Origin: Acetobacter lambici
GTDB lineage: Bacteria; Pseudomonadota; Alphaproteobacteria; Acetobacterales; Acetobacteraceae
DNA length: 64,000 nucleotides
Assembly: GCF_011516885.1 (NCBI RefSeq)
Contig: NZ_WOTD01000002.1
Location: 62,001-126,000, forward strand
Direction of reading: 5' to 3'
The notes under the pieces are model-generated. The model searched no databases. It was not told the DNA's origin and worked only from the letters and a program-made list of their open reading frames with translations. A program made the translations under genes and the position numbers. Positions 1 through 64,000 of the stretch are shown piece by piece. Positions within the stretch are counted from its first letter, which is position 1. The number at the start of each line of letters is the position of its first letter.

Positions 1-403
1 GCGTTGGCGTGATCTCGTTGATCATGGCAACGTGCTTGGCATCCTTGAGGCTGAGGGTGCGCATGCTTTCCAGTGTGCCGGCATTGTTGAACTTGAGCAC
101 AACAAGGTTCTGCTTGATCACACCGGGAAAATCCATGGGCACCAGATGGGTGGTCATGGAAATGTAAATCCAGATGTTATCGTCAAACGCACCCTTGGTG
201 GTGGGGGAGCCCATAAGGTCAATGGCGTCCGCACGGGTGCTGGAGCCGGGTTCAAGCTGGCTGTATTCTTCAGGCTCGATAATGGAGCCTCTGGGCGTGG
301 GGGTGGGGCCAAAAACCTGACAGCCAGACAATACAAGAACAGTGGCAAGTGCCCCGCAGGCACTTTTAAGGCGCGATGTCTTGGTCTTGCGTGGCGGCGT
401 CAT
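1..403 (-). CDS. bamE: BamE/SmpA-like outer-membrane lipoprotein (3' end outside window)
   Basis: The minus-strand reading begins at an ATG (401-403) and stays open to the window edge, giving 134 residues without the C terminus. The N terminus is basic (MTPPRKTKTSRLK), followed by a hydrophobic stretch and a lipobox LSGC around residue 28, so a lipoprotein signal processed by signal peptidase II is clear. The mature part carries a SmpA/OmlA pattern: YSQLEPGSS, then DLMGSPTTKG, then DDNIWIYIS, close to the BamE motif of a short helix followed by a G-x-P turn. BamE is a small accessory of the BAM complex that inserts beta-barrels into the outer membrane. It is transcribed away from the DUF177 gene, with about 256 nt between them. 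The family call is good; the role is inferred. Confidence 0.82.
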   Translation of the reverse strand, partial: MTPPRKTKTSRLKSACGALATVLVLSGCQVFGPTPTPRGSIIEPEEYSQLEPGSSTRADAIDLMGSPTTKGAFDDNIWIYISMTTHLVPMDFPGVIKQNLVVLKFNNAGTLESMRTLSLKDAKHVAMINEITPT

Positions 404-659
404 CTGGTCAGGGTGTCCCAAACGTAAGATTGTGATCCATGATCGTCATCCAACTGGCAACGGCCATTTCTGTCCGATGCCCCAACACTCGCGGGGCGTC
501 AATTGCTGAATGGCAAAAAGAGCACGCTTTGTGCGCTTCATGCATTGTCATTACTCCATAAAGTTCCGCTTGTGTGGTAGATTGTTCATGCGGTGACCAG
601 AAAGCTTTGTCCCGAGCGTGTCCCGCCTGCTTGTTTCAGCGTTACTTCAGGAGACCTCC

Positions 660-1214
660 ATGACCGAAAAGCCAGAATTTTTTCGCCCTCTGGCCGTGCG
701 CCGAATCGGAATACTGGGAACGGATATGACTGTGGAAGCCACGCCGGACGAATGTAAAAAAGTAGCCAGGCGGCTGGGCTTGCAGGATGTGGCCATGCTG
801 CGCTGCCGCTACCGGCTCAAGGACAATGGACGGGGCGTTGTTACGGCCGAAGGCGCCATGGCCGTCCGTTTTACGCAGACCTGCGTTGTGAGCATGGAAG
901 CGTTTGAGGATATGATGGCGGGATCGTTTGTTATCCGCTTTGTTCCCGCCAGCCAGTTTGTGGAAGCTGACGCGCCCGATATGGACGCGATTGATGAAAT
1001 TCCGTATGAGAGGCAGGACGTTGATCTGGGCGAGGCTGTGGTTGAGCAGTTTGCACTGGATCTGGAGCCCTATCCGCATGCGCCTGATGTTGCTCTCCCT
1101 CCCGGCCTGATCATGGATGAGGAAGAGGTGGAACAGCACGGTCTTGAGGAAGAGCCAGAGAAAAAGGCCAGTCCGTTTGCTGGTCTGGCCCGCTGGCGGG
1201 GTGGAAACGCGTAA
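660..1214 (+). CDS. DUF177 (YceD-like) family protein
   Basis: A 184-residue acidic protein of the DUF177/YceD family. The start at 660 is chosen because AGGAGA lies about 6 nt upstream; an in-frame start 42 nt earlier has no such site. The family hallmark segment DLGEAVVEQFALDLEPYPH sits near residues 122-140, and the C terminus ends SPFAGLARWRGG. YceD-type genes almost always precede rpmF, as here, and the family has been linked to 23S rRNA maturation in bacteria and chloroplasts. No metal site or catalytic motif is visible. It is the first gene of the rpmF-plsX-fabH cluster; a 170-nt gap follows, so rpmF may also have its own promoter. Confidence 0.85.
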   Translation: MTEKPEFFRPLAVRRIGILGTDMTVEATPDECKKVARRLGLQDVAMLRCRYRLKDNGRGVVTAEGAMAVRFTQTCVVSMEAFEDMMAGSFVIRFVPASQFVEADAPDMDAIDEIPYERQDVDLGEAVVEQFALDLEPYPHAPDVALPPGLIMDEEEVEQHGLEEEPEKKASPFAGLARWRGGNA

Positions 1215-1384
1215 TTGCCCAAGTGTGGGTGTGGGGTTTTCTTTTAGGATTGCTTGCGAAAACGCTTGCTGTCTGCTAGAGGCCGCGGCTCAGTGCTGGT
1301 GTTAAACCTGTTATGTCGTCTGGCTGCGTTAACGCGTGACCGGGCGTGTTGTTCAAACCATTTTTATGAGAAGGGGCTGGGCTT

Positions 1385-1588
1385 ATGGCTGTACCCAAAA
1401 AGAAAACCTCGCCTTCACGTCGTGGCATGCGTCGCAGCCATGAAGCTCTGCGTGCAGAAGCTCATGCTGAATGCTCCAACTGTGGCGAACTGAAGCGTCC
1501 TCACAATGTCTGCAGTCATTGTGGTCATTACGACGGTCGTGAAGTGATTGCCGCCGGCAAGGCACTCAAGGTCGCCGTTCGCGCCTGA
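1385..1588 (+). CDS. rpmF: 50S ribosomal protein bL32
   Basis: 67 residues beginning [19 protein letters not shown], the usual bL32 N terminus. Four cysteines, C30/C33 and C43/C46, form the zinc-ribbon pattern CxxC-x9-CxxC, so this is the zinc-binding form. The protein is part of the large ribosomal subunit. It lies between the DUF177 gene and plsX, the arrangement conserved in most proteobacteria, which ties ribosome supply to phospholipid and fatty-acid synthesis. A strong hairpin overlaps its stop codon. Confidence 0.98.
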
Positions 1589-1599
1589 TTTTTCAGGCG
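1582..1599 (+). terminator. Hairpin overlapping the rpmF stop codon
   Basis: CGCCTGA and TCAGGCG form a perfect 7-bp stem with a TTTT loop; flanking GTTC/GAAC can extend it. No U-run follows, so partial termination, mRNA end protection or attenuation between rpmF and plsX is more likely than a full stop. Confidence 0.35.
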
Positions 1600-1673
1600 T
1601 GAGAACGCGTGCTGCATCCGTCGCACGCGGGGTAATGGGGGTAAGGCATCTGCGGCATGGCAGAGAAGCAGGC

Positions 1674-2780
1674 ATGAGCAAGACCGAGATTCCAGAAAGT
1701 TTTCCTTCCGACCCTAACGAGGTGTTCAATCTCGCCGTGGACGGGATGGGGGGCGATGGGGCTCCAGAAGTGGTTGTTGCCGGGCTTGCCGTTGCCGCCG
1801 AACGGCACCGCAATATCAAGGTGCTTCTGATCGGGGATGAAGCGCGCCTGCTCCCTTTGCTGGCGAAGTATCCCAAGGCTGCGTCCATATGCACGGTGTG
1901 GCATACGGATGTGTCTGTCTCGATGGACATGAAGCCAACATCCGCGCTGCGGATGCGTCAGTCCTCCATGCGGCTTGCCATGGACGCCGTGGCCAGTGGA
2001 CGCGCCCAGGGGGTTGTGTCCGCCGGTAACAGTGGTGCCATGCTGGCGCTGGCCAAGATCGTGATCAAAACACTGCCGGGTATTTCCCGCCCGGCCATGG
2101 CGGCCATCAGCCCTACGATCAAGGGCGATGTGGTCATGCTCGATCTGGGTGCGAATGTTGCATGCGACTGGCGTAATCTGGTCGAATTTGCCGTTATGGG
2201 CGAAGCCTTTGCCAAGTCCGTACTAGGGTTGCCCGCGCCGACCATTGGGCTGCTCAACATTGGCGCGGAAGAACTCAAAGGGGACGAAAAGCTGCGCGTG
2301 GCGGCCGAAACCCTGCGCGAAAGTCCTCTTGCCGCCCAGTTCCATGGTTTTGTGGAAGGGCATGATATTACCGCAGGCACCACCGACGTGGTTGTAACTG
2401 ACGGGTTTACCGGAAATGTCGCTCTTAAAACCGGCGAGGGTGTGCTCAAGATGGCCACAACCCTTTTGCGTCAGGTTTTCCAGCGTGGGATCATCTCCCG
2501 CCTTGGTTATCTGCTTGTCCGTCCCGGACTGGAGCGGATGAAGGAATGGCTGGACCCCCGCCGTTACAATGGCGCTGTTTTTGTGGGCCTGAACGGTGTG
2601 GTGGTCAAATCCCATGGCGGCACGGATGCCGAGGGTTTTGCCGCCGCAGTCGATGTGGCCATGGATATGGTCACGCATGGTTTTAACGAAAGCATTCGTG
2701 AGCGTCTTTCTCACATGGGGGCGTTGTTAATGCGCCCGCAGGTAGATGAGGAATGTGAACCAGCCCTCCCGGTTTCCTGA
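1674..2780 (+). CDS. plsX: Phosphate acyltransferase PlsX
   Basis: A 368-residue PlsX, which makes acyl-phosphate from acyl-ACP and inorganic phosphate for the PlsY step of phospholipid synthesis; peripheral on the cytoplasmic membrane. Family motifs are visible: LAVDGMGGDGAPE near residue 17, VVSAGNSGAMLA near 113, and LNIGAEELKGDE in the middle. The ATG at 1674 matches family length; the reading frame is open further upstream but starts inside rpmF. The gene is followed by fabH after 72 nt, so acyl chain initiation and use are encoded together. Confidence 0.96.
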   Translation: MSKTEIPESFPSDPNEVFNLAVDGMGGDGAPEVVVAGLAVAAERHRNIKVLLIGDEARLLPLLAKYPKAASICTVWHTDVSVSMDMKPTSALRMRQSSMRLAMDAVASGRAQGVVSAGNSGAMLALAKIVIKTLPGISRPAMAAISPTIKGDVVMLDLGANVACDWRNLVEFAVMGEAFAKSVLGLPAPTIGLLNIGAEELKGDEKLRVAAETLRESPLAAQFHGFVEGHDITAGTTDVVVTDGFTGNVALKTGEGVLKMATTLLRQVFQRGIISRLGYLLVRPGLERMKEWLDPRRYNGAVFVGLNGVVVKSHGGTDAEGFAAAVDVAMDMVTHGFNESIRERLSHMGALLMRPQVDEECEPALPVS

Positions 2781-2852
2781 ATAAACGGGACGAATGCATT
2801 GCGTGCGCAAGCTCCTGTGCTGCCTGCGCTGGCGGATAATGAAAGAACGGTC

Positions 2853-3821
2853 ATGGCGAAACGTTCGCTTCTGGTGGGTTTTGGTGGGTTTCTGCCAGAA
2901 AGAGTTGTCACGAACGAAGAGCTGGCCACCCGGCTTGCCACATCGGATGACTGGATCAGAACCCGCACAGGCATTACCCGCCGCCATATTGCTGGCCCGG
3001 ATGACAGCGCAACAAGCATGGGGGCGCAAGCTGCACGCAGAGCGCTGGATTACGCGGGCCTGAGTGCGAGCGATATTGATGTTGTTCTGGTAGCAACGTC
3101 CACCCCCGATCAGGCATTCCCGGCAACAGCCGTGCGGATTCAGGCTGCTCTGGGCATGACCCACGGCTTTGGTTTTGATATTGCCGCAGCCTGTTCCGGT
3201 TTTATTTTTGCTCTGGCAACGGCGGATTCCTTTATCCGCTCCGGGCAGGTGCGCAACGCTCTGGTTATCGGGAGCGAAGTCTATTCCCGTATTGTGGACT
3301 GGGAAGACCGGGGCACATGCGTTCTGTTTGGCGATGGCGCGGGCGCTGTTGTGCTCTCCGCAGCGCAGGACGACTCCGACGGGCGTGGGATTTTATCCAC
3401 TCATCTGCATTCCGATGGCACAACGGGGGACCTGTTGTACGTGGATGGCGCAGTGGGGCAGCCAGAAAAAAGTGGCCACCTGAAAATGAGCGGGCGTGAT
3501 GTGTTCCGTCATGCCGTTGCCAAGCTTTCCTCCTCCGTTGATGAGGCTCTGAGTGCCGAAGGGCTGAGCTACGCGGATGTGGACTGGCTTGTGCCGCATC
3601 AGGCCAACATCCGCATTATTGAAGGTGTTGCCAAAAAGCTGGCGCTTCCAGCCGAACGTGTAGTTGTGACGGTTGACCGCCACGCCAACACGTCCGCGGC
3701 GTCCATTCCGCTTGCATTGGATGAAGCCGTGCGGGACGGGCGTATTCAGAAAGGCGAACTGGTGCTGATGGAAGCATTGGGCGGCGGTCTGACATGGGGT
3801 TCGGTGCTGGTTCGCCTGTAA
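2853..3821 (+). CDS. fabH: 3-oxoacyl-ACP synthase III (KAS III)
   Basis: 322 residues. FabH condenses acetyl-CoA with malonyl-ACP to start type II fatty-acid synthesis in the cytosol. The catalytic triad is complete: C114 in AAACSGFIFA, H249 in VPHQANIRI and N279 in HANTSAASIP. The start at 2853 (MAKRSLLVGFGGFLPE) gives the normal family length; an earlier in-frame start at 2799 would add 18 residues not expected in the family. An inverted repeat (CGCCTG/CAGGCG, 3813-3828) overlaps the stop but lacks a U-run. ihfA follows after 73 nt. Confidence 0.97.
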   Translation: MAKRSLLVGFGGFLPERVVTNEELATRLATSDDWIRTRTGITRRHIAGPDDSATSMGAQAARRALDYAGLSASDIDVVLVATSTPDQAFPATAVRIQAALGMTHGFGFDIAAACSGFIFALATADSFIRSGQVRNALVIGSEVYSRIVDWEDRGTCVLFGDGAGAVVLSAAQDDSDGRGILSTHLHSDGTTGDLLYVDGAVGQPEKSGHLKMSGRDVFRHAVAKLSSSVDEALSAEGLSYADVDWLVPHQANIRIIEGVAKKLALPAERVVVTVDRHANTSAASIPLALDEAVRDGRIQKGELVLMEALGGGLTWGSVLVRL

Positions 3822-3894
3822 TCAGGCGATAACAGACAAGTGACATCATTGTGAATGAATTGACGCGCCGCACAGGCGTGTTACCTTTCTGCAC

Positions 3895-4212
3895 ATGGAA
3901 ACTGTCACACGTGCATCTTTGATAGAGCAGATCTATCAGCAGGTAGGGTTGTCTCGTAAAGAGTCGTCTGTGCTCCTAGAAGATGTTCTGGAGACGGTCA
4001 TGCAGGCGCTTGAACGGGGCGAAAGTGTCAAAATCAGCGGTTTTGGCACGTTCTCTGTCCGTAAAAAGGGGCAGCGCTGCGGGCGCAACCCCAAAACAGG
4101 GGAAGAAGTGCCTATTCTTCCCCGCTCCGTTCTGGTGTTTCGTTCCAGCCAGTTGCTGAGGGCCGAAGTCAACCATGAGGAGACAGAGCCGGGAGTCGAG
4201 TATGACGATTGA
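3895..4212 (+). CDS. ihfA: Integration host factor subunit alpha
   Basis: A 105-residue HU/IHF fold protein. N-terminal helices (TRASLIEQIYQQVGLSRKES) are followed by [27 protein letters not shown], with the beta-arm proline in the RNPKTGE segment. Position after fabH and before a MerR gene is the usual ihfA context in alphaproteobacteria. IHF, a heterodimer with the ihfB product (9185-9475 here), bends DNA sharply at promoters, origins and recombination sites. The last 11 nt overlap the start of the MerR-type gene. Confidence 0.95.
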   Translation: METVTRASLIEQIYQQVGLSRKESSVLLEDVLETVMQALERGESVKISGFGTFSVRKKGQRCGRNPKTGEEVPILPRSVLVFRSSQLLRAEVNHEETEPGVEYDD

Positions 4213-4801
4213 TGGCACATTCCCCCCCAGTGAGTTCGCGCATGACATGCCTGACACAGGGGCGGATGTTATGGAGTCGGGGGGAATTGAAAAAGGCCCC
4301 CATGCATTCCGGACCATTAGTGAAGTAGCGGATGAACTGCATGTTCCCCAGTATACCCTGCGTTTGTGGGAGACACAGTTCCATCAGGTTCGCCCCTTAA
4401 AAAGAGGTGGCGGTCGACGGTACTACCGGCCGGACGATCTTGTGCTGCTCAGCCGGATTGCAGACCTGCTTTATAATCAGGGTTATACCGTAAAAGGTGT
4501 GCAACGCCTGTTGCAGGAAGGGCATGCGGAGCCGGAGGCGGCCCCCCTCCAGCCTGCGGCAAATACGGGTATTGAAGAAAATGGCGTGGCCGAACAGGCC
4601 ATGGTCGCCGAGAGTGATGATGTGCCGGTTGTGGCTGACTATGAGCAGGTGGAAGCCGTGGTGGCCCAGTTGCCAGCAGCGGTTGAGGCAGGCTTGGAAC
4701 AGGCTCTGGTGCAGGTTATGGGGCAGAATGTCCGCCTGCGTTCGGATCTGGCCGATGTGCTGGTTGAGCTTGAGGCCATTCGGCGCAAGATTCTGGCCTG
4801 A
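4202..4801 (+). CDS. MerR-family transcriptional regulator
   Basis: 199 residues. The start at 4202 overlaps the end of ihfA and has GGGAG about 6 nt upstream. A winged-helix MerR domain spans roughly residues 34-105: RTISEVADELHVPQYTLRLWE, then GGGRRYYRPDD and LLYNQGYTVKGVQRLL. The remainder is acidic and alanine/valine-rich with a predicted terminal helix (SDLADVLVELEAIRRKI), and no metal-binding cysteines are seen. This is the MerR gene that typically follows ihfA in alphaproteobacteria. Its targets are unknown; translational coupling to ihfA suggests co-expression. Confidence 0.9.
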   Translation: MTIDGTFPPSEFAHDMPDTGADVMESGGIEKGPHAFRTISEVADELHVPQYTLRLWETQFHQVRPLKRGGGRRYYRPDDLVLLSRIADLLYNQGYTVKGVQRLLQEGHAEPEAAPLQPAANTGIEENGVAEQAMVAESDDVPVVADYEQVEAVVAQLPAAVEAGLEQALVQVMGQNVRLRSDLADVLVELEAIRRKILA

Positions 4802-4879
4802 TTGATAAAAAAGTTAAAAAAAACGGGTGGAGTGGGTTGTGCTCTTCATGGGGTATTGCTAAACACCACCCACACTTAA

Positions 4880-4953
4880 CGGGCAGTAGCGCAGTCTGGT
4901 AGCGCATCAGTCTGGGGGACTGGGGGTCGTGGGTTCGAATCCCGCCTGCCCGA
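4880..4953 (+). tRNA. tRNA-Pro (anticodon GGG)
   Basis: The acceptor stem CGGGCAG (4880-4886) pairs with CTGCCCG (4946-4952), with A4953 as discriminator. The anticodon stem TCAGT/ACTGG encloses the 7-nt loop 4912-4918 with GGG at 4914-4916 after U33. A normal T-arm (GTGGGTTCGAATCCCGC) is present. The 3' CCA is not encoded. C1-G72 is typical of bacterial tRNA-Pro. Confidence 0.96.
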
Positions 4954-5000
4954 TATTTTTTCCGAAATGAAAATGCTAAATAACCCCACCCTTGGGGGGA

Positions 5001-5030
5001 AATGCAAAAGTCTTTTCAGACTTCTGCATT
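5001..5030 (-). terminator. Hairpin at the end of the permease gene
   Basis: AATGCA-A-AAGTCT and AGACTT-C-TGCATT form 6+6 bp around one A/C mismatch with a TTTC loop. It overlaps the stop codon of the minus-strand permease gene and lies just downstream of tRNA-Pro, so it could end transcripts from both sides. No clean U-run. Confidence 0.45.
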
Positions 5031-6134
5031 ATTTCCGTATGCCCAGCGCCGCCAGATCAGGTTGAGTGCTGCCATTGCGGCCGGGCCAATAAACAGGCCG
5101 ATCAGCCCCCACATTTCCGCACCACCTAAAATACCAAGCAGTACCCACAGGAACGGCAGTTTTGTTGTGCCGCCGATCAGGGTCGGGCGCACAAAGTGAT
5201 CGGCTACAAAAATTACCGTGGCCCCAATGCAGAATGTTACAATAGCCGCCACGGACGCGCCCGAGATCAAAATCAGAAGCGAGACCAGACCAATTGCGAT
5301 CATGGCGCAAAAAGGGATCATCGCGGCCACAGCCGTAATCACGCCAAACAGGGCAGGGTGTGGCGCATGGGCAAACAGATAGACAATCCCCATTAAGACG
5401 CCCTCACCAATACCCACCAGCACAAGCCCCTGCACGGAACCGTGAATGGAGGCGACAATCTGGCGGGCAATACTTTCGCCCCTGCGGCCAAAGGCCCGGC
5501 AGGAGGCAACGCGGCACTGGCGAATAACGGAAACACCGTCTTTATACAGAAAAAACAGTGTGAGAATGGAAAAGCAGAACAGTGTGCCCCGGTGCGCTAT
5601 CTGGCTGCCCAGTGCCCGTGTGACCATAACGCCCTTGCTATCCAGCGCTCCCAGCAGGCCCGAGACGTCGCGCGGGTTGGACAGGTGCGTTTCCCATAAA
5701 TGCGCAATACTCGCGGAGCCTATTGGTAAATGCTGGATAACATCGGGTACGGGCACGCCAAATTTGCGGGCATGGTCCAGCCATTCCAGCGCACTCTGGG
5801 CTTCCCCAATTGCTTCGAGGGTCAATAGGGTCAGGGGTATGACAAAGAGCAGCGCCATGACCGCTGTAAACAGCAGGGGGAGCAGCGTGCCGCGCGCAGC
5901 GTTTGGCCACATACGGCATGCGCGGCTGTAGAGCGGCCATGTGGCAATGGCAAAAACGCCCCCCCAAGCCAGAGCGGGCAGAAAGCCCTGCACGGTGTAA
6001 AGTGCGACGCCCACAATAAAGAGCGCAAGAAGACTGCGCGCCATTTCCTGTCCCCGCTTTGAGCGTTGGCTGGCCTTGATAAGGCCGCAACGCTGGTGGG
6101 CGGGCACTAACGAAGATGGAGGCGTATTGGGCAT
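5016..6134 (-). CDS. AI-2E family transporter (PerM/YdiK type)
   Basis: From the ATG at 6134 the product is 372 residues, normal for PF01594. The frame is open to 6317 but the extra N terminus is not family-like; another candidate start is 6044 (MARSLLALF). Several hydrophobic helices are visible: LLALFIVGVALYTVQGFLPAL, LLPLLFTAVMALLFVIPLTLL, then a soluble stretch, then GTLFCFSILTLFFLYK and a cluster of C-terminal helices including the conserved FGVITAVAAMIPF. These are inner-membrane permeases; characterised members export autoinducer-2 or act as Na+(Li+)/H+ antiporters, so the substrate cannot be read from sequence. It stands alone, convergent with tRNA-Pro and divergent from murJ. Confidence 0.85.
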   Translation of the reverse strand: MPNTPPSSLVPAHQRCGLIKASQRSKRGQEMARSLLALFIVGVALYTVQGFLPALAWGGVFAIATWPLYSRACRMWPNAARGTLLPLLFTAVMALLFVIPLTLLTLEAIGEAQSALEWLDHARKFGVPVPDVIQHLPIGSASIAHLWETHLSNPRDVSGLLGALDSKGVMVTRALGSQIAHRGTLFCFSILTLFFLYKDGVSVIRQCRVASCRAFGRRGESIARQIVASIHGSVQGLVLVGIGEGVLMGIVYLFAHAPHPALFGVITAVAAMIPFCAMIAIGLVSLLILISGASVAAIVTFCIGATVIFVADHFVRPTLIGGTTKLPFLWVLLGILGGAEMWGLIGLFIGPAAMAALNLIWRRWAYGNNAEV

Positions 6135-6334
6135 GCGCGATGTGTCTTTCCAATGGTTTTGTAAAGAGCGCTCTTTAGGTCTAGCGCGCAGCATACTGTG
6201 TTGTGGGTGAATAATATAGCATATGCGGTGGTGCGCGGTCTGGCGCCGCGCGGCAGGGTATGGATTGCCAGTATCTTTTTCTGAATTTATCTCTAGTGTT
6301 CCGCTGCTTGCCTGCACATTGAAGCGGATATCCC

Positions 6335-7885
6335 ATGCTCAGAAATTTTCTGACAGTTGGCGGCTGGACCATGCTCAGCCGCGTTCTTGGACTGATACGT
6401 GACCAGCTTCTGGCGGCCTTTATGGGGGCTGGTCCATTGCAGGATGCGTATCAGGTTGCTTTTCGCCTGCCCAATATGTTCCGCCGCCTGTTTGGGGAGG
6501 GCGCGTTCAATGCGGCTTTTGTGCCCATGTTCTCCACCGTTATGGTGCAGGATGGACGGGATGAGGCCCGGCTGTTTGCCCGCCGTACGCTGGGGGTCAT
6601 GCTTGCATGGCTGGTGTTTTTGTGTGTGCTGGGCGAAGTATTCATGCCGCAGGTATTACGGGTGATCGCGCCAGGTTTTTTGCAAAGCGGAGATCGCTAC
6701 AGTCTGGCGGTCAGCCTGAGCCGCATTACTTTTCCCTATTTGGTTATGATCTGTGCGGCGGCCCTGCTGGCCGGGGTGCTGAATGGTCTGCACCGTTTTG
6801 GCATGGCGTCCGCTGCTTATCTGGCATTCAACGTGGTCGGTATTATTGCCATTGTTGGGGCGTCCCCCTTCTTCCCCAGTGTTGCTTTTGCTGCGGCATG
6901 GGGGGTTACAGCCTCTGGCGTGGTGCAACTGGGGCTGCTGGCATGGGCGTGTGAGAAAGCCCAGTTTGGCCTTATGCCCCTTTGGCCGAAGTTAACGCCG
7001 CGTATTCGCCTTTTGTTGCGCCGTATGGTGCCGGGGCTGATTGGTAGTGGTGTCGGCCAGATCAATCTGACAGTGGATACCATTATTGGCACCCTGCTGC
7101 CTGCGGGTAGTGTGTCGCTCATGTATTTTGCGGACCGGATCAACCAGTTACCTCTAGGCGTGCTGGGCGCTGCGGCGGGTACAACCCTCCTGCCCGTGCT
7201 GACACGGCATTTGAGTGCAGGGGATATAGAAGGCGCGCATACGGCCCAGAACCGCTCTATGGAATATGTTGTGCTGCTCACCCTGCCTGCCGTTGCGGGG
7301 TTGCTGGTTCTGGCCGGCCCGATCATGATTGTTCTGTTCGGGCATGGTTCTTTTACCGAGCATGACGCATTGTTATCCGCCCAGTCCCTACGGGCTTATG
7401 CCATTGGGTTGCCTGCCTTTATTCTGGTCAAGGTGTTGTCTCCCGCCTTTTTTGCGCGGGGGGATACACGCACCCCCGTATATATCGGCATTGGCGTGCT
7501 GGTGCTGAACTTTATTCTGAACCTGCTGTTTATGAAGCCACTGGCGCATGTGGGGCCGCCGCTGGCCAGTAGTATTACGGCGTGCGTGAATGTGGCTTTT
7601 CTGGTGGTTCTGTTGCGGCGTAAAAAGGCTTTGCGCCTTTATGGCGCGACCCTCTCCCGCATGGGGCGTGTGTGCATTGCTGCGGCCATTATGGGGCTGG
7701 GGCTTTGGGGGCTGGGGGGCATTTTGCACCTTCCGGGCGTGTTTGTTACCCGGGCACTCTGGCTCAGTGGTATGGTCATGGGGGGAGCTGTGTTTTATGC
7801 AGCACTCCTGCATGCTCTGGGCGTGGTCAGCCTGTTTGCTTTGGTTGAACGTATTCAGGGGCGGTTGAAGCGCAAAGCGGGGTAG
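6335..7885 (+). CDS. murJ: Lipid II flippase MurJ
   Basis: 516 residues with about 13-14 hydrophobic helices. It starts MLRNFLTVGGWTMLSRVLGL and has the MurJ signature AFRLPNMFRRLFGEGAFNAAFVP at about residues 44-66. The Arg-rich face and the GEGAFN motif line the lipid II cavity in known MurJ proteins. MurJ moves the lipid-linked peptidoglycan precursor across the cytoplasmic membrane. It is divergent from the permease gene and is followed after 12 nt by the UdgX-type gene, so the two may be cotranscribed. Confidence 0.96.
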   Translation: MLRNFLTVGGWTMLSRVLGLIRDQLLAAFMGAGPLQDAYQVAFRLPNMFRRLFGEGAFNAAFVPMFSTVMVQDGRDEARLFARRTLGVMLAWLVFLCVLGEVFMPQVLRVIAPGFLQSGDRYSLAVSLSRITFPYLVMICAAALLAGVLNGLHRFGMASAAYLAFNVVGIIAIVGASPFFPSVAFAAAWGVTASGVVQLGLLAWACEKAQFGLMPLWPKLTPRIRLLLRRMVPGLIGSGVGQINLTVDTIIGTLLPAGSVSLMYFADRINQLPLGVLGAAAGTTLLPVLTRHLSAGDIEGAHTAQNRSMEYVVLLTLPAVAGLLVLAGPIMIVLFGHGSFTEHDALLSAQSLRAYAIGLPAFILVKVLSPAFFARGDTRTPVYIGIGVLVLNFILNLLFMKPLAHVGPPLASSITACVNVAFLVVLLRRKKALRLYGATLSRMGRVCIAAAIMGLGLWGLGGILHLPGVFVTRALWLSGMVMGGAVFYAALLHALGVVSLFALVERIQGRLKRKAG

Positions 7886-7897
7886 GGGGGCTGATGC

Positions 7898-9175
7898 ATG
7901 CCTGAGGTTGTTCTTGCGCATCAGGTTGATTTTGCAACGTGGCGCGCGGCTAGCAGGTACTTTGTGCTCGCAGGGGTTCTACCGCAGTCTTTGCGCTGGC
8001 GGGTTGCGACCACAACGCAGGACATAGCATGGTCCGTACCCTCCACTGATCATCCCCCAGCACAACCACCGCAGGTGTTTACTCTATCCCGCCGTTTTGT
8101 GGGGGTGCTGGGCGAGGCATTGCAGGCGCGTGCCCCCCGTCGGTTCGAACTCCTCTACCGCATTGTGTACCGTCTGGCGCATGAGGGGCTGGAGTTAACC
8201 AGCAGGCATGATCCAGACCTGCAACAACTCAGGCAGTATGTGTTGGCTGTCAGGGCGGATACGTTGCAGTTCCGGGAGGTTTTTTCCGCCTTTAGTGCGC
8301 AAGGGGCGCATAACGTCCTGCATCATGCGCCAGCGCAGTATATTCTGGAGGCTAACTCGCGTTACTGCATGGAGCGCAATGCGCGGTCGTGGCGGGTTGT
8401 GGCCCCTTACCGGCGGATGGAATGGGCTGGTGGCATACGCTTTGCCCCGGGAACTGATGTGGCGCCCAAGGAGGACGGCCTGCAATGGCAGGCGGATGGT
8501 ACTGGCGTGTGGCGTGGTTACAATCTGAGCGTATTGCCCCCGCACCGTAAGGATGTGGAGACCGCTCCCACCCTGGCTATGCTGGCCGCCCGCGCGATGG
8601 ACTGCCGGGTCTGCGGCCTATGGCAACCAGCATCCCGCACGGTTTTTGGTGAAGGGCCAGAGCATGCAGCCATTATGCTGGTTGGTGAACAGCCCGGTGA
8701 TCAGGAAGACCTACAGGGGCGGCCATTTGTTGGCCCTGCTGGGCAGATGCTGGATCATGCCTTGCGCGATGCCGGGCTAAACCGGGATCAGCTTTATGTG
8801 ACCAACGCGGTCAAACATTTTCATTTCACGTGGAACGGCACCCGCCGCCTGCACCAGAAGCCGGAGGCAGATCATATGGCTGCCTGCCGTGTATGGCTGG
8901 ATGCGGAGCGCCGCCTTGTTCAGCCAAAATTGATGGTCATGCTTGGGGTAACGGCTGCCCAGAGTGTTTTGCAAAAGCCGGTTACAATCTCGCGCACCCG
9001 CTCACGCCTGTTTCCACTGGAAGGGCAGGTGCAGGGATTGGTCACGGTGCATCCATCCTATCTGCTACGATTGCCCGATGAGGAGAGCAGGCAGCGGGAA
9101 TATGCACGATTTGTGGAAGACTTACGGCTGGCAGCCCAATACGTAGCCCAGCCGGGTAATGCAGAACAGGACTAG
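7898..9175 (+). CDS. udgX: UdgX-type uracil-DNA-binding/glycosylase protein fused to a TIGR03915-like domain
   Basis: 425 residues in two parts. Residues 1-215 resemble the 'putative DNA metabolism protein' domain (TIGR03915/DUF4130): RRFELLYRIVYRLAHEG, then a C-terminal part ending RRMEWAGGIRFAPG. From about 222 a family-4-like uracil glycosylase fold follows: C236xxC239, motif A GEQPGDQEDLQGRPFVGPAG (263-282), VTNAVKHFHFT, the UdgX loop RRLHQKP with H319, C330, and motif B HPSYLLR (385-391). In UdgX the loop histidine makes a covalent bond to the abasic site after uracil excision; H319 is in the equivalent place. Cysteines suggest a 4Fe-4S cluster. The usual radical-SAM partner gene is not adjacent. 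The MHAFVRF-type motif of the N-terminal domain is degenerate here. Confidence 0.88.
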   Translation: MPEVVLAHQVDFATWRAASRYFVLAGVLPQSLRWRVATTTQDIAWSVPSTDHPPAQPPQVFTLSRRFVGVLGEALQARAPRRFELLYRIVYRLAHEGLELTSRHDPDLQQLRQYVLAVRADTLQFREVFSAFSAQGAHNVLHHAPAQYILEANSRYCMERNARSWRVVAPYRRMEWAGGIRFAPGTDVAPKEDGLQWQADGTGVWRGYNLSVLPPHRKDVETAPTLAMLAARAMDCRVCGLWQPASRTVFGEGPEHAAIMLVGEQPGDQEDLQGRPFVGPAGQMLDHALRDAGLNRDQLYVTNAVKHFHFTWNGTRRLHQKPEADHMAACRVWLDAERRLVQPKLMVMLGVTAAQSVLQKPVTISRTRSRLFPLEGQVQGLVTVHPSYLLRLPDEESRQREYARFVEDLRLAAQYVAQPGNAEQD

Positions 9176-9184
9176 AGGGACGGG

Positions 9185-9475
9185 TTAGCCCGCATCTGCT
9201 TTATTGAGCCGTTGATGAAGCTCTTTGCCTGTTTTGAAAAAAGGAACCAGCTTTTTGCTGACCTTGACCTGTTCCCCGGTTTTGGGGTTGCGGCCCAGGC
9301 GTGGCTCTCTTTCCTTGACGGAAAAAGCGCCAAACCCGCGCAGCTCAACGCGGTTACCTGCTGCCAGGCTGCTTGTTATGCCACCAAAAACCGTATTCAC
9401 CAGCAGCGTAGCCTCTCTAAGCTGCAGGTGTGGGTTTTTCTCTATTAGAATGGCAATAAGTTCAGACCGCGTCAT
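9185..9475 (-). CDS. ihfB: Integration host factor subunit beta
   Basis: 96 residues of the HU/IHF family, starting [18 protein letters not shown] as IhfB proteins do, then [28 protein letters not shown], with the intercalating proline in RNPKTGE. Length and the N-terminal MTRSELI favour IHF-beta over HU. Together with IhfA (3895-4212) both halves of the heterodimer are encoded within about 5.6 kb. It converges on the UdgX-type gene, with stop codons 9 nt apart. Confidence 0.93.
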
Positions 9476-9507
9476 AGAGCCCTCTGCCGAATAGGGTAGA
9501 GAATAAG

Positions 9508-9530
9508 GTCTGGCTCAATCTGTGCCAGAC
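9508..9530 (-). terminator. Hairpin between mucR and ihfB
   Basis: GTCTGGC and GCCAGAC make a 7-bp stem with a 9-nt loop downstream of mucR and upstream of ihfB on the minus strand. The following bases are only weakly T-rich, so it may end mucR transcripts or lie in the ihfB leader. Confidence 0.35.
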
Positions 9531-9627
9531 AGATGCAAGCATTCCGTTCTCTATGGCTGAGCGTCAAGATAAAAAATGCGTGACGGTCAGGCAGTAACGC
9601 CAGACCGCCAGAGCATTTGTCGCTATC

Positions 9628-10092
9628 TTAGGCAGTCGTTGCCTTTTTGCCGCGCTTTGCACGGCCTGACGTATCGTCATCATCTCCAGCGGCGTGGATC
9701 TTGCGGCCCAGACCGATTTCACGTGCCAGAGTGGAACGACGTTCCGCATAGTTGGGGGCAACCATGGGGTAGTCCGCAGGCAGGTTCCACCGTTCGCGGT
9801 ACTGCTCGGGGGACATACCATAGGCGCTCTGAAGATGACGCTTGAGCATCTTCAGTTTTTTACCGTCTTCAAGGCAGACGATATAGTCCGGGAATACCGA
9901 ACGTTTGACTGGAACAGCTGGCTGCAGTTTTTCTGGTTCGCTCTGCGGCTGGTCAGCCGTTTTGAGAGCCTGAAAAACGTCCTTGATCAGAACCGGAATA
10001 GCAGCAGGGTCCGTCTGGTTGTTGGAGACGTGCGCAGACACGATCTCGGATACAAGATCTAGGAGAGGCGAATAGTTCTGGATCTCACTCAT
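9628..10092 (-). CDS. mucR: MucR/Ros-family transcriptional regulator
   Basis: 154 residues from ATG 10092 (MSEIQNYSPLLDLVSEIV). The C-terminal half has the MucR/Ros zinc-finger region: DYIVCLEDGKKLKMLKRHLQSAYGMSPEQYRERWNLP, then YAERRSTLAREIGLGRK. As in other MucR proteins only one of the usual Cys pair is obvious. The end is basic (RAKRGKKATTA). MucR proteins are alphaproteobacterial global regulators of exopolysaccharide, motility and cell-cycle genes and bind AT-rich DNA in an H-NS-like way. The gene stands alone, with almost 490 bp of AT-rich non-coding DNA directly upstream, consistent with autoregulation. Confidence 0.93.
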   Translation of the reverse strand: MSEIQNYSPLLDLVSEIVSAHVSNNQTDPAAIPVLIKDVFQALKTADQPQSEPEKLQPAVPVKRSVFPDYIVCLEDGKKLKMLKRHLQSAYGMSPEQYRERWNLPADYPMVAPNYAERRSTLAREIGLGRKIHAAGDDDDTSGRAKRGKKATTA

Positions 10093-10129
10093 GACAGGCC
10101 TAATTAAAAATTCAGTGTGAATAATAAGA

Positions 10130-10158
10130 ACCATACTCAATTATTTAATCTTTGTGAA
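10130..10158 (-). promoter_or_regulatory. Possible sigma70-type promoter of mucR
   Basis: On the minus strand TTCACA (10158-10153) and TATGGT (10135-10130) are separated by 17 nt, matching the consensus hexamers at 5/6 and 4/6. Transcription would begin about 30 nt upstream of the mucR start codon. The surroundings are so AT-rich that chance matches are likely. Confidence 0.4.
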
Positions 10159-10519
10159 CTACCAATATACAAAAAAACAAAAATAAGATCCCACTGGTAT
10201 AAAATGTTGGAATGATCGGTTGATTTTTTTAGTATTTGAAGGAATTCGTATAAATTATTCGTAATGATTTGCTTAATAATTGTCGATAATTATACAGATG
10301 GCTCGTGGTCCCGCAGAGGCGGCTGATGTTCTGCTGGTTGTCTTGAGAATTATGAATTTTGATTAATTATAGTATGGTATTTTGGAATCAGCGTTGATCT
10401 GAACACATAAAAATAGCGAAAAAGACAGTCTGCTTTTTCAGAGTTTTCTGTTTCTTGTTAAGTATTGTGTTTTGGGAATGTCTGTAGCGCTTTTAGGTAA
10501 TGATGTTTTTTAATAAACC

Positions 10520-10558
10520 AAATCCCGGTCTCTTCGTGCAACGAAAAAACCGGGATTT
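10520..10558 (-). terminator. Terminator-like hairpin after the LysR gene
   Basis: A 10-bp perfect stem, AAATCCCGGT with ACCGGGATTT, encloses a loop that itself pairs (TTCGT/ACGAA). It lies 22 nt beyond the LysR stop. On the minus strand the downstream bases are mixed A/T rather than a T-run; on the plus strand TTTT follows. Probably ends the trxB/LysR transcripts. Confidence 0.55.
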
Positions 10559-10579
10559 TGAAATATTGTTCCGGCAAGC

Positions 10580-11461
10580 TTAACGGATACCGAGTTCGCT
10601 CATTAGAAAATCGCGGAATACGGCAACACGTTTGGAGCTGCGCAGTTCTTCTGGGTAGACAAAATAGGCATCTACCGTTGGGGTCGTAATTTCCGGCAGA
10701 ATCTGGATCAGGTCCGGAAACTTGCTTGCAGCATAAGACGGAATGGAGCCAATGCCCAAGCCCGCGGCAATGGCGGATGCCATGGCGGCCATGCTGTTGA
10801 CTTCCAGCCGTGCGGGGCGTGCGTGGCTGCTGACCTGCCCTGCGTCGGCCAACCAGTTGATGTGGGCGACTGGGGGATGGTGCTCACCAAACATAACAAG
10901 CTGGTGGTTTTTAATGTCTTCCAGGCTGGAAGGCATGCCGTGGCGTTCGATATACTGAGGTGCGGCAAAAATCGGCAGATTGAAGTCCGCCAGATGCCGC
11001 TGGATCAGGTCTGGCTGGCGTGGTGCATGCATCCGCACGGCCACGTCTGCCTCACGCATGCCCAGATCCAGATCATTGTCTTCCAGAATAAGGCAGATAT
11101 CGATTTCGGGGTTGGCTTCCATAAACTTATGGAGTCGTGGCATAAGCCAGCAGTTACCAAATCCTGTAGTGGTTGTGACCCGTAGGCGGCCTGCGGCTTT
11201 TTCCTTGCTTTCCGTCAGCAAGGTCTGTGTCATCTCCAGTTTGGAGAACACCTCCCGCACTGTTTTGTGCAAGGTTTCCCCTTGCTCAGTCAGGATCAAT
11301 CCACGCGCATGGCGGTGGAATAGGGGTACCTGAAGAACATCTTCCAGCGCAGAAATCTGTCTGGATACGGCAGACTGGCTTAGGTTAAGCACATCCCCCG
11401 CGTGGGTAAAGGAACCGGCTTCCGCTACGGCATGGAAAACCCGGAGTTTGTCCCAGTCCAC
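10580..11461 (-). CDS. LysR-family transcriptional regulator
   Basis: 293 residues starting with GTG at 11461, preceded by a perfect AGGAGG at 5 nt. The N-terminal winged helix reads LRVFHAVAEAGSFTHAGDVLNLSQSAVSRQISALE, followed by a LysR substrate-binding domain (from about residue 92) with RLRVTTTTGFGNCWLMPRL and ADVAVRMHAPRQPDL. It resembles GcvA/AmpR-like members, but the effector is unknown. LysR genes are usually divergent from a target; this one is instead downstream of trxB on the same strand, with its own promoter and a 22-bp palindrome in the 103-bp gap. Confidence 0.93.
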   Translation of the reverse strand: MDWDKLRVFHAVAEAGSFTHAGDVLNLSQSAVSRQISALEDVLQVPLFHRHARGLILTEQGETLHKTVREVFSKLEMTQTLLTESKEKAAGRLRVTTTTGFGNCWLMPRLHKFMEANPEIDICLILEDNDLDLGMREADVAVRMHAPRQPDLIQRHLADFNLPIFAAPQYIERHGMPSSLEDIKNHQLVMFGEHHPPVAHINWLADAGQVSSHARPARLEVNSMAAMASAIAAGLGIGSIPSYAASKFPDLIQILPEITTPTVDAYFVYPEELRSSKRVAVFRDFLMSELGIR

Positions 11462-11487
11462 GCACGCCTCCTGCTAAATTGACTGAA

Positions 11488-11516
11488 ATTACAAAAGCAC
11501 AATACCATGCTTTCAA
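11488..11516 (-). promoter_or_regulatory. Promoter of the LysR gene
   Basis: Minus-strand TTGAAA (11516-11511) and TGTAAT (11493-11488) with exactly 17 nt between, 5/6 matches at the -10 and 4/6 at the -35. It lies 26 nt before the GTG start codon and just downstream of a perfect palindrome, so the LysR gene need not depend on trxB transcription. Confidence 0.65.
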
Positions 11517-11523
11517 AGCTACT

Positions 11524-11545
11524 ACGTGCAGTAATTACTGCACGT
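11524..11545. promoter_or_regulatory. Perfect 22-bp palindrome upstream of the LysR promoter
   Basis: The half-sites are ACGTGCAGTAA and TTACTGCACGT with no spacer. Pairing extends to 11521-11548 if one T/G pair is allowed. The centre falls roughly 50 nt upstream of the expected LysR transcription start. No T-run follows on either strand, so a protein-binding site is favoured over an intrinsic terminator. Confidence 0.6.
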
Positions 11546-11564
11546 GGTCAAGGTATGGGCAGCC

Positions 11565-12518
11565 TTACGTTTTGGGCACTTCTGCCAGATACCGTTCCGC
11601 GTCCAGTGCAGCCATGCATCCGGTGCCTGCGGCTGTTACCGCCTGACGGTATATTTTGTCCTGTACATCCCCTGCGGCAAACACACCGCGGACAGATGTG
11701 CGGGTCGTTCCGGGGGTGGTCTCAATATACCCTTCGGCATCAAGTGCCAGTTGGCCTTTAAAAATCCCGGTAGTGGGGGCGTGCCCAATGGCAATGAACA
11801 GGCCATCGGTTTCGACCGTGCTTTCGCTCTGGTCCTTGAGATTGCGCAGGCGCACGGCGCAGACAACCTCTGGTGTGCCAGTGGCCAGAATGTCTTCCAC
11901 CTCGCTGTTCCAGATGACCGAAACTTTGGGGTGGCTGAACAGCCGGTCCTGCAGAATTTTTTCGGCACGCAGGGAGTCGCGGCGGTGGATCAGGGTTACG
12001 TGGGAGGCGTGGTGGGTCAGGTATAGTGCTTCTTCCACTGCGGTATTGCCACCGCCAACCACCGCAACCTTTTTACCGCGATAGAAAAAACCATCGCATG
12101 TTGCGCAGGCGGAAACACCACCACCCTGCAAGCGCTTTTCGCTTGGCAGGCCAAGCCAGCGTGCCTGTGCGCCGGTCGCAACAATAACGGCTTTTGCCAT
12201 ATATATGGTGCCGGAATCCCCGATCAGCCGGAAGGGAGAACCGGTGCCGAAGTCCACTTCGGTAATAATGTCGTATTCAATACGTGTGCCAACGTTCAGC
12301 GCCTGTTCGGCCATTTGTTCCATCAGCCACGGCCCCTGCACGGCTTTGGCAAAGCCGGGGTAGTTTTCCACGTCTGTTGTAATGGTCAGTTGCCCGCCCG
12401 GTTGTAACCCCGCCACCAGAACGGGAGACAGGTTGGCGCGCGCCGCGTAAATGGCCGCAGTGTAGCCTGCAGGGCCTGCGCCAATAACAAGCAGATCGGT
12501 CGTGATGGTCTCAGTCAT
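11565..12518 (-). CDS. trxB: Thioredoxin-disulfide reductase
   Basis: 317 residues from ATG 12518 ([20 protein letters not shown]); a TTG start 18 nt upstream is less likely. FAD-binding GxGPAG lies at residues 13-18, the redox pair is C138-A-T-C141, NADPH-binding [11 protein letters not shown] follows, and GVFAAGDV sits near the C terminus. The enzyme passes electrons from NADPH to thioredoxin in the cytosol. Length is typical for low-molecular-weight TrxB. It precedes the LysR gene on the same strand; a redox link between the two is only a guess. Confidence 0.97.
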
Positions 12519-12722
12519 GCCAGAAGAGTTCCCCAAAGCAAGAAGTGCGGGTGCAGTTTATGCCGCGCAAGCATGGTCCAGAATGTATTGGAGAAAAGGA
12601 TATGACGGGTGACTTGGCGTTGAGCAAGAGTTGAGAGTTGAGTTTGCGGCATGGCGGGGAGCGTGGCATATACTCCCCACTCTTTCTGGGAGTTGCATCT
12701 TGCACAGGATAGGTCGGATAAG

Positions 12723-13208
12723 GTGACGGATCTGGACGCTGTTGATCTTCGTATCGTAGCCGAGTTGCAGGATGACGGTCGCATGACCAATGTCGAACTG
12801 GCCCGGCGTGTTGGTATTTCCGCCCCCCCATGTCTGCGGCGTGTGCGCAGGCTGGAGGAGGAAGGCGTTATTCGTGGCTATCACGCCCAGCCCGATGCAA
12901 CCGCCCTTGGCTGGCCGATTATCTTTTTTGCGCTGATCGGGCTGGATAGTCAGAAGGAAACGGTGCTTTCCGCCTTTGAACGCCAGCTGGCCGAATGGCC
13001 CGAGGTGCGTGAATGCCACATGATTCGGGGTGGGGGGGACTTTCTCGTCCGCCTGATCGCGCGTGACGCGGCGCACGAAAACCTGCTGACACGGCAGTTG
13101 ACGGAAGCCGCGCACGTTATTCGGGTGCAGACATTGCAGACCATCCGGACCAGCCTGGAACGCAAGGGTGTGCCCCTTCCTGGTATTAAGGAAGGAACGC
13201 CGGAGTAA
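12723..13208 (+). CDS. Lrp/AsnC-family transcriptional regulator
   Basis: 161 residues from the GTG at 12723, which puts the helix-turn-helix at the expected place (LDAVDLRIVAELQDDGRMTNVELARRVGISAPPCLRRV); the frame is open to 12651 upstream. A RAM/AsnC effector domain follows with PEVRECHMIRGGGDFLVRL. Lrp proteins bind amino acids and form octamers that wrap DNA. The stop codon overlaps the next start as TAATG, so this regulator is translationally coupled to the glycosyltransferase gene that follows, an uncommon pairing. Confidence 0.92.
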   Translation: MTDLDAVDLRIVAELQDDGRMTNVELARRVGISAPPCLRRVRRLEEEGVIRGYHAQPDATALGWPIIFFALIGLDSQKETVLSAFERQLAEWPEVRECHMIRGGGDFLVRLIARDAAHENLLTRQLTEAAHVIRVQTLQTIRTSLERKGVPLPGIKEGTPE

Positions 13209-14329
13209 TGCCCGCCCAGAGTCTGGCTGAGGGTGGTGCGGCAGGCGGGCCTGAAATCAGTATTATTGTACCGTGTTATAATGAGGTCGCCAATGTGGCG
13301 CCGCTTGTTGGCATGCTTGAATCTATTATGGCAGGTCGTCGTTGGGAAGTTATTTTTGTCGACGATAATTCGCCAGATGGAACAACAGGCGCGGTCTGTG
13401 CGCAGGCCGCGCGCAAGGCGTATGTACGTGGTATCTGCCGCATTGGACGCAGGGGTCTGTCCACTGCGGTGATTGAAGGCGTGTTGTCCTCCTCCGCGCA
13501 GATCGTGGCGGTTATGGATGGTGACCTCCAGCACGATGAAAGCCGCCTGATCGCCTTGATCGATGCCGTAGCCAGTGGCGATTGTGAGGTTGCCGTGGGT
13601 AGTCGCCACGTTGAAGGTGGGAGTAACGCAGGGCTTGCCAACGCATGGCGGCATGCCCTGTCGGATAGTGGCATATGGCTGGCGCAGCGGTTTTTGCCGG
13701 TCAGTCTGACAGACCCCATGAGCGGCTTTTTTGCATTACGGCGGGAAACATTCGTGGCTATCGCGCCACGTCTGTCGGGGACTGGGTTCAAAATTCTCCT
13801 CGACCTGCTGCTTTCAGCGGAAAAACCGCTCAGTGTGCGCGAAATTGACTGCGGATTCAGGCCCCGCGTGGCGGGCGAGTCCAAGCTGGATGCATTGGTC
13901 ATGCTCCAGTTTGCGGCTCTTCTTCTGGAAAAAACATCCCGTGGGCTGGTGCCCCTGCGTTTTGTGGCGTTCTGCATAGTCGGGCTGGCCGGGGTTGGGG
14001 CCAATCTGGGCGTCATGCATCTGGTCCGGCTCTGTGGGGTACATTTTTCCACAGCACAGGCCATAGGCACGGTTGCTGCCATGGTTGTGAACTTTTCCCT
14101 CGACAATAATTTTACGTACAGGGACCGGCGGCTGCGTGGCCAAAGCTGCGTGTGGGGGCTGCTTTTGTTTATGCTGGTCTGCTCGGTTGGCGCTCTGGCC
14201 GATGTGGGTGTTGCGCATCTGATGTACGCACAAAGTTACCGGGTGAATGAGGCCAGTCTGGCCGGGGCCGTGCTGGCCGTGGTCTGGAATTACGCCATGT
14301 CCTCCACAATCATCTGGAGAACCCGGTAA
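13208..14329 (+). CDS. Polyprenyl-phosphate glycosyltransferase (GT2, DPM1-like) with GtrA domain
   Basis: 373 residues. The GT2 part (about 15-240) has IIVPCYNEVANV, the nucleotide-binding VDDNSPDGT (51-59) and the metal site D104-G-D106 in MDGDLQHDES. From about 246 a GtrA-like four-helix membrane domain begins (LRFVAFCIVGLAGVGANLGV). Such proteins load a sugar, often mannose or glucose, on undecaprenyl phosphate, while GtrA helps flip the product. The next gene is a GT39-type transferase that uses lipid-linked sugars, so donor synthesis and transfer are paired. The acceptor is unknown; lipid A, hopanoid, protein or surface glycan are all possible. Confidence 0.9.
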   Translation: MPAQSLAEGGAAGGPEISIIVPCYNEVANVAPLVGMLESIMAGRRWEVIFVDDNSPDGTTGAVCAQAARKAYVRGICRIGRRGLSTAVIEGVLSSSAQIVAVMDGDLQHDESRLIALIDAVASGDCEVAVGSRHVEGGSNAGLANAWRHALSDSGIWLAQRFLPVSLTDPMSGFFALRRETFVAIAPRLSGTGFKILLDLLLSAEKPLSVREIDCGFRPRVAGESKLDALVMLQFAALLLEKTSRGLVPLRFVAFCIVGLAGVGANLGVMHLVRLCGVHFSTAQAIGTVAAMVVNFSLDNNFTYRDRRLRGQSCVWGLLLFMLVCSVGALADVGVAHLMYAQSYRVNEASLAGAVLAVVWNYAMSSTIIWRTR

Positions 14330-14331
14330 TC

Positions 14332-15801
14332 TTGGGTGGTGGCCAACCACGGTACGCGTATTGGGCTGTCGGGCTTGCGCTTGTTACCCTTGTGCGCCTT
14401 GTGCTGGCAGCGTGGATGCCACTCTCCCCCGACGAGGCCTATTACCGCATATGGGCGCTAGCCCCTGCCGGGGGGTATTTTGACCATCCCTTCATGGTGG
14501 CGGTGTGGGCGCGTGTGGGAATGCTCATTGCGGGGGATACCGCTCTGGGCGTGCGCCTTATGGGGCCGTTATCGGCCTGCCTTGGCACGGTCCTGATTGT
14601 TCAGGCTGCCTATTGCTGGCTGCACAGCCCCGGTACGCAGGAGCAGGCGCGCACAGGGGCTGTGCGCGCAGGTGTTCTGCTTAATGGCACTCTGGGCGTT
14701 GGTCTGGGCACTCTGGTTATGACCCCGGATACACCTGTGCTCCTGTTTGTGGCGCTCCTGCTCTGGGGGCTGGTCCATGCCTGTGTGGAGCGGCGGCGGT
14801 GGATGTGGCTGGTTGTGGGACTGGCCGCAGGTCTGGGGTTTGACAGTAAATATACAATGCTTCTGCCCTTGGCCGGGCTGGTCGTGTGGCTGTTTGCTAC
14901 AAGGCCGGGGCGTGTGTGGCTGCGTACGCCGTGGCCTGTCGGGGCTGCTCTTGTGGCGGTCGTGTGTACAACGCCGGTTATCTGGTGGAACGCACGGCAT
15001 GGCTGGGCCAGCTTTCTCAAGCAAGGGGGGCGGGTAGGTGACTGGAACCCTACGCGCGCCTTGAGCTTTATGGGCGAGTTGCTGGGTGGGCAGGTCGGGC
15101 TGGCAACCCCGTTGATTTTTTTGTTTTTTGTAGCCGGAATGTGGTTGTTATGGGCGCGGCGGGACAGTTTTGCCATGCTGCTGCTGTGCATGATCGTGCT
15201 GCCCGTGGTCGTGTTTGTGCAGCATGCTTTGGGTGCGCGGGTGCAGGCTAACTGGCCTGTGGTGCTTTATCCCGTTCTGGCTCTGGCGGCTGCGCGGGTG
15301 GTCTGGCCGTGGTGGAAAGCCGCTGCTTTTCTGGGTTTCGGGCTTGCCGGGGTGGTGTGTGTGCAGGCGGCATTCATGCCGGTCCGCCTCTCCCCCCATT
15401 TGGATGTGACCTTGCGGCAGGTGGGGGGGTGGCCAGCGTTTGCCCGCTCTGTGTCTGCCCATGTGCCCAAAGATTTTCCCCTTGTTGCGGATGAATATGG
15501 TCTGGCATCCGAACTGGCGTTTTATGCGCCTGAGCGCACCGTAATGGGGGTTGAGCCGCGCTGGGAGCTGTTTGCGCTCCCCCGGCCTGCCTGTGGCGCG
15601 CAGGCTTATCTTGTGCTCAGTCACCGTCGGCAGGGACCACCGGATGCACGGTTTTTTGAGGTGCTGGATACATTGCCTGATCAGGTGCGCGCGCGCCGGG
15701 GCGTTGTGGCGGATACCTATTCCCTTTTCCATGTTCGCCTGCGTTGCCCAACTCCGGGGGAGATGCGCGATGCAGCCTTGCTCCCCGGCCATGCGCTCTA
15801 G
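14332..15801 (+). CDS. GT39/ArnT-like membrane glycosyltransferase
   Basis: 489 residues beginning at a TTG (14332) just after the previous stop; the start is uncertain, though little of the N-terminal helix would be lost with a later one. It has about 10-12 hydrophobic helices. The first periplasmic loop carries the catalytic acidic pair in PLSPDEAYYRIW (D34, E35) and the GGYFDHPFM motif near residues 48-56, both typical of PMT_2/ArnT-like enzymes. These use polyprenyl-phosphate sugars to modify periplasmic acceptors. It forms an operon with the GT2-GtrA gene, which likely provides its donor. Confidence 0.9.
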   Translation: MGGGQPRYAYWAVGLALVTLVRLVLAAWMPLSPDEAYYRIWALAPAGGYFDHPFMVAVWARVGMLIAGDTALGVRLMGPLSACLGTVLIVQAAYCWLHSPGTQEQARTGAVRAGVLLNGTLGVGLGTLVMTPDTPVLLFVALLLWGLVHACVERRRWMWLVVGLAAGLGFDSKYTMLLPLAGLVVWLFATRPGRVWLRTPWPVGAALVAVVCTTPVIWWNARHGWASFLKQGGRVGDWNPTRALSFMGELLGGQVGLATPLIFLFFVAGMWLLWARRDSFAMLLLCMIVLPVVVFVQHALGARVQANWPVVLYPVLALAAARVVWPWWKAAAFLGFGLAGVVCVQAAFMPVRLSPHLDVTLRQVGGWPAFARSVSAHVPKDFPLVADEYGLASELAFYAPERTVMGVEPRWELFALPRPACGAQAYLVLSHRRQGPPDARFFEVLDTLPDQVRARRGVVADTYSLFHVRLRCPTPGEMRDAALLPGHAL

Positions 15802-15882
15802 ACCATGGTGTTTGCGTGTTGATCTGAAACAAGGCAGGATGGCCGGCAATCGCTTTGCCAGCAGGAACAGGAACCCGAGTTT

Positions 15883-16878
15883 ATGGCTTCTCCACGGCTA
15901 GTGGCGGTCCAGATGGACCCGCTTGAGCATGTTAATATTGATGGGGATTCAACCTTTGCCCTGATGCTGGAAGCACAGGCGCGCGGGCATAGCCTGTTTG
16001 TGTACGAAGTGGGGTCCATGGCCCTTGATGAAGGGACCGTGGAAGCAGGGGGCGCGACCCGCACCGATGTAACGGCGCTGGTACGCCCGGTGACCGTGCA
16101 GCGCGAAAAAGGACGGCACGCCACTTTTGGTGAGGCCACACGTCGGTCCCTGCGAACAATGGATGTGGTGCTCATGCGCCAGGACCCACCATTTGACATG
16201 GCTTATATTACCGCCACGCATATGCTCGACCATATTCATGGCATAGGTCCGGATCAGGCTCTGGTGGTCAACGACCCGCGCTGGGTGCGTGACAGCCCGG
16301 AAAAACTTCTGGTCACGCACTTCCCCCAGCTTATGCCACCAACACTCGTGACGTGGGATATTGAGCAGATTCGGGCGTTCCGCACCAAATGGAAGGACAT
16401 TATTGTCAAACCGCTATTTGGTAACGGCGGGAGTGGTGTCTTCCGGATCAAAGCAGATGACCAGAACCTGAATGCCCTGCTGGAAATGCACTTTGCCCGC
16501 TCGCGCGAACCCCTTATGATCCAGCGGTACGAACCTGCCGTAACAGCAGGGGACAAGCGCGTTATTCTGGTGGACGGCAAGCCGATAGGCGCTATCAACC
16601 GCGTGCCATCGGGGGATGACCATCGGTCTAACATGCATGTGGGGGGTGTTGCGCGCAAAGTGGAACTCAGTGCGCGTGATCACGAGATTTGTGAGGCAAT
16701 CGGGCCGTTTCTTCAAGAACATGGCCTGATTTTTGTCGGTATTGATGTTATTGGGCAGTATCTGACGGAAATCAACGTGACATCGCCCACCGGTTTGCAG
16801 GAACTGGAAAGGTTTGATGGCATTAATGGTGCCGCCAGCATATGGGATTGTATTGAACGTAAGCTGTCTGTCCAATAA
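15883..16878 (+). CDS. gshB: Glutathione synthetase
   Basis: 331 residues, an ATP-grasp enzyme that joins gamma-glutamylcysteine to glycine. N-terminal QMDPLEHVNIDGDSTFALM is the prokaryotic GshB signature. VLMRQDPPFDMAYIT marks the substrate domain, KPLFGNGGSGVFRI (about 169-182) binds ATP, and the C-terminal IDVIGQYLTEINVTSPTGLQE carries the Mg ligands. Length is normal. It stands 81 nt after the GT39 gene; the shared strand does not prove an operon. Glutathione is relevant to the Atm1-type exporter encoded at 37036-38841. Confidence 0.97.
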   Translation: MASPRLVAVQMDPLEHVNIDGDSTFALMLEAQARGHSLFVYEVGSMALDEGTVEAGGATRTDVTALVRPVTVQREKGRHATFGEATRRSLRTMDVVLMRQDPPFDMAYITATHMLDHIHGIGPDQALVVNDPRWVRDSPEKLLVTHFPQLMPPTLVTWDIEQIRAFRTKWKDIIVKPLFGNGGSGVFRIKADDQNLNALLEMHFARSREPLMIQRYEPAVTAGDKRVILVDGKPIGAINRVPSGDDHRSNMHVGGVARKVELSARDHEICEAIGPFLQEHGLIFVGIDVIGQYLTEINVTSPTGLQELERFDGINGAASIWDCIERKLSVQ

Positions 16879-17025
16879 GAGCCTTTCAGGCTGTGGTGGG
16901 CAGTACCATGGCCTAAAAAAAGTATGCTGCCACACATGGGCGCTTTTGTGGTGTGTGCGCCAAGCAGGAAGGAAGAGAGTATAGTGGCTCTTGAAGAAAT
17001 GTCCGTCAGCGGGCAGAGAGAGAAC

Positions 17026-17721
17026 ATGAGTGACGTTCTCCAAGAATACCCCTCCGGCGGAGGGGAAAGCCCCGTACCTCCTCCCTCGCGTTCTGCGCTT
17101 GATGCGGAGGCCGTCAAACTGGCCTATCGGCGTTGGGCCAATGTTTATGACGTGGCGTTTGGCGGCATTTCCCGTTTTGGTCGCCTGCGGGCGGTGGACG
17201 CGGTCAATAACCTGCCCGGCACGGATGTGCTGGAAGTCGGGGTGGGTACCGGTCTGGCGTTGCCCCATTATACCAAGGTCAAGGCCATTACCGGCATTGA
17301 CCTCTCGACCGACATGCTGGCCAAGGCCCGTGAACGCGCCAAGCGCGACAGTCTGGCAAACGTGAATGCCCTGCTGGAAATGGACGCCGAGGACACCACG
17401 TTCGAAGATAATTCCTTTGATATCGCGGTGGCCATGTTTGTTGCGTCCGTTGTGCCGCATCCGCGCAAGCTGCTGCGGGAGCTCAAACGCGTTGTGCGTC
17501 CGGGTGGGCATATTCTGTTCGTAAACCACTTTCTGGCCCCCGGTGGTCTGCGTGGCGCTGTGGAACATGCCATGGCGCGCGCCTCTCACTCGCTCGGCTG
17601 GCACCCCGATTTTGCCATGGAATCGCTGCTCCCGCAGGAAGACATTGCACGGGCCACCATTCAGCCTGTACGGCCGTTTGGCCTCTTCACGCTGGTTACG
17701 CTGGAAAACCTGCCAGAATAA
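17026..17721 (+). CDS. pmtA: Phosphatidylethanolamine N-methyltransferase (Rhodobacter PmtA type)
   Basis: From ATG 17026 the product is 231 residues; the frame extends to 16924 and a GTG at 16984 is another candidate. The SAM-binding motif VLEVGVGTGLALP (about 68-80) and the acidic ribose-binding GIDLS (90-94) are clear, with DNSFDIAVAMFVASVVPHP and RVVRPGGHILFVNHF following. KLAYRRWANVYDVAFG is the PmtA family N-terminal signature. The enzyme methylates phosphatidylethanolamine three times to make phosphatidylcholine at the inner membrane, a major lipid of acetic acid bacteria. It is monocistronic by context and is followed by a hairpin. Confidence 0.9.
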   Translation: MSDVLQEYPSGGGESPVPPPSRSALDAEAVKLAYRRWANVYDVAFGGISRFGRLRAVDAVNNLPGTDVLEVGVGTGLALPHYTKVKAITGIDLSTDMLAKARERAKRDSLANVNALLEMDAEDTTFEDNSFDIAVAMFVASVVPHPRKLLRELKRVVRPGGHILFVNHFLAPGGLRGAVEHAMARASHSLGWHPDFAMESLLPQEDIARATIQPVRPFGLFTLVTLENLPE

Positions 17722-17730
17722 TAAACATGT

Positions 17731-17754
17731 GCGCTCCTGTTTTGGCAGGGGCGC
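17731..17754 (+). terminator. Hairpin downstream of pmtA
   Basis: GCGCTCCTG and CAGGGGCGC form a 9-bp stem with one G/U pair and a TTTTGG loop, 9 nt after the pmtA stop. No T-run follows immediately, so termination strength is uncertain. Confidence 0.45.
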
Positions 17755-17874
17755 TAGACATGCGTGGCTTGGCCGGGCGCTTTTGTGCAATAAAACACTA
17801 GAATATGGTCGTTTTTTGTCTAGCAGGTTCAAAGTTCTCCTTCATGGACCTGCACAGAATATGGAACATGGAGC

Positions 17875-19143
17875 ATGATCTCCGCTCATAGCCAGTCTAA
17901 CCAGCACCTTGCCATGGTGGAAAAAACCGCCAGCCAACGGCAGGATGCGGCAGCCGGAACAGCCTATCTGCTACTTGCAGCCATTGCGGCCCTTGTGGGG
18001 GGTGGTGTTTCCGTTCTGGCTGGCATGGGCATGCTGCCCGCAGCAGGGCTGTGGGGCAGGCTTGCGCAGGCTCACCCGGCTCTGATGCTGCTGTACGTTG
18101 TGGTGCCAGCACTTGTTAGTGGTTTTGGCACGCTGTGGTTGCCTCGTGCTCTGGGGCGGCAGAGCATGTTGCTCGGGCGGCTCAATCTGCTGGCCGTGGG
18201 TGTGTTGGGCGTGGCTGCCGTGTTGACCTGCACTTTGGCCGATGCACGGTTGGCCCATGTTCTGTGGTCACTGGGTGCGCTCATGTCCGCTGTGGTGCTG
18301 CTGAGCACTATTTTTGACAGTTGTGCGGATAGTCTGGAGCAGACCTCTTTTTCTCCCTTCGTGTGGGGGGAAATGCTGTCTTCTACGGTTCTTCTGCTGT
18401 GTGCGCCGGTTTTTGCGGCGGCAACGCTGCGCGCGTGGCTGTGGCCTGCGACCAACGCCATGGTTGGTGCCGAATATTTTGCAGTTCCCGTCGGGTTGAT
18501 CGTGCTGCTGGCCGGGTTCGGTATCGTGTTTGAAATGGCCGCCAGTATCGGGCAGGTCCAGACACGGCCTGTTGCCTATATTATGGCGGCTACCGCTGCG
18601 TCTGGCGTGGTGGCGTGGGCTAAAAGCAGTCTGGCGCATGGGGCCGATAGCCTGACCGCGCAGATGGTTGGCAATGTTCTGCTAGCACTGTGTTCCCTCT
18701 CCGCCGTCTGCCTTGCCGGTCTTTGGCTTGCTGGTACGTGGAAGGCGCGGGTTTCGTTGCGTACGCCTTTGCTGTGGGGCATGGGCTTTCTGGCCGTTGT
18801 GGCCGGTGGCTGGGTTGTTCAGCTTGTTCAGGGCACGGGTTTGCACCCGGCCTTGCAGCTTGGTGCTCTTTATGCCGTGTGTGGTGGGTTTTATCTGTGG
18901 CGGGGCGAGGCCTGTGGCTTCTGGTACCCCCAGAAGCTGGCCCGCCTTCATTTTGTGCTCACTGCAGTAGCAACGCTCTGCCTGTTTGTTTCTGGCATGC
19001 AGGTGCTGGGTTGCGCCCTGTTTGGTATGGCTGCTCTGGTGTTTGTGCTGGCGGCATTTATCAGCTTCCAGCGCGACATTCCGGTGCCTGCCGGTACTCT
19101 TGCTGTGGCGCAGGCTGATGCCGCCGGGGGAGCCGCCGCATGA
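17875..19143 (+). CDS. Degenerate CtaD-like protein: oxidase subunit I homologue without the haem-copper centre
   Basis: 422 residues, shorter than normal subunit I (about 530-550), with about 10-12 hydrophobic helices. By-eye alignment to CtaD runs along most of the length: GTAYLLLAAIAALVGG (helix I), AHPALMLLYVVVPALVSGFG (helix II), PFVWGEMLSSTVLLL (helix V), LIVLLAGFGIV (VI), VVAWAKSS (VII), LRTPLLWGMGFL, LHPALQLGALYAV (X) and LARLHFVLT. H67 and H324 align with the two low-spin haem ligands. The CuB ligands are gone: the HPEVY motif reads VPVGL and the helix VII HH pair reads K250-S251. The high-spin haem ligand is G322. The Tyr, the helix VI Glu and the helix VIII Lys are also missing. 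Its stop overlaps the ctaB start as ATGA. A respiratory oxidase role is excluded; a single-haem protein is inferred. Confidence 0.8.
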   Translation: MISAHSQSNQHLAMVEKTASQRQDAAAGTAYLLLAAIAALVGGGVSVLAGMGMLPAAGLWGRLAQAHPALMLLYVVVPALVSGFGTLWLPRALGRQSMLLGRLNLLAVGVLGVAAVLTCTLADARLAHVLWSLGALMSAVVLLSTIFDSCADSLEQTSFSPFVWGEMLSSTVLLLCAPVFAAATLRAWLWPATNAMVGAEYFAVPVGLIVLLAGFGIVFEMAASIGQVQTRPVAYIMAATAASGVVAWAKSSLAHGADSLTAQMVGNVLLALCSLSAVCLAGLWLAGTWKARVSLRTPLLWGMGFLAVVAGGWVVQLVQGTGLHPALQLGALYAVCGGFYLWRGEACGFWYPQKLARLHFVLTAVATLCLFVSGMQVLGCALFGMAALVFVLAAFISFQRDIPVPAGTLAVAQADAAGGAAA

Positions 19144-20099
19144 GTGAAGCAAGCCTTTCCGAACCCAAAGCAAGGCGGCCACGGTTTAAAACAGAACAGG
19201 TTGGCACGCAGGCGCGTGACTGGCTGGCGTTGCTCAAGCCCCGAGTGATTTCGCTTGTTGTGTTTACGGGTGCGGCGGGCATGTTTATGGCACCGGGGCA
19301 TCTGGACCCGTTTGTGGGGCTGGTTACCATATTCTGCATCTGTCTGGCCTCGGGCGCTGCCGGGGCCATTAACATGTGGTACGACCGTGATATTGACGCG
19401 GTCATGCAGCGGACTATTACACGGCCTGTTCCTTCGGGGCGTATCCCCCAGAACGAGGCACTGGCTTACGGGGTTGGTCTTTCCTGTCTGTCTGTCTGTC
19501 TGATGTGGATTGCCACAAACACGTTGGCTGCCGCTATTCTGGCATTTTCCATTTTCTTCTATTCCGTCATTTATACCATGTGGCTCAAGCGCTCCACGCC
19601 ACAGAACATCGTGATTGGTGGAGCCGCGGGGGCCTTCCCCCCCATGATCGGCTGGGCGGCTGCCACCGGGCATATGGCCGTTATGCCCGTTGTCATGTTT
19701 GGTATTGTGTTCTTCTGGACGCCGCCGCACTTCTGGTCTTTGGCACTGTATGCCTGCAAGGATTACGGACGTGCGGGTATTCCCATGCTGCCAGTTGTGC
19801 GCGGCGTGCGGCATACGCGTTGGCAGATATTTTTCTATACTCTGGTTTTGCTGGCAGTCTCCCTTATCCCGTCTTTTGTCGGGGCAAGTGGGTGGATCTA
19901 CACGGTCACGGCGGTCGTGCTGGGGCTTGGCTTTGTGGCCTGCGCGGTGCGCGTGCTGCTGGAGCCGCAGGATGAAAATGGTGTCAGCCAGAAGGGAGAT
20001 AGGGCAGCCCGGATATCGTTCCGGTTCTCGCTGGCGTATCTTTTCTTCCTGTTCTGCGGCCTTCTGGGCGACCACTTCTTTCAGATATGGATGCACTGA
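19140..20099 (+). CDS. ctaB: Protoheme IX farnesyltransferase (haem O synthase)
   Basis: 319 residues, polytopic UbiA-superfamily prenyltransferase. It adds a farnesyl group to haem B to give haem O, required by cytochrome bo3 quinol oxidase. The prenyl-diphosphate/Mg motif N78xxxD82xxxD86 is intact, as is the second conserved part YTMWLKRSTPQNIVIGG. A soluble basic N terminus (about 30 residues) precedes the first helix. The start overlaps the stop of the CtaD-like gene by 4 nt, so the two are translated together. No ctaA, subunit II/III or ctaG gene is next to it, which fits an organism that uses haem O but not an aa3 oxidase. Confidence 0.96.
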   Translation: MSEASLSEPKARRPRFKTEQVGTQARDWLALLKPRVISLVVFTGAAGMFMAPGHLDPFVGLVTIFCICLASGAAGAINMWYDRDIDAVMQRTITRPVPSGRIPQNEALAYGVGLSCLSVCLMWIATNTLAAAILAFSIFFYSVIYTMWLKRSTPQNIVIGGAAGAFPPMIGWAAATGHMAVMPVVMFGIVFFWTPPHFWSLALYACKDYGRAGIPMLPVVRGVRHTRWQIFFYTLVLLAVSLIPSFVGASGWIYTVTAVVLGLGFVACAVRVLLEPQDENGVSQKGDRAARISFRFSLAYLFFLFCGLLGDHFFQIWMH

Positions 20100-20101
20100 G
20101 T

Positions 20102-20239
20102 ATGACCACACTCCCCCTAACCCAGACACCAGAGCAGCTTGAACGGCAAAAGCGCCAGAGCCAGCGTGTGCGGAGTATGGTTGTGTTCATGCTTGTGCTG
20201 GCCGGGATTATGTTCGGGTTAACGCTGTTCCATCCGTAA
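20102..20239 (+). CDS. CoxF-like small membrane protein
   Basis: 45 residues: a polar, basic N terminus (TPEQLERQKRQSQRVRS) and one hydrophobic helix (MVVFMLVLAGIMFGLTLF) ending HP. It starts 2 nt after the ctaB stop. Size, topology and place match the CoxF-type protein found between ctaB and ctaG in alphaproteobacterial cytochrome oxidase operons, of unknown function. Here ctaG and subunit III are absent after it. The gene is credible because of coupling and a strong terminator downstream; its name rests on context. Confidence 0.7.
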   Translation: MTTLPLTQTPEQLERQKRQSQRVRSMVVFMLVLAGIMFGLTLFHP

Positions 20240-20320
20240 TACGATGGAACGCTCCGGCTGGCGGTTGATAAAGGCTATACGGCCTGACGGAATATTTGAT
20301 CACCAAGGATTACAGACGTA

Positions 20321-20357
20321 AAAAACCCCGCCTTCTCTTGAGGAAAGCGGGGTTTTT
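20321..20357. terminator. Bidirectional intrinsic terminator between the ctaB unit and the Tim44-like gene
   Basis: AAAAACCCCGC and GCGGGGTTTTT form an 11-bp stem around a 15-nt loop, with the T-run on either strand. It lies between convergent transcripts and can serve both. Confidence 0.9.
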
Positions 20358-20387
20358 GTTGTGTTTTGTCAGAGCTGTTGCTGGCGA

Positions 20388-21347
20388 TCAGCGCGCCTGC
20401 TGAATGGCCGAGAGCAGCCAGCGTCCACCGCGAGAGGGACGGACAAACGTCCAGACCTCGGTAATGGTCACGGGGGTGGTGGAACTGCCGTCCACAACCT
20501 GCCCGGTGGCGTTGGTTGTCAGGTCGATCAGGCTGTAACGCATGGCGACGCTTGCGTAATCCATACCATTTTCACGCCATGCTTCAGCCAGATCGCCCTG
20601 AAGGAAACGCACGTCCGACACAACGTTGCGCGCTCCTTGGCTGGCCAGCGTGGCGAGTTGCTCGTTAAAGTAGGAGACCATCTCCGGCGTGGCCATCTGC
20701 TGCATGGCCGGAATGTTCTGCTGGTTCCATGCGCTCTGGATATCCATGAGCGTCTGCTGGAAGGACTGGTAATCTGCTGGGGTGATCTGCACAGGTGCTC
20801 CTCCTGCGGGAGGGGGGGCGGAAGCCGGGGGCGCACCGGGCATGCCGCGTGGGGCGGCTCCCATGCCAAATCCGTTCCCGCCCGCATTGCCACGGCTAAA
20901 GCGACGGATCAGCCACATGACAAACATGACCACCAGCCCGATCTGGACCATAAGCCCCAGCAGGCTGAAAAAGCCGTGCATGCCGCCCATAAAGCCATGG
21001 CCGCTGAGCATGCCAAAGAGTCCAGCCCCCAAAAAGCCTCCGGCCAGCCCGGTCAGGAACGGATGGCGGTTAGCGTAGCCCATGGGGCGGGCAAAGGGAG
21101 CGCCCATTTGCGGTGCCCCATAACCGGGAGCCGAAGGATTGGTCCGTGGGGCTATGGAGCGGTCCATGGGCGCTGTGCTGTACGGCGTTGTGCGCGTAAC
21201 GGGTGGCGCGCTCCATGTGCGACTGCCACGGCTCCCCATGGACCCGCCCTGACCGGGCCGGGCGTCGGCCTGTATGGTCAGTGGTCCGGCCAGCAGGCTG
21301 GCGGCCAGCAACGCATGAAGGGTCGATCGTAGCAGACGTGATTTCAC
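20388..21347 (-). CDS. Tim44-like domain membrane protein
   Basis: 319 residues starting with GTG 21347 (GGAGA at 9 nt). A signal-like N terminus (LLRSTLHALLAASLLAGPLTIQADA) is followed by a Pro/Gly/Ser-rich stretch to about 100, glycine-rich segments, one hydrophobic helix (126-147), another low-complexity linker, and a C-terminal Tim44-like domain (about 190-318) containing NEQLATLASQGARNVVSDVRFLQGDLAEAW and VTITEVWTFVR. Bacterial members are inner-membrane proteins of unclear function, related in fold to the mitochondrial import motor component. It follows pmbA by 24 nt on the same strand and is the last gene of that run. Confidence 0.88.
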   Translation of the reverse strand: MKSRLLRSTLHALLAASLLAGPLTIQADARPGQGGSMGSRGSRTWSAPPVTRTTPYSTAPMDRSIAPRTNPSAPGYGAPQMGAPFARPMGYANRHPFLTGLAGGFLGAGLFGMLSGHGFMGGMHGFFSLLGLMVQIGLVVMFVMWLIRRFSRGNAGGNGFGMGAAPRGMPGAPPASAPPPAGGAPVQITPADYQSFQQTLMDIQSAWNQQNIPAMQQMATPEMVSYFNEQLATLASQGARNVVSDVRFLQGDLAEAWRENGMDYASVAMRYSLIDLTTNATGQVVDGSSTTPVTITEVWTFVRPSRGGRWLLSAIQQAR

Positions 21348-21371
21348 TGGTTTTTGGTCTCCGGCTAACAG

Positions 21372-22712
21372 TTAGGCCCCGGCGGTATTCAGGGCATCTG
21401 TCCGTAATGTGGGGGCGTCGGTGCCAAAACGGAATACCAGATCGTTGGCTAATGTGATGGAAGCAAAAATTTCCAGCAGGTTGCCCGCAAGGGTAAACCC
21501 GGCTACCGGCTCGGCAATCTGGCCATCGCGGATCATGAAGCCCGAGGCCCCACGGCTGTAATCCCCTGTCAGGCCATTAATGGAGGAGCCCATCATTTCC
21601 GTAATGTAGAGCCCTTCCTTAATGTCAGCCATTAACTCCGTGGGGGAGAGGGCTCCGGGTTCAAAGAACAGGTTGCTTGCGGAGGGGCCGGGCGGGCTGG
21701 CCGTGCCACGGGCTGCGCGGGCATTGCTTTGCAGGCCAAGCTGGCGGGCACTGCGGCTGTCCAGCACCCATGTCTGCAAAACGCCGTCCTGCACGAGCGA
21801 GAGTGGGGTAACGGCCATGCCCTCGCCATCAAACGGGCGGGAGCGCAGGCCCTTTACGCGGGTTGGGTCATCGGTAATGCCAACGGTGCTGGCAAAAATG
21901 GCCTGTCCCATTTTGTCTTTAAGGAAGGACGTGCCACGGGCAATGGCCGTGCCCGTAATGGCCCCTACAAAATGGCCCAGAAAACTGCCAGCCACCCTTG
22001 GGTCGAACACAACGGGGTAGCGGCCTGTTCTGGGGCGGCTGGGGTTCAGGCGTGCTACGGCTTTTTGCCCGGCATTGCGGCCCAGACCGACCGCGTCCTT
22101 AAGGTCGTGGAGCCAGACAGTGCCGTGGTAGTCATAATCACGCTGCATGCCATCGCCAGCACCAGCCAGAACACAGACCGAGTTGGAGTGGCTGGTGCGG
22201 CTATAGGTTCCCGCAAACCCCGCCGAGGTGGCCAGAGTAATATCCGTCCGCCCGCACGAGGCACTGCTGCCTGCGCTGTTGGTGACACCTTTTATGGCAA
22301 GCGCTGCCTCTTCCCCCGCTCTGGCGCGTTCGAGCAGCGCGGCGGTGTCGGGCTCGGCCGGGTCGGCCAGTTCCAGCGCGTTGGTCTGGTATGTACCCTG
22401 CATGGCCCCTGGCGCCAGACCGGCATACTGGTCGTCTGGCAGAACGCGGGCCATGGCCAGCGCCTGATCCACCAGAGCGCCAAACTTGGCCCGGTCAGGG
22501 GTTGTGGTGGAGACAATGGCGTTTTTGCGGCCCACAAAAACCCTCAACCCCAGATCGGTTGTTTCCGAGCGTTCCAGTTCTTCTGTCACGCCGTTGCGCA
22601 CACCAGCACCTACGGCTGTGCTGCTGACAAAAACGGCGTCTGCGGCATCGGCCCCGCTGGCGCGGGCGAGCTTAACCAGATCGGCAATAAGGTCGAGGGG
22701 CTGTTGCGTCAT
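21372..22712 (-). CDS. pmbA: TldD/PmbA-family metalloprotease-like protein
   Basis: 446 residues. Family features include the N-terminal LARASGADAADAVF, RVFVGRKNAIVSTT, GYSRGASGFMIRDG-like C-terminal wording (DYSRGASGFMIRDGQIAEPV) and SSINGLTGDYSRG. PmbA is the TldE half of the TldD/TldE protease, which matures peptide antibiotics and cleaves unfolded peptides; TldD holds the zinc motif, and PmbA, as here, lacks HExxxH. tldD is not in the window. The start overlaps the stop of the upstream M16 protease gene by 4 nt (ATGA), so the two are coupled. Confidence 0.92.
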   Translation of the reverse strand: MTQQPLDLIADLVKLARASGADAADAVFVSSTAVGAGVRNGVTEELERSETTDLGLRVFVGRKNAIVSTTTPDRAKFGALVDQALAMARVLPDDQYAGLAPGAMQGTYQTNALELADPAEPDTAALLERARAGEEAALAIKGVTNSAGSSASCGRTDITLATSAGFAGTYSRTSHSNSVCVLAGAGDGMQRDYDYHGTVWLHDLKDAVGLGRNAGQKAVARLNPSRPRTGRYPVVFDPRVAGSFLGHFVGAITGTAIARGTSFLKDKMGQAIFASTVGITDDPTRVKGLRSRPFDGEGMAVTPLSLVQDGVLQTWVLDSRSARQLGLQSNARAARGTASPPGPSASNLFFEPGALSPTELMADIKEGLYITEMMGSSINGLTGDYSRGASGFMIRDGQIAEPVAGFTLAGNLLEIFASITLANDLVFRFGTDAPTLRTDALNTAGA

Positions 22713-23974
22713 GCTGCCAGTGTCTCCTTGATGCTTTGCAGGGAAGGAATGTGGCCGATGGGGCCAAGGGCTGCAAGTGTGGGGGTGCCCGCAAAAATGC
22801 GCGCCGCCGCACGGCAGATGTCTTCCTGCGTAACGGCTTCGATCTTGTCGACCGTTTCCTGCGTGGGAATGACACGGCCAAAAATCTGGAGCTGGCGGGC
22901 AATCTGCTCACACCGGCTGCCCGTGCTTTCGAGCGACATAAGCAACGAGGATTTAAGCTGCGCGCGCGCGCGCACCAGTTCGTCCATGCTCACGCCAAGT
23001 TGCACCTTGCGGAGTTCCTCAAGTGTAACGGGAATAAGCTCGGCACATTCCTTTTCCCCCGTGCCGGCATAAACGCCGAACACGCCACCGCCTTCAAACG
23101 GTGCGTTAAAGGAATAGACCGAATAGACCAGCCCGCGCTTTTCCCGGATTTCCTGAAACAGGCGCGAGGACATGCCACCGCCCAGCAGGGTGGAAAGGAG
23201 CAGGGCTGCGTAATAATCGGGGTCATGGTACCCGGTGGAGGGGAAGCCCAGCACAATATGCGCCTGATCAAGCTCCTTGACCTGCCGGAACTCGCCTCCT
23301 GCGTAAAGGGCGGGTTCCATGGTCGGGGCTTTGGTGGCGGGCAGGCTGGCAAAATGCTGCTCCACCTGCGCCACGACCGATGCATGCTCCAGATTGCCCG
23401 CAGCTGCTACAATCATGTTGGACGGGTTGTAATGCGTGCTCATGTAGGAGGTCAGCGTGTCGCGCTGCATGCCCTTGATCAGCTCTTCCGTGCCCAGAAT
23501 GGGGCGGCCCATGGGCTGGTTGGGGAAGGCAGTTTCCTGAAAATGGTCAAACACGACGTCATCTGGAGTGTCGTTCGCCTGACCGATTTCTTGCAAGATC
23601 ACGCCGCGTTCGCGCTCAAGCTCGGCTGCGTCAAAGGTGGAGTGGGTCAGAATATCGCCAATAATGTCGATCCCCAGACCAAGGTTTTCCTTGAGGAGCT
23701 TGACGTAGAACACCGTCTGTTCGCGCGCGGTGTAGGCGTTAATGTGCCCGCCCACATTTTCAATTTCTTCGGCAATACGCAGGGCGGAGCGGCTTGTGGT
23801 GCCTTTGAAGGCCATGTGTTCCAGAAAATGGGATACACCATTTTCCGCCGCGGTTTCATTCCGGGTGCCAGCGGAAATATAGGCCCCGAAGGAAACGGTT
23901 TCCACACGGTCCATGCGTTCGGTCACAACGGTCAGGCCGGAGGGCAGGCGGGTTAGCTGGATGGGGTCTGTCAT
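22709..23974 (-). CDS. M16-family zinc protease (processing-peptidase-like)
   Basis: 421 residues. The inverted zinc motif HxxEH is H49-F-L-E52-H53 in GVSHFLEHMAFKGT, with the distal Glu in ERERGVILQE (E129). LPSGLTVVTERMDRVETVSFGAYISAGTR is the common N terminus of alphaproteobacterial M16B enzymes, close to the mitochondrial processing peptidase beta subunit. This single-chain, about 46-kDa type probably works as a homodimer in the cytosol or periplasm; no signal peptide is seen. thrC is immediately upstream, a conserved pairing in this order, but a terminator separates them. pmbA is coupled downstream. Confidence 0.93.
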   Translation of the reverse strand: MTDPIQLTRLPSGLTVVTERMDRVETVSFGAYISAGTRNETAAENGVSHFLEHMAFKGTTSRSALRIAEEIENVGGHINAYTAREQTVFYVKLLKENLGLGIDIIGDILTHSTFDAAELERERGVILQEIGQANDTPDDVVFDHFQETAFPNQPMGRPILGTEELIKGMQRDTLTSYMSTHYNPSNMIVAAAGNLEHASVVAQVEQHFASLPATKAPTMEPALYAGGEFRQVKELDQAHIVLGFPSTGYHDPDYYAALLLSTLLGGGMSSRLFQEIREKRGLVYSVYSFNAPFEGGGVFGVYAGTGEKECAELIPVTLEELRKVQLGVSMDELVRARAQLKSSLLMSLESTGSRCEQIARQLQIFGRVIPTQETVDKIEAVTQEDICRAAARIFAGTPTLAALGPIGHIPSLQSIKETLAA

Positions 23975-23991
23975 TCTCGTCCTGAAAAACA

Positions 23992-24018
23992 GCAGGGCTA
24001 CCGTACGGGTAGCCCTGC
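23992..24018 (-). terminator. Intrinsic terminator after thrC
   Basis: GCAGGGCTACC pairs with GGTAGCCCTGC over 11 bp with a 5-nt loop, and the minus strand continues TGTTTTTC. It lies between the thrC stop and the M16 start and uncouples these genes. Confidence 0.88.
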
Positions 24019-24038
24019 AATGGGGGAGGGTGTTTTAC

Positions 24039-25439
24039 TCAGCCAGCGTTGGAGAGGACCGCGGCACGGACCGCGTCCTTTATGGCACCTTCGGTCGCGG
24101 GGACCGTGCGGTAACGCTCTTCACGCTCAAACAGGTCGGCCAGATGCACGGGGAGTGCGGGGTGAATACCCGTGGCGGCCACCATGGCATCGGGGAACTT
24201 GGCCGGGTGGGCCGTGGCTTCGGCCACCATGGGAATCCCCGGCTGGCGGAAGCGGCGACCTGCGGCAATGCCAATGGCGGAGTGCGGGTCGGCCATATAG
24301 CCCGAACGCTGGTGCAGGGTGCGGATCTCGGCCTCGGTCTGGGCATCATCCAGTGCGAGACCGCAGAACAGGGTGCGCGCGTTCTCCCAGACTTCTGCTG
24401 GTACATCCATATGCCCCGTGCTGCGGAAGCCGGTCATGATGCGTGCGCAGGCCGTGGCGTCCCGCCCAAGCAGTTCAAACAGCAGGCGTTCGAAGTTGGA
24501 GGAGACCTGAATGTCCATGGAGGGGGAGAGGCTGGGCACCACGCCTTTGATGGTCATGTCATTGGCGTTGAGGAAACGGGTCAGAATATCGTTCCGGTTG
24601 GAGCCCACGCAAAGCTGGCGGATGGGCAGGCCCATTTTGCGCGCGGCCCATGCAGCCAGAATATTGCCAAAGTTGCCCGTAGGCACGGCAAAGGAGACTT
24701 CACGCTCAGGCGCGCCCAGTGCAAGGGCTGCATGCACATAATACGGAATTTGCGCGGCAATTCTGGCCCAGTTGATGGAGTTGACGGCGGAGAGGTGCAT
24801 TTCCTGGCGGAAAGGAATATCCGCGAACAGGCTTTTGACCAGATCCTGACAGTCATCAAACGTGCCTTCCACCGCAAGGTTGGTCACGTTGGGTTCGCGC
24901 ACCGTGGTCATCTGCCTGCGCTGCACTTCGGATGTGCGGCCCTTGGGGTGCAGAATAATAACGGACAGGCGCTGGCGGCCACGGCAGGCCTCAATGGCGG
25001 CGGAACCTGTATCGCCCGATGTGGCGCCAACAATGGTTACGTGTTCGTCGCGCTGGGTCAGGACGTATTCAAACAGCTGGCCAAGCACCTGCATGGCCAT
25101 GTCCTTGAAGGCAAGGGTCGGGCCGTGGAACAGTTCTTGCACAAACAGCCCGTCTTCCACCTGTGTCAGTGGCACAATGGCGGGGTGGTCAAAACCTGCA
25201 TAGGCTTTGGCACACAGGGTTTTGAGCGTGTCCTCATCAATATCGGAGCCGGTAAAGCGGGCCAGAATACGCGCGGCCAGCTCCGGGTAGGGCAGGGCAC
25301 GCATGGCCTGCCAGTCCGCGAGCGAAAATTCGGGCCATGTCTGCGGCAGGTACAGCCCGCCATCTTCGGCAAGGCCACTGAGCAGGACATCGGAAAAAGA
25401 AAGAACGGGAGCATTCCCGCGTGTGGAAATGTAGCGCAT
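24039..25439 (-). CDS. thrC: Threonine synthase
   Basis: 466 residues, PLP-dependent; converts O-phosphohomoserine to threonine. Start MRYISTRG is the usual one for the long proteobacterial form. The PLP lysine is K112 in FHGPTLAFKDMAMQ, the phosphate/cofactor loop is GATSGDTGSAA, and PTGNFGNILAAW lies near the middle. Length matches the family. Transcription ends in a strong hairpin before the M16 gene. The next upstream minus-strand gene is 64 nt away and codes an unrelated secreted protein. Confidence 0.97.
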   Translation of the reverse strand: MRYISTRGNAPVLSFSDVLLSGLAEDGGLYLPQTWPEFSLADWQAMRALPYPELAARILARFTGSDIDEDTLKTLCAKAYAGFDHPAIVPLTQVEDGLFVQELFHGPTLAFKDMAMQVLGQLFEYVLTQRDEHVTIVGATSGDTGSAAIEACRGRQRLSVIILHPKGRTSEVQRRQMTTVREPNVTNLAVEGTFDDCQDLVKSLFADIPFRQEMHLSAVNSINWARIAAQIPYYVHAALALGAPEREVSFAVPTGNFGNILAAWAARKMGLPIRQLCVGSNRNDILTRFLNANDMTIKGVVPSLSPSMDIQVSSNFERLLFELLGRDATACARIMTGFRSTGHMDVPAEVWENARTLFCGLALDDAQTEAEIRTLHQRSGYMADPHSAIGIAAGRRFRQPGIPMVAEATAHPAKFPDAMVAATGIHPALPVHLADLFEREERYRTVPATEGAIKDAVRAAVLSNAG

Positions 25440-25503
25440 GAGGGCGTTTATATCCTGAATGACGGATGCCGCGAAGTGGCTTGTACGATAAATTCGGCCA
25501 GAC

Positions 25504-26655
25504 CTAGCCCGGCGGAGGTGTTGTGGGCAGCGTCAGCTCATAAATGGTGATCGGCCATGTAATGGTGGCTGTGGGCGCGCCAAAGGCCGTGCTGTGGTCG
25601 ATCTGGCTGGCCGAAACATACAGGTGGCCGTGCCCGTCCAGCCCCGGTGTGGTGGGCCATTGCAGGCGCGGGTCGGTGATCAGCCTGCGTGGCACCCGCC
25701 CCGTGGTGTAGCTGAGGATGCTCGCTGTTGTAATGTCCGCCCAGTAAAGGGTGCCGTCATTATCAATGGTCATACCGCCCAGCGATGGGGTTTTGAACCA
25801 CTGGGTCACACTTTCCTCAAACGCTGCGGGGGTTATGTCCGGGTCGTTGAAAATGGCGGTGGACACGCGGGAGAGGTATTGCCCGGGTGCTTGCAGCACA
25901 ATCCACGATCCATCGGGGCTGACTGCGACCATGCTGGCGTCCACGGCGGCGTAATGGCCCGAACTGTCCCGCACAGGGCCGTTGGGCGTTACAATCGGGC
26001 GGCTGGCGATCAGGTCCGGGTGGTGGTCCAAAAAGCGTCTGGCTGTGGCGGTGGTCGTGTCGATGACCAGTAGGCCCGCAACGCCGGAATCCGGTACGTA
26101 GGCGGTTGTGCCATGCACAGCAATGCCGGAGAGAATGCTCCCCGGCCGCAGGGCGCTGGCCTGTATGGGCACAACGCGGAGCACAGTGTTGGTGGCGGGG
26201 TCAATTTCCACCAGTTTGGGGGGGGCTGCGGGTGGGGTCTTGCGGTTGGTTACGCCGCTGTCGAGCACCCATATGTGGCCATCCGCTGTTCTGGTCAGCC
26301 CGCCAAGGGCTACAAACCGGCTGGCTGAATCACCCTCGGTTCCATTCCATGCGGCATTGGGCCACGGTTCCAGTTGCCCGTCTGTGCTGCGTACAAAAAG
26401 CTGGGGGCCGGTATTGCCCACCCATGCCGGGGCCTCCAGCAGCATGCGCCCGTCGGGCAGGGGCACAATGGCGTCCCATATCTGGCTGTTGGACTGCATG
26501 AAGGGCTGGAGCGCGCTGGCGGGTAGTTCCGCTACTTTGGGCATGTGCAGCGCCCATGAGGGGGCGTTGCACATGGACAGGACAAGCATGGCCGCCAGCA
26601 GGCCAAAAGCCGTGCGGCGACCGGGGGAGGAAAGGCGGAAAAAAGGAACAGTCAT
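25504..26655 (-). CDS. Major royal jelly/Yellow-family secreted protein
   Basis: 383 residues from ATG 26655; ATGs at 26667 and 26691 are also possible and none has a clear ribosome site. Residues 1-36 look like a signal peptide (basic FFRLSSPGRRTAFG, hydrophobic LLAAMLVLSM, cleavage near SWA). The mature part has the MRJP/Yellow pattern (PF03022): repeated beta-propeller blades such as HIWVLDSG, PKLVEIDPATNTVLR, GIAVHGTTAYVPDSGVAGLLVID, PDGSWIVL and GGMTIDNDGTLYWAD. Bacterial members are exported proteins of unknown ligand; insect ones include Yellow and royal jelly proteins. Clean tail ends in TTPPPG. Family call good, function open. Confidence 0.83.
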   Translation of the reverse strand: MTVPFFRLSSPGRRTAFGLLAAMLVLSMCNAPSWALHMPKVAELPASALQPFMQSNSQIWDAIVPLPDGRMLLEAPAWVGNTGPQLFVRSTDGQLEPWPNAAWNGTEGDSASRFVALGGLTRTADGHIWVLDSGVTNRKTPPAAPPKLVEIDPATNTVLRVVPIQASALRPGSILSGIAVHGTTAYVPDSGVAGLLVIDTTTATARRFLDHHPDLIASRPIVTPNGPVRDSSGHYAAVDASMVAVSPDGSWIVLQAPGQYLSRVSTAIFNDPDITPAAFEESVTQWFKTPSLGGMTIDNDGTLYWADITTASILSYTTGRVPRRLITDPRLQWPTTPGLDGHGHLYVSASQIDHSTAFGAPTATITWPITIYELTLPTTPPPG

Positions 26656-26817
26656 GCGCGCGGGCATCCGGTTGGTGGGGCTTTGTGGCATAAAAACGCA
26701 AAAGGGATTTTCCGCCCCATGGCGCGGCCTTGCAAACGCCTTGTGTGCAGAGCCGGTGTGCCGTGGTGCCGGTAGAGAGGTCGAGCCTCCATGCCAACGA
26801 TGCAGGAAGGGGCGCGC

Positions 26818-28323
26818 TTACGCATCCGGTGCGCGCTCAAGGTAGCGGCGGCGGATGTGGGTCAGGTAGGCTGTGGCGTCCAGCGGTTTGCCGGTCGCGT
26901 CCTGCATAATCTGGGGCAAGCTGGCGCTACGTGCGCGGCCATGCACGTTCTGGCGCAGCCATGCCAGCAGGGGAGCAAAGTCGCCCTGACCTATGGCGGG
27001 GAGAATGGCCGGGTTGGCTGTGCAGGCCGCGTTGCGCAGTTGTGCCGCCGTCATGGCCCCCAGCGCGTAGCAGGGGAAATAGCCGAACAGCCCCGCAGGC
27101 CAGTGAATATCCTGCAAACAGCCGCGCCGGTCGTCTGGTACGCGCAGCCCCAGCAGGGCGTGCAGGCGGTCATTAAAGGCCGCAGGCAGATCGGCCAGCG
27201 CCAGATCGCCCGAGATCAGGGCTTTTTCCAGCTCATAGCGCACAAGAATATGGGCGGGGTATGTGACCTCGTCTGCATCAACCCGAATAAAGCCGGGTTC
27301 AACATGTGTCAGGTGGCGGTGCAGGCTGGTGGCATCCCACCCTGCGGTGCCTTCGACCACACCAAAGCTGCTGTGGACCTGTGGGGCCAGCCAGTTTGCA
27401 AACGTGAGAGAGCGGCAGAACTGCATTTCCATCAGCAGGGACTGGCTTTCATGCACGGTCATGCCGCCAGACTGGCCAACGGGTTGGCTGGCCCATTCGG
27501 CCGGTAGTCCCATTTCGTACAGAGCATGCCCGGTTTCGTGCAGGACCCCCATCATGGCGGGAATAAAGTCGGCTTCCACATACCGCGTGGTCAGGCGCAC
27601 ATCATGCGTGGCACCCCCGCAGAAGGGGTGGGCGCTAACGTCCAGCCTGCCGCGTGTTGTGTCAAAACCCATCCGTTGCATCAGGCGGCGGCCAAGGGCC
27701 TCCTGCTCGGCAATGGGGAAGGGGCCTGTGGGGGCGGTAACTGCGGGCAGGCTGGCCTGCTTTTCCAGCACGGTGCCAATAAGCCCGGGCAGGTCAGCCG
27801 CCAGAGACGTAAAAATAGGGTCAATGTCGGTCTGCCGTGTGCCGGGGTCAAAGCTGTCCAGCAGGGCATCGTACATGGTCAGGCCCATGGCCTCGCCCGT
27901 GGCTACGGCGGTTTCCCTTGTCAGGCGCAGCACTTCGGCCAGATGTGGCTCAAGGCTTTTAAAATCACTTTCCTCGCGCGCGGTGCGCCATGCCATTTCG
28001 CACCGGGCCGTGGCCTGCGCGCTGGCTTCCACCAGTTCCCCCGGCAGGGCGGTGGCCTGTGTGTGCTGCCTGCGCATCTGCTCCAGATTGGCGGTGCGCC
28101 ATACGTCATCCCCCGCATCGGCTTCGGCCAGCAGGTCGGCCATGATGGGGGCTGTCAGAATTTCGTGCCGCAGCCCTTCGAGCATGGCCAGATTTTCCGC
28201 CCGGCGTTCGGCCGCACCCGATGGCATGATGACTTCCTTGTCCCAGCCCAGAATGCCAAGGGCATCATTGAGGGAGGAAAGGCGCGCAAAGTGGCGTTCG
28301 AGGGAAAGATAGGCTTTATTCAT
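26818..28323 (-). CDS. Carboxypeptidase Taq (M32 family)
   Basis: 501 residues, the normal size of M32 enzymes. The zinc motif is H262-E-T-G-H266 in MMGVLHETGHALYE. Other family parts are ILGWDKEVIMPSGAAERR near the N terminus, DVRLTTRYVEADF before the zinc motif, and HVEPGFIRVDADEVTYPAHILVRYELEKAL after it, which gives the third ligand region. A cytosolic metallocarboxypeptidase that trims C-terminal residues. It is read toward the royal-jelly-type gene, 162 nt upstream of it, and away from the TPR glycosyltransferase gene. Confidence 0.95.
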   Translation of the reverse strand: MNKAYLSLERHFARLSSLNDALGILGWDKEVIMPSGAAERRAENLAMLEGLRHEILTAPIMADLLAEADAGDDVWRTANLEQMRRQHTQATALPGELVEASAQATARCEMAWRTAREESDFKSLEPHLAEVLRLTRETAVATGEAMGLTMYDALLDSFDPGTRQTDIDPIFTSLAADLPGLIGTVLEKQASLPAVTAPTGPFPIAEQEALGRRLMQRMGFDTTRGRLDVSAHPFCGGATHDVRLTTRYVEADFIPAMMGVLHETGHALYEMGLPAEWASQPVGQSGGMTVHESQSLLMEMQFCRSLTFANWLAPQVHSSFGVVEGTAGWDATSLHRHLTHVEPGFIRVDADEVTYPAHILVRYELEKALISGDLALADLPAAFNDRLHALLGLRVPDDRRGCLQDIHWPAGLFGYFPCYALGAMTAAQLRNAACTANPAILPAIGQGDFAPLLAWLRQNVHGRARSASLPQIMQDATGKPLDATAYLTHIRRRYLERAPDA

Positions 28324-28413
28324 GCGCGGGATGGTACAGCATCACGCACGCAAACGAAACGTGTCTGATCGCGCAAACCCGCCTTTCCAACCAGCTTTGG
28401 TCGCAAAACATGG

Positions 28414-30372
28414 GTGCCAGCCAGCATGGATAAGAAAAAAGCGGACCAGCGGGGCAAACCGCCACTGGCCGATGTGGCGCTGGCCTGTCTGGCGCAGGGG
28501 GATGCGGTGCAGGCCGAATCCCTTTTGCGCGCGCATCTGCGCCTTAATCCCTTGGATGCGGATGGCTGGCACGCCATGGCCTGCGTTGCCCGCGCAGGGG
28601 GGAATGCAGGAGCCGCAGTGGCTCTGGCTGACAAGGCGGTGGGCTTGGTGCCTGAACCTTTCTTTCATATCACGCTTGGGTTGGCTCTGCTGGAACTGGG
28701 GCATGTGGAGCCAGCGCGCGCCGCTGCCAATGTGGCAGCCATTGCCACCCCCAACGACCCCCGCGCGCATGACGCCATGGGCCAGATACTGGAAAAAGCG
28801 GGGCGTCTGGCCGATGCCGAACGGGCGTTAAAAAAAGCGCTCGCCCTGCGCCCACTGGAGCAGGAGCGGCATATGGCGCTTGCGGCTTTTCTGGCCCGGT
28901 GTGGGCGGGTGGGCGAGGCAGTAACCCTGTCCGCCCGCGCTCTGGCGCTGGAGGAGGGGAATATTGCAGCGCGCAACCTGCATGCCATGGTGCTCGAACA
29001 GGCCGGGCGTATGGTGGAGGCGGAACCGCATTTCCGGCGTGTGGCGCAGGCCATGCCCAATAACCCGGAGGCACTGGCAAACCACGGTGCCGCCCTGTTT
29101 GCCCAGCAACGGTATGAGGCGGCTGAGCAGGCGCTGCGTCTGTCCGCAACACTGGCGCCAGATGTGGCGGAAACCCGCACCAACCTCGGGCTGGTGCTTA
29201 TGGCGCAGGGCCGGTTGCACGGAGCCGAGCACGAACTCGGGGCCGCCTACAGGCTGCGCACGGGGGATGCCCGTCTGGCGCTGAACTACGGCACGGTGAT
29301 GATGGACCTTGGGCACACACAGGCAGCGGAAGAGTTGTTTACGCAGGCCATGCAGCAGGCCACCACGCCACGCGACCATGCCCGCGCAGCGCTTAACCTT
29401 GGGAGTCTGTGCCTGTCGACCGGGCAGTTTGCCAAGGGGTGGGATCTGTTTGAGGCACGCACGAACCTGCTGCTCCCCCCGGCCTGCGTTGCCGCTATGC
29501 CGGAATGGGATGGGGCCGTGAGTGCCCAAACCGTGCTGCTCTATGCCGAGCAGGGGCTGGGCGATGCCTTGCAGTTCCTGCGTTACGTGGGGCTGGCAGC
29601 CCAAAAAGTAAGGATCTGCCTGCTGGTGCCCCAGACCATGCGTTCTTTTGTGCAGGCTCTGCTGCCTCAATGGGGTGGGCGTGTGCAACTGGTCATGCCA
29701 GAACAGGCAGGTGGGGCGCAGGCGTGCTGTAGCCTGCTCAGCCTGCCCCACAGGCTTGGAGTGGCAGCCCCGTTTGCATGGCAACCCGATACGACCTGTT
29801 TTGTAGGCCCAACTGCCCCCCATGGGCGCGGGAAGGTGCGGGTTGGTCTGTGCTGGTCGGGTAATCCTCGCTACCAGTTTGACCGGCGGCGTTCGCTGGA
29901 CCCGGCCCTGCTGGGCGGACTGGCAGCGGTTGACGGGCTTAGCTTGCAGGCCCTGCAACCATGCGTGCCCCCTGCGGATAGCCCCGTGCCGCTCACCCCA
30001 TTGCCAAAGGGCGACCTGTTGGCAACGGCACAGATCATAGCCGGGTTGGATGCGGTGGTGAGTGTGGATACCATGATTGTGCATCTGGCGGGCCTGCTGG
30101 GTAAGCCAACCCTGCTGCTTGACCGGTATGGGGGGGACTGGCGCTGGGCGGCGGGCTCCGTTGCCCCGGACACCCCCCTTGTGGCAGATGCAGGCCTAGG
30201 CCCCGGTGTGTTGGAGCGCAGTTTGTGGTACCCCTCGGTAAGGATTACCCGCCAACCAGCCCCACGGGACGACAGGCCCAGCTGGCGCATCCCGCTTGCC
30301 ACCGCAGCGCTCTGGCTGGAGCATGTGGCGGCGCGGGCGGTGGGACCGGGTGGTTGCTCCCACGCAATGTAG
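28414..30372 (+). CDS. TPR protein with glycosyltransferase-like C-terminal domain
   Basis: 652 residues from a GTG (28414); ATG 28426 (MDKKKADQRG) is an equal choice. About nine tetratricopeptide repeats fill residues 15-340, for example ADVALACLAQGDAVQAESLLRAHLRL and AYRLRTGDARLALNYGTVMMDLG. From about 350 a transferase-like domain follows: AEQGLGDALQFLRYV, then VRVGLCWSGNPRYQFDRRRSLDP and the C-terminal VSVDTMIVHLAGLLGKPTLLLD, which resembles the nucleotide-sugar side of GT9/GT41-like enzymes. Proteins of this build are often linked to protein O-glycosylation or surface glycans, but no partner is nearby. Spacing of 15 nt to mutS suggests read-through. Confidence 0.85.
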   Translation: MPASMDKKKADQRGKPPLADVALACLAQGDAVQAESLLRAHLRLNPLDADGWHAMACVARAGGNAGAAVALADKAVGLVPEPFFHITLGLALLELGHVEPARAAANVAAIATPNDPRAHDAMGQILEKAGRLADAERALKKALALRPLEQERHMALAAFLARCGRVGEAVTLSARALALEEGNIAARNLHAMVLEQAGRMVEAEPHFRRVAQAMPNNPEALANHGAALFAQQRYEAAEQALRLSATLAPDVAETRTNLGLVLMAQGRLHGAEHELGAAYRLRTGDARLALNYGTVMMDLGHTQAAEELFTQAMQQATTPRDHARAALNLGSLCLSTGQFAKGWDLFEARTNLLLPPACVAAMPEWDGAVSAQTVLLYAEQGLGDALQFLRYVGLAAQKVRICLLVPQTMRSFVQALLPQWGGRVQLVMPEQAGGAQACCSLLSLPHRLGVAAPFAWQPDTTCFVGPTAPHGRGKVRVGLCWSGNPRYQFDRRRSLDPALLGGLAAVDGLSLQALQPCVPPADSPVPLTPLPKGDLLATAQIIAGLDAVVSVDTMIVHLAGLLGKPTLLLDRYGGDWRWAAGSVAPDTPLVADAGLGPGVLERSLWYPSVRITRQPAPRDDRPSWRIPLATAALWLEHVAARAVGPGGCSHAM

Positions 30373-30387
30373 CTTTATGATGCAGGC

Positions 30388-33054
30388 ATGACACGTATTT
30401 CTCCCGATGGCGCAACACCCGCCATGGCGCAATGGTTTACCCTCAAGGCGGAAAATCCCGAGGCCCTTCTGTTTTTCAGGATGGGGGATTTTTACGAACT
30501 GTTCTTTGATGACGCCACGGCCGCCGCTGCCGCACTGGATATTGCCCTGACCGCCCGTGGCAACCATGGGGGCGAACCCATTGCCATGTGTGGCGTACCG
30601 GTTGCCGCCGCGCCTGCTTATTTACAACGCCTGATCCGCAGGGGGTTCCGGGTTGCCGTGGCGGAGCAGACCGAGGTGCCACGCAAAGGGCGGCCTGCCA
30701 GCAAGGGGCCACTCGCGCGCGCCGTTGTGCGTGTGGTGACCCCCGGTACCCTGACCGAGGATGAACTGCTTGAGCCGGGGCGTTCCAACCTGCTGCTCGC
30801 ACTGGTCTGCCAGCAGGAAGGGGGGCGTGGCAAACGCAGGAAGGATGCCCCGCCGGAGGGGGCTGACCAGCTTGGGGCTGCGTGGATTGATGTATCCACC
30901 GGCCTGTTCGAGACCGCCAGCCTGCCCTCCAGCGGACTGCCTGCTCTGCTGGGCCGTCTGGACCCGGCAGAAATTCTGGCGACTGCTGGCGTGGAACTGG
31001 GGGATTACGAGACCCGGCGTGCGCCCGAGGCCACGTTGCCCGCACCCGGTAGTGCAAAGCAGCGTTTGGCCGCAGCCTTTGATGTAGCGAGCATTGAAGC
31101 CTTTGGCACGTTCTCGGACGAGGAGAGTATCGCCGCTGCCATGGCGGTGGATTACGTGCGCCGCTCGCAGGCGGGCAGACTGCCCCGGCTGGCGCACCCC
31201 ATTCCGCAAAGCCAGAATGGGGTGCTGGGTATAGACCCGGCCACCCGCGCCAGTCTGGATATTCTGCGTGCGCGGGATGGTGGGGTGGAGCACACCCTGT
31301 TTACCGCCATCAATCGTACGGTCAGTGCCGCAGGCGCGCGCATGCTGGCGGAGTGGCTGGCATCCCCCCTTACGCAGGTGGATGCCATTGCTGCCCGGCA
31401 GGAGGGATGGTGGTGGCTCAAGGACCACGCCGCCCGGTGTGCGGCACTGCGCGATGCATTGAAAAAAGCGCCAGATATTGCCCGCGCACTGGGCCGCCTT
31501 TCGCTCGGGCGGGGGCTGCCGCGTGATATGGCCGGTATTCGTGACGGGCTGGCCGCCGCACGGGAGGCCGCGCGTATTCTGGCGGGGCAGGAGGGGGCGC
31601 AGGCAGCACAACTTCCTACGGTTCTGGCCCACGCCATAGGCTGGCTTGGTGCCGCCCGTGCCCTGGAGGCGGAACTGGGCACGGCGCTGGCGGAGGAACT
31701 GCCCGCCCGGCTGGATGATGGTGGCGTGATCGCCGCAGGCTACGACGTGGAACTGGATGAGCACCGGGCATTGCGTGATAATTCACGCCGCCTGATTGCC
31801 GCCCTACAGGCGGATTACGCAACCCGCTTTGGGGTTTCCAACCTCAAAATCCGCCACCACGCGCAGCTTGGGTATGTGATGGAAGTCCCCGTGGGGGCCA
31901 GTGCGCGGCTCAAGGACAACCCGGACCTTATTCTGCGCCAAGGCACGGCCAGCACCGCGCGTTTTGCCACGGAGGAACTGGCCAGCCTGAACGTGCGTAT
32001 TACCGAGGCCGCGGACAAAGCCGCCCAGCGCGAAAAACTGGTTTTTGCGGAGTTGACGGCCAAAGTGCTGGCTGAGCGCGAACTGCCCGAATTGGCGCAG
32101 GCATTGGCAGTGCTGGACGTGTTGCAGTCCTGCGCATCGCTGGCCACAGGGGGCACGTGGTGCAGACCCGAAGTGAGCGAGGACACCGCGTTTGATCTGC
32201 AAGGTTGCCGCCACCCTGTGGTGGAGGCCGCCCTGCCTCCGGGTGCGCGTTTTACGCCCAATGGCTGTGTGCTGGCCCCCCAGCGGCGGGTCATGCTGCT
32301 GACCGGCCCAAACATGGCGGGTAAGTCCACCTTTTTGCGGCAGACGGCGCTGGCCGTTATTCTGGCGCAAGGGGGCTTTCCCGTTGCTGCGGATTGCGCG
32401 CGCATTGGCATTGTGGACCAGTTGTTCTCCCGCGTTGGCGCGTCGGATGATCTGGCCCGTGGGCGCTCCACCTTTATGGTGGAAATGACCGAAACCGCCG
32501 CCATTCTCAATCAGGCCGGGCCGCGCTCGCTTGTTGTGGTGGACGAAATCGGGCGGGGTACGGCAACGCTGGACGGGCTGGCCATCGCATGGTCGGTGCT
32601 GGAGGCTCTGCATTCAACGGTGCGCTGTCGTGCAATTTTTGCAACCCACTTCCACGAACTGTCCCGTCTGGTCGATACGTTGCCCCGTTTGTGCCTGCAT
32701 ACCATGGCGGTGCGGGAGTGGCGCGGGCAGATCGTTTTTTTGCACGAAGTGCTTGCAGGATCAGCAAAAAAAAGCTGGGGTGTGCATGTGGCGCGGCTGG
32801 CTGGCGTGCCCGTTGGCGTGGTGGAGCGGGCGGGGCGGCTGCTGCGGGAGCTTGAACGTGCTGAAAATACCATACCCGAACCGTTACCGCTTTTTGACAC
32901 ACAGAAGACATTACCCCCACCATACGAAAATACGTTAAAGAAACGATTGATGGAGATTGACCCGGATAGTCTGACCCCAAGGGCCGCGCTGGATATTCTG
33001 TACGATCTGCGCAGGCAGGCCGGGCAGGAGACAGACCTGCCCACCCCCGGCTGA
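30388..33054 (+). CDS. mutS: DNA mismatch repair protein MutS
   Basis: 888 residues. The mismatch-reading motif FYE lies in FFRMGDFYELF at about residue 31-36. Core and lever domains follow, then Walker A GPNMAGKST (about 638), Walker B LVVVDEIGRGTATLDG and the ATHFHEL segment. MutS finds base mismatches and small loops and recruits MutL. The C-terminal region ends with a helical tail (TPRAALDILYDLRRQA), the tetramer/dimer region. glnD begins 46 nt downstream on the same strand. Confidence 0.98.
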   Translation: MTRISPDGATPAMAQWFTLKAENPEALLFFRMGDFYELFFDDATAAAAALDIALTARGNHGGEPIAMCGVPVAAAPAYLQRLIRRGFRVAVAEQTEVPRKGRPASKGPLARAVVRVVTPGTLTEDELLEPGRSNLLLALVCQQEGGRGKRRKDAPPEGADQLGAAWIDVSTGLFETASLPSSGLPALLGRLDPAEILATAGVELGDYETRRAPEATLPAPGSAKQRLAAAFDVASIEAFGTFSDEESIAAAMAVDYVRRSQAGRLPRLAHPIPQSQNGVLGIDPATRASLDILRARDGGVEHTLFTAINRTVSAAGARMLAEWLASPLTQVDAIAARQEGWWWLKDHAARCAALRDALKKAPDIARALGRLSLGRGLPRDMAGIRDGLAAAREAARILAGQEGAQAAQLPTVLAHAIGWLGAARALEAELGTALAEELPARLDDGGVIAAGYDVELDEHRALRDNSRRLIAALQADYATRFGVSNLKIRHHAQLGYVMEVPVGASARLKDNPDLILRQGTASTARFATEELASLNVRITEAADKAAQREKLVFAELTAKVLAERELPELAQALAVLDVLQSCASLATGGTWCRPEVSEDTAFDLQGCRHPVVEAALPPGARFTPNGCVLAPQRRVMLLTGPNMAGKSTFLRQTALAVILAQGGFPVAADCARIGIVDQLFSRVGASDDLARGRSTFMVEMTETAAILNQAGPRSLVVVDEIGRGTATLDGLAIAWSVLEALHSTVRCRAIFATHFHELSRLVDTLPRLCLHTMAVREWRGQIVFLHEVLAGSAKKSWGVHVARLAGVPVGVVERAGRLLRELERAENTIPEPLPLFDTQKTLPPPYENTLKKRLMEIDPDSLTPRAALDILYDLRRQAGQETDLPTPG

Positions 33055-33100
33055 TCCACCCCATCCCCCGATCGACCTCAGGAGCTGAACCCGTAACCCT

Positions 33101-36052
33101 ATGCCCACCTCTTCCGCACAGGCTGCCGCCGGGCAGCAGACCGACATGTCCGTTCTGGCGACCCTGACGCCAGAAGCCCTTGCCGCGTGCCTGACGCGGG
33201 AGTTGAGGGATGCCACACCAGATGATGCGGCCATCCCCCCGCGGGATGAGGCCGTGGCCATTTTCCGGCGGCATCTGGGGCGGTATCAGGCGGATGTTCG
33301 CAAACGCTTTGAGCGGTATGAACTCAAGGGAGCAGCAGCGGCCAAAACCCTTGCCACCTTTGCCGATGTTATGCTGCGCGCCATTGTCGATCTGGCCGTG
33401 CGGGCCACAACACCGGACGAGCCACCTGCCATGGGGAGCCGTTCAGGCTTTGCGGTTGCCGCAACGGGGGGGTACGGGCGCGGGCTTTTGGCCACGTTCA
33501 GCGATATTGACCTGCTGTTCCTGATCGCGCAGGGCGCGGGGGAGCGCGCGCACCCGGTTGTGGAATACGTGCTGTATTTTTTGTGGGATCTTGGGGTCAA
33601 GGTTGGTCACGCCACACGCACGATTGATGAATGTATTGCCGAGGCCTCCAAGGACACAACAGTCCGCACGGCTCTGCTGGATGCGCGGTTGCTGGAGGGG
33701 GACACGGCACTGTTTGCCATGTTCGAAGCCCGCTACATCCTCTCCTGCGTGGAGGCGGGGGCCGCGGGCTTTATCCATGACAAGCGGCGGGAGCGGCTGG
33801 AGCGGCATCGTAAGTTTGGTGACAGCCCCTATCTGGTCGAACCCAACATAAAGGAAGGGCGCGGCGGGCTGCGGGACCTGCAAACCCTGTACTGGATGTG
33901 CCGCAACACTTTTGGCACCCGCCATGTGCGCGACCTGCTGGCCCCCGAATTCATATGGATGGGTCTGCTCACGGAGCAGGAAGCTGCCCGTGCGCGCCGG
34001 TCATGGGACTTTTTGTGGACCGTGCGCCTGCATCTGCATTACGTGGCCGGACGGGCGGAAGAACGCCTGACGTTTGACATGCAGCCCGTTATTGGCGCGC
34101 GCATGGGCTATACCCGCCATGGCCGCCAGAATGGGGTGGAGCGGTTCATGCGCCATTACTTCCTGACCGCGCGGGAAGTCATGCGCCTGACCCATGTGCT
34201 CGAACCCGCCGTGCTGCGGCAGGCGCAAGGCCCGGTGGCCAACGCGGCCAAGCCGGACGAGGCCATGCGTGAGGCGGGCTTTACCCTGCTGGATGGGCAG
34301 ATATTGCCTGACCGTGGTGTGTCCTTTGATCAGGATCCCATTAAAATGATGCAGATTCTGGACTGGGCGCGTATCCGCCGCCGTCCGCTGCATCCGCTGG
34401 CCCGCCATCAGCTTATCCGCTGGGAGCGCCGGGCCATTACCCTGCGTGATGACCCCGAGGCTGCGCGTATCTTCCTCGATCTGCTGTGTGGCGATACATC
34501 CGAGGACGAGCAGCGCCCGCGCAGGCGGGGTGCAGCCGTTGTGGCCCCACCTCCTGCGGAGGAAAATACGCCTGTCTATTCCGCCGCCTATGGCAGCCAC
34601 CCGCCATCGGGGCATTCCTACTGGCTGCATATTCTGAACGAGACCGGTATTTTCGGCCGCCTCATTCCCGATTGGGCGCGTATTGTCGGGCAGATGCAGT
34701 TCGATACCTACCATGTGTTCACAGTGGATGAGCATACGGTGGAAGCCATTCGCATTCTGGACGAAGTGGCGGCCGGGCGCATGGCGGCCGAAATTCCCAT
34801 TGCGTATGAACTGATCAAGGGCCTGCATTCGCGCCGTGCCCTGTATATGGCCGTACTGCTGCATGACGTGGCCAAGGGCCGTGGTGGCGACCATTCGGAA
34901 ATCGGGGCGGAAATTGCCGCCGAACTCTGTCCCCGCCTCGGTATGTCGGGGGAGGAGACGGAAACGGTGTCGTGGCTGGTGCTACACCACCTCCTGCTCA
35001 GTCATACCGCCTTCCAGCGTGATATTGACGACCCCAAAACCATTCTGGATGTGGCCGATATTGTGCAGTCGCCCGAGCGGCTGCGCCTTTTGCTGCTGCT
35101 GACCATTGTGGATATGCGCGCAGTCAGTTCGCGCGTGTGGAACGCGTGGAAGGCAACACTCCTGCGCGAGCTATATTTGCGCGTGGCGGAAGTTCTGGCC
35201 GGTGGCCTGTCCACCACGGAGCGTGACGTGCGCGTGCGCCACGCCAAGGACGTAACAGCCGAAATTCTGGGCGAGGAAGGTGTGCCCCAGCGCGATATCG
35301 AGCACTTTCTGGGCTTGGGTTACGCTGGGTACTGGCTGTCGTTCGATTACGAAACACACAGCCGCCATGCCCGCCTGATCCGTGATGCGGATGCGCGTGG
35401 CGCTCCTCTTACGGTGGAGGTTCTGCCCCTGCCTGCGCGGGGTGTAACCGAGGTAACCGTTTATACGGTGGACGTGCCGGGCCTGTTCTCCAAGATCGCG
35501 GGTGCTCTTGCGCTGGCCGGAGCCTCCATTGTGGATGCGCGCATCCATACCATGACCCACGGCATGGCGCTTGATACCTTCTGGATTCAGGACACATCAG
35601 GTCAGGCGTATGAGGAAACACACCGTCTGGCGCGCCTGACATCGCTGATCGAGCAGGGGTTGAGCGGGCAGCTTGATATTGGGGCGGAAATTGCCCGTGC
35701 GGGTTTTGGCCACATGCCGCTGCGCATGCGCGCTATTCATGTTCCCCCGCGTGTGGTGGTGGATAATGGCGTGTCCAACACCTACACGGTGATCGAAATT
35801 AACGGCCGCGACCGTCCCGGCCTGCTGCATGACGTAACAGCCGCCATGAGCCGGGAGAACCTTCAGATCGCCTCCGCTCACATTACCACCTACGGCGTAC
35901 GGGCGGTGGACGTGTTCTACGTCAAGGACCTGTTTGGTCTCAAGATTACGGACAAGAAGAGGCTGGAGGAAATCCGCGAACGTCTGCTGGCCGGACTGAA
36001 GGAGGCGGAAGCCGAAGCATCCGCCTGCGCCAACGCCCGTTATTCAGCCTAG
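33101..36052 (+). CDS. glnD: Bifunctional [protein-PII] uridylyltransferase/uridylyl-removing enzyme
   Basis: 983 residues, the nitrogen sensor that uridylylates PII when glutamine is low and reverses this when it is high. Domains in order: nucleotidyltransferase with ATGGYGRGLLATFSDIDLLF (about 121-141), HD phosphohydrolase with HDVAKGRGGDHSEIG (about 589), and two ACT domains (about 780-855 and 893-970; VPGLFSKIAGALALAGASIV and RPGLLHDVTAAMSRENLQI). All key motifs are complete. A Ser/Ala-rich N-terminal tail of about 25 residues makes the exact start uncertain; 33146 is an alternative. The last 9 nt overlap the end of the convergent Nudix gene. Confidence 0.97.
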   Translation: MPTSSAQAAAGQQTDMSVLATLTPEALAACLTRELRDATPDDAAIPPRDEAVAIFRRHLGRYQADVRKRFERYELKGAAAAKTLATFADVMLRAIVDLAVRATTPDEPPAMGSRSGFAVAATGGYGRGLLATFSDIDLLFLIAQGAGERAHPVVEYVLYFLWDLGVKVGHATRTIDECIAEASKDTTVRTALLDARLLEGDTALFAMFEARYILSCVEAGAAGFIHDKRRERLERHRKFGDSPYLVEPNIKEGRGGLRDLQTLYWMCRNTFGTRHVRDLLAPEFIWMGLLTEQEAARARRSWDFLWTVRLHLHYVAGRAEERLTFDMQPVIGARMGYTRHGRQNGVERFMRHYFLTAREVMRLTHVLEPAVLRQAQGPVANAAKPDEAMREAGFTLLDGQILPDRGVSFDQDPIKMMQILDWARIRRRPLHPLARHQLIRWERRAITLRDDPEAARIFLDLLCGDTSEDEQRPRRRGAAVVAPPPAEENTPVYSAAYGSHPPSGHSYWLHILNETGIFGRLIPDWARIVGQMQFDTYHVFTVDEHTVEAIRILDEVAAGRMAAEIPIAYELIKGLHSRRALYMAVLLHDVAKGRGGDHSEIGAEIAAELCPRLGMSGEETETVSWLVLHHLLLSHTAFQRDIDDPKTILDVADIVQSPERLRLLLLLTIVDMRAVSSRVWNAWKATLLRELYLRVAEVLAGGLSTTERDVRVRHAKDVTAEILGEEGVPQRDIEHFLGLGYAGYWLSFDYETHSRHARLIRDADARGAPLTVEVLPLPARGVTEVTVYTVDVPGLFSKIAGALALAGASIVDARIHTMTHGMALDTFWIQDTSGQAYEETHRLARLTSLIEQGLSGQLDIGAEIARAGFGHMPLRMRAIHVPPRVVVDNGVSNTYTVIEINGRDRPGLLHDVTAAMSRENLQIASAHITTYGVRAVDVFYVKDLFGLKITDKKRLEEIRERLLAGLKEAEAEASACANARYSA

Positions 36053-36916
36053 AACCGCGCTCCGTCCCGGACTGGCGGGGGAAAGCCCCCGGTCCAGCCC
36101 GGTGCGCAGGGCCATGCCTTCCGCACTGGTGGGGTCAATCAGCCCGGTGCGCAGGAACAGGTCGATCAGCACCAGATTGACGTTGAACTTGAATGCGTCC
36201 GTATCGCGCACAATGCGGTAGGCTTCGGTTAATGGGAGCAGGGTAAAGCTTTCAACCTCACCATCGGCCGCACTGGGTTCAAAGCTTTCGGGCAGGTACA
36301 GGTCGTAGCAGTATAAAATATCGCGCCGCAGACCTTCTGCTCGGTCCAGAGCATAGACCAGCCTGCCAGACTGCACGGCCTGCTCCGCCAGAACTGCGGG
36401 TATGCTGGCCTCTTCAGCAGCTTCCTTCACCAGTGCTTCACGCGGGGTGTGGCCTGCGGGCATGCCACCTGCCACCAGATGATCAAGTTTGGAGGGGTCC
36501 AGCCTTTTGTTGGCCGCCCGCCGTCCGGTCCACAGGTGCAGCCCGTCCGCCTTGCGCACCAGTCCGTTCATATGCACGCCTGTTGCCACAAACCCGAACA
36601 GGGGCAGGGCACCGCGGTCTATGCGGCCCACAACGGGCTGGTCCATATCCGGGTAGACGTCGAACAGTTCATGGTGGGATTTGTAAAATCCTTCTTGCGC
36701 CAGTTCTTCTCCCAAGGCTTCAAGCCCGGAGGGGTGGGGGATGTTAAAACCTTTGTCTGGTGTGCCAAATCCGGCTTTTTCCATGCGGGTGAACAACGCG
36801 GGCGCGAGCCAGCCTGAAGGGGTGCCGCCAAGGGCAAGGGGGGCGCGTGCTCCCGGAAGAATGACCGTGTTGCAGTCTGTCAGGTGCCGGAGGAACGGGC
36901 TTGCATTGGAAGGCAT
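36044..36916 (-). CDS. Nudix hydrolase with DUF4743-type N-terminal domain
   Basis: 290 residues from ATG 36916 (MPSNASPFLRHLTDCN); the frame is open to 37066. The N-terminal third is the DUF4743 type seen with thiamine-pyrophosphokinase-like Nudix enzymes. The Nudix part has GFVATGVHMNGLV, LDPSKLDHLVAGGMPAGHTPREALVKEAAEEASIP, whose catalytic EAAEEAS helix keeps the metal-binding glutamates, but the Nudix box is relaxed (T for the first E, K for R, S for G), as is common in this subfamily. Substrate unknown; a role on damaged thiamine diphosphate has been proposed for relatives. Divergent from the ABC exporter, convergent and 9 nt overlapping with glnD. Confidence 0.88.
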   Translation of the reverse strand: MPSNASPFLRHLTDCNTVILPGARAPLALGGTPSGWLAPALFTRMEKAGFGTPDKGFNIPHPSGLEALGEELAQEGFYKSHHELFDVYPDMDQPVVGRIDRGALPLFGFVATGVHMNGLVRKADGLHLWTGRRAANKRLDPSKLDHLVAGGMPAGHTPREALVKEAAEEASIPAVLAEQAVQSGRLVYALDRAEGLRRDILYCYDLYLPESFEPSAADGEVESFTLLPLTEAYRIVRDTDAFKFNVNLVLIDLFLRTGLIDPTSAEGMALRTGLDRGLSPASPGRSAVLG

Positions 36917-37035
36917 AAGGGCAAAGGTCCTGTTCTTGCTGTGCCAAAACACGAACGCTGTTATCGGGGCATAAAACGGGCATGGCAAGGTGGCGGGGGG
37001 TTGCAAAAACTGCCTGACGTGCCACATCCGGGGGC

Positions 37036-38841
37036 ATGTCCCCCCGTAGAGCAGTGTCTGGCCCACTCAATAGGCCGGTTTCTTATACTTTTACCCGTTT
37101 GTTGCCTTACCTTTGGCCGCAGGAGAACAAGGCATTACGCTGGCGCGTTCTGTTGGTGCTGCTGGTTCTTGTGGCCGGAGAGCTGGCCACGCTGGCTGTG
37201 CCCATTGTGTATAGCAAGGTGGTAGACAGGTTTGTGCACCCTAGCAGCATGGCCATGGCGCCTGCATTGCTAATTGTCAGCTACGGGCTGGTGCGCCTTG
37301 TGTCTGGCGCGCTGACCAACCTGCGGGATTCCCTGTTTGCTCCCATACGCTTCCGTGTGGCGCGGCAGGCGGCCTATCGCAGTTTTGCGCATATGCACAG
37401 GCTGTCCCTGCGCTTCCATCTGGACAGGCGCACAGGCGGGGTTACACGGGCCATAGAGCGGGGAACCGAGGCGGTGGAGACCCTGCTGCGGATGCTGATG
37501 TCCCTCTCCCCCACCATTTTGCAGGCGTTGCTGGTCATGGGGGTTATCTGGCGGCTGTTCAATTGGACCTATGTTGCCGTGATCGCGCTTATGATCATGA
37601 CCTACATTGTGTTCACGGTCCGCTTTACGTCATGGCGGCTGGGTATTCGCCGCCGTATGAACGATACAAATAGCGAGGCATCGGGCCGGGCACTGGACAG
37701 CCTGCTTAATTACGAAACCGTGAAATATTTTGGCAACGAGCAGCACGAGGCCAACCGCTACGACAACGCACAGGCCCGTTACGAAAAAGCCGCCATGAAA
37801 ACCCAGTACTCGCTGGGGCTGCTTAACTTTGGTCAGGCCGCCATTATCGCCATCTCGCTGGCTGCCATCATGCTGCTTGGTGGGCATGACGTGGAGGCAG
37901 GGCATATTACGGTGGGGGACTTTGTTATGGTCAACACCTACCTGCTCCAGCTTTATGGTCCGTTGAACTTTCTGGGCTCCGTATATTCAGGCATTCGCAC
38001 GGCACTGGTTGATCTCGAACACATGCTCAGCTTGACGGAGGAGGATGTGGAGGTGGCCGATCCTGCGGCCCCGCTCCCCATTGCCACGCGTCTGGCGGGA
38101 TCAGCCCCCGCGCGGGTGGCTTTTGAGGATGTGCATTTTGGGTATCGACCCGAGCGCGAAATCCTGCATGGGATCAGTTTTGCTGTGCAGCCCGGGCACA
38201 AGGTTGCCATTGTCGGCAGCACGGGGGCGGGCAAGTCCACCATAAGCCGCCTTCTGTTCCGGTTTTACGATACGTGGTCGGGGTCCGTTATGGTGGATGG
38301 GCATGACGTGCGCCATTACCGTCAGGCGGACCTGAGAGCAGCCATAGGCGTTGTGCCGCAGGATACCGTGCTGTTCAACGACAGCATAGGCTACAACATC
38401 GCCTACGGGCGGCTGGGGGCTACTCCCGCGCAGGTGGAGGAGGCGGCCCGTCTGGCCCAGATCCATGATTTTATCATGACCCTGCCCGAAGGGTATGAAA
38501 CACAGGTGGGCGAACGGGGGCTGAAGCTCTCCGGTGGGGAAAAGCAGCGTGTGGCCATAGCCCGCACGATTTTAAAAGACCCACGCGTTCTTGTGCTTGA
38601 CGAGGCCACGAGTGCGTTGGACACACATACGGAAAAAGAAATTCAGGCAGCCCTTAAAACTGTCTCGGCCAACCGGACTACCCTTGTGATCGCGCACCGG
38701 CTTTCCACCATTGTGGATGCGGACGAAATTCTGGTCATGGGGCGCGGGCTGGTTGTGGAGCGTGGCACGCATGCACAACTGCTGGCGGCACAGGGCCATT
38801 ACGCGGCCATGTGGGCTGCGCAGGCCACGGGGGAGGGCTGA
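37036..38841 (+). CDS. Atm1-type ABC exporter (fused permease-ATPase)
   Basis: 601 residues: six hydrophobic helices in residues 30-310, then an ATPase domain with Walker A VGSTGAGKST (about 392), Q-loop GVVPQDTVLFNDS, signature LSGGEKQR (about 498) and Walker B VLVLDEATSALDTHTE. Family markers of Atm1/HMT1 are EASGRALDSLLNYETVKYFGNE and NTYLLQLYGPLNFLGSVY. Bacterial Atm1 exports glutathione-bound metals or persulfides and supports iron-sulfur and metal homeostasis at the inner membrane, which fits gshB and suf in the same segment. A homodimer is expected. Close downstream is a small uncharacterised gene. Confidence 0.93.
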   Translation: MSPRRAVSGPLNRPVSYTFTRLLPYLWPQENKALRWRVLLVLLVLVAGELATLAVPIVYSKVVDRFVHPSSMAMAPALLIVSYGLVRLVSGALTNLRDSLFAPIRFRVARQAAYRSFAHMHRLSLRFHLDRRTGGVTRAIERGTEAVETLLRMLMSLSPTILQALLVMGVIWRLFNWTYVAVIALMIMTYIVFTVRFTSWRLGIRRRMNDTNSEASGRALDSLLNYETVKYFGNEQHEANRYDNAQARYEKAAMKTQYSLGLLNFGQAAIIAISLAAIMLLGGHDVEAGHITVGDFVMVNTYLLQLYGPLNFLGSVYSGIRTALVDLEHMLSLTEEDVEVADPAAPLPIATRLAGSAPARVAFEDVHFGYRPEREILHGISFAVQPGHKVAIVGSTGAGKSTISRLLFRFYDTWSGSVMVDGHDVRHYRQADLRAAIGVVPQDTVLFNDSIGYNIAYGRLGATPAQVEEAARLAQIHDFIMTLPEGYETQVGERGLKLSGGEKQRVAIARTILKDPRVLVLDEATSALDTHTEKEIQAALKTVSANRTTLVIAHRLSTIVDADEILVMGRGLVVERGTHAQLLAAQGHYAAMWAAQATGEG

Positions 38842-38906
38842 CCCAACAGGTCGTTGCCATCGCGCCGAATCCGGCAGATGCTGCAAAAAACGTAAGGAGT
38901 AAAAAC

Positions 38907-39221
38907 ATGGCGGATACTCACGCACACGCCACAACGGAGCCAGAAAATACAGCCAGCGCCGAACCGCGCATGGATGTGCCCGAAGACCTAGCCCGCTGCG
39001 CTATGGTGATCGAACACGCCATTGACCATTTGCGGAACGAAAAGTTTCCGCCACTGGCCGTGGCCTCGGCATTGCTGGGCGGATCGCTGGGTGTGATGGC
39101 CCGCAGCATGGACAAGGAGACCATTCTGCGTATCCTTGACTCCGCCGCGCAAAGCGTGCGTTTGGGCGATGTTCATGCCTCCGTCATGGCCGATGGTGGC
39201 AGTGAAAGCGACAAAGCCTGA
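38907..39221 (+). CDS. Uncharacterised small helical protein
   Basis: 104 residues, start set by AAGGAGT 7 nt before ATG 38907. An acidic, Ala/Thr-rich N terminus (about 25 residues) is followed by predicted helices DVPEDLARCAMVIEHAIDHLRN and FPPLAVASALLGGSLGVMARSMDKETILRILDSAAQSVRLG. No signal peptide, metal motif or family name is recognised. The PPLAVASALLGGSLG stretch could be a short buried helix or half a membrane helix. It follows the Atm1-type exporter by 65 nt and may be cotranscribed. Strong ribosome site and codon use support a real gene. Confidence 0.7.
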   Translation: MADTHAHATTEPENTASAEPRMDVPEDLARCAMVIEHAIDHLRNEKFPPLAVASALLGGSLGVMARSMDKETILRILDSAAQSVRLGDVHASVMADGGSESDKA

Positions 39222-39231
39222 GCTTCAACCC

Positions 39232-39260
39232 TTGACTGGAGGCGATGGCTCAGTCATAAG
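39232..39260 (+). promoter_or_regulatory. Probable promoter of rpmB
   Basis: TTGACT (39232-39237) and CATAAG (39255-39260) stand 17 nt apart, about 80 nt before the rpmB start. The -35 matches 5/6; the -10 is weaker at 4/6. Confidence 0.55.
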
Positions 39261-39340
39261 CCGCGCCAATCCTGAATGTGGTCGCCGGGCATTTGTCTCG
39301 GCCCTCTAGTTCCTTTTTTGTTTAAGACAAGGATGAGACA

Positions 39341-39646
39341 ATGTCCCGTCGTTGCCAGATCACCGGCAAAGGCGTGCTGACCGGAAATAACGTCAGTCAT
39401 GCCAACAACAAGTCCCGTCGTCGTTTTCTGCCCAACCTGCAGGAAGCGTCCCTGACGTCCGAAATCCTCGGTTCCGCCGTCCGTATGCGTGTTAGCACGC
39501 GCGGTCTGCGCACCATTGAGCACAATGGTGGCCTGGATTCCTTCCTGCTGAGTACGCCTAACCGCAAGCTCCCCACGGAAGCACAGGTTATCAAGCGCCG
39601 CGTTCTGCGCGTGCAGGCCAAGAAGCAGGCCGCCGCTGGCGCCTGA
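39341..39646 (+). CDS. rpmB: 50S ribosomal protein bL28
   Basis: 101 residues starting [34 protein letters not shown], the standard bL28 beginning, with the C-terminal extension usual in alphaproteobacteria ([14 protein letters not shown]). No cysteine pairs, so this is the zinc-free type. A large-subunit protein. In this window it stands 5' to fusA, separated by 229 nt containing repeats and hairpins. Confidence 0.97.
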
Positions 39647-39652
39647 TTCAGG

Positions 39653-39665
39653 GCTTTTGTCTATC
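39653..39665 (+). repeat. Direct repeat copy 1 in the rpmB-fusA gap
   Basis: GCTTTTGTCTATC occurs here and again at 39744-39756, 91 nt apart. The two are exact over 13 nt. They flank a long imperfect hairpin; a role as transcription-factor sites is possible but unproven. Confidence 0.6.
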
Positions 39666-39670
39666 CGTGG

Positions 39671-39709
39671 GAACCGGGGTCTGCCACATTAGGTGACAGA
39701 ACCCGGTTT
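39671..39709 (+). terminator. Imperfect hairpin after rpmB
   Basis: GAACCGGG, TCTG and CAC on the left pair with GTG, CAGA and CCCGGTTT on the right, with two single mismatches and a short loop. No T-run follows (TCTGCGG), so this may be a weak terminator or processing site. Confidence 0.5.
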
Positions 39710-39743
39710 CTGCGGTTCAGGCGTCTGCCACTCCTTGTCAGGC

Positions 39744-39756
39744 GCTTTTGTCTATC
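39744..39756 (+). repeat. Direct repeat copy 2 in the rpmB-fusA gap
   Basis: Second exact copy of GCTTTTGTCTATC, about 120 nt before the fusA start. Confidence 0.6.
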
Positions 39757-39779
39757 GGCCGGTGTCCGGCAGCCGGCTT

Positions 39780-39799
39780 CCTGAAAAAATATTTTCAGG
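39780..39799 (+). promoter_or_regulatory. Small hairpin in the fusA leader
   Basis: CCTGAAAA and TTTTCAGG make an 8-bp stem with an AATA loop about 76 nt before the fusA start. It could be an operator or leader structure. Confidence 0.4.
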
Positions 39800-39875
39800 T
39801 GGCACCATACGGCGTTCGGCGGCCACAGGCGCGAGGGTTCTCCTGTCGCGCCTTACCTGTTTTCTGGAGGTTTTC

Positions 39876-41963
<2,088 letters not shown>

Positions 41964-41997
41964 GTTTTTCCTCCTTCGGGTTGAAAAAAGCATCAAG

Positions 41998-42027
41998 GCC
42001 GCTTCCCTTCGGGGAGGCGGCTTTTTT
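41998..42027 (+). terminator. Intrinsic terminator of fusA
   Basis: GCCGCTTCCC pairs with GGGAGGCGGC around a UUCG tetraloop (one T/G pair), followed by six Ts. A textbook rho-independent terminator 34 nt after the fusA stop. Confidence 0.95.
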
Positions 42028-42057
42028 GTTGCGTGGTGTGCCAGATTGTGGTGCGCA

Positions 42058-42105
<48 letters not shown>

Positions 42106-42271
42106 CAGTCTGGCTGGCATGGCGTATTTAATTTTGAGTTGGGAAGTCAGGCCAAGAACAGGGAGGAGCGCAAGTAGGGCTTGCCCCCGTGTCCTGTGCG
42201 TTACGCTCTGACAGATATGCCCGCTCAGCTAGAAGATGGTGCGGGCCTTAGCCTTGGTTTGCGTCAGGTCT

Positions 42272-42299
42272 GGCGGCAAACAGGGGGGTGTTTGCCGCC
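42272..42299 (-). terminator. Hairpin downstream of ppc
   Basis: GGCGGCAAACA and TGTTTGCCGCC form a perfect 11-bp stem with a six-G loop on the plus strand, 13 nt beyond the ppc stop. A T-run is lacking on the minus strand, so termination may be partial. Confidence 0.6.
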
Positions 42300-42312
42300 T
42301 TTGGTTGGGGTG

Positions 42313-45111
42313 TTAACCAAACTCGCCAATATCGTGCATCAGCGCCACACTGATTTCGCGCAGGAGTTCGAACATCTGGCCCATGGGGGTAAAGATGTCG
42401 CGGTGTTCGCGCACGTAAATCCCTTCTTCGCGCGGGCCGCGAGGTTCGTGGAAATCCAGATCGGATGGTCCCGTGCCCGTGGGGAAGATGAACTTCATTT
42501 CCTTCAGGACGGTTGGAATATCCAGACACAGGATATGCTGCATCATCATCTCGTGGTTGAAGCCGCCACGGGGCATGAAGAAGGGAATGCGGCAGGCCAG
42601 CAGCCAGATGCGTTCGATCAGCATGATCCGTATGGCGTGCAGCAGGCGTATGCGCGGCTCGGTGCGGGGGGCATGCTGCCATGCCTCGCGCAGGGCAAGG
42701 TGGTCGGCCTGAATGCGGCGGAACATGGTGTGCAGTTCCGCTGACAGGTTAAGTCCTTCCAGCCCGCTCATAAGGGCCAGAAATGCCTTTTGCCGCTGGG
42801 GAGAGGTTTCCTCCGTTGCCCGGTCCAGCCAGAAGCCGGGGTCCAGCATGCACACAACGCTTTTGAGCACCTTGTCGTCCGAGCAGGTCAGAGCGTGGCG
42901 CGCAAAGTCGAGCGCGCGATGGAAGCGCGGGCTGGAGGTGTTGAGTGTCTCAAATGTTTCGGGGTGGCGCTGGGCGGCGGCCCCCAGACCTTGCAGGGTG
43001 TTGGCGCACCAGCCAAGCTGCTGAAGAATGGCGTTGTTGGGTATGGCCCGCAACTGGCTCGGGTGCGTGATCCGGCTACGTGTTGCAGCCTCCGCACTCT
43101 GGCGTGCAGGTGGGCGTGAGCCGGTGCGGTCAATCAGCGATGGGCCAAATGCCCCCAGCAGGGCTGCGTAGCCGGGGTCGGCTACAAGCCCTTTCATGTT
43201 GTCGATCACGCTGGAGAAGAAGTCGGCCGAAAAATCCGGGTGGTCGTAAATCGGGTCGCTTTTCTGCTGGTTGCTGAGGAACAGGTTTTCCGCAATGGTA
43301 GCCATGGTGGCGGTGGCCAGTTCGGGGCTACCGAACAGCAGGTAACCGTCCCCTCCCTGAAAAGCGGTTTCCTCACGGCAATGGATATTGGAGCCTTCAA
43401 AACGTTTCCGCACATGGGCGGGGGAGAGGTAGTCCAGCCGGTCAGCCATGCGGAACGGGTGCGCCCCACGGCCTATGCTCTCGCCGTGCGTGTCAAAGAA
43501 CACGACTTCAACATCGCTCAGGTCCCAGCGTACCAGCAGGTCATGAATATGCAGGCGCAGGCGTTCGATCTGGTAGGAGGCTGCAAGCTGGCCGATATAA
43601 CGCCCCGAATCCGAATAGCCGAACTGGAAGCATATCCGCCCGACGCGCCGCACGTAGTCGCGCCATGTGGGGGAGCGGAGCGCTTCCTCCACAATATGTT
43701 CACCGTTGACCAGGGCATCTTCTGTTTCAAACAGCGGCGAAATTTCAATGCGGTCGGCAACGCCAAAATAGGTCGCAATCCATAGTGCCGTCAGCAGGGT
43801 GTAACCTGTTTCGGTCTCGGCAATCAGGAATCTTACGGGGGTGTCGGAATCCACGTATTTGACAATCTGGGCGATTGTCATCATCAGCCGCCCGGCGGAC
43901 GAGGGGTCGCTGAGCAGTGCGCCAAAGTCCACCGGCACGGGGGTTACGCTTTCCAGCGCGTCGTTTACGCGGTTGAGCAGGGCGCGGCGTTGGGCGGGGT
44001 TGGTCGGGTCGTCCAGCAGGTTCAGCTTCTGGCGCACAAAGTTGTGGATCTGGCTGGCGTTGAGCCGCACATGCGTGTGGGCCAGCCCAAGGCCGTGCGC
44101 CATAAACCCGGCACGTGCCACAGCCAGCGGCAGTTGGGCGGACGGGGGGGCTGCCTCTATGGCGGCCTGCAACAGGGCGTTCAGGTCGGAGGCGGCCGTG
44201 AGTGCTGTGGTGCGGCCATTCACCAGTAGTTCCGCAAAGCGGGCCACGGCCTGACCGTCCGTAGCACCATTGGGCACGGCGGTAATCTGGGCCTTCACGC
44301 AGTCTATGGCTTTTTGCAGCGTTTCGCTCAGTTCGGGGGCGAGAACGCCTTCATGCGCAATCTGGCATTCCAGCCGCATAAGCTGGAACAGCTTCATGCG
44401 CAGGCGCAGGCGCAATGTGTCCCACCAGCCGATGTCGGTCCGGCCGTCCGTATCGTACCCGACCCAGCTTGTGGCGACGATGGGGCAGGGGGAGAGTGTG
44501 CTCCATGCATCGGGCCATGTGTTTTTTGCGGTGGCAAGGAGTGCGGTGTTCAACTGGTCTATGGCGTCGCGCGCACGGGTAATGGCTTGTGCGGCCAGCG
44601 TGAACTCTTCTTCCAGCGTTGGGTGAACACTGCGGCGGTGCGAAGCAAAAAAAGGTGCTGTTTCAGGCGGAATGTCGAGAGAGGCGCTCTGGGCCAGCGC
44701 CTCATAAACCGGGTTGCTCAGAGCAAAGGTCGGGTGGGCCGTAAATACGGCGGCAAAACGGATGGAGGAGACAAGCTGGCTGTAGGCCGCGAATGTGGGG
44801 GACGGCAGATTTGCGCAGAGCTGCTCGGCAACATGGCGCAGTTTGTCCTGTGCGGTGTCCAGTGCTGCACCGCCCACGTAGCGGTGCAGGCGGCGCGAGC
44901 GGCTTAAAAAAGCCTGATCACGCAGGGTGCGTACCAGTTGGGTCACATCCTCAAACGTGATGGCTCCGCTTTCCAGCGCATCACTCAGCCGCAGGGCCGT
45001 GCCCATAACGGGGTTGGTGCCTTCCGCCGGGGTGCCGGTGGAGGACATGTTGGCAATGGAGGCGAGCACGCTCCCGATGCGAGGGGGAAGGGAAGAAAAG
45101 TCCGTGTTCAT
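42313..45111 (-). CDS. ppc: Phosphoenolpyruvate carboxylase family protein, divergent type
   Basis: 932 residues, full length for bacterial PEPC. Conserved parts: VFTAHPT (H126, catalytic His), VGYDTDGR, THVRLNA (Arg 349), ISPLFET (E462, metal ligand) and FGYSDSGRYIG (D501, metal ligand). Departures: the mobile loop FHGRGGxxGRGG reads FDTHGESIGRGA, keeping the second Arg (R548) but replacing the His and first Arg; the lysine after SDSN is Arg; and the protein ends IGEFG instead of RNTG. PEPC makes oxaloacetate from PEP and bicarbonate to refill the TCA cycle. The family is certain; normal activity is not. It stands alone, convergent with fusA and divergent from the DUF445 gene. Confidence 0.85.
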   Translation of the reverse strand: MNTDFSSLPPRIGSVLASIANMSSTGTPAEGTNPVMGTALRLSDALESGAITFEDVTQLVRTLRDQAFLSRSRRLHRYVGGAALDTAQDKLRHVAEQLCANLPSPTFAAYSQLVSSIRFAAVFTAHPTFALSNPVYEALAQSASLDIPPETAPFFASHRRSVHPTLEEEFTLAAQAITRARDAIDQLNTALLATAKNTWPDAWSTLSPCPIVATSWVGYDTDGRTDIGWWDTLRLRLRMKLFQLMRLECQIAHEGVLAPELSETLQKAIDCVKAQITAVPNGATDGQAVARFAELLVNGRTTALTAASDLNALLQAAIEAAPPSAQLPLAVARAGFMAHGLGLAHTHVRLNASQIHNFVRQKLNLLDDPTNPAQRRALLNRVNDALESVTPVPVDFGALLSDPSSAGRLMMTIAQIVKYVDSDTPVRFLIAETETGYTLLTALWIATYFGVADRIEISPLFETEDALVNGEHIVEEALRSPTWRDYVRRVGRICFQFGYSDSGRYIGQLAASYQIERLRLHIHDLLVRWDLSDVEVVFFDTHGESIGRGAHPFRMADRLDYLSPAHVRKRFEGSNIHCREETAFQGGDGYLLFGSPELATATMATIAENLFLSNQQKSDPIYDHPDFSADFFSSVIDNMKGLVADPGYAALLGAFGPSLIDRTGSRPPARQSAEAATRSRITHPSQLRAIPNNAILQQLGWCANTLQGLGAAAQRHPETFETLNTSSPRFHRALDFARHALTCSDDKVLKSVVCMLDPGFWLDRATEETSPQRQKAFLALMSGLEGLNLSAELHTMFRRIQADHLALREAWQHAPRTEPRIRLLHAIRIMLIERIWLLACRIPFFMPRGGFNHEMMMQHILCLDIPTVLKEMKFIFPTGTGPSDLDFHEPRGPREEGIYVREHRDIFTPMGQMFELLREISVALMHDIGEFG

Positions 45112-45260
45112 GGCGCGCTCTATATCCTTGCGGATTGAATCGGAAAAGAAACAAAACGGTCGGGCAACAATTTATTCGTCAGCTTTCCATGTCTGCTTTA
45201 TGTGCGCAACCGCCTCACGCACACTTGGGGTGGCGGAGGTGGAGTGCTATTCATGATCGC

Positions 45261-46559
45261 ATGACAGCGCATACCGACACGGAAGGGGACATCGCCGCCC
45301 GGCAGACACTCCGGCGATACCAGAATGCAGCCACCGGGCTGCTGGTGCTGATGGGGGGGCTGACCGTTGTCGGTTACGCTGCTCCTGCCGCTGGCTGGGT
45401 TGAGGATGGTTTTTTTCTGGAGATGTTCCGCGCGGGCGCGCGGGCGGGTGTTGTTGGGGGGGTGGCTGACTGGTTTGCGGTAGTGGCCCTGTTCCGCCAT
45501 CCGTTAGGCTTGCCCATTCCGCACACTGCGATCCTGTCCGCACAGAAGGACCGCCTTGCCCGCGCCCTTGGCCGCTTTGTGGCCTCTCAGGTGTTTACGG
45601 CCAAGGAGGTGGAGCGTGTTCTGGCCAAGGTGGATGTGCCCGGATTTATTGCCAATCTGCTGGAGGACCCCGCAACGCAGGATGCGGTTGTGGGGGCCAT
45701 GGCCCGCTCCATGCCGCAGCTGCTGGACCGACTGGAGGATGGCAGGGCCAGCAATGCCATAGGCCGGATTATGCCTGGCCTGCTGGGGGGGAGCGATCTT
45801 TCTCCCGTTATTGCCAAGGCGTTGCGCAGTCTGGTCGATGATGACCGGCATCAGGAGGTGCTGTCCTACTTCCTTAGCCAGCTCAAGGATGGGCTGAAGG
45901 CCAAGGAAGGTGCCCTGCGAGACATGATCGAGGAGCGCGTGCGTGAGCAGGGGGGGCGTATTCTGGGCTGGGCTATTGGCGGTTCCATTGCCACCAAGGT
46001 GCTGACAGCTGCAGCGCAGGAACTGGACCGAATCGACCCTGAAAATTCCAGCCTGCGCGAAGGCTTTACAAGCTGGGTCAGACTCCAGATCGACCGGATA
46101 GAAACCGACCCCGAACGTGGGCGGGAGTTTACGCAGGCGGTCACGTCCGTACTCTCGCACGAAAGTGTTGTGGGTTGGTGGGGCGATATCTGGCTGCGTT
46201 TCCGGCGCATGGTGGAAGCCGATGTGGAAGATCCGCAGGGACGCACGGCCTGTCTGCTGCGTGATGCGCTGGGCCGCATGGCGGGGCAGTTGCGGAACGA
46301 TGATGTGTTGCGCCAGCGCATAGTGGAGCGTGTGGACGGCACAATTGGCAAAGCCCTGCCGTTTGTGCGCGACCAGATGGCCGAATTTATTGCCCGTGTG
46401 GTGTCCGGCTGGAACGCGGTGGAAATTGCGGAAAAGCTGGAACTGCGCGTGGGCAAGGACCTTCAGTTCATTCGGTTTAACGGTACATTGGTCGGGTTTG
46501 CCGTGGGCGCTCTGCTGTTTGCGGCGCTGAGGCTGACGTTTGGTATTAACGCCCAGTAA
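45261..46559 (+). CDS. DUF445 membrane protein
   Basis: 432 residues from ATG 45261; a frame extension to 45135 is probably untranslated. Hydrophobic ends (GLLVLMGGLTVVGYAAPAAGW near the N terminus and GFAVGALLFAALRLTFGI at the C terminus) flank a long, mostly helical soluble part. The DUF445/YjiN signature FRAGARAGVVGGVADWFAVVALFRHPLGLPIPHTAIL at about 47-83 is unmistakable. Both ends in the inner membrane with a periplasmic or cytoplasmic middle is the usual model; function unknown. It precedes the suf regulator gene by 263 nt and diverges from ppc. Confidence 0.88.
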   Translation: MTAHTDTEGDIAARQTLRRYQNAATGLLVLMGGLTVVGYAAPAAGWVEDGFFLEMFRAGARAGVVGGVADWFAVVALFRHPLGLPIPHTAILSAQKDRLARALGRFVASQVFTAKEVERVLAKVDVPGFIANLLEDPATQDAVVGAMARSMPQLLDRLEDGRASNAIGRIMPGLLGGSDLSPVIAKALRSLVDDDRHQEVLSYFLSQLKDGLKAKEGALRDMIEERVREQGGRILGWAIGGSIATKVLTAAAQELDRIDPENSSLREGFTSWVRLQIDRIETDPERGREFTQAVTSVLSHESVVGWWGDIWLRFRRMVEADVEDPQGRTACLLRDALGRMAGQLRNDDVLRQRIVERVDGTIGKALPFVRDQMAEFIARVVSGWNAVEIAEKLELRVGKDLQFIRFNGTLVGFAVGALLFAALRLTFGINAQ

Positions 46560-46747
46560 ATTTTCTTTTTTGTGCCAACTGCCTTCGAGGGCGGCAAAAG
46601 TTGGTCGCATGGCACTTGAGCGGATATGGAAAGGCTTGTGTCGCAGGGATGAGCGTAAGCTTGGCTTAAAGGCAGCCTTGCAGGGCACCGCAGATCACAT
46701 ATGCGTTGAAAGGCCGGGGCTGGCTGCCTGTAACAGGAGGTTTTGGG

Positions 46748-46804
46748 TTGACGTTGGCACCGCTAGTCGCCATGTATCCGAAACAGGACCATTCAGGTCT
46801 TTAA
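46748..46804 (+). CDS. Possible leader peptide upstream of the suf regulator
   Basis: A TTG start 7 nt after a perfect AGGAGG (46735-46740) opens an 18-codon frame (MTLAPLVAMYPKQDHSGL) that stops 18 nt before the Rrf2 gene's ATG. No known homology. The ribosome site is stronger than that of the regulator itself. It may be chance, or a translated leader that controls downstream translation. Confidence 0.25.
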   Translation: MTLAPLVAMYPKQDHSGL

Positions 46805-46822
46805 TTAGGTGAAAGCCGGATT

Positions 46823-47287
46823 ATGCTGAAACTTTCCCGTCTGGCGGACTATGCGATCGTCATACTTGTTAAACTGGGAGAACAGGACGGCGTGGTGACA
46901 TCCCCAGCCCTTGCCGTCATTACCGGTGTGCCCGAACCTACGGTCGCCAAGGTGCTCAAGGTTTTGTCAGCGCATGGTTTTGTGTTGTCCCAGCGTGGCG
47001 CAAAGGGTGGTTATCGTCTGGCCCGGTCTTTGGCGGATATGTCTGTTGCCAGCGTTATTGCCGCAGTCGATGGTCAGATCGCCCTGACCGCCTGCGTTGG
47101 CGGTCGTGAGTGCGATACCGGGCTGTCCTGCGGTCTGTGCGGTAGCTGGGACGTTATCAATACGGCAATACGCTCTACGCTTGAGGGAATTTCGCTGGAG
47201 AGCATGCGCCCCAAGGAGGCATGCCCCACGGTTCTCTCCCAGATCAACAAGCTCAACGCGCCCCACACAGTACGGGAAGGAGCCTGA
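46823..47287 (+). CDS. Rrf2-family suf operon regulator
   Basis: 154 residues. N-terminal winged helix MLKLSRLADYAIVILVKLGE with VPEPTVAKVLKVLSAHGFVLSQRGAKGGYRLAR is the Rrf2 pattern. Cysteines C91, C97, C103 and C106 (C-x5-C-x5-C-x2-C) match the cluster-binding loop of IscR-like SUF regulators. Such proteins sense iron-sulfur status and repress suf when clusters are plentiful. The gene opens the suf operon and sufB follows within 3 nt, so autoregulation is expected. Gene names differ between groups, so no symbol is given. Confidence 0.93.
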   Translation: MLKLSRLADYAIVILVKLGEQDGVVTSPALAVITGVPEPTVAKVLKVLSAHGFVLSQRGAKGGYRLARSLADMSVASVIAAVDGQIALTACVGGRECDTGLSCGLCGSWDVINTAIRSTLEGISLESMRPKEACPTVLSQINKLNAPHTVREGA

Positions 47288-47290
47288 ACA

Positions 47291-48775
47291 ATGCCAGCAG
47301 TCACACAAACGCGCGAAGCCGTCGAAAAGCTGGGTCAGTCCACGTACAAATGGGGCTTTGAGACCGATATTGAAATGGACATGGCTCCCAAAGGGCTGAA
47401 TGAGGACATTATCCGTCTGATTTCCAGCCGTAAGGAAGAGCCCGAATGGATGCTGGAATGGCGTCTGGCCGCCTATAAAACATGGCAGGCCATGACCGAG
47501 CCCAAATGGGCCAAGGTCGGCTACCCCCCCATTGATTATCAGGACGCGCATTACTACGCGGCTCCGCTTAAAAAGCCCGGCCCCAAATCCTTGGACGAGG
47601 TGGACCCCGAACTCCTGCGCACATACGAAAAACTGGGCATTCCCCTGCATGAACAGGCCATGCTGGCCGGGGTGGAAGTGCCTGAGGGCGAGCGCATGCC
47701 CGTGGCCGTGGATGCGGTGTTTGACAGCGTGTCCGTTGCCACCACCTTCCGCAAGACGCTGGAGGAAGCAGGGGTCATCTTCTGCCCGATTTCCGAGGCG
47801 GTGAAGGAACACCCCGATCTGGTGCGCAAGTATCTGGGCACGGTTGTGCCCGCGGGGGATAACTTCTTTTCCGCGCTCAATTCCGCCGTGTTTACGGATG
47901 GTTCGTTTGTGTACGTGCCCAAAGGGGTGCGTTGCCCCATGGAACTGTCCACCTACTTCCGCATCAATGCCAAAAATACCGGGCAGTTCGAGCGCACGCT
48001 GATTGTGGTGGAGGAGGGGGCGTCTGTTTCCTACCTTGAGGGCTGCACGGCCCCCATGCGTGATGAAAACCAGCTCCACGCCGCTGTTGTGGAACTTGTG
48101 GCCATGGATGATGCCTCCATCAAATACTCCACGGTGCAGAACTGGTATCCGGGGGATGAGGACGGGCGGGGTGGCATTTACAACTTTGTGACCAAACGCG
48201 GCATATGCCGTGGCGCGCGCTCCAAAATATCCTGGACGCAGGTGGAAACAGGGTCCGCCATTACGTGGAAGTATCCATCCTGCATTCTGCAAGGCGAAGG
48301 TTCGGTGGGCGAGTTCTATTCCGTAGCCGTTACCAATAACCGTCAGCAGGCCGATACCGGCACCAAGATGATCCATCTTGGCCGCAATACGCGCTCCACC
48401 ATTATTGCCAAAACCATTAGTGCGGGCCGTTCAGACAGCACCTATCGTGGGTTGGTGCGGGTGCAGCCCAAGGCGTCTGGCGCACGGAACTTTACCCAGT
48501 GCGATAGCCTGCTGATTGGTGACCAGTGTGGGGCACACACCGTGCCTTATATTGAGAGCCGCAACATGAATGCGCGCATTGAGCACGAAGCAACAACATC
48601 CAAAATTTCAGAAGACCAACTGTTTTACTGCCGCCAGCGTGGCCTGTCCGAGGAAGACGCCGTCGGCCTGATCGTAAACGGTTTTTGCCGTGATGTTCTG
48701 AAGGAACTCCCCATGGAGTTTGCCGTGGAAGCGCAAAAACTGTTGCAGATCAGCCTTGAAGGCAGCGTGGGTTAA
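47291..48775 (+). CDS. sufB: Fe-S cluster scaffold subunit SufB
   Basis: 494 residues, start ATG 47291 with GGAG 8 nt upstream. It has the long N terminus of SufB ([19 protein letters not shown]) that separates it from SufD. The beta-helix core shows [35 protein letters not shown] and GSTYRGLV-like segments, and C-terminal [17 protein letters not shown] carries the cluster-associated cysteine. SufB builds [4Fe-4S] clusters in the SufBC2D complex in the cytosol. Coupled to the regulator in front and to sufC behind. Confidence 0.98.
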
Positions 48776-48788
48776 GGGAGAGCAGAGT

Positions 48789-49559
48789 ATGAGCCAGTTT
48801 TTGGAAATTTCGGGTCTGTGCGCACAAATTGACGCCGATGGACAGGAAAAGCAGATTCTGCGTGGCGTGGATCTGAGCATCCCGCCGGGTGAAGTGCACG
48901 TGATCATGGGGCCTAACGGGTCCGGCAAATCAACACTCTCCTACGTTCTGGCTGGACGGGAGGACTACGAGGTAACGGCAGGTACGGCTACCTTCCATGG
49001 GCAGAATCTGCTGGCCATGGAGCCGGAGGAGCGGGCCGCTGCCGGGCTTTTTCTGGCTTTTCAGTCCCCTATCGAACTGCCGGGTGTGAACAACGCCAAC
49101 TTCTTGCGTACGGCTGTTAATGCCGTGCGGCGTGCGCGTGGGCTGGAGGAGCTGGACGCCGTTGCGTTCCTTAAAATGGCGCGCGAGGCAGCCAAGGCGC
49201 TTTCCATGGCGCCGGACATGCTTAAGCGGAACGTGAATGTCGGTTTTTCGGGTGGGGAGAAAAAACGCAACGAAGTGTTGCAGATGACCCTTCTCCAGCC
49301 GACCTTTGCCATTCTGGACGAAACGGATAGCGGGCTGGATGTGGATGCCCTGCGTATTGTGGCCGAAGGTGTCAACCGCCTGCGGGCCCCCACGTTCTCG
49401 GCGCTGGTGATCACACACCACCAGAAGCTGCTGGATTATCTGGTGCCTGACCGTATTCACGTTATGGCACGGGGGCGGATCATTCTTTCTGGCGGGCCAG
49501 AGCTTGCGCGCCAGATTGATCAGGAAGGCTACACCAAGTTTCTGGCGGAGGTGGCGTGA
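48789..49559 (+). CDS. sufC: SUF system ATPase SufC
   Basis: 256 residues from ATG 48789, with GGGAGAG upstream. ABC-type ATPase without membrane part: Walker A MGPNGSGKSTL (about 40), the SufC-type signature GFSGGEKKRNE, and Walker B FAILDETDSGLD. It drives shape changes of SufB and SufD. The stop overlaps the sufD start as GTGA, so C and D are coupled. Confidence 0.98.
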   Translation: MSQFLEISGLCAQIDADGQEKQILRGVDLSIPPGEVHVIMGPNGSGKSTLSYVLAGREDYEVTAGTATFHGQNLLAMEPEERAAAGLFLAFQSPIELPGVNNANFLRTAVNAVRRARGLEELDAVAFLKMAREAAKALSMAPDMLKRNVNVGFSGGEKKRNEVLQMTLLQPTFAILDETDSGLDVDALRIVAEGVNRLRAPTFSALVITHHQKLLDYLVPDRIHVMARGRIILSGGPELARQIDQEGYTKFLAEVA

Positions 49560-50836
49560 ACGCACTCAGCAAAGATATGTCCGGCCCGTTGGCGCTGTTT
49601 GCAAACAGGCTGAACACCCCTACCGGGGCCGAGCGGCAGTCCGCTGCCGGGGCTCTGGCCAGAACAGGCCTGCCAGACCGCAAGGTGGAAGCATGGCGCT
49701 ACACAGCCCTGCGCGCTTTGGGCAAGCAGGATTATGCGGCTCCGCCCGAGCAGGTGGATGCCAGCACGGTCCGTGCATTGCTGGATGGCGTTTTGCAGGC
49801 TCACCCAGCCATGGCGGCCCTGCCGCGTGTGGTGTTTGTCAACGGTCGGCACGCTCCCGCATTCAGCGCTTTGCCGGATGATGTTGACCTGTCCTTTTTT
49901 GCGCACGAACCCCAGTTTGGCTTGCAGGCGGCACCTGACCGGGACCCGCTTGTGGCCCTGAACACCGTGCTGGCGGAAGATGGTCTGGTTCTGCGCGTAC
50001 CCGCCGGGGTGGATGCAGGGCATGTTATGCTCATCTCCTTGGGGGTTGCGGGGGCGGAGCCGCTTTCTTTCCACCCAAGGCATACGGTTGTTGTGGAAAA
50101 AGACGCGCATCTGCGACTGATCTGCGTGCAGGCCGGGCAGGGAACGTATTTTCACAACCCGGTTATGGATATTCGGGTGGAAGATGGCGCAACGCTTGAA
50201 CATGTAACGTTGCAGACGGAGGGCGCGCAGGCCATCAGTCTGGGCACCCTGTATGCCCATGTTGGCCACCAGAGCGTGTATGACAGCTTTGTACTCGGGC
50301 TTGGCGGCCTGCTTGTGCGGCACGAGGTTCATGCTCATCTGGCGGCAACCCGTGGCGAGGTGCATGTGAACGGTGCGCAGCGTCTGGCCGGGCAACAGGT
50401 GGGGGATATTACCAGCGTGATCACCCATGCCGCATCGGACTGCACATCGCGCCAGACCGTGCGTAATGTGCTGGATGGCCATGCGCGGGGTGTTTTTCAG
50501 GGTAAGGTGCTGGTTGAGCGGATTGCCCAGAAAACAGACGGCTACCAGATGAATCAGGCTCTGCTGCTCTCCCCCGATGCGGAGATAGACGCCAAGCCCG
50601 AACTCGAAATTTATGCCGATGATGTCCGGTGCAGCCATGGTGCAACCGTTGGCGCGCTGGATGACGAGCAGCTTTTTTACCTGCGTAGCCGCGGCATACC
50701 CGAGCACGAGGCCCGCCAGATTCTGATCGACGCATTTCTGGACGAGGCGGTGGCCCTTGTGGTGGACGCAACAGCCCAGACCTTCTGCCGTTCTGTTCTG
50801 GCAGCCCGGTTTGCGGGGAAGGGAGAGCCGTCATGA
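49556..50836 (+). CDS. sufD: SufD scaffold protein
   Basis: 426 residues beginning with GTG 49556 inside the sufC stop. The central and C-terminal beta-helix matches SufD: LISLGVAGAEPLSFHPRHTVVVEKDAHLRLI, DITSVITHAASDCTSRQTVRNVL, FQGKVLVERIAQKTDGYQMNQALLLS and CSHGATVGALDDEQLFYLRSRGI. It contains the conserved His in CSHGATVG. N-terminal alpha part is divergent, as usual. It pairs with SufB and SufC and is needed for iron entry. The stop overlaps sufS as ATGA. Confidence 0.96.
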   Translation: MNALSKDMSGPLALFANRLNTPTGAERQSAAGALARTGLPDRKVEAWRYTALRALGKQDYAAPPEQVDASTVRALLDGVLQAHPAMAALPRVVFVNGRHAPAFSALPDDVDLSFFAHEPQFGLQAAPDRDPLVALNTVLAEDGLVLRVPAGVDAGHVMLISLGVAGAEPLSFHPRHTVVVEKDAHLRLICVQAGQGTYFHNPVMDIRVEDGATLEHVTLQTEGAQAISLGTLYAHVGHQSVYDSFVLGLGGLLVRHEVHAHLAATRGEVHVNGAQRLAGQQVGDITSVITHAASDCTSRQTVRNVLDGHARGVFQGKVLVERIAQKTDGYQMNQALLLSPDAEIDAKPELEIYADDVRCSHGATVGALDDEQLFYLRSRGIPEHEARQILIDAFLDEAVALVVDATAQTFCRSVLAARFAGKGEPS

Positions 50837-52086
50837 GCACGCAGACTCCAACAGTTCACGCCGTGCCGCAACTGGACGTGCATGCCATTCGCCAGCAGTT
50901 CCCTATTCTGGGGGAAAAGGTGCATGATCGCCCGCTGGTTTTTCTCGACAGTGCGGCTTCGGCCCAGAAGCCCAATGCCGTGATCGACTGCATGGCCAAC
51001 ACCATGCGGCACCAGTATGCCAACATTCACCGTGGCCTGCACTGGATGAGCGAACGCACGACCGAAGCATATGAAGGTGTGCGTGATCTGGTGGCCGACT
51101 TCCTCAACGCGCCCTCGCGCGAGGAAATCGTGTTTACCCGCAACAGTACGGAGGCCATCAATCTGGTGGCCCATTCCTTTGGCGCGCTGCTCAAACCCGG
51201 TCAGGCGGTCCTGATCTCGCAAATGGAGCACCATGCCAACCTTGTGCCGTGGCAGATGCTGCGCGATTGGGCTGGCATTGACCTACGCGTAGCCCCGATT
51301 ACCGATGACGGTGATCTGGACATAGAGGCCTACAAGGCCCTGCTGGCCGACGGCAAGGTTGCTCTTGTGGCTATCACGCATATGTCCAACGTGCTGGGTA
51401 CCATAACCCCGGCAAAGCAGATTGCGGATATGGCGCATGCCGCCGGGGCGCAGGTGCTGTTTGATGGTAGCCAGTCCGTCGTCCACCACAAAACGGATGT
51501 GCAGGCGCTGGGGGCGGATTTTTATACCTTTACCGGCCACAAGCTGTACGGCCCAACGGGTATTGGTGTGCTGTGGGGCCGCCGCGACCTGCTGGAGCAG
51601 ATGCCTCCCTTCCTTGGGGGGGGGGACATGATCTCCACCGTTACTTTTGAGCACTCCACATGGGCCAATATTCCTCACAAGTTTGAGGCGGGAACACCCG
51701 CCATTGTGGAAACCATAGGTCTGGGTGCGGCCATAGAGTGGGTGAACAAAATCGGGTTTGACGGCATAGCAGCGCACGAGGCGGATTTGACTACCCATGC
51801 GCTGCAACGCCTTGCCACGGTGCCCGGCCTGAACATTGTTGGTCATCCACGTGTGCGTGGTGGTGTGGTGTCGTTTACCATGGCTGATGTGCACCCGCAT
51901 GATATTGCAACACTGCTTGACCGTAACGGGATTGCCATACGTGCGGGGCACCATTGTGCCGAGCCCCTTATGCGCCGCCTTGGCCTGAGTGCGACCGCCC
52001 GCGCCAGCTTTGGTATTTACACCCAGAAGGAAGAGATTGATGTGCTGGCGGATACGCTGGTGCGGATACGGGACTTTTTTGTGTGA
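50833..52086 (+). CDS. sufS: Cysteine desulfurase SufS
   Basis: 417 residues, group II (SufS/CsdA) PLP enzyme. The PLP lysine is K237 in TFTGHKLYGPTG and the persulfide cysteine is C375 in IRAGHHCAEPLMRRLG, with the short loop typical of SufS. Other marks: VFLDSAASAQKP, QYANIHRGLHWMSERTT and ISQMEHHANLVPWQ. It removes sulfur from cysteine for cluster assembly; here its sulfur acceptor would be SufU, as sufE is not present. The start overlaps sufD and the stop overlaps sufU, both by 4 nt. Confidence 0.98.
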   Translation: MSTQTPTVHAVPQLDVHAIRQQFPILGEKVHDRPLVFLDSAASAQKPNAVIDCMANTMRHQYANIHRGLHWMSERTTEAYEGVRDLVADFLNAPSREEIVFTRNSTEAINLVAHSFGALLKPGQAVLISQMEHHANLVPWQMLRDWAGIDLRVAPITDDGDLDIEAYKALLADGKVALVAITHMSNVLGTITPAKQIADMAHAAGAQVLFDGSQSVVHHKTDVQALGADFYTFTGHKLYGPTGIGVLWGRRDLLEQMPPFLGGGDMISTVTFEHSTWANIPHKFEAGTPAIVETIGLGAAIEWVNKIGFDGIAAHEADLTTHALQRLATVPGLNIVGHPRVRGGVVSFTMADVHPHDIATLLDRNGIAIRAGHHCAEPLMRRLGLSATARASFGIYTQKEEIDVLADTLVRIRDFFV

Positions 52087-52541
52087 ACACCTCCACCACA
52101 GAGCGTGATGCCCTATACGACAGGCTGATAGTGGAGCGCGCCCGCGCACCGCTTTATGCCGGTCGGTTTGAAGAGGCAGATGCGCGCGGCGATGGCCGCA
52201 ACCCACTCTGTGGGGACAAAACACATCTGGATATTGTGCTGAACGGGCACCATATCCAAGATATCAAGCACCAGACCCGTGGGTGCGCCATATGTACTGC
52301 TGCTGCGGACCTTATGGCTGAGCATATACGGGGTGGGAGCGTTGCACAGGCGCTGGAACTTTCCGGTCGGTTCAGGGCGATGCTGGTAGAGCCACCACCA
52401 TCTGTGGTGGTGGACGACCAGTCTGCCTCTTTGGGCACGCTGGAGGTTTTTGCTCCACTACGGTCCCATAAAGCACGAATACGCTGCGCAGAACTGCCTT
52501 GGATTGCGCTGAAGGAGGCTTTTTCTCATGTCGATGGTTGA
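52083..52541 (+). CDS. sufU: SufU-type sulfur-transfer/scaffold protein
   Basis: 152 residues beginning with GTG 52083 in the sufS stop (GTGA). Motifs NPLCGDK (C43, D45), GCAIC (C68, C71) and RIRCAELPW (C135) are the three SufU/IscU cysteine sites. About 20 extra residues stand between the second and third sites, the mark of SufU rather than IscU; SufU is a zinc-bound acceptor of SufS persulfide. The C71 position is usually Ser in SufU, so this copy has an extra Cys. SufU is best known from Gram-positive bacteria. Confidence 0.93.
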   Translation: MNTSTTERDALYDRLIVERARAPLYAGRFEEADARGDGRNPLCGDKTHLDIVLNGHHIQDIKHQTRGCAICTAAADLMAEHIRGGSVAQALELSGRFRAMLVEPPPSVVVDDQSASLGTLEVFAPLRSHKARIRCAELPWIALKEAFSHVDG

Positions 52542-53028
52542 AGAAGGCGTTCAGGCGCAAACACACGCAGCAATTCCGCCGCAGGGTGATACGCCAGCTG
52601 AGGCTGTTCTGCACGCGGAGCACGATCAGGGCGAAGACCCCACCGCCAAGGTGGAGGGCTGGACCCCCGATGGTGATGACGCCACCCAGAGCAGCACGCC
52701 TGAAGCGGCAGGCAAGGTTGCTGGCCCCGCATCCGAAGATGCGGTCATAGAGGCCATAGCAACCGTGCATGACCCGGAAATTCCGGTCAATATTTACGAA
52801 CTGGGGCTGATCTACGCCATTGACCTGTATGATGACGGGCGTGTGCGGATTGAAATGACCCTGACCGCTCCCAACTGCCCCAGTGCGCAGGAGCTGCCCA
52901 TTCAGGTCAAGGACGCGGTGGAGAAAGTCCCCGGCGTTCAGTCGGCCGAAGTGGAAGTTGTATGGGACCCGCCATGGGACATGTCGCGCATGAGCGACGA
53001 GGCCCGGCTGGCCCTGAATATGTTCTGA
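52528..53028 (+). CDS. sufT: SufT-like Fe-S maturation protein (DUF59/MIP18)
   Basis: 166 residues from ATG 52528, inside the end of sufU (14-nt overlap), with AAGGAGG about 9 nt upstream. The first 65 residues are acidic and low complexity. The DUF59 domain (about 68-164) has VIEAIATVHDPEIPVNIYELGLIYAIDL, then TLTAPNCPSAQELPIQV, whose cysteine is conserved, and ends VVWDPPWDMSRMSDEARLALNMF. SufT proteins help load clusters on selected targets, as MIP18 does in eukaryotes. It lies between sufU and sufA in the same operon. Confidence 0.94.
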   Translation: MSMVEEGVQAQTHAAIPPQGDTPAEAVLHAEHDQGEDPTAKVEGWTPDGDDATQSSTPEAAGKVAGPASEDAVIEAIATVHDPEIPVNIYELGLIYAIDLYDDGRVRIEMTLTAPNCPSAQELPIQVKDAVEKVPGVQSAEVEVVWDPPWDMSRMSDEARLALNMF

Positions 53029-53046
53029 CGGAAAGGATGGAGTGAC

Positions 53047-53415
53047 ATGTCACAAACCGCGACCATTTCATCGACCAAAAGGGAACTGCCCCCGCTCATG
53101 CGGCTGACAGATGCAGCGGCCACACGCCTGCGCCACCTGTACGCTACGGCGCATGCGGGTGAGTTGCTGCGCATTGCCGTTTCCACCAAAGGCTGCTCAG
53201 GCAAAGCTTACGATATGGAATTTGTGGCCCAAAGCGGGGAGGGGGACGAGATCGTTAAAGACCACGGTCTGACCCTTCTGGTAGACCGCAAGGCCACACT
53301 CTTCCTGATCGGCACGGAAATGGATTACCGGGAAACCGATCTGGAAGAGGGGTTTGTGTTCATCAACCCCAATGAGAAAGGGCGTTGCGGCTGCGGCGAG
53401 AGCTTTCACGTTTAA
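53047..53415 (+). CDS. sufA: A-type Fe-S carrier protein
   Basis: 122 residues of the HesB/IscA family. The three cluster-binding cysteines are present: C50 in STKGCSGKAY, and C114 and C116 in GRCGCGESF. LTDAAATRLRHLY and FVFINPNEKG are typical. A-type carriers take clusters from the scaffold and pass them to apoproteins. The N terminus (about 16 residues, MSQTATISSTKRELPP) is longer than in E. coli SufA. It is the last suf gene, 18 nt after sufT; its 3' end lies antisense over the end of the RNA methyltransferase gene by 53 nt. Confidence 0.96.
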   Translation: MSQTATISSTKRELPPLMRLTDAAATRLRHLYATAHAGELLRIAVSTKGCSGKAYDMEFVAQSGEGDEIVKDHGLTLLVDRKATLFLIGTEMDYRETDLEEGFVFINPNEKGRCGCGESFHV

Positions 53416-54664
53416 AGCGGCATACGGCCTCGGTTTCAGGTGACCATAAAAACTGGTCAATGACCGAGACCGTCTCCAGCTTGTAACCAGCCGCTGCCAG
53501 CAGGCTTGTGTCGTTGCTCAGGGCTGCGGGGTTGCAACTGACGTAAATAACATAGTCCGGCTTGCCCAGAGCGATCTGGCGCATTTGCAGCTTTGCTCCC
53601 GCATGGGGCGGGTCCAGCACAACCACCTCTGCCTTGCCAAGGTCCTTGCCCATAACGGGCTGGCGGTTCAGGTCGCGGCAGATGGGGGTAATACGGGATT
53701 TTCCCACGCTCTTCAGCGCGGCCAGAGCGGGCTCATACCCCTCGTAAGCCTGTACCTGGCAGCGTTCGCCCAGTGGCAGGCTGAGTGTGCCACATCCAGC
53801 ATACAGCTCAATCAGGTTGGCCCGTTTGCCAAGGCGTGCGGGCAGGGCGTCCAGCACGGCCTGCTGAATGGCGGATTCGCTTTGGGCTGTTGCCTGTAAA
53901 AACGCGCCGGGTGGGGGGGTAAGCTGGTGCCCTGCAATGGTCTGATAAACGGGGGCACGCTGCACGGCGGTTTCGGACGGTCCGGTCGCTTTCAGGCGCT
54001 GCCAGCTTATGCGTGGAATATCCAGTTCTTCAGCCAGAGCGGTCAGGCGTTGCCGGTCTGTGGCGATCAGGGGGGAATCGGTGCTGAGCAGAATATCCAG
54101 CCCCGAATCCAAAAGGTTAATGTGCAGATCGGCAGCCTTATGCACGGCATTCAGGCTGCGTATTGTGGCCCGCAATGCTGGCAGGCTGGCCACAATAGCC
54201 GGGTGCAGCACTGCGCAGCTCGTCATGTCCGTTACGTCATGGCTGCCCTTGGCATGCAGGCCGATAACAATGCCCTGCTCCGTCCGGCGTACAGCCAGAT
54301 CAGCCCGGCGGCGGCTGTTTGGTGGAACCTGAAAGCTGGTGATATCGGCTGGCACGTCAAACCCGGCTTTTTCCAGCGCATGGCTTACAAGACCGGTTTT
54401 CCATGCCAGCAGGGCAGGCATATCCATATACTGCAACGTACAGCCGCCGCAGCGGTCAAATAACGGGCATGGCGGAGTTGTTCTGTGGGGTGATGGGGCC
54501 AGAATATCAACTAGCTGGCCACGCCCATTGGGTTGCAGGCGGATGTTAACCTGTTCACCGGGGAGTGTGTCTGCAACAAAGACGGTGTGCCCGTCAGGCA
54601 GGCGCGCCGCACCATCTCCCTGAGTTGCAAGATGGGAGATGGTGACTTCCAGTATGTCAGACAC
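53363..54664 (-). CDS. 23S rRNA m5U methyltransferase family protein (RlmD/TrmA type)
   Basis: 433 residues, start GTG 54664 with AAGGA upstream. A TRAM-like N-terminal part (GDGAARLPDGHTVFVADTLPGE) is followed by Fe-S cysteines C66, C72, C75 (CPLFDRCGGC) and C150. The methyltransferase domain has a SAM site ELYAGCGTLSLPLG, DPPHAG (351-356) and the catalytic C377 in YVSCNPA. It methylates a specific U in rRNA or tRNA; which one cannot be told. It follows the GEAD helicase by 14 nt on the minus strand, so the two may form a transcription unit for RNA metabolism. Its 3' end overlaps sufA on the other strand. Confidence 0.93.
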   Translation of the reverse strand: MSDILEVTISHLATQGDGAARLPDGHTVFVADTLPGEQVNIRLQPNGRGQLVDILAPSPHRTTPPCPLFDRCGGCTLQYMDMPALLAWKTGLVSHALEKAGFDVPADITSFQVPPNSRRRADLAVRRTEQGIVIGLHAKGSHDVTDMTSCAVLHPAIVASLPALRATIRSLNAVHKAADLHINLLDSGLDILLSTDSPLIATDRQRLTALAEELDIPRISWQRLKATGPSETAVQRAPVYQTIAGHQLTPPPGAFLQATAQSESAIQQAVLDALPARLGKRANLIELYAGCGTLSLPLGERCQVQAYEGYEPALAALKSVGKSRITPICRDLNRQPVMGKDLGKAEVVVLDPPHAGAKLQMRQIALGKPDYVIYVSCNPAALSNDTSLLAAAGYKLETVSVIDQFLWSPETEAVCRFKRESSRRSRNALSHWG

Positions 54665-54678
54665 AAATTTTCCTTAGG

Positions 54679-56736
54679 TCAGGATGCTACGTCGGAGACG
54701 TGGGCTGCGTCCTGCGCTGTTTCTGTATTTTCAAGCGTTCCCGGTGTAGCCGGGCGCGAGGAATTCCGGCGAGGCAGGAGCATGAAGGCGGGCGTCTGAT
54801 CGCCAAAGCCTGAAAATTCGCCAGCGGGTGCGGGCGGAATTTCGTCACGCTGGTTGCGCCCACCTTTATGGGGCTGGGCCTTAGGTGCGGGCTGGGTAGC
54901 CGGAACAGGACGCTGGGCTTCGCGCTCGCGGGCTGGTTCACGCTCACGCGTGGCCTCGCGTTCCCGCGCGGGTTCGCGTGTGCGCGCAGGCTCACGTTCA
55001 CGCTGGGGAGCGGGCTTATCCTTACGGTTCTGTCCGCCTCGGGCCTGACTGCCACCGCGTGGGCGTTTTTCTTCAGACCATTCCAGTTGCTGCACACCCT
55101 CCACGGACAAGCGCGGAATGGGGTTGCCCGTCAGTTGCTCAATAGCTTCGGCCAGTGTTTTGTCATACGAGGTGGCTATGCTGAAGGCATGGCCCTCACG
55201 CCCGGCACGGCCCGTACGACCGATGCGATGGACGTAGTCCTCCGCATGGAACGGCAGGTCGAAGTTGAACACATGCGACAGACCGCCAATATCAATGCCT
55301 CGGGCTGCCACATCCGAGCAGACCAGCACCTTGAGTTCGCCATTCTTGAATTTTTCCAAAGTGGAAAAACGAACGGACTGCGGCAGGTCTCCGTGCAGTG
55401 CACCAACGGAAAAACCATGCTTGGTCAGGGACTTGTTCAGAACATCCACGTCGCGCTTGCGATTGCAAAAGACAATGGCATTCTGGAGTTCGGGGTCTCT
55501 GAGTAGCAGGCGCAGTGTTTCGCGCTTGCTGAACTCATCCACAATAACCAGCCCGGTTGTAATGGTCGAAGCGACCGAAGACTGACGCGTAACCGTGATT
55601 TCCTTGGGGGAATGCAGGAACGCATCGGCCAGTTTGCGAATGGGCGGAGCCATGGTGGCCGAGAAGAACAGCGTCTGCCGGGAAGGGGGGAGCAGGCTGA
55701 CAATTTTTTCAATGTCAGGAATGAACCCCATGTCCAGCATCCGGTCGGCTTCACCAATGACCAGAATTTTGGTGTGGTTCAGCAGCAGGCCACCGCGTTC
55801 GAACAGGTCCAGCAGGCGGCCCGGCGTTGCAATCAGAACATCCACGCCACGGTTCAGCACTTCCTTCTGGTCGGCCATGCTCTCGCCACCAATCAGCAGG
55901 GCGTGGTTGAGCTTGAGGTGTTTGCCATATTGCACAAAGTTTTCAGCGACCTGCAGAGCCAGTTCACGCGTGGGCTCCAGAATGAGCGAGCGTGGCATAC
56001 GGGCCCGTGCGCGGGAGTCGCTCAGAATTTCGAGCATGGGCAGGGTAAAGGATGCAGTTTTACCTGTACCCGTCTGGGCAACGCCCAGCACATCGCGCGC
56101 CATGAGCACGGCTGGAATGGCCTGCGCCTGAATGGGGGTGGGGTGCTTGTACCCCATTTCCTCAATGGCCTGCAGAATGGGTTTGGAGAGCTCGAGGTCC
56201 GCAAAAGTTATGGTGGGCTCTTCTTCCACACTATCCACTGCGGGGGGGCTGGCAGGCTCAGCCGGGGGGGGGGCGACTGGCGCAGGCGCTGCCGTAATGT
56301 CCAGTTCCACGGCAACAGGGGCTTCAGCCTGTGTTGCCGGTGTGGCCTTGGTTGCCGCATCTGCTTTTGTGCGCCGCCTTGCCGGGGCGCGTGCTTTTTT
56401 GGGCGCTGCTTTGGGTGCGGCCTCTTCGGCTACGGTGTCGTCCGTAGTCGCTTCCGCTACAGGCTCGGCAGCCGATTCGGCTTTGGGAGCGCTACGGCGG
56501 CGCGGGGCGCGCTTTTTGGGAGCAGGCGTGTCCTCGGCGGGGGCATCGGCACTGGCTGAGGGTGCGGTATTTTCCACCTCGGCGTCCTGTGCATCCAATG
56601 CGGTTGAACTGGCGGAAACCGCCACCTTTTTCCGGCTGCGAGTTGTCGTCTTGCGGGGGCGGGCGGTTGTTTTGGCTGTCAATATGCTCTCGGAACTAGG
56701 TCTGTCGTTGCTCAGCTTACTGGTGGCTTTGTTCAT
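54679..56736 (-). CDS. DEAD-box RNA helicase with motif II reading GEAD
   Basis: From ATG 56736 the protein is 685 residues; an earlier GTG at 56784 adds 16. Residues 20-170 are Ala/Pro/Lys-rich and disordered-looking. The helicase core (176 to about 545) has the Q motif (TPIQAQAIP), motif I AQTGTGKT (220-227), Ia PTRELALQ, Ib TPGRLLD, III SAT, V ARGIDI and VI HRIGRTGRAG. Motif II is ILVIGEADRMLD: the first Asp of DEAD is Gly328 (codon GGT, 55753-55755). The C-terminal tail is rich in Arg-Glu repeats (REREPAR, REREATR). Such enzymes unwind RNA during ribosome assembly or decay; loss of the Asp should disturb Mg-ATP handling. Confidence 0.92.
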   Translation of the reverse strand: MNKATSKLSNDRPSSESILTAKTTARPRKTTTRSRKKVAVSASSTALDAQDAEVENTAPSASADAPAEDTPAPKKRAPRRRSAPKAESAAEPVAEATTDDTVAEEAAPKAAPKKARAPARRRTKADAATKATPATQAEAPVAVELDITAAPAPVAPPPAEPASPPAVDSVEEEPTITFADLELSKPILQAIEEMGYKHPTPIQAQAIPAVLMARDVLGVAQTGTGKTASFTLPMLEILSDSRARARMPRSLILEPTRELALQVAENFVQYGKHLKLNHALLIGGESMADQKEVLNRGVDVLIATPGRLLDLFERGGLLLNHTKILVIGEADRMLDMGFIPDIEKIVSLLPPSRQTLFFSATMAPPIRKLADAFLHSPKEITVTRQSSVASTITTGLVIVDEFSKRETLRLLLRDPELQNAIVFCNRKRDVDVLNKSLTKHGFSVGALHGDLPQSVRFSTLEKFKNGELKVLVCSDVAARGIDIGGLSHVFNFDLPFHAEDYVHRIGRTGRAGREGHAFSIATSYDKTLAEAIEQLTGNPIPRLSVEGVQQLEWSEEKRPRGGSQARGGQNRKDKPAPQREREPARTREPAREREATREREPAREREAQRPVPATQPAPKAQPHKGGRNQRDEIPPAPAGEFSGFGDQTPAFMLLPRRNSSRPATPGTLENTETAQDAAHVSDVAS

Positions 56737-56852
56737 GTCCGGCAAAGACCGTTTGCCAGTTGTTCCATGGAATTTCAAAGCCACTCAGGCGCTAGTCCCG
56801 ATAAAGGTCTTTCTGCTTAAAATCAAGTTTTTGGCAGGAATACTTGCTTTCT

Positions 56853-57308
56853 TCACATAAAAGGATGGCCAAGGCAGGCCGAGAGGACCGCAAGGATTCC
56901 CAGTGCCACAATGACCAGCACCTGTTTACGCACCGAGTCGAAGCCTGATGCCTGTGGGCGGATGGCCCGGCGGAGCTTCTGATAGGTGCCCATGTACATC
57001 CGCACGAACAGCACGGCCATGATCAGGCCCAGCAACTGCATGGCGTTGGTTGTCCATGGTGCGTTGGCAAACCCGCCTTCGTGCAGAACAAGCAGCCAGC
57101 CCGTAATCAGCGCTGTGGGAATGGCGTGGGTCAGCCCCTTGAAAAAACGGGCCATGGTTTGCAGGTGCACGGAGTTGCGCTGAGTCTGGTCCAGAAGGTT
57201 CAGGCTTGGGCGCAGCACAACGGCCGCATAAGCGCCACCACCAACCCACATGATGATGCTGATGAGATGGAGGGCAAGAACGAGGCTCCAGAGAATGGAA
57301 TGTGGCAT
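56853..57308 (-). CDS. CopD-like integral membrane protein
   Basis: 151 residues from ATG 57308 (GGAG 6 nt upstream). Four hydrophobic helices: SILWSLVLALHLISIIMWVGGGAY, THAIPTALITGWLLVL, MQLLGLIMAVLFVRMYM and KQVLVIVALGILAVLSACLG. The first helix HLISIIMWVGG resembles the CopD and HemJ type, and conserved His residues could bind copper or haem. No CopC partner is near. It lies between the helicase gene and the divergent Nnr gene. Family call moderate; function unknown. Confidence 0.75.
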   Translation of the reverse strand: MPHSILWSLVLALHLISIIMWVGGGAYAAVVLRPSLNLLDQTQRNSVHLQTMARFFKGLTHAIPTALITGWLLVLHEGGFANAPWTTNAMQLLGLIMAVLFVRMYMGTYQKLRRAIRPQASGFDSVRKQVLVIVALGILAVLSACLGHPFM

Positions 57309-57471
57309 GGTGTCTCCGCTTGGCACGGTTGGGGGCAGGGATGGGCACTGAGTCTGTGTTGCAAAGCGTCATGCCCGGTGCGTATCTGCCTGCCTGATTG
57401 CCAAGGGGACGAGGCAGGTGCAAGGGGCTATTGTGCCTGACGTCATTCACACTCTCAGCGCGGAGCCCTGC

Positions 57472-58959
57472 ATGCAACCCGGTCATCCATCATTCCTCAG
57501 TCTTTATACACCCACGCAAATGGGCGAGGTGGATAGGCTGAGTGCGGCCCATGTGCCTGTTGCTGTTCTTATGGAAAATGCTGGTCGGGCCGTTGCGCGG
57601 GCGATCTGCCGCTATGAACAGCCTGTGCGAGTGCTTGTATTGTGCGGTCCGGGTAATAACGGGGGAGACGGGTACGTAACAGCCCGGCATCTGACTGCCA
57701 TGGGGTGGCCGGTTGCGGTGGCCGAACTGGTGCCCCCCAAGGTGGATACGGATGCAGGGCGTGCCAGTGCTGCCTATACGGGGCCGCGTGTTCCGTTTGC
57801 TCCGGCAGAGGCCGCGCGGGCCGACCTGGTGGTCGATGCCGTATTTGGCGCGGGGCTAAGTCGTGATGTGGGGGGGCTGGTAGCGGAAACGTTAAGTGCC
57901 GCCCGCCGGATTGTGGCGGTGGACATACCATCGGGGCTGGATGGCGCAACCGGGCAGGTGCGTGGTTACGCGCCGCAGGCTGCCATGACCGTCACATTCT
58001 GTCGGTTCAAGCCTGGGCATCTGCTATACCCGGCCCTTGGTCTGCTGGGGCGTCTGGTGTTGGCGGATATTGGTGTGCCCGACTCTGTGCTGGCTGCCGT
58101 GCCCGCTACCACCTGGCATAACGAGCCGGGATTATGGGCGCTGCCCGTTCTGGGCAATCAGAGCAATAAATATACGCGTGGTGTGGTCAGTATCTGCGCG
58201 GGGCAGTCCATGCCTGGCGCTACCCGGTTATGCGCGTCTGGCGCGCGTGCCGTGGGGGCGGGGCTTGTGCGTGTGGCTGCCGGAGCCGCAGCGCCTGCTT
58301 ACAGGTTGGGGCAGCCCGGCCTTATTGTGGATGATGCCCCGCTGGCAAAGCTGCTGGAGGACCAGCGCAGGCATGTGTGGGTCTGTGGGCCGGGGCTGAG
58401 TGAGGCGGAGGTGGGGGATGTCCTGCCCAAGCTGCTGGACTCGGGGCGGACCGTGCTGGCCGATGCTGGAGCACTGACTGCCTGTACCGGTCAGCCGGAC
58501 AGATTGCGCGGGGTTTCGGTCATTACGCCCCATACAGGCGAGTTCGCGCGTGTGTTCGGGGCTGTGGGTGCCAACCCGCCTGAACATGTGCGGCAGGCGG
58601 CCCGGCAGATTAATGCCGTGGTTGTGCTCAAGGGCGCATCTACCATGATTGCAGCGCCTGACGGGCGGTTGGCGATCAATACGCATGCCACGGCAGCGTT
58701 GGGTACTGCCGGGTCGGGGGATACGCTTTCGGGCGTGATTGCAGCCCTGCTGGCGGCCGGTATGCCTGCGTGGCAGGCCGCCTGCGCGGGTGTCTGGTTG
58801 CATGGGGAGGCCGGGTTGCAGGCCGGTCCGTGGCCTGTGGCGGAGGATCTGGATCGCTATCTGGGACTGGCCCGCCAGAAGGCCGAACAGGCGCAGGGTG
58901 CGCAGGGTGTTGCGCAAAATCCGTTTCGGTGTCTTGCCGTGCCCCGCACTTTGAGCTAA
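57472..58959 (+). CDS. nnr: Bifunctional NAD(P)HX repair enzyme (epimerase/dehydratase)
   Basis: 495 residues from ATG 57472, GGAG 7 nt upstream. The N-terminal YjeF_N domain (about 1-210) has LMENAGRAVAR and the nucleotide-binding GPGNNGGDGYVTARHL (59-74), plus DAVFGAGLSRDVGG and DIPSGLDGATG. The C-terminal ADP-dependent dehydratase (about 225-480) has GNQSNKYTRGVV, VITPHTGEFARVFG, VVLKGASTMIA and GTAGSGDTLSGVIAALLA with the catalytic Asp. It repairs hydrated NADH and NADPH, products of side reactions. A tRNA-Leu gene follows after 37 nt. Confidence 0.95.
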   Translation: MQPGHPSFLSLYTPTQMGEVDRLSAAHVPVAVLMENAGRAVARAICRYEQPVRVLVLCGPGNNGGDGYVTARHLTAMGWPVAVAELVPPKVDTDAGRASAAYTGPRVPFAPAEAARADLVVDAVFGAGLSRDVGGLVAETLSAARRIVAVDIPSGLDGATGQVRGYAPQAAMTVTFCRFKPGHLLYPALGLLGRLVLADIGVPDSVLAAVPATTWHNEPGLWALPVLGNQSNKYTRGVVSICAGQSMPGATRLCASGARAVGAGLVRVAAGAAAPAYRLGQPGLIVDDAPLAKLLEDQRRHVWVCGPGLSEAEVGDVLPKLLDSGRTVLADAGALTACTGQPDRLRGVSVITPHTGEFARVFGAVGANPPEHVRQAARQINAVVVLKGASTMIAAPDGRLAINTHATAALGTAGSGDTLSGVIAALLAAGMPAWQAACAGVWLHGEAGLQAGPWPVAEDLDRYLGLARQKAEQAQGAQGVAQNPFRCLAVPRTLS

Positions 58960-58996
58960 GTCCACGCATCTTGCCGACGGCGAGTATTGAGTGTGC

Positions 58997-59081
<85 letters not shown>

Positions 59082-59176
59082 ATAAATTTTCATGCTCCCG
59101 TCCGCAGTCCGCCGCCGCCTTTTGGCGTTATTGCAGCGGGTGACTGATTTTTTGTACCGAGAGGAAGGCCTGGCCG

Positions 59177-60511
59177 ATGCAGGTTACCGAGACCCTTTCT
59201 GAAGGGCTGAAGCGTGGTTTCACAGTTACAGTTCCGGCCGCGGAACTTGAGGCTAAGCGTGATGCGCGCCTTAAGGAAGTTGCTGGCAATCTGAACCTGC
59301 CGGGCTTCCGTCCGGGCAAGGTGCCTGTCTCTCTGGCGCGCCAGCGTTATGGCGATGCCATCTGGGGCGAAGTGATTGAACAGGCCGTCACCGACGCCAT
59401 TCGCACCGTGTTTGAAGAACGCGGCCTGCGCCCCGCCGGTCAGCCCAAAGTTGACCTGGTTTCCGGTCAGGAAGACAAGGGCGCGGATCTGGAATTCAAG
59501 GTGGAAAGCGAAATTCTGCCTGAAATCACAGTGCCTGACCTTTCCGATCTGGCCCTGACCCGTCTGAAAACTCCTGTTGCTGACGAAGCCATCAACAAGG
59601 TTCTCGAAGACATCGCCAAGCGTGGCCGCACTTTTGAAGTGATCGAGGAAGTGCGCCCCGCAGCCAAGGGTGATGTTGTCGCTATTGACTTTGTTGGTAA
59701 GCAGGACGGCGTTGCCTTTGATGGCGGCACGGCTGAAGACGTCAATGTCGAGATCGGTGGCGAAGGCTTTATTCCAGGCTTTGCCGAGCAGATCGAAGGC
59801 ATGAAGCCGGGCGAGGAAAAAGTCATTACCGTGACTTTCCCCGAAGATTACGGCGCGGAAGAGCTGGCAGGCAAGGAAGCAACCTTCGACATCAAGGTAA
59901 AGCAGCTTAAAAAAGCTGTTGATGCTCCGGTGGACGAAGATCTGGCCAAAAACATGGGCTTTGAAAGCCTTGAGCAGCTCAAGGATCTGGTGCGTAAGCA
60001 GATCGAGGGCGAATACGACCAGATGTCCCGCCTGCGCATCAAGCGCGACCTGCTGGATATTCTTTCCAACAAGGCCGACTTCCCCGCCCCCGAAGGGATG
60101 GTGGAAGCCGAGTTCCAGCAGATCTGGAATCGTGTGGAAGCCGACCGCAAAGCTGGTCAGCTTGACGATGAAGACAAGGACAAGGACGAAGATACCCTGC
60201 GCGCCGACTACCGCAAAATTGCGGAACGTCGCGTAAGGCTTGGTCTGCTGCTGGCCGAAATCGGCCGCAAGAACGGTATTTCCGTCAGCCCTGAAGAACT
60301 GGGTCGTGCGGTGCGGGCTGAGGCCATGCGCTATTCCGGTCAGGAAAAAGAGGTCTTCGAATTCTTCCAGAAGAATCCGCAGGCAGCAGAATCTCTGCGC
60401 GGACCGATTTTTGAAAACAAGGTCGTCGATTACCTGATTGAGCTTGCCAAGGTCACGGACAAGGACGTGACTCTGAAGGAGCTATCAGATATTCCCCCAG
60501 CTAATATCTGA
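59177..60511 (+). CDS. tig: Trigger factor
   Basis: 444 residues, ribosome-bound chaperone and prolyl isomerase. The ribosome-binding motif GFRPGKVP lies at about 43-50 in NLNLPGFRPGKVPVSLARQRYG. The FKBP-like domain (about 160-245) has KGDVVAIDFVGKQDGVAFDGG and IPGFAEQIEGMKPGEEKVITVTFP. The C-terminal helical cradle closes with ELAKVTDKDVTLKELSDIPPANI. Preceded by a strong AGAGGAAGG and followed by an intrinsic terminator. With clpP, clpX and lon it forms the common tig-clpP-clpX-lon block. Confidence 0.98.
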   Translation: MQVTETLSEGLKRGFTVTVPAAELEAKRDARLKEVAGNLNLPGFRPGKVPVSLARQRYGDAIWGEVIEQAVTDAIRTVFEERGLRPAGQPKVDLVSGQEDKGADLEFKVESEILPEITVPDLSDLALTRLKTPVADEAINKVLEDIAKRGRTFEVIEEVRPAAKGDVVAIDFVGKQDGVAFDGGTAEDVNVEIGGEGFIPGFAEQIEGMKPGEEKVITVTFPEDYGAEELAGKEATFDIKVKQLKKAVDAPVDEDLAKNMGFESLEQLKDLVRKQIEGEYDQMSRLRIKRDLLDILSNKADFPAPEGMVEAEFQQIWNRVEADRKAGQLDDEDKDKDEDTLRADYRKIAERRVRLGLLLAEIGRKNGISVSPEELGRAVRAEAMRYSGQEKEVFEFFQKNPQAAESLRGPIFENKVVDYLIELAKVTDKDVTLKELSDIPPANI

Positions 60512-60522
60512 TAAAACGGCTC

Positions 60523-60558
60523 TGTCCCGCCAGTGTGAACTGGCGGGACATTCTTTTT
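60523..60558 (+). terminator. Intrinsic terminator of tig
   Basis: TGTCCCGCCAGT and ACTGGCGGGACA form a perfect 12-bp stem with a GTGA tetraloop, followed by TTCTTTTT. It separates tig from clpP. Confidence 0.95.
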
Positions 60559-60681
60559 GGGGCTGTTTTTCGTTTCTGGGGTGGCATATTGCCACTTTAT
60601 CTCTATCTTGAATCGGTGTGCCTGACCCTGGTTCTGTCCACGGCAGAGGCAGGGAGGGGCGTTTAAGTTTTTTGTACGGGA

Positions 60682-61344
60682 ATGAGTGGTATGAGGGATC
60701 GTGATCCCGTTGAGATTTTCAGCAATGCTCTAGTGCCGATGGTGGTCGAACAGACCTCTCGCGGTGAACGGGCTTTTGATATCTATTCCCGCCTGTTGCA
60801 GGAACGGATCATCTTCCTGACCGGGCCTGTCTATGATCAGGTGGCTTCGCTCATTTCTGCGCAGCTTCTGTATCTGGAAAGTGTGAACCCGACCAAGGAA
60901 ATTTCCTTCTACATCAATAGCCCCGGTGGCGTTGTGTCGGCCGGTCTGGCTATTTACGATACCATGCAATACATCCGCAGCCCGGTGAGCACTGTGTGCA
61001 TCGGTCAGGCGGCATCCATGGGGTCTCTGCTTCTTGCTGGTGGCGAGAAGGGGCGCAGGTTCGCTCTGCCCAACGCCCGCGTTATGGTGCACCAGCCTTC
61101 TGGCGGTGCGCAGGGACAGGCAAGCGACATTGAGATTCAGGCCAAGGAAATTCTGATTATCCGGCAGCGCCTGAACGAAATCTACCGTGAACATACTGGC
61201 CGTACGCTGGAAGAAATTGAGCAGAAGCTTGAGCGTGACAGCTACATGTCCGCAGGCGAAGCCCAGTCTTTTGGCATTGTGGATGAAGTGATCAGTCACC
61301 ACAAAGCGGCGGAAGCAGGTAAAAAGGATAAAAGCCATCCTTAA
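60682..61344 (+). CDS. clpP: ATP-dependent Clp protease proteolytic subunit
   Basis: 220 residues. The serine-protease triad is S112 ([11 protein letters not shown]), H137 (VMVHQPSGG) and D186 (KLERDSYMS), numbered from ATG 60682; an ATG at 60691 ([12 protein letters not shown]) is an alternative. The barrel-forming ClpP tetradecamer degrades proteins delivered by Clp[23 protein letters not shown] is the common family start of the mature part. Own promoter likely, because a terminator precedes it; no clear sigma32-like site was recognised. clpX follows after 120 nt. Confidence 0.98.
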
Positions 61345-61464
61345 TCTGGCATACTTTAAGTCTCCTGTTACAGTAAGGAGGCCGTCTGTCCCCGGGCATG
61401 CAGGAAAGGTTCGGGGCTTGGCTCCCGGTTCTGCGGAAACCGGGGTGATCGGGGGAGTGGGCTG

Positions 61465-62730
61465 ATGAGTACGAAGTCCGGAGATTCCAAGAACACGCTG
61501 TACTGCTCGTTCTGCGGCAAGTCACAGCATGAAGTGCGCAAGCTTATTGCTGGTCCCACCGTGTTTATCTGTGATGAATGCGTTGAACTCTGCATGGATA
61601 TCATCCGTGAAGAGAACAAGACCATGCAGGTCAAGTCGCGCGAGGGTGTTCCTACTCCCAAGGAAATCTGCAAGGTTCTGGATGACTACGTTATTGGTCA
61701 GATGCAGGCCAAAAAGGTGCTCTCCGTAGCGGTGCATAACCACTACAAGCGCCTGTCGCAGGTAACCAAGGCTGGCGAAGTCGAAATTGCCAAGTCCAAC
61801 ATCCTGCTCATCGGGCCAACGGGTTCGGGTAAAACGCTGCTGGCCCAGACGCTGGCGCGTATTCTGGATGTGCCCTTTACAATGGCCGACGCCACAACCC
61901 TGACAGAAGCGGGGTATGTGGGGGAAGATGTTGAAAACATCATTCTCAAGCTGTTGCAGGCATCTGACTATAACGTGGAACGCGCGCAGCGCGGGATTGT
62001 CTATATTGACGAAATCGACAAGATTTCCAAAAAATCCGACAACCCCTCCATCACGCGTGATGTCAGTGGCGAGGGCGTGCAGCAGGCTCTGCTCAAGCTT
62101 ATGGAAGGCACTGTTGCCTCTGTTCCCCCGCAGGGTGGTCGCAAGCATCCGCAGCAGGAATTCCTGCAGGTGGATACGACCAACATGCTCTTTATTTGCG
62201 GTGGGGCGTTTGCCGGGCTGGATAAAATTATCTCTGCGCGCGGCAAGGGTACGGGTATTGGCTTTGGGGCCGATGTGCGCTCGCTTGATGATCGTCGGAT
62301 GGGAGAAATCCTGCACGACGTTGAGCCTGAAGATCTGATGAAGTTTGGTCTTATTCCCGAATTTATCGGGCGTCTGCCAGTGCTGGCAACGCTGGGTGAT
62401 CTGGATGAGGCTGCACTGATCAAGATTTTGACCGAGCCCAAAAATGCTCTGGTCAAGCAGTACCAGCGCCTCTTCCAGATGGAGGATGTTCAGTTGTCCT
62501 TTACGGATGATGCGCTCAAGGCCATTGCGGACCGGGCCATTGTTCGCAAGACAGGGGCTCGTGGGTTGCGTTCCATTCTGGAGAGCATTCTCATGTCCAC
62601 CATGTTTGACCTGCCCGGACTCGATACAGTCGAGGAGGTTGTGGTCAACCGCGAGGTGGCGGATGGAAAAGCCAGTCCGGTCTATGTCTATGGCAAGAAA
62701 AAAGACGTGCCAGCAGAGCAGTCCGCCTGA
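61465..62730 (+). CDS. clpX: ATP-dependent Clp protease ATPase subunit ClpX
   Basis: 421 residues. The N-terminal zinc-binding domain has C14, C17, C36 and C39 ([17 protein letters not shown]). AAA+ motifs: Walker A GPTGSGKT (about 117-124), Walker [11 protein letters not shown], the pore loop GYVGEDVEN, the IGF loop that contacts ClpP and the arginine-finger region. ClpX unfolds tagged proteins into ClpP. It is read after clpP, both in one direction, and is followed by a weak hairpin and lon. Confidence 0.98.
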
Positions 62731-62754
62731 GGCAGGTCAGAGTTTTAGCGTAAG

Positions 62755-62783
62755 CAGCACGAGCGGGTCACCTGTTCGTGCTG
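62755..62783 (+). terminator. Weak hairpin between clpX and lon
   Basis: CAGCACGA and TCGTGCTG pair over 8 bp with a 13-nt loop, followed by TTCTTGCC. Only a few Ts, so termination may be partial and lon may receive read-through. Confidence 0.5.
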
Positions 62784-62840
62784 TTCTTGCCTCTGCCCTA
62801 TTGTTCCGGGTTGTGGGCATAACAACATAAGAGAAACACA

Positions 62841-62884
62841 GGGGTATCCTCCTTAGGGGGTATCTTCTTCAGTGCAGGGGTATG
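62841..62884 (+). repeat. Three GGGGTAT repeats in the lon leader
   Basis: GGGGTAT occurs at 62841, 62857 and 62877, spaced 16 and 20 nt, about 50-95 nt before the lon start. They could be binding sites or part of leader structure; the number is small enough to be chance. Confidence 0.45.
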
Positions 62885-62934
62885 CCGCTTGGCGGGTGCC
62901 CGGCACCGATCGTCCTTATCGGGAGGTCATGACG

Positions 62935-64000
62935 ATGGCTGATAACGAAAAACCGGCACCACGGCGCAGGCGCAAAAGCGATCAGGTTGCTTCGGCCGTG
63001 TCCGAACAGTCTGTTCCTGCGGTTGAAGCAACGGCAGTGGAAGCCGAGACCAAAAGCGCACATGTGGCTGTTCTGCCGCTGCGAGATATTGTGGTGTTCC
63101 CCCACATGATTGTGCCGCTGTTTGTCGGGCGGGAAAAGTCCGTGCGCGCACTGGACTCGGTCACAAAGGACGACCGGCACATTCTGCTGGTAGCCCAGAA
63201 GGACGCAGCGCAGGACGACCCCACCCCTGATGATATTTATCGGGTTGGAACGCTCTCCACCATTCTGCAACTGCTCAAGCTGCCCGACGGCACGGTTAAG
63301 GTGCTGGTCGAGGGTGTTCGCCGTGTGCGCGTTAAAACGCTGCTTGAGGTGAATGGCCACTTTGAGGCTGACATCGAGGAAATGCCCGCCGAGGCAGCCA
63401 TAGGGCCAGAGGCGGAAGCACTTGGCCGCTCGATTGTGTCGCAGTTTGAGCAGTATATGAAGCTCAACAAGAAGATTGCGTCCGAAGTTCTGGTCTCGCT
63501 CAACCAGATTAACGATCTGTCCAAGCTGGCAGACACGGTGACCAGCCATCTCTCCCTCAAGATTTCCGAAAAGCAGGAAATTCTAGAAGCACCAACCGTG
63601 CAGGGGCAGTTGGAGAAGGTCTTTGGCCATATTGAAGCTGAAATTGACGTGCTTCAGGTGGAAAAGAAGATCCGCAACCGCGTCAAACGCCAGATGGAAA
63701 AGACACAGCGCGAGTACTATCTGAACGAGCAGCTCAAAGCTATTCAGAAAGAACTGGGCGAAGGTGAGGACGGCAAGGACGAAACAGCCGAAATTGAAGA
63801 GCGGATCGCCAAGACCAAGCTCTCCAAGGAAGCGCGTGAGAAAGCTCTAAGCGAGCTTAAAAAGCTGCGCGGCATGAGCATGATGTCCGCCGAGTCCGGG
63901 GTTGTGCGGAACTACCTTGACTGGATTTTGAGCATTCCGTGGAAAAAGCGGACCAAGGTGCGCCATGATCTGGTTGAGGCGGAAGAAGTTCTGGACGCCG
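62935..64000 (+). CDS. lon: Lon protease, N-terminal part (3' end outside window)
   Basis: The first 355 residues are present. ATG 62935 is preferred over ATG 62929 because GGGAGG lies 8 nt before it and only 2 nt before the other. A basic tail (APRRRRKSDQ) precedes the N-terminal substrate-binding LON domain: HVAVLPLRDIVVFPHMIVPLFVGREKSVRAL, typical of Lon-A. The helical linker follows (KIRNRVKRQMEKTQREYYLNEQLKAIQKELG), then VVRNYLDWILSIPW close to the window end, just before the AAA+ module. Lon degrades misfolded and regulatory proteins. It closes the tig-clpP-clpX-lon block. Confidence 0.97.
   Translation, partial: MADNEKPAPRRRRKSDQVASAVSEQSVPAVEATAVEAETKSAHVAVLPLRDIVVFPHMIVPLFVGREKSVRALDSVTKDDRHILLVAQKDAAQDDPTPDDIYRVGTLSTILQLLKLPDGTVKVLVEGVRRVRVKTLLEVNGHFEADIEEMPAEAAIGPEAEALGRSIVSQFEQYMKLNKKIASEVLVSLNQINDLSKLADTVTSHLSLKISEKQEILEAPTVQGQLEKVFGHIEAEIDVLQVEKKIRNRVKRQMEKTQREYYLNEQLKAIQKELGEGEDGKDETAEIEERIAKTKLSKEAREKALSELKKLRGMSMMSAESGVVRNYLDWILSIPWKKRTKVRHDLVEAEEVLDA

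Follow-up and report, generated by a model that had tools for sequence, protein, structure and literature searches.

A cytochrome oxidase subunit I-like protein encoded beside ctaB in acetic acid bacteria keeps both low-spin haem histidine positions under purifying selection

Acetobacter species carry a gene related to ctaD, encoding subunit I of aa3 cytochrome c oxidase (COX1), directly beside the haem O synthase gene ctaB. The ctaD of A. pasteurianus was reportedly judged non-functional by Matsutani in 2014 through its accumulated mutations, with ctaA and ctaB shown to work. A further paper describes a 'deranged COX1-like protein' by ctaB in Acetobacter as being without any metal ligands, and suggests that this CtaD-like protein stabilises CtaB in the membrane (PMC10715153). 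In other papers, ctaA and ctaB are called remnants of an oxidase cluster (PMC6915089), the subunit is called an incomplete and probably inactive oxidase (PMC3751514), and ctaD is listed as conserved in three A. pasteurianus strains (PMC5158111). No report of retained low-spin haem ligands in this protein, or of selection acting on it, was found in a literature search that left most subscription journals outside its range. Five respiratory terms were absent from the text of the one genome-wide Gluconobacter screen consulted (PMC12041372).

Two further systems are relevant for comparison. CyoB, subunit I of bo3 quinol oxidase, belongs to the same superfamily and has the same low-spin His pair as the protein described here, but the CyoB of this genome (L001) differs from it in keeping every metal ligand checked. 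SURF1 proteins (Surf1c and Surf1q) resemble it in the role proposed below, the carriage of haem to a haem-copper oxidase, although SURF1 belongs to a different Pfam family, PF02104 rather than PF00115. In Paracoccus, SURF1 includes Surf1q, the haem chaperone of ba3 quinol oxidase (PMC5249081).

The window analysed here is a stretch of 64,000 nucleotides from Acetobacter lambici (NZ_WOTD01000002.1, positions 62,001 to 126,000). The genes relevant to this analysis are as follows.

15883..16878, + strand: glutathione synthetase (context)
16924..17721, + strand: SAM methyltransferase, PmtA-like, below the NCBIfam cut-off (context)
17875..19143, + strand: CtaD-like, putatively one-haem protein of 422 aa, named CtaD' here (open reading frame and family comparison)
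19140..20099, + strand: ctaB, haem O synthase (protohaem farnesyltransferase), overlapping the CtaD' gene by 4 nt (profile matches)

The gene is very probably the same as the mutated ctaD or 'deranged COX1-like protein' of Acetobacter, which likewise lies next to ctaB. An initial annotation of the window had read it as a 422-residue subunit I paralogue. This reading is borne out by a COX1-like AF2 model and by a match to Pfam PF00115 of 52.8 bits (cut-off 34.8), which places CtaD' among the homologues in the haem-copper oxidase superfamily. Its match to the aa3 CtaD equivalog TIGR02891 is weak, at 51.8 bits against a cut-off of 670.75. The best solved relatives found by phmmer are aa3 oxidase subunits I, with 3om3_A from R. 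sphaeroides at E 9.4e-17. The alignment to CtaD proposed by eye for helices I, II and V-X held, and homology further reaches helices XI-XII, where CtaD' is shorter. The median frame of the family is 431 aa, compared with 530-606 for true CtaD. The AF2 model, built from 22 Acetobacter sequences (pLDDT 78.8, pTM 0.80), has 12 long helices and one short low-confidence C-terminal helix, and Foldseek places it onto COX1 (8ugh_4A) with E 3.6e-10 and TMq 0.77. CtaD' is hence predicted to have the 12-helix subunit I fold. A weak scan for a sigma-70 promoter of CtaD' found none within 17600-20300.

CtaD' belongs to a family present across Acetobacteraceae. A protein scan of 397 Acetobacteraceae genomes gave a match in 364, true CtaD among them, and a contig scan gave 22 Acetobacter loci. 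From these and additional regions, 112 candidate loci (L006-L117) were picked, mainly out of the listed matches, the criteria being score and a frame length below that of true CtaD. A single intact frame adjoining ctaB is found in 110 of these. One copy (L079) is cut by a contig end, and the sole interrupted copy is L055 in A. papayae JCM 25143 (6001-7312). The L055 match spans three frames in a draft genome, where a sequencing error is possible. Adding 15 more divergent copies brought the total to 125, covering 118 distinct sequences and 20 genus codes; the 125 rows thus include 7 repeated sequences, and some genomes may share species with named loci. One member, L026, carries a long N-terminal extension of the frame, reaching 701 aa.

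A quick-search tree was built from 51 rows of the family together with 16 CtaD and two CyoB; several of its end branches are long, and uneven composition was flagged. The family occupies one side of a split supported at SH-aLRT 99, making a single origin the simplest reading. At E 1e-102, 385 genomes sampled from the class yielded four matches, of which three are Acetobacteraceae copies and the fourth, in G742 (L190), has all the COX motifs of true CtaD. This threshold misses divergent copies (E to ~2e-40, as in G056) and says nothing on absence elsewhere. A wide spread outside the bacterial family is unsupported by these 385 genomes at E 1e-102, as the one match other than Acetobacteraceae copies has the motifs of a true CtaD.

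The positions that distinguish CtaD' from an oxidase, together with those it shares with one, are listed below in window coordinates.

18073..18075, + strand: H67 codon, at the low-spin haem ligand position of helix II (His in 125/125 members and 16/16 CtaD)
18364..18366, + strand: codon of invariant W164, helix V (125/125)
18484..18498, + strand: VPVGL (204-208) in place of HPEVY, with loss of a CuB His, the helix VI Glu and the cross-linked Tyr
18616..18618, + strand: codon of invariant W248, helix VII (125/125)
18622..18627, + strand: K250-S251, replacing the CuB HH pair (alignment)
18838..18840, + strand: G322, replacing the high-spin haem His (His in 2/125 at this column)
18844..18846, + strand: H324 codon, at the low-spin haem ligand position of helix X (His in 125/125 members and 16/16 CtaD)

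H67 and H324, which we take to correspond to H102 and H421 in R. sphaeroides numbering, fall on the low-spin ligand positions in the phmmer alignment to 3om3_A. In the predicted model, H67 lies within helix 59-92 and H324 sits at the start of helix 323-346. In a MAFFT alignment whose reference rows were 16 true CtaD plus one or two CyoB, both positions are His in every copy of CtaD'. The suggestion that this pair had been kept as low-spin ligands is thereby extended from one protein to the whole family, and the free variation among orthologues that would have spoken against it is not seen. The codons mix CAT and CAC at both positions (80 and 45 copies at H67, 96 and 29 at H324), so silent changes do occur. 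An alignment artefact can be ruled out, as a profile made from true CtaD alone identifies the same ligands and their spacing is fixed. With that profile, 124 of the 125 copies show His at the helix II ligand and one has a gap; at the helix X ligand, 104 show His and 21 have gaps. A residue other than His appears at neither position in any copy. As a partial check on whether the two His lie on the right helix faces, the distances from H67 to P90 (23 residues) and from H324 to W342 (18 residues) are identical in all 125 copies and equal those in the 16 CtaD.

The oxygen-reducing centre has fared differently. The window's copy reads V204, K250 and S251 at the three CuB His positions, G322 at the high-spin haem His (H419) and L280 at the K-channel Lys. 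For this copy, the initial annotation was therefore right that every ligand of the centre is replaced and that the cross-linked Tyr, helix VI Glu and K-channel Lys are missing. Across the family this complete set of losses is not universal, as the first His of the HH pair (H333) is kept in 46 of 125 copies and the helix VI Glu in 60. The other positions are more uniform, with H284 retained in 0/125, H334 in 10/125, and both the Tyr and the K-channel Lys in 0/125. CtaD' therefore resembles aa3 CtaD in descent, predicted fold (TM 0.77), low-spin His pair and position before ctaB, but differs in having no full CuB site, high-spin ligand, cross-linked Tyr or K-channel Lys, as well as in its shorter frame. 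In the small-genome group with genus code g32 (L137, L140-L149), 10 of the 11 copies carry H at the second CuB His column and the first column reads D, which may reflect chance or a shifted alignment.

The contrast between the two sites is clearest against the rest of the protein. Among 126 columns invariant across 16 CtaD and two CyoB, median retention in the CtaD' family is 24%, and only four columns are kept in all 125 copies, namely W164, W248, H67 and H324. The chance of both low-spin His being among these four is 7.6e-4, a rough figure as the columns are non-independent. When 45 representatives were aligned separately, these columns again proved invariant, joined by P205, which is kept in 110/110 rows of one alignment and in 92% of a larger one. 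Such a pattern would arise if the protein still used one haem site but no longer the oxygen site, and we judge it probable that CtaD' binds one bis-His haem, as the ligand positions suggest.

Other features of the haem pocket are less well preserved. In COX, arginines of the XI-XII loop bind the haem propionates. The alignment lacks this arginine pair for 123 of the 125 CtaD' copies, which weakens the case for a pocket. The stretch before H324 is shortened from 38 to 23-25 residues in 99/125, and a shorter periplasmic side may expose the haem more than in COX. R52, presumably the Arg that binds the formyl group of haem a, is Arg in only 12 of the 125 copies. A third His (H359 of the query), within an LHF motif that precedes helix XI, occurs in 100/125.

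The published accounts raise the question of whether CtaD' is merely the decaying remainder of a COX operon that was lost, persisting by chance or through translational coupling to ctaB. Such a relic would account for its place in the ctaD-ctaB position of true COX loci, for its absence from one genome with ctaB (G001) and for the interrupted copy in L055, and the gene is treated in print as non-functional or deranged (PMC10715153, and reportedly Matsutani in 2014). However, dN/dS for CtaD' in five clades is 0.106, 0.120, 0.078, 0.105 and 0.093 under one codon model (GY+F3X4). The corresponding values for ctaB are 0.021, 0.019, 0.031, 0.040 and 0.039, where the control of one clade covers 196 codons owing to a truncated locus. 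CtaD' values are hence 2.4 to 6.3 times those of ctaB, but constraint is still clear. In addition, the frame has been maintained at a median pairwise identity of 25% among the 45 representatives, with 110 of the 112 candidate loci intact, and two haem ligands have stayed invariant. Interruption of orthologues, a possible sign of pseudogenes, is limited to one locus in 112, with one more cut by a contig end. A relic is therefore highly improbable, and CtaD' is, in our judgement, almost certainly a conserved functional protein. The earlier argument that selective loss of one metal centre is unlike random decay is supported by the invariant His pair together with dN/dS of 0.08-0.12.

The genomic context also bears on function. 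The downstream gene is recognised as ctaB by NF003349 at 342 bits (cut-off 246) and by TIGR01473 at 330 bits (cut-off 210), and ctaB lies directly 3' of CtaD' in all 125 copies, with a 4-nt overlap in 94. In true COX loci ctaB follows ctaD in 15 of 16, the sixteenth having no ctaB found, and the 4-nt overlap occurs in 0/15. This coupling would fit a structural partner that merely stabilises CtaB in the membrane, with any haem being structural, as has been proposed in print (PMC10715153). By itself, this explanation does not account for the invariance of exactly two haem ligands at such low identity. It is also at odds with G001, where ctaB and two oxidases are present and CtaD' was not found. 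There, a locus on the minus strand (L169, ~3137-6049) runs glutathione synthetase, methyltransferase, ctaB in the same order as in the window, at 66%, 69% and 61% identity, respectively, with no CtaD' between the last two. CtaB can therefore manage without CtaD' in that genome, and a purely structural partner seems unlikely. In G007, G012 and G031, ctaB lies at a contig end, so these genomes are not usable for judging the absence of CtaD'.

CtaD' also co-occurs with haem-copper oxidases. A full-length haem-copper oxidase is present in 31/31 CtaD' genomes among 40 scanned. The window's own genome carries a full-length oxidase subunit I with all checked ligands (C3, 480 bits, 705-aa frame). A further PF00115 member in this genome (L002, G000:C78:3376-4734, 175 bits, 794-aa frame) is one we take to be NOR-like. 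Five genomes of 1.7-2.1 Mb (G210, G029, G066, G070, G116) have neither a CtaD' match nor a ctaB above the TIGR01473 cut-off; two of these have no PF00115 match and the other three have one distant NOR-like match each. CtaA was found in 39 of 74 CtaD' genomes and had no match in 35, indicating that haem A is not required. A haem A-specific role was considered and is ruled against by this distribution and by the rare retention of R52.

SURF1 (PF02104) had no match in 29/29 CtaD' genomes searched, and was matched in three of eight other genomes. Among 14 control genomes it was found in only two, and E. coli and B. subtilis have none despite having haem-copper oxidases. SURF1 is thus commonly missing, and its absence alone demands no replacement. 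Hence, the absence of SURF1 from CtaD' genomes points only weakly to haem delivery.

CtaD' is best read, from its sequence, as a repurposed single-haem membrane protein, in line with the initial annotation. This is supported by the family-wide retention of the low-spin site together with purifying selection, with haem binding deduced from the ligands. Of the roles suggested earlier (electron transfer, haem storage and haem delivery), delivery fits the context best, given that ctaB is adjacent in every copy. Our main reading, to which we assign a probability of roughly 0.46, is that CtaD' is a bis-His partner of CtaB that takes haem O (or haem B) and shields it or passes it to a quinol oxidase. 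It draws on homology, predicted fold, ligand retention, selection, coupling to ctaB and co-occurrence with oxidases, while delivery is the hypothesis added to these. Against it count G001, which has ctaB and two oxidases but no CtaD', the missing XI-XII arginines, the higher dN/dS than in ctaB and the interrupted copy in L055. The starting point would have been subunit I of an aa3 cytochrome c oxidase, whose oxygen-reducing centre was lost, most simply in a single event, in an ancestral acetic acid bacterium. Selection would since have kept it as a 12-helix membrane protein with one bis-His haem site at H67 and H324. Produced together with CtaB, CtaD' would take from it the farnesylated haem, probably haem O but possibly haem B. 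The old low-spin pocket would hold this haem and, by descent, could house the farnesyl tail. CtaD' would then shield the haem or hand it to apo bo3 or ba3 quinol oxidase. A more specific form of this proposal, in which an oxidase catalytic subunit has turned into a farnesylated-haem carrier, acting as a haem O chaperone that replaces SURF1 and loads bo3 or ba3 from CtaB, is rather doubtful.

Two other uses of a single haem site should be weighed against this partner of CtaB. CtaD' may act on haem O or haem B as a buffer or sensor, limiting the free haem that CtaB produces but not delivering it. This shares all of the evidence above, and storage and delivery are not told apart by these data. 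Against this role, no added regulatory domain was seen, PF00115 being the sole Pfam match at E up to 1; we consider it improbable overall. Alternatively, CtaD' may be a one-haem electron-transfer protein, such as a quinol- or cytochrome-linked b-type cytochrome. The retained site is that of the low-spin, electron-transferring haem of COX and the predicted fold is kept. However, no redox partner gene is known to adjoin CtaD', ctaB being the only neighbour checked in all 125 copies, and the missing XI-XII arginines also count against this role, making it quite improbable.

The analysis corrects the printed description of a deranged and ligand-less protein (PMC10715153), as this gene, found across acetic acid bacteria, has invariant low-spin ligands and is under purifying selection. 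How exactly haem a is inserted into cytochrome c oxidase, and by which players, is described as unresolved (PMC5249081), and a related question concerns the transfer of haem O to quinol oxidases. A conserved remnant with one putative haem site beside the haem O synthase, in industrial and genetically tractable bacteria, would make haem transfer directly testable. If the proposed reading is true, CtaD' would be an example of an electron-transfer haem site outliving the catalytic site of its enzyme.
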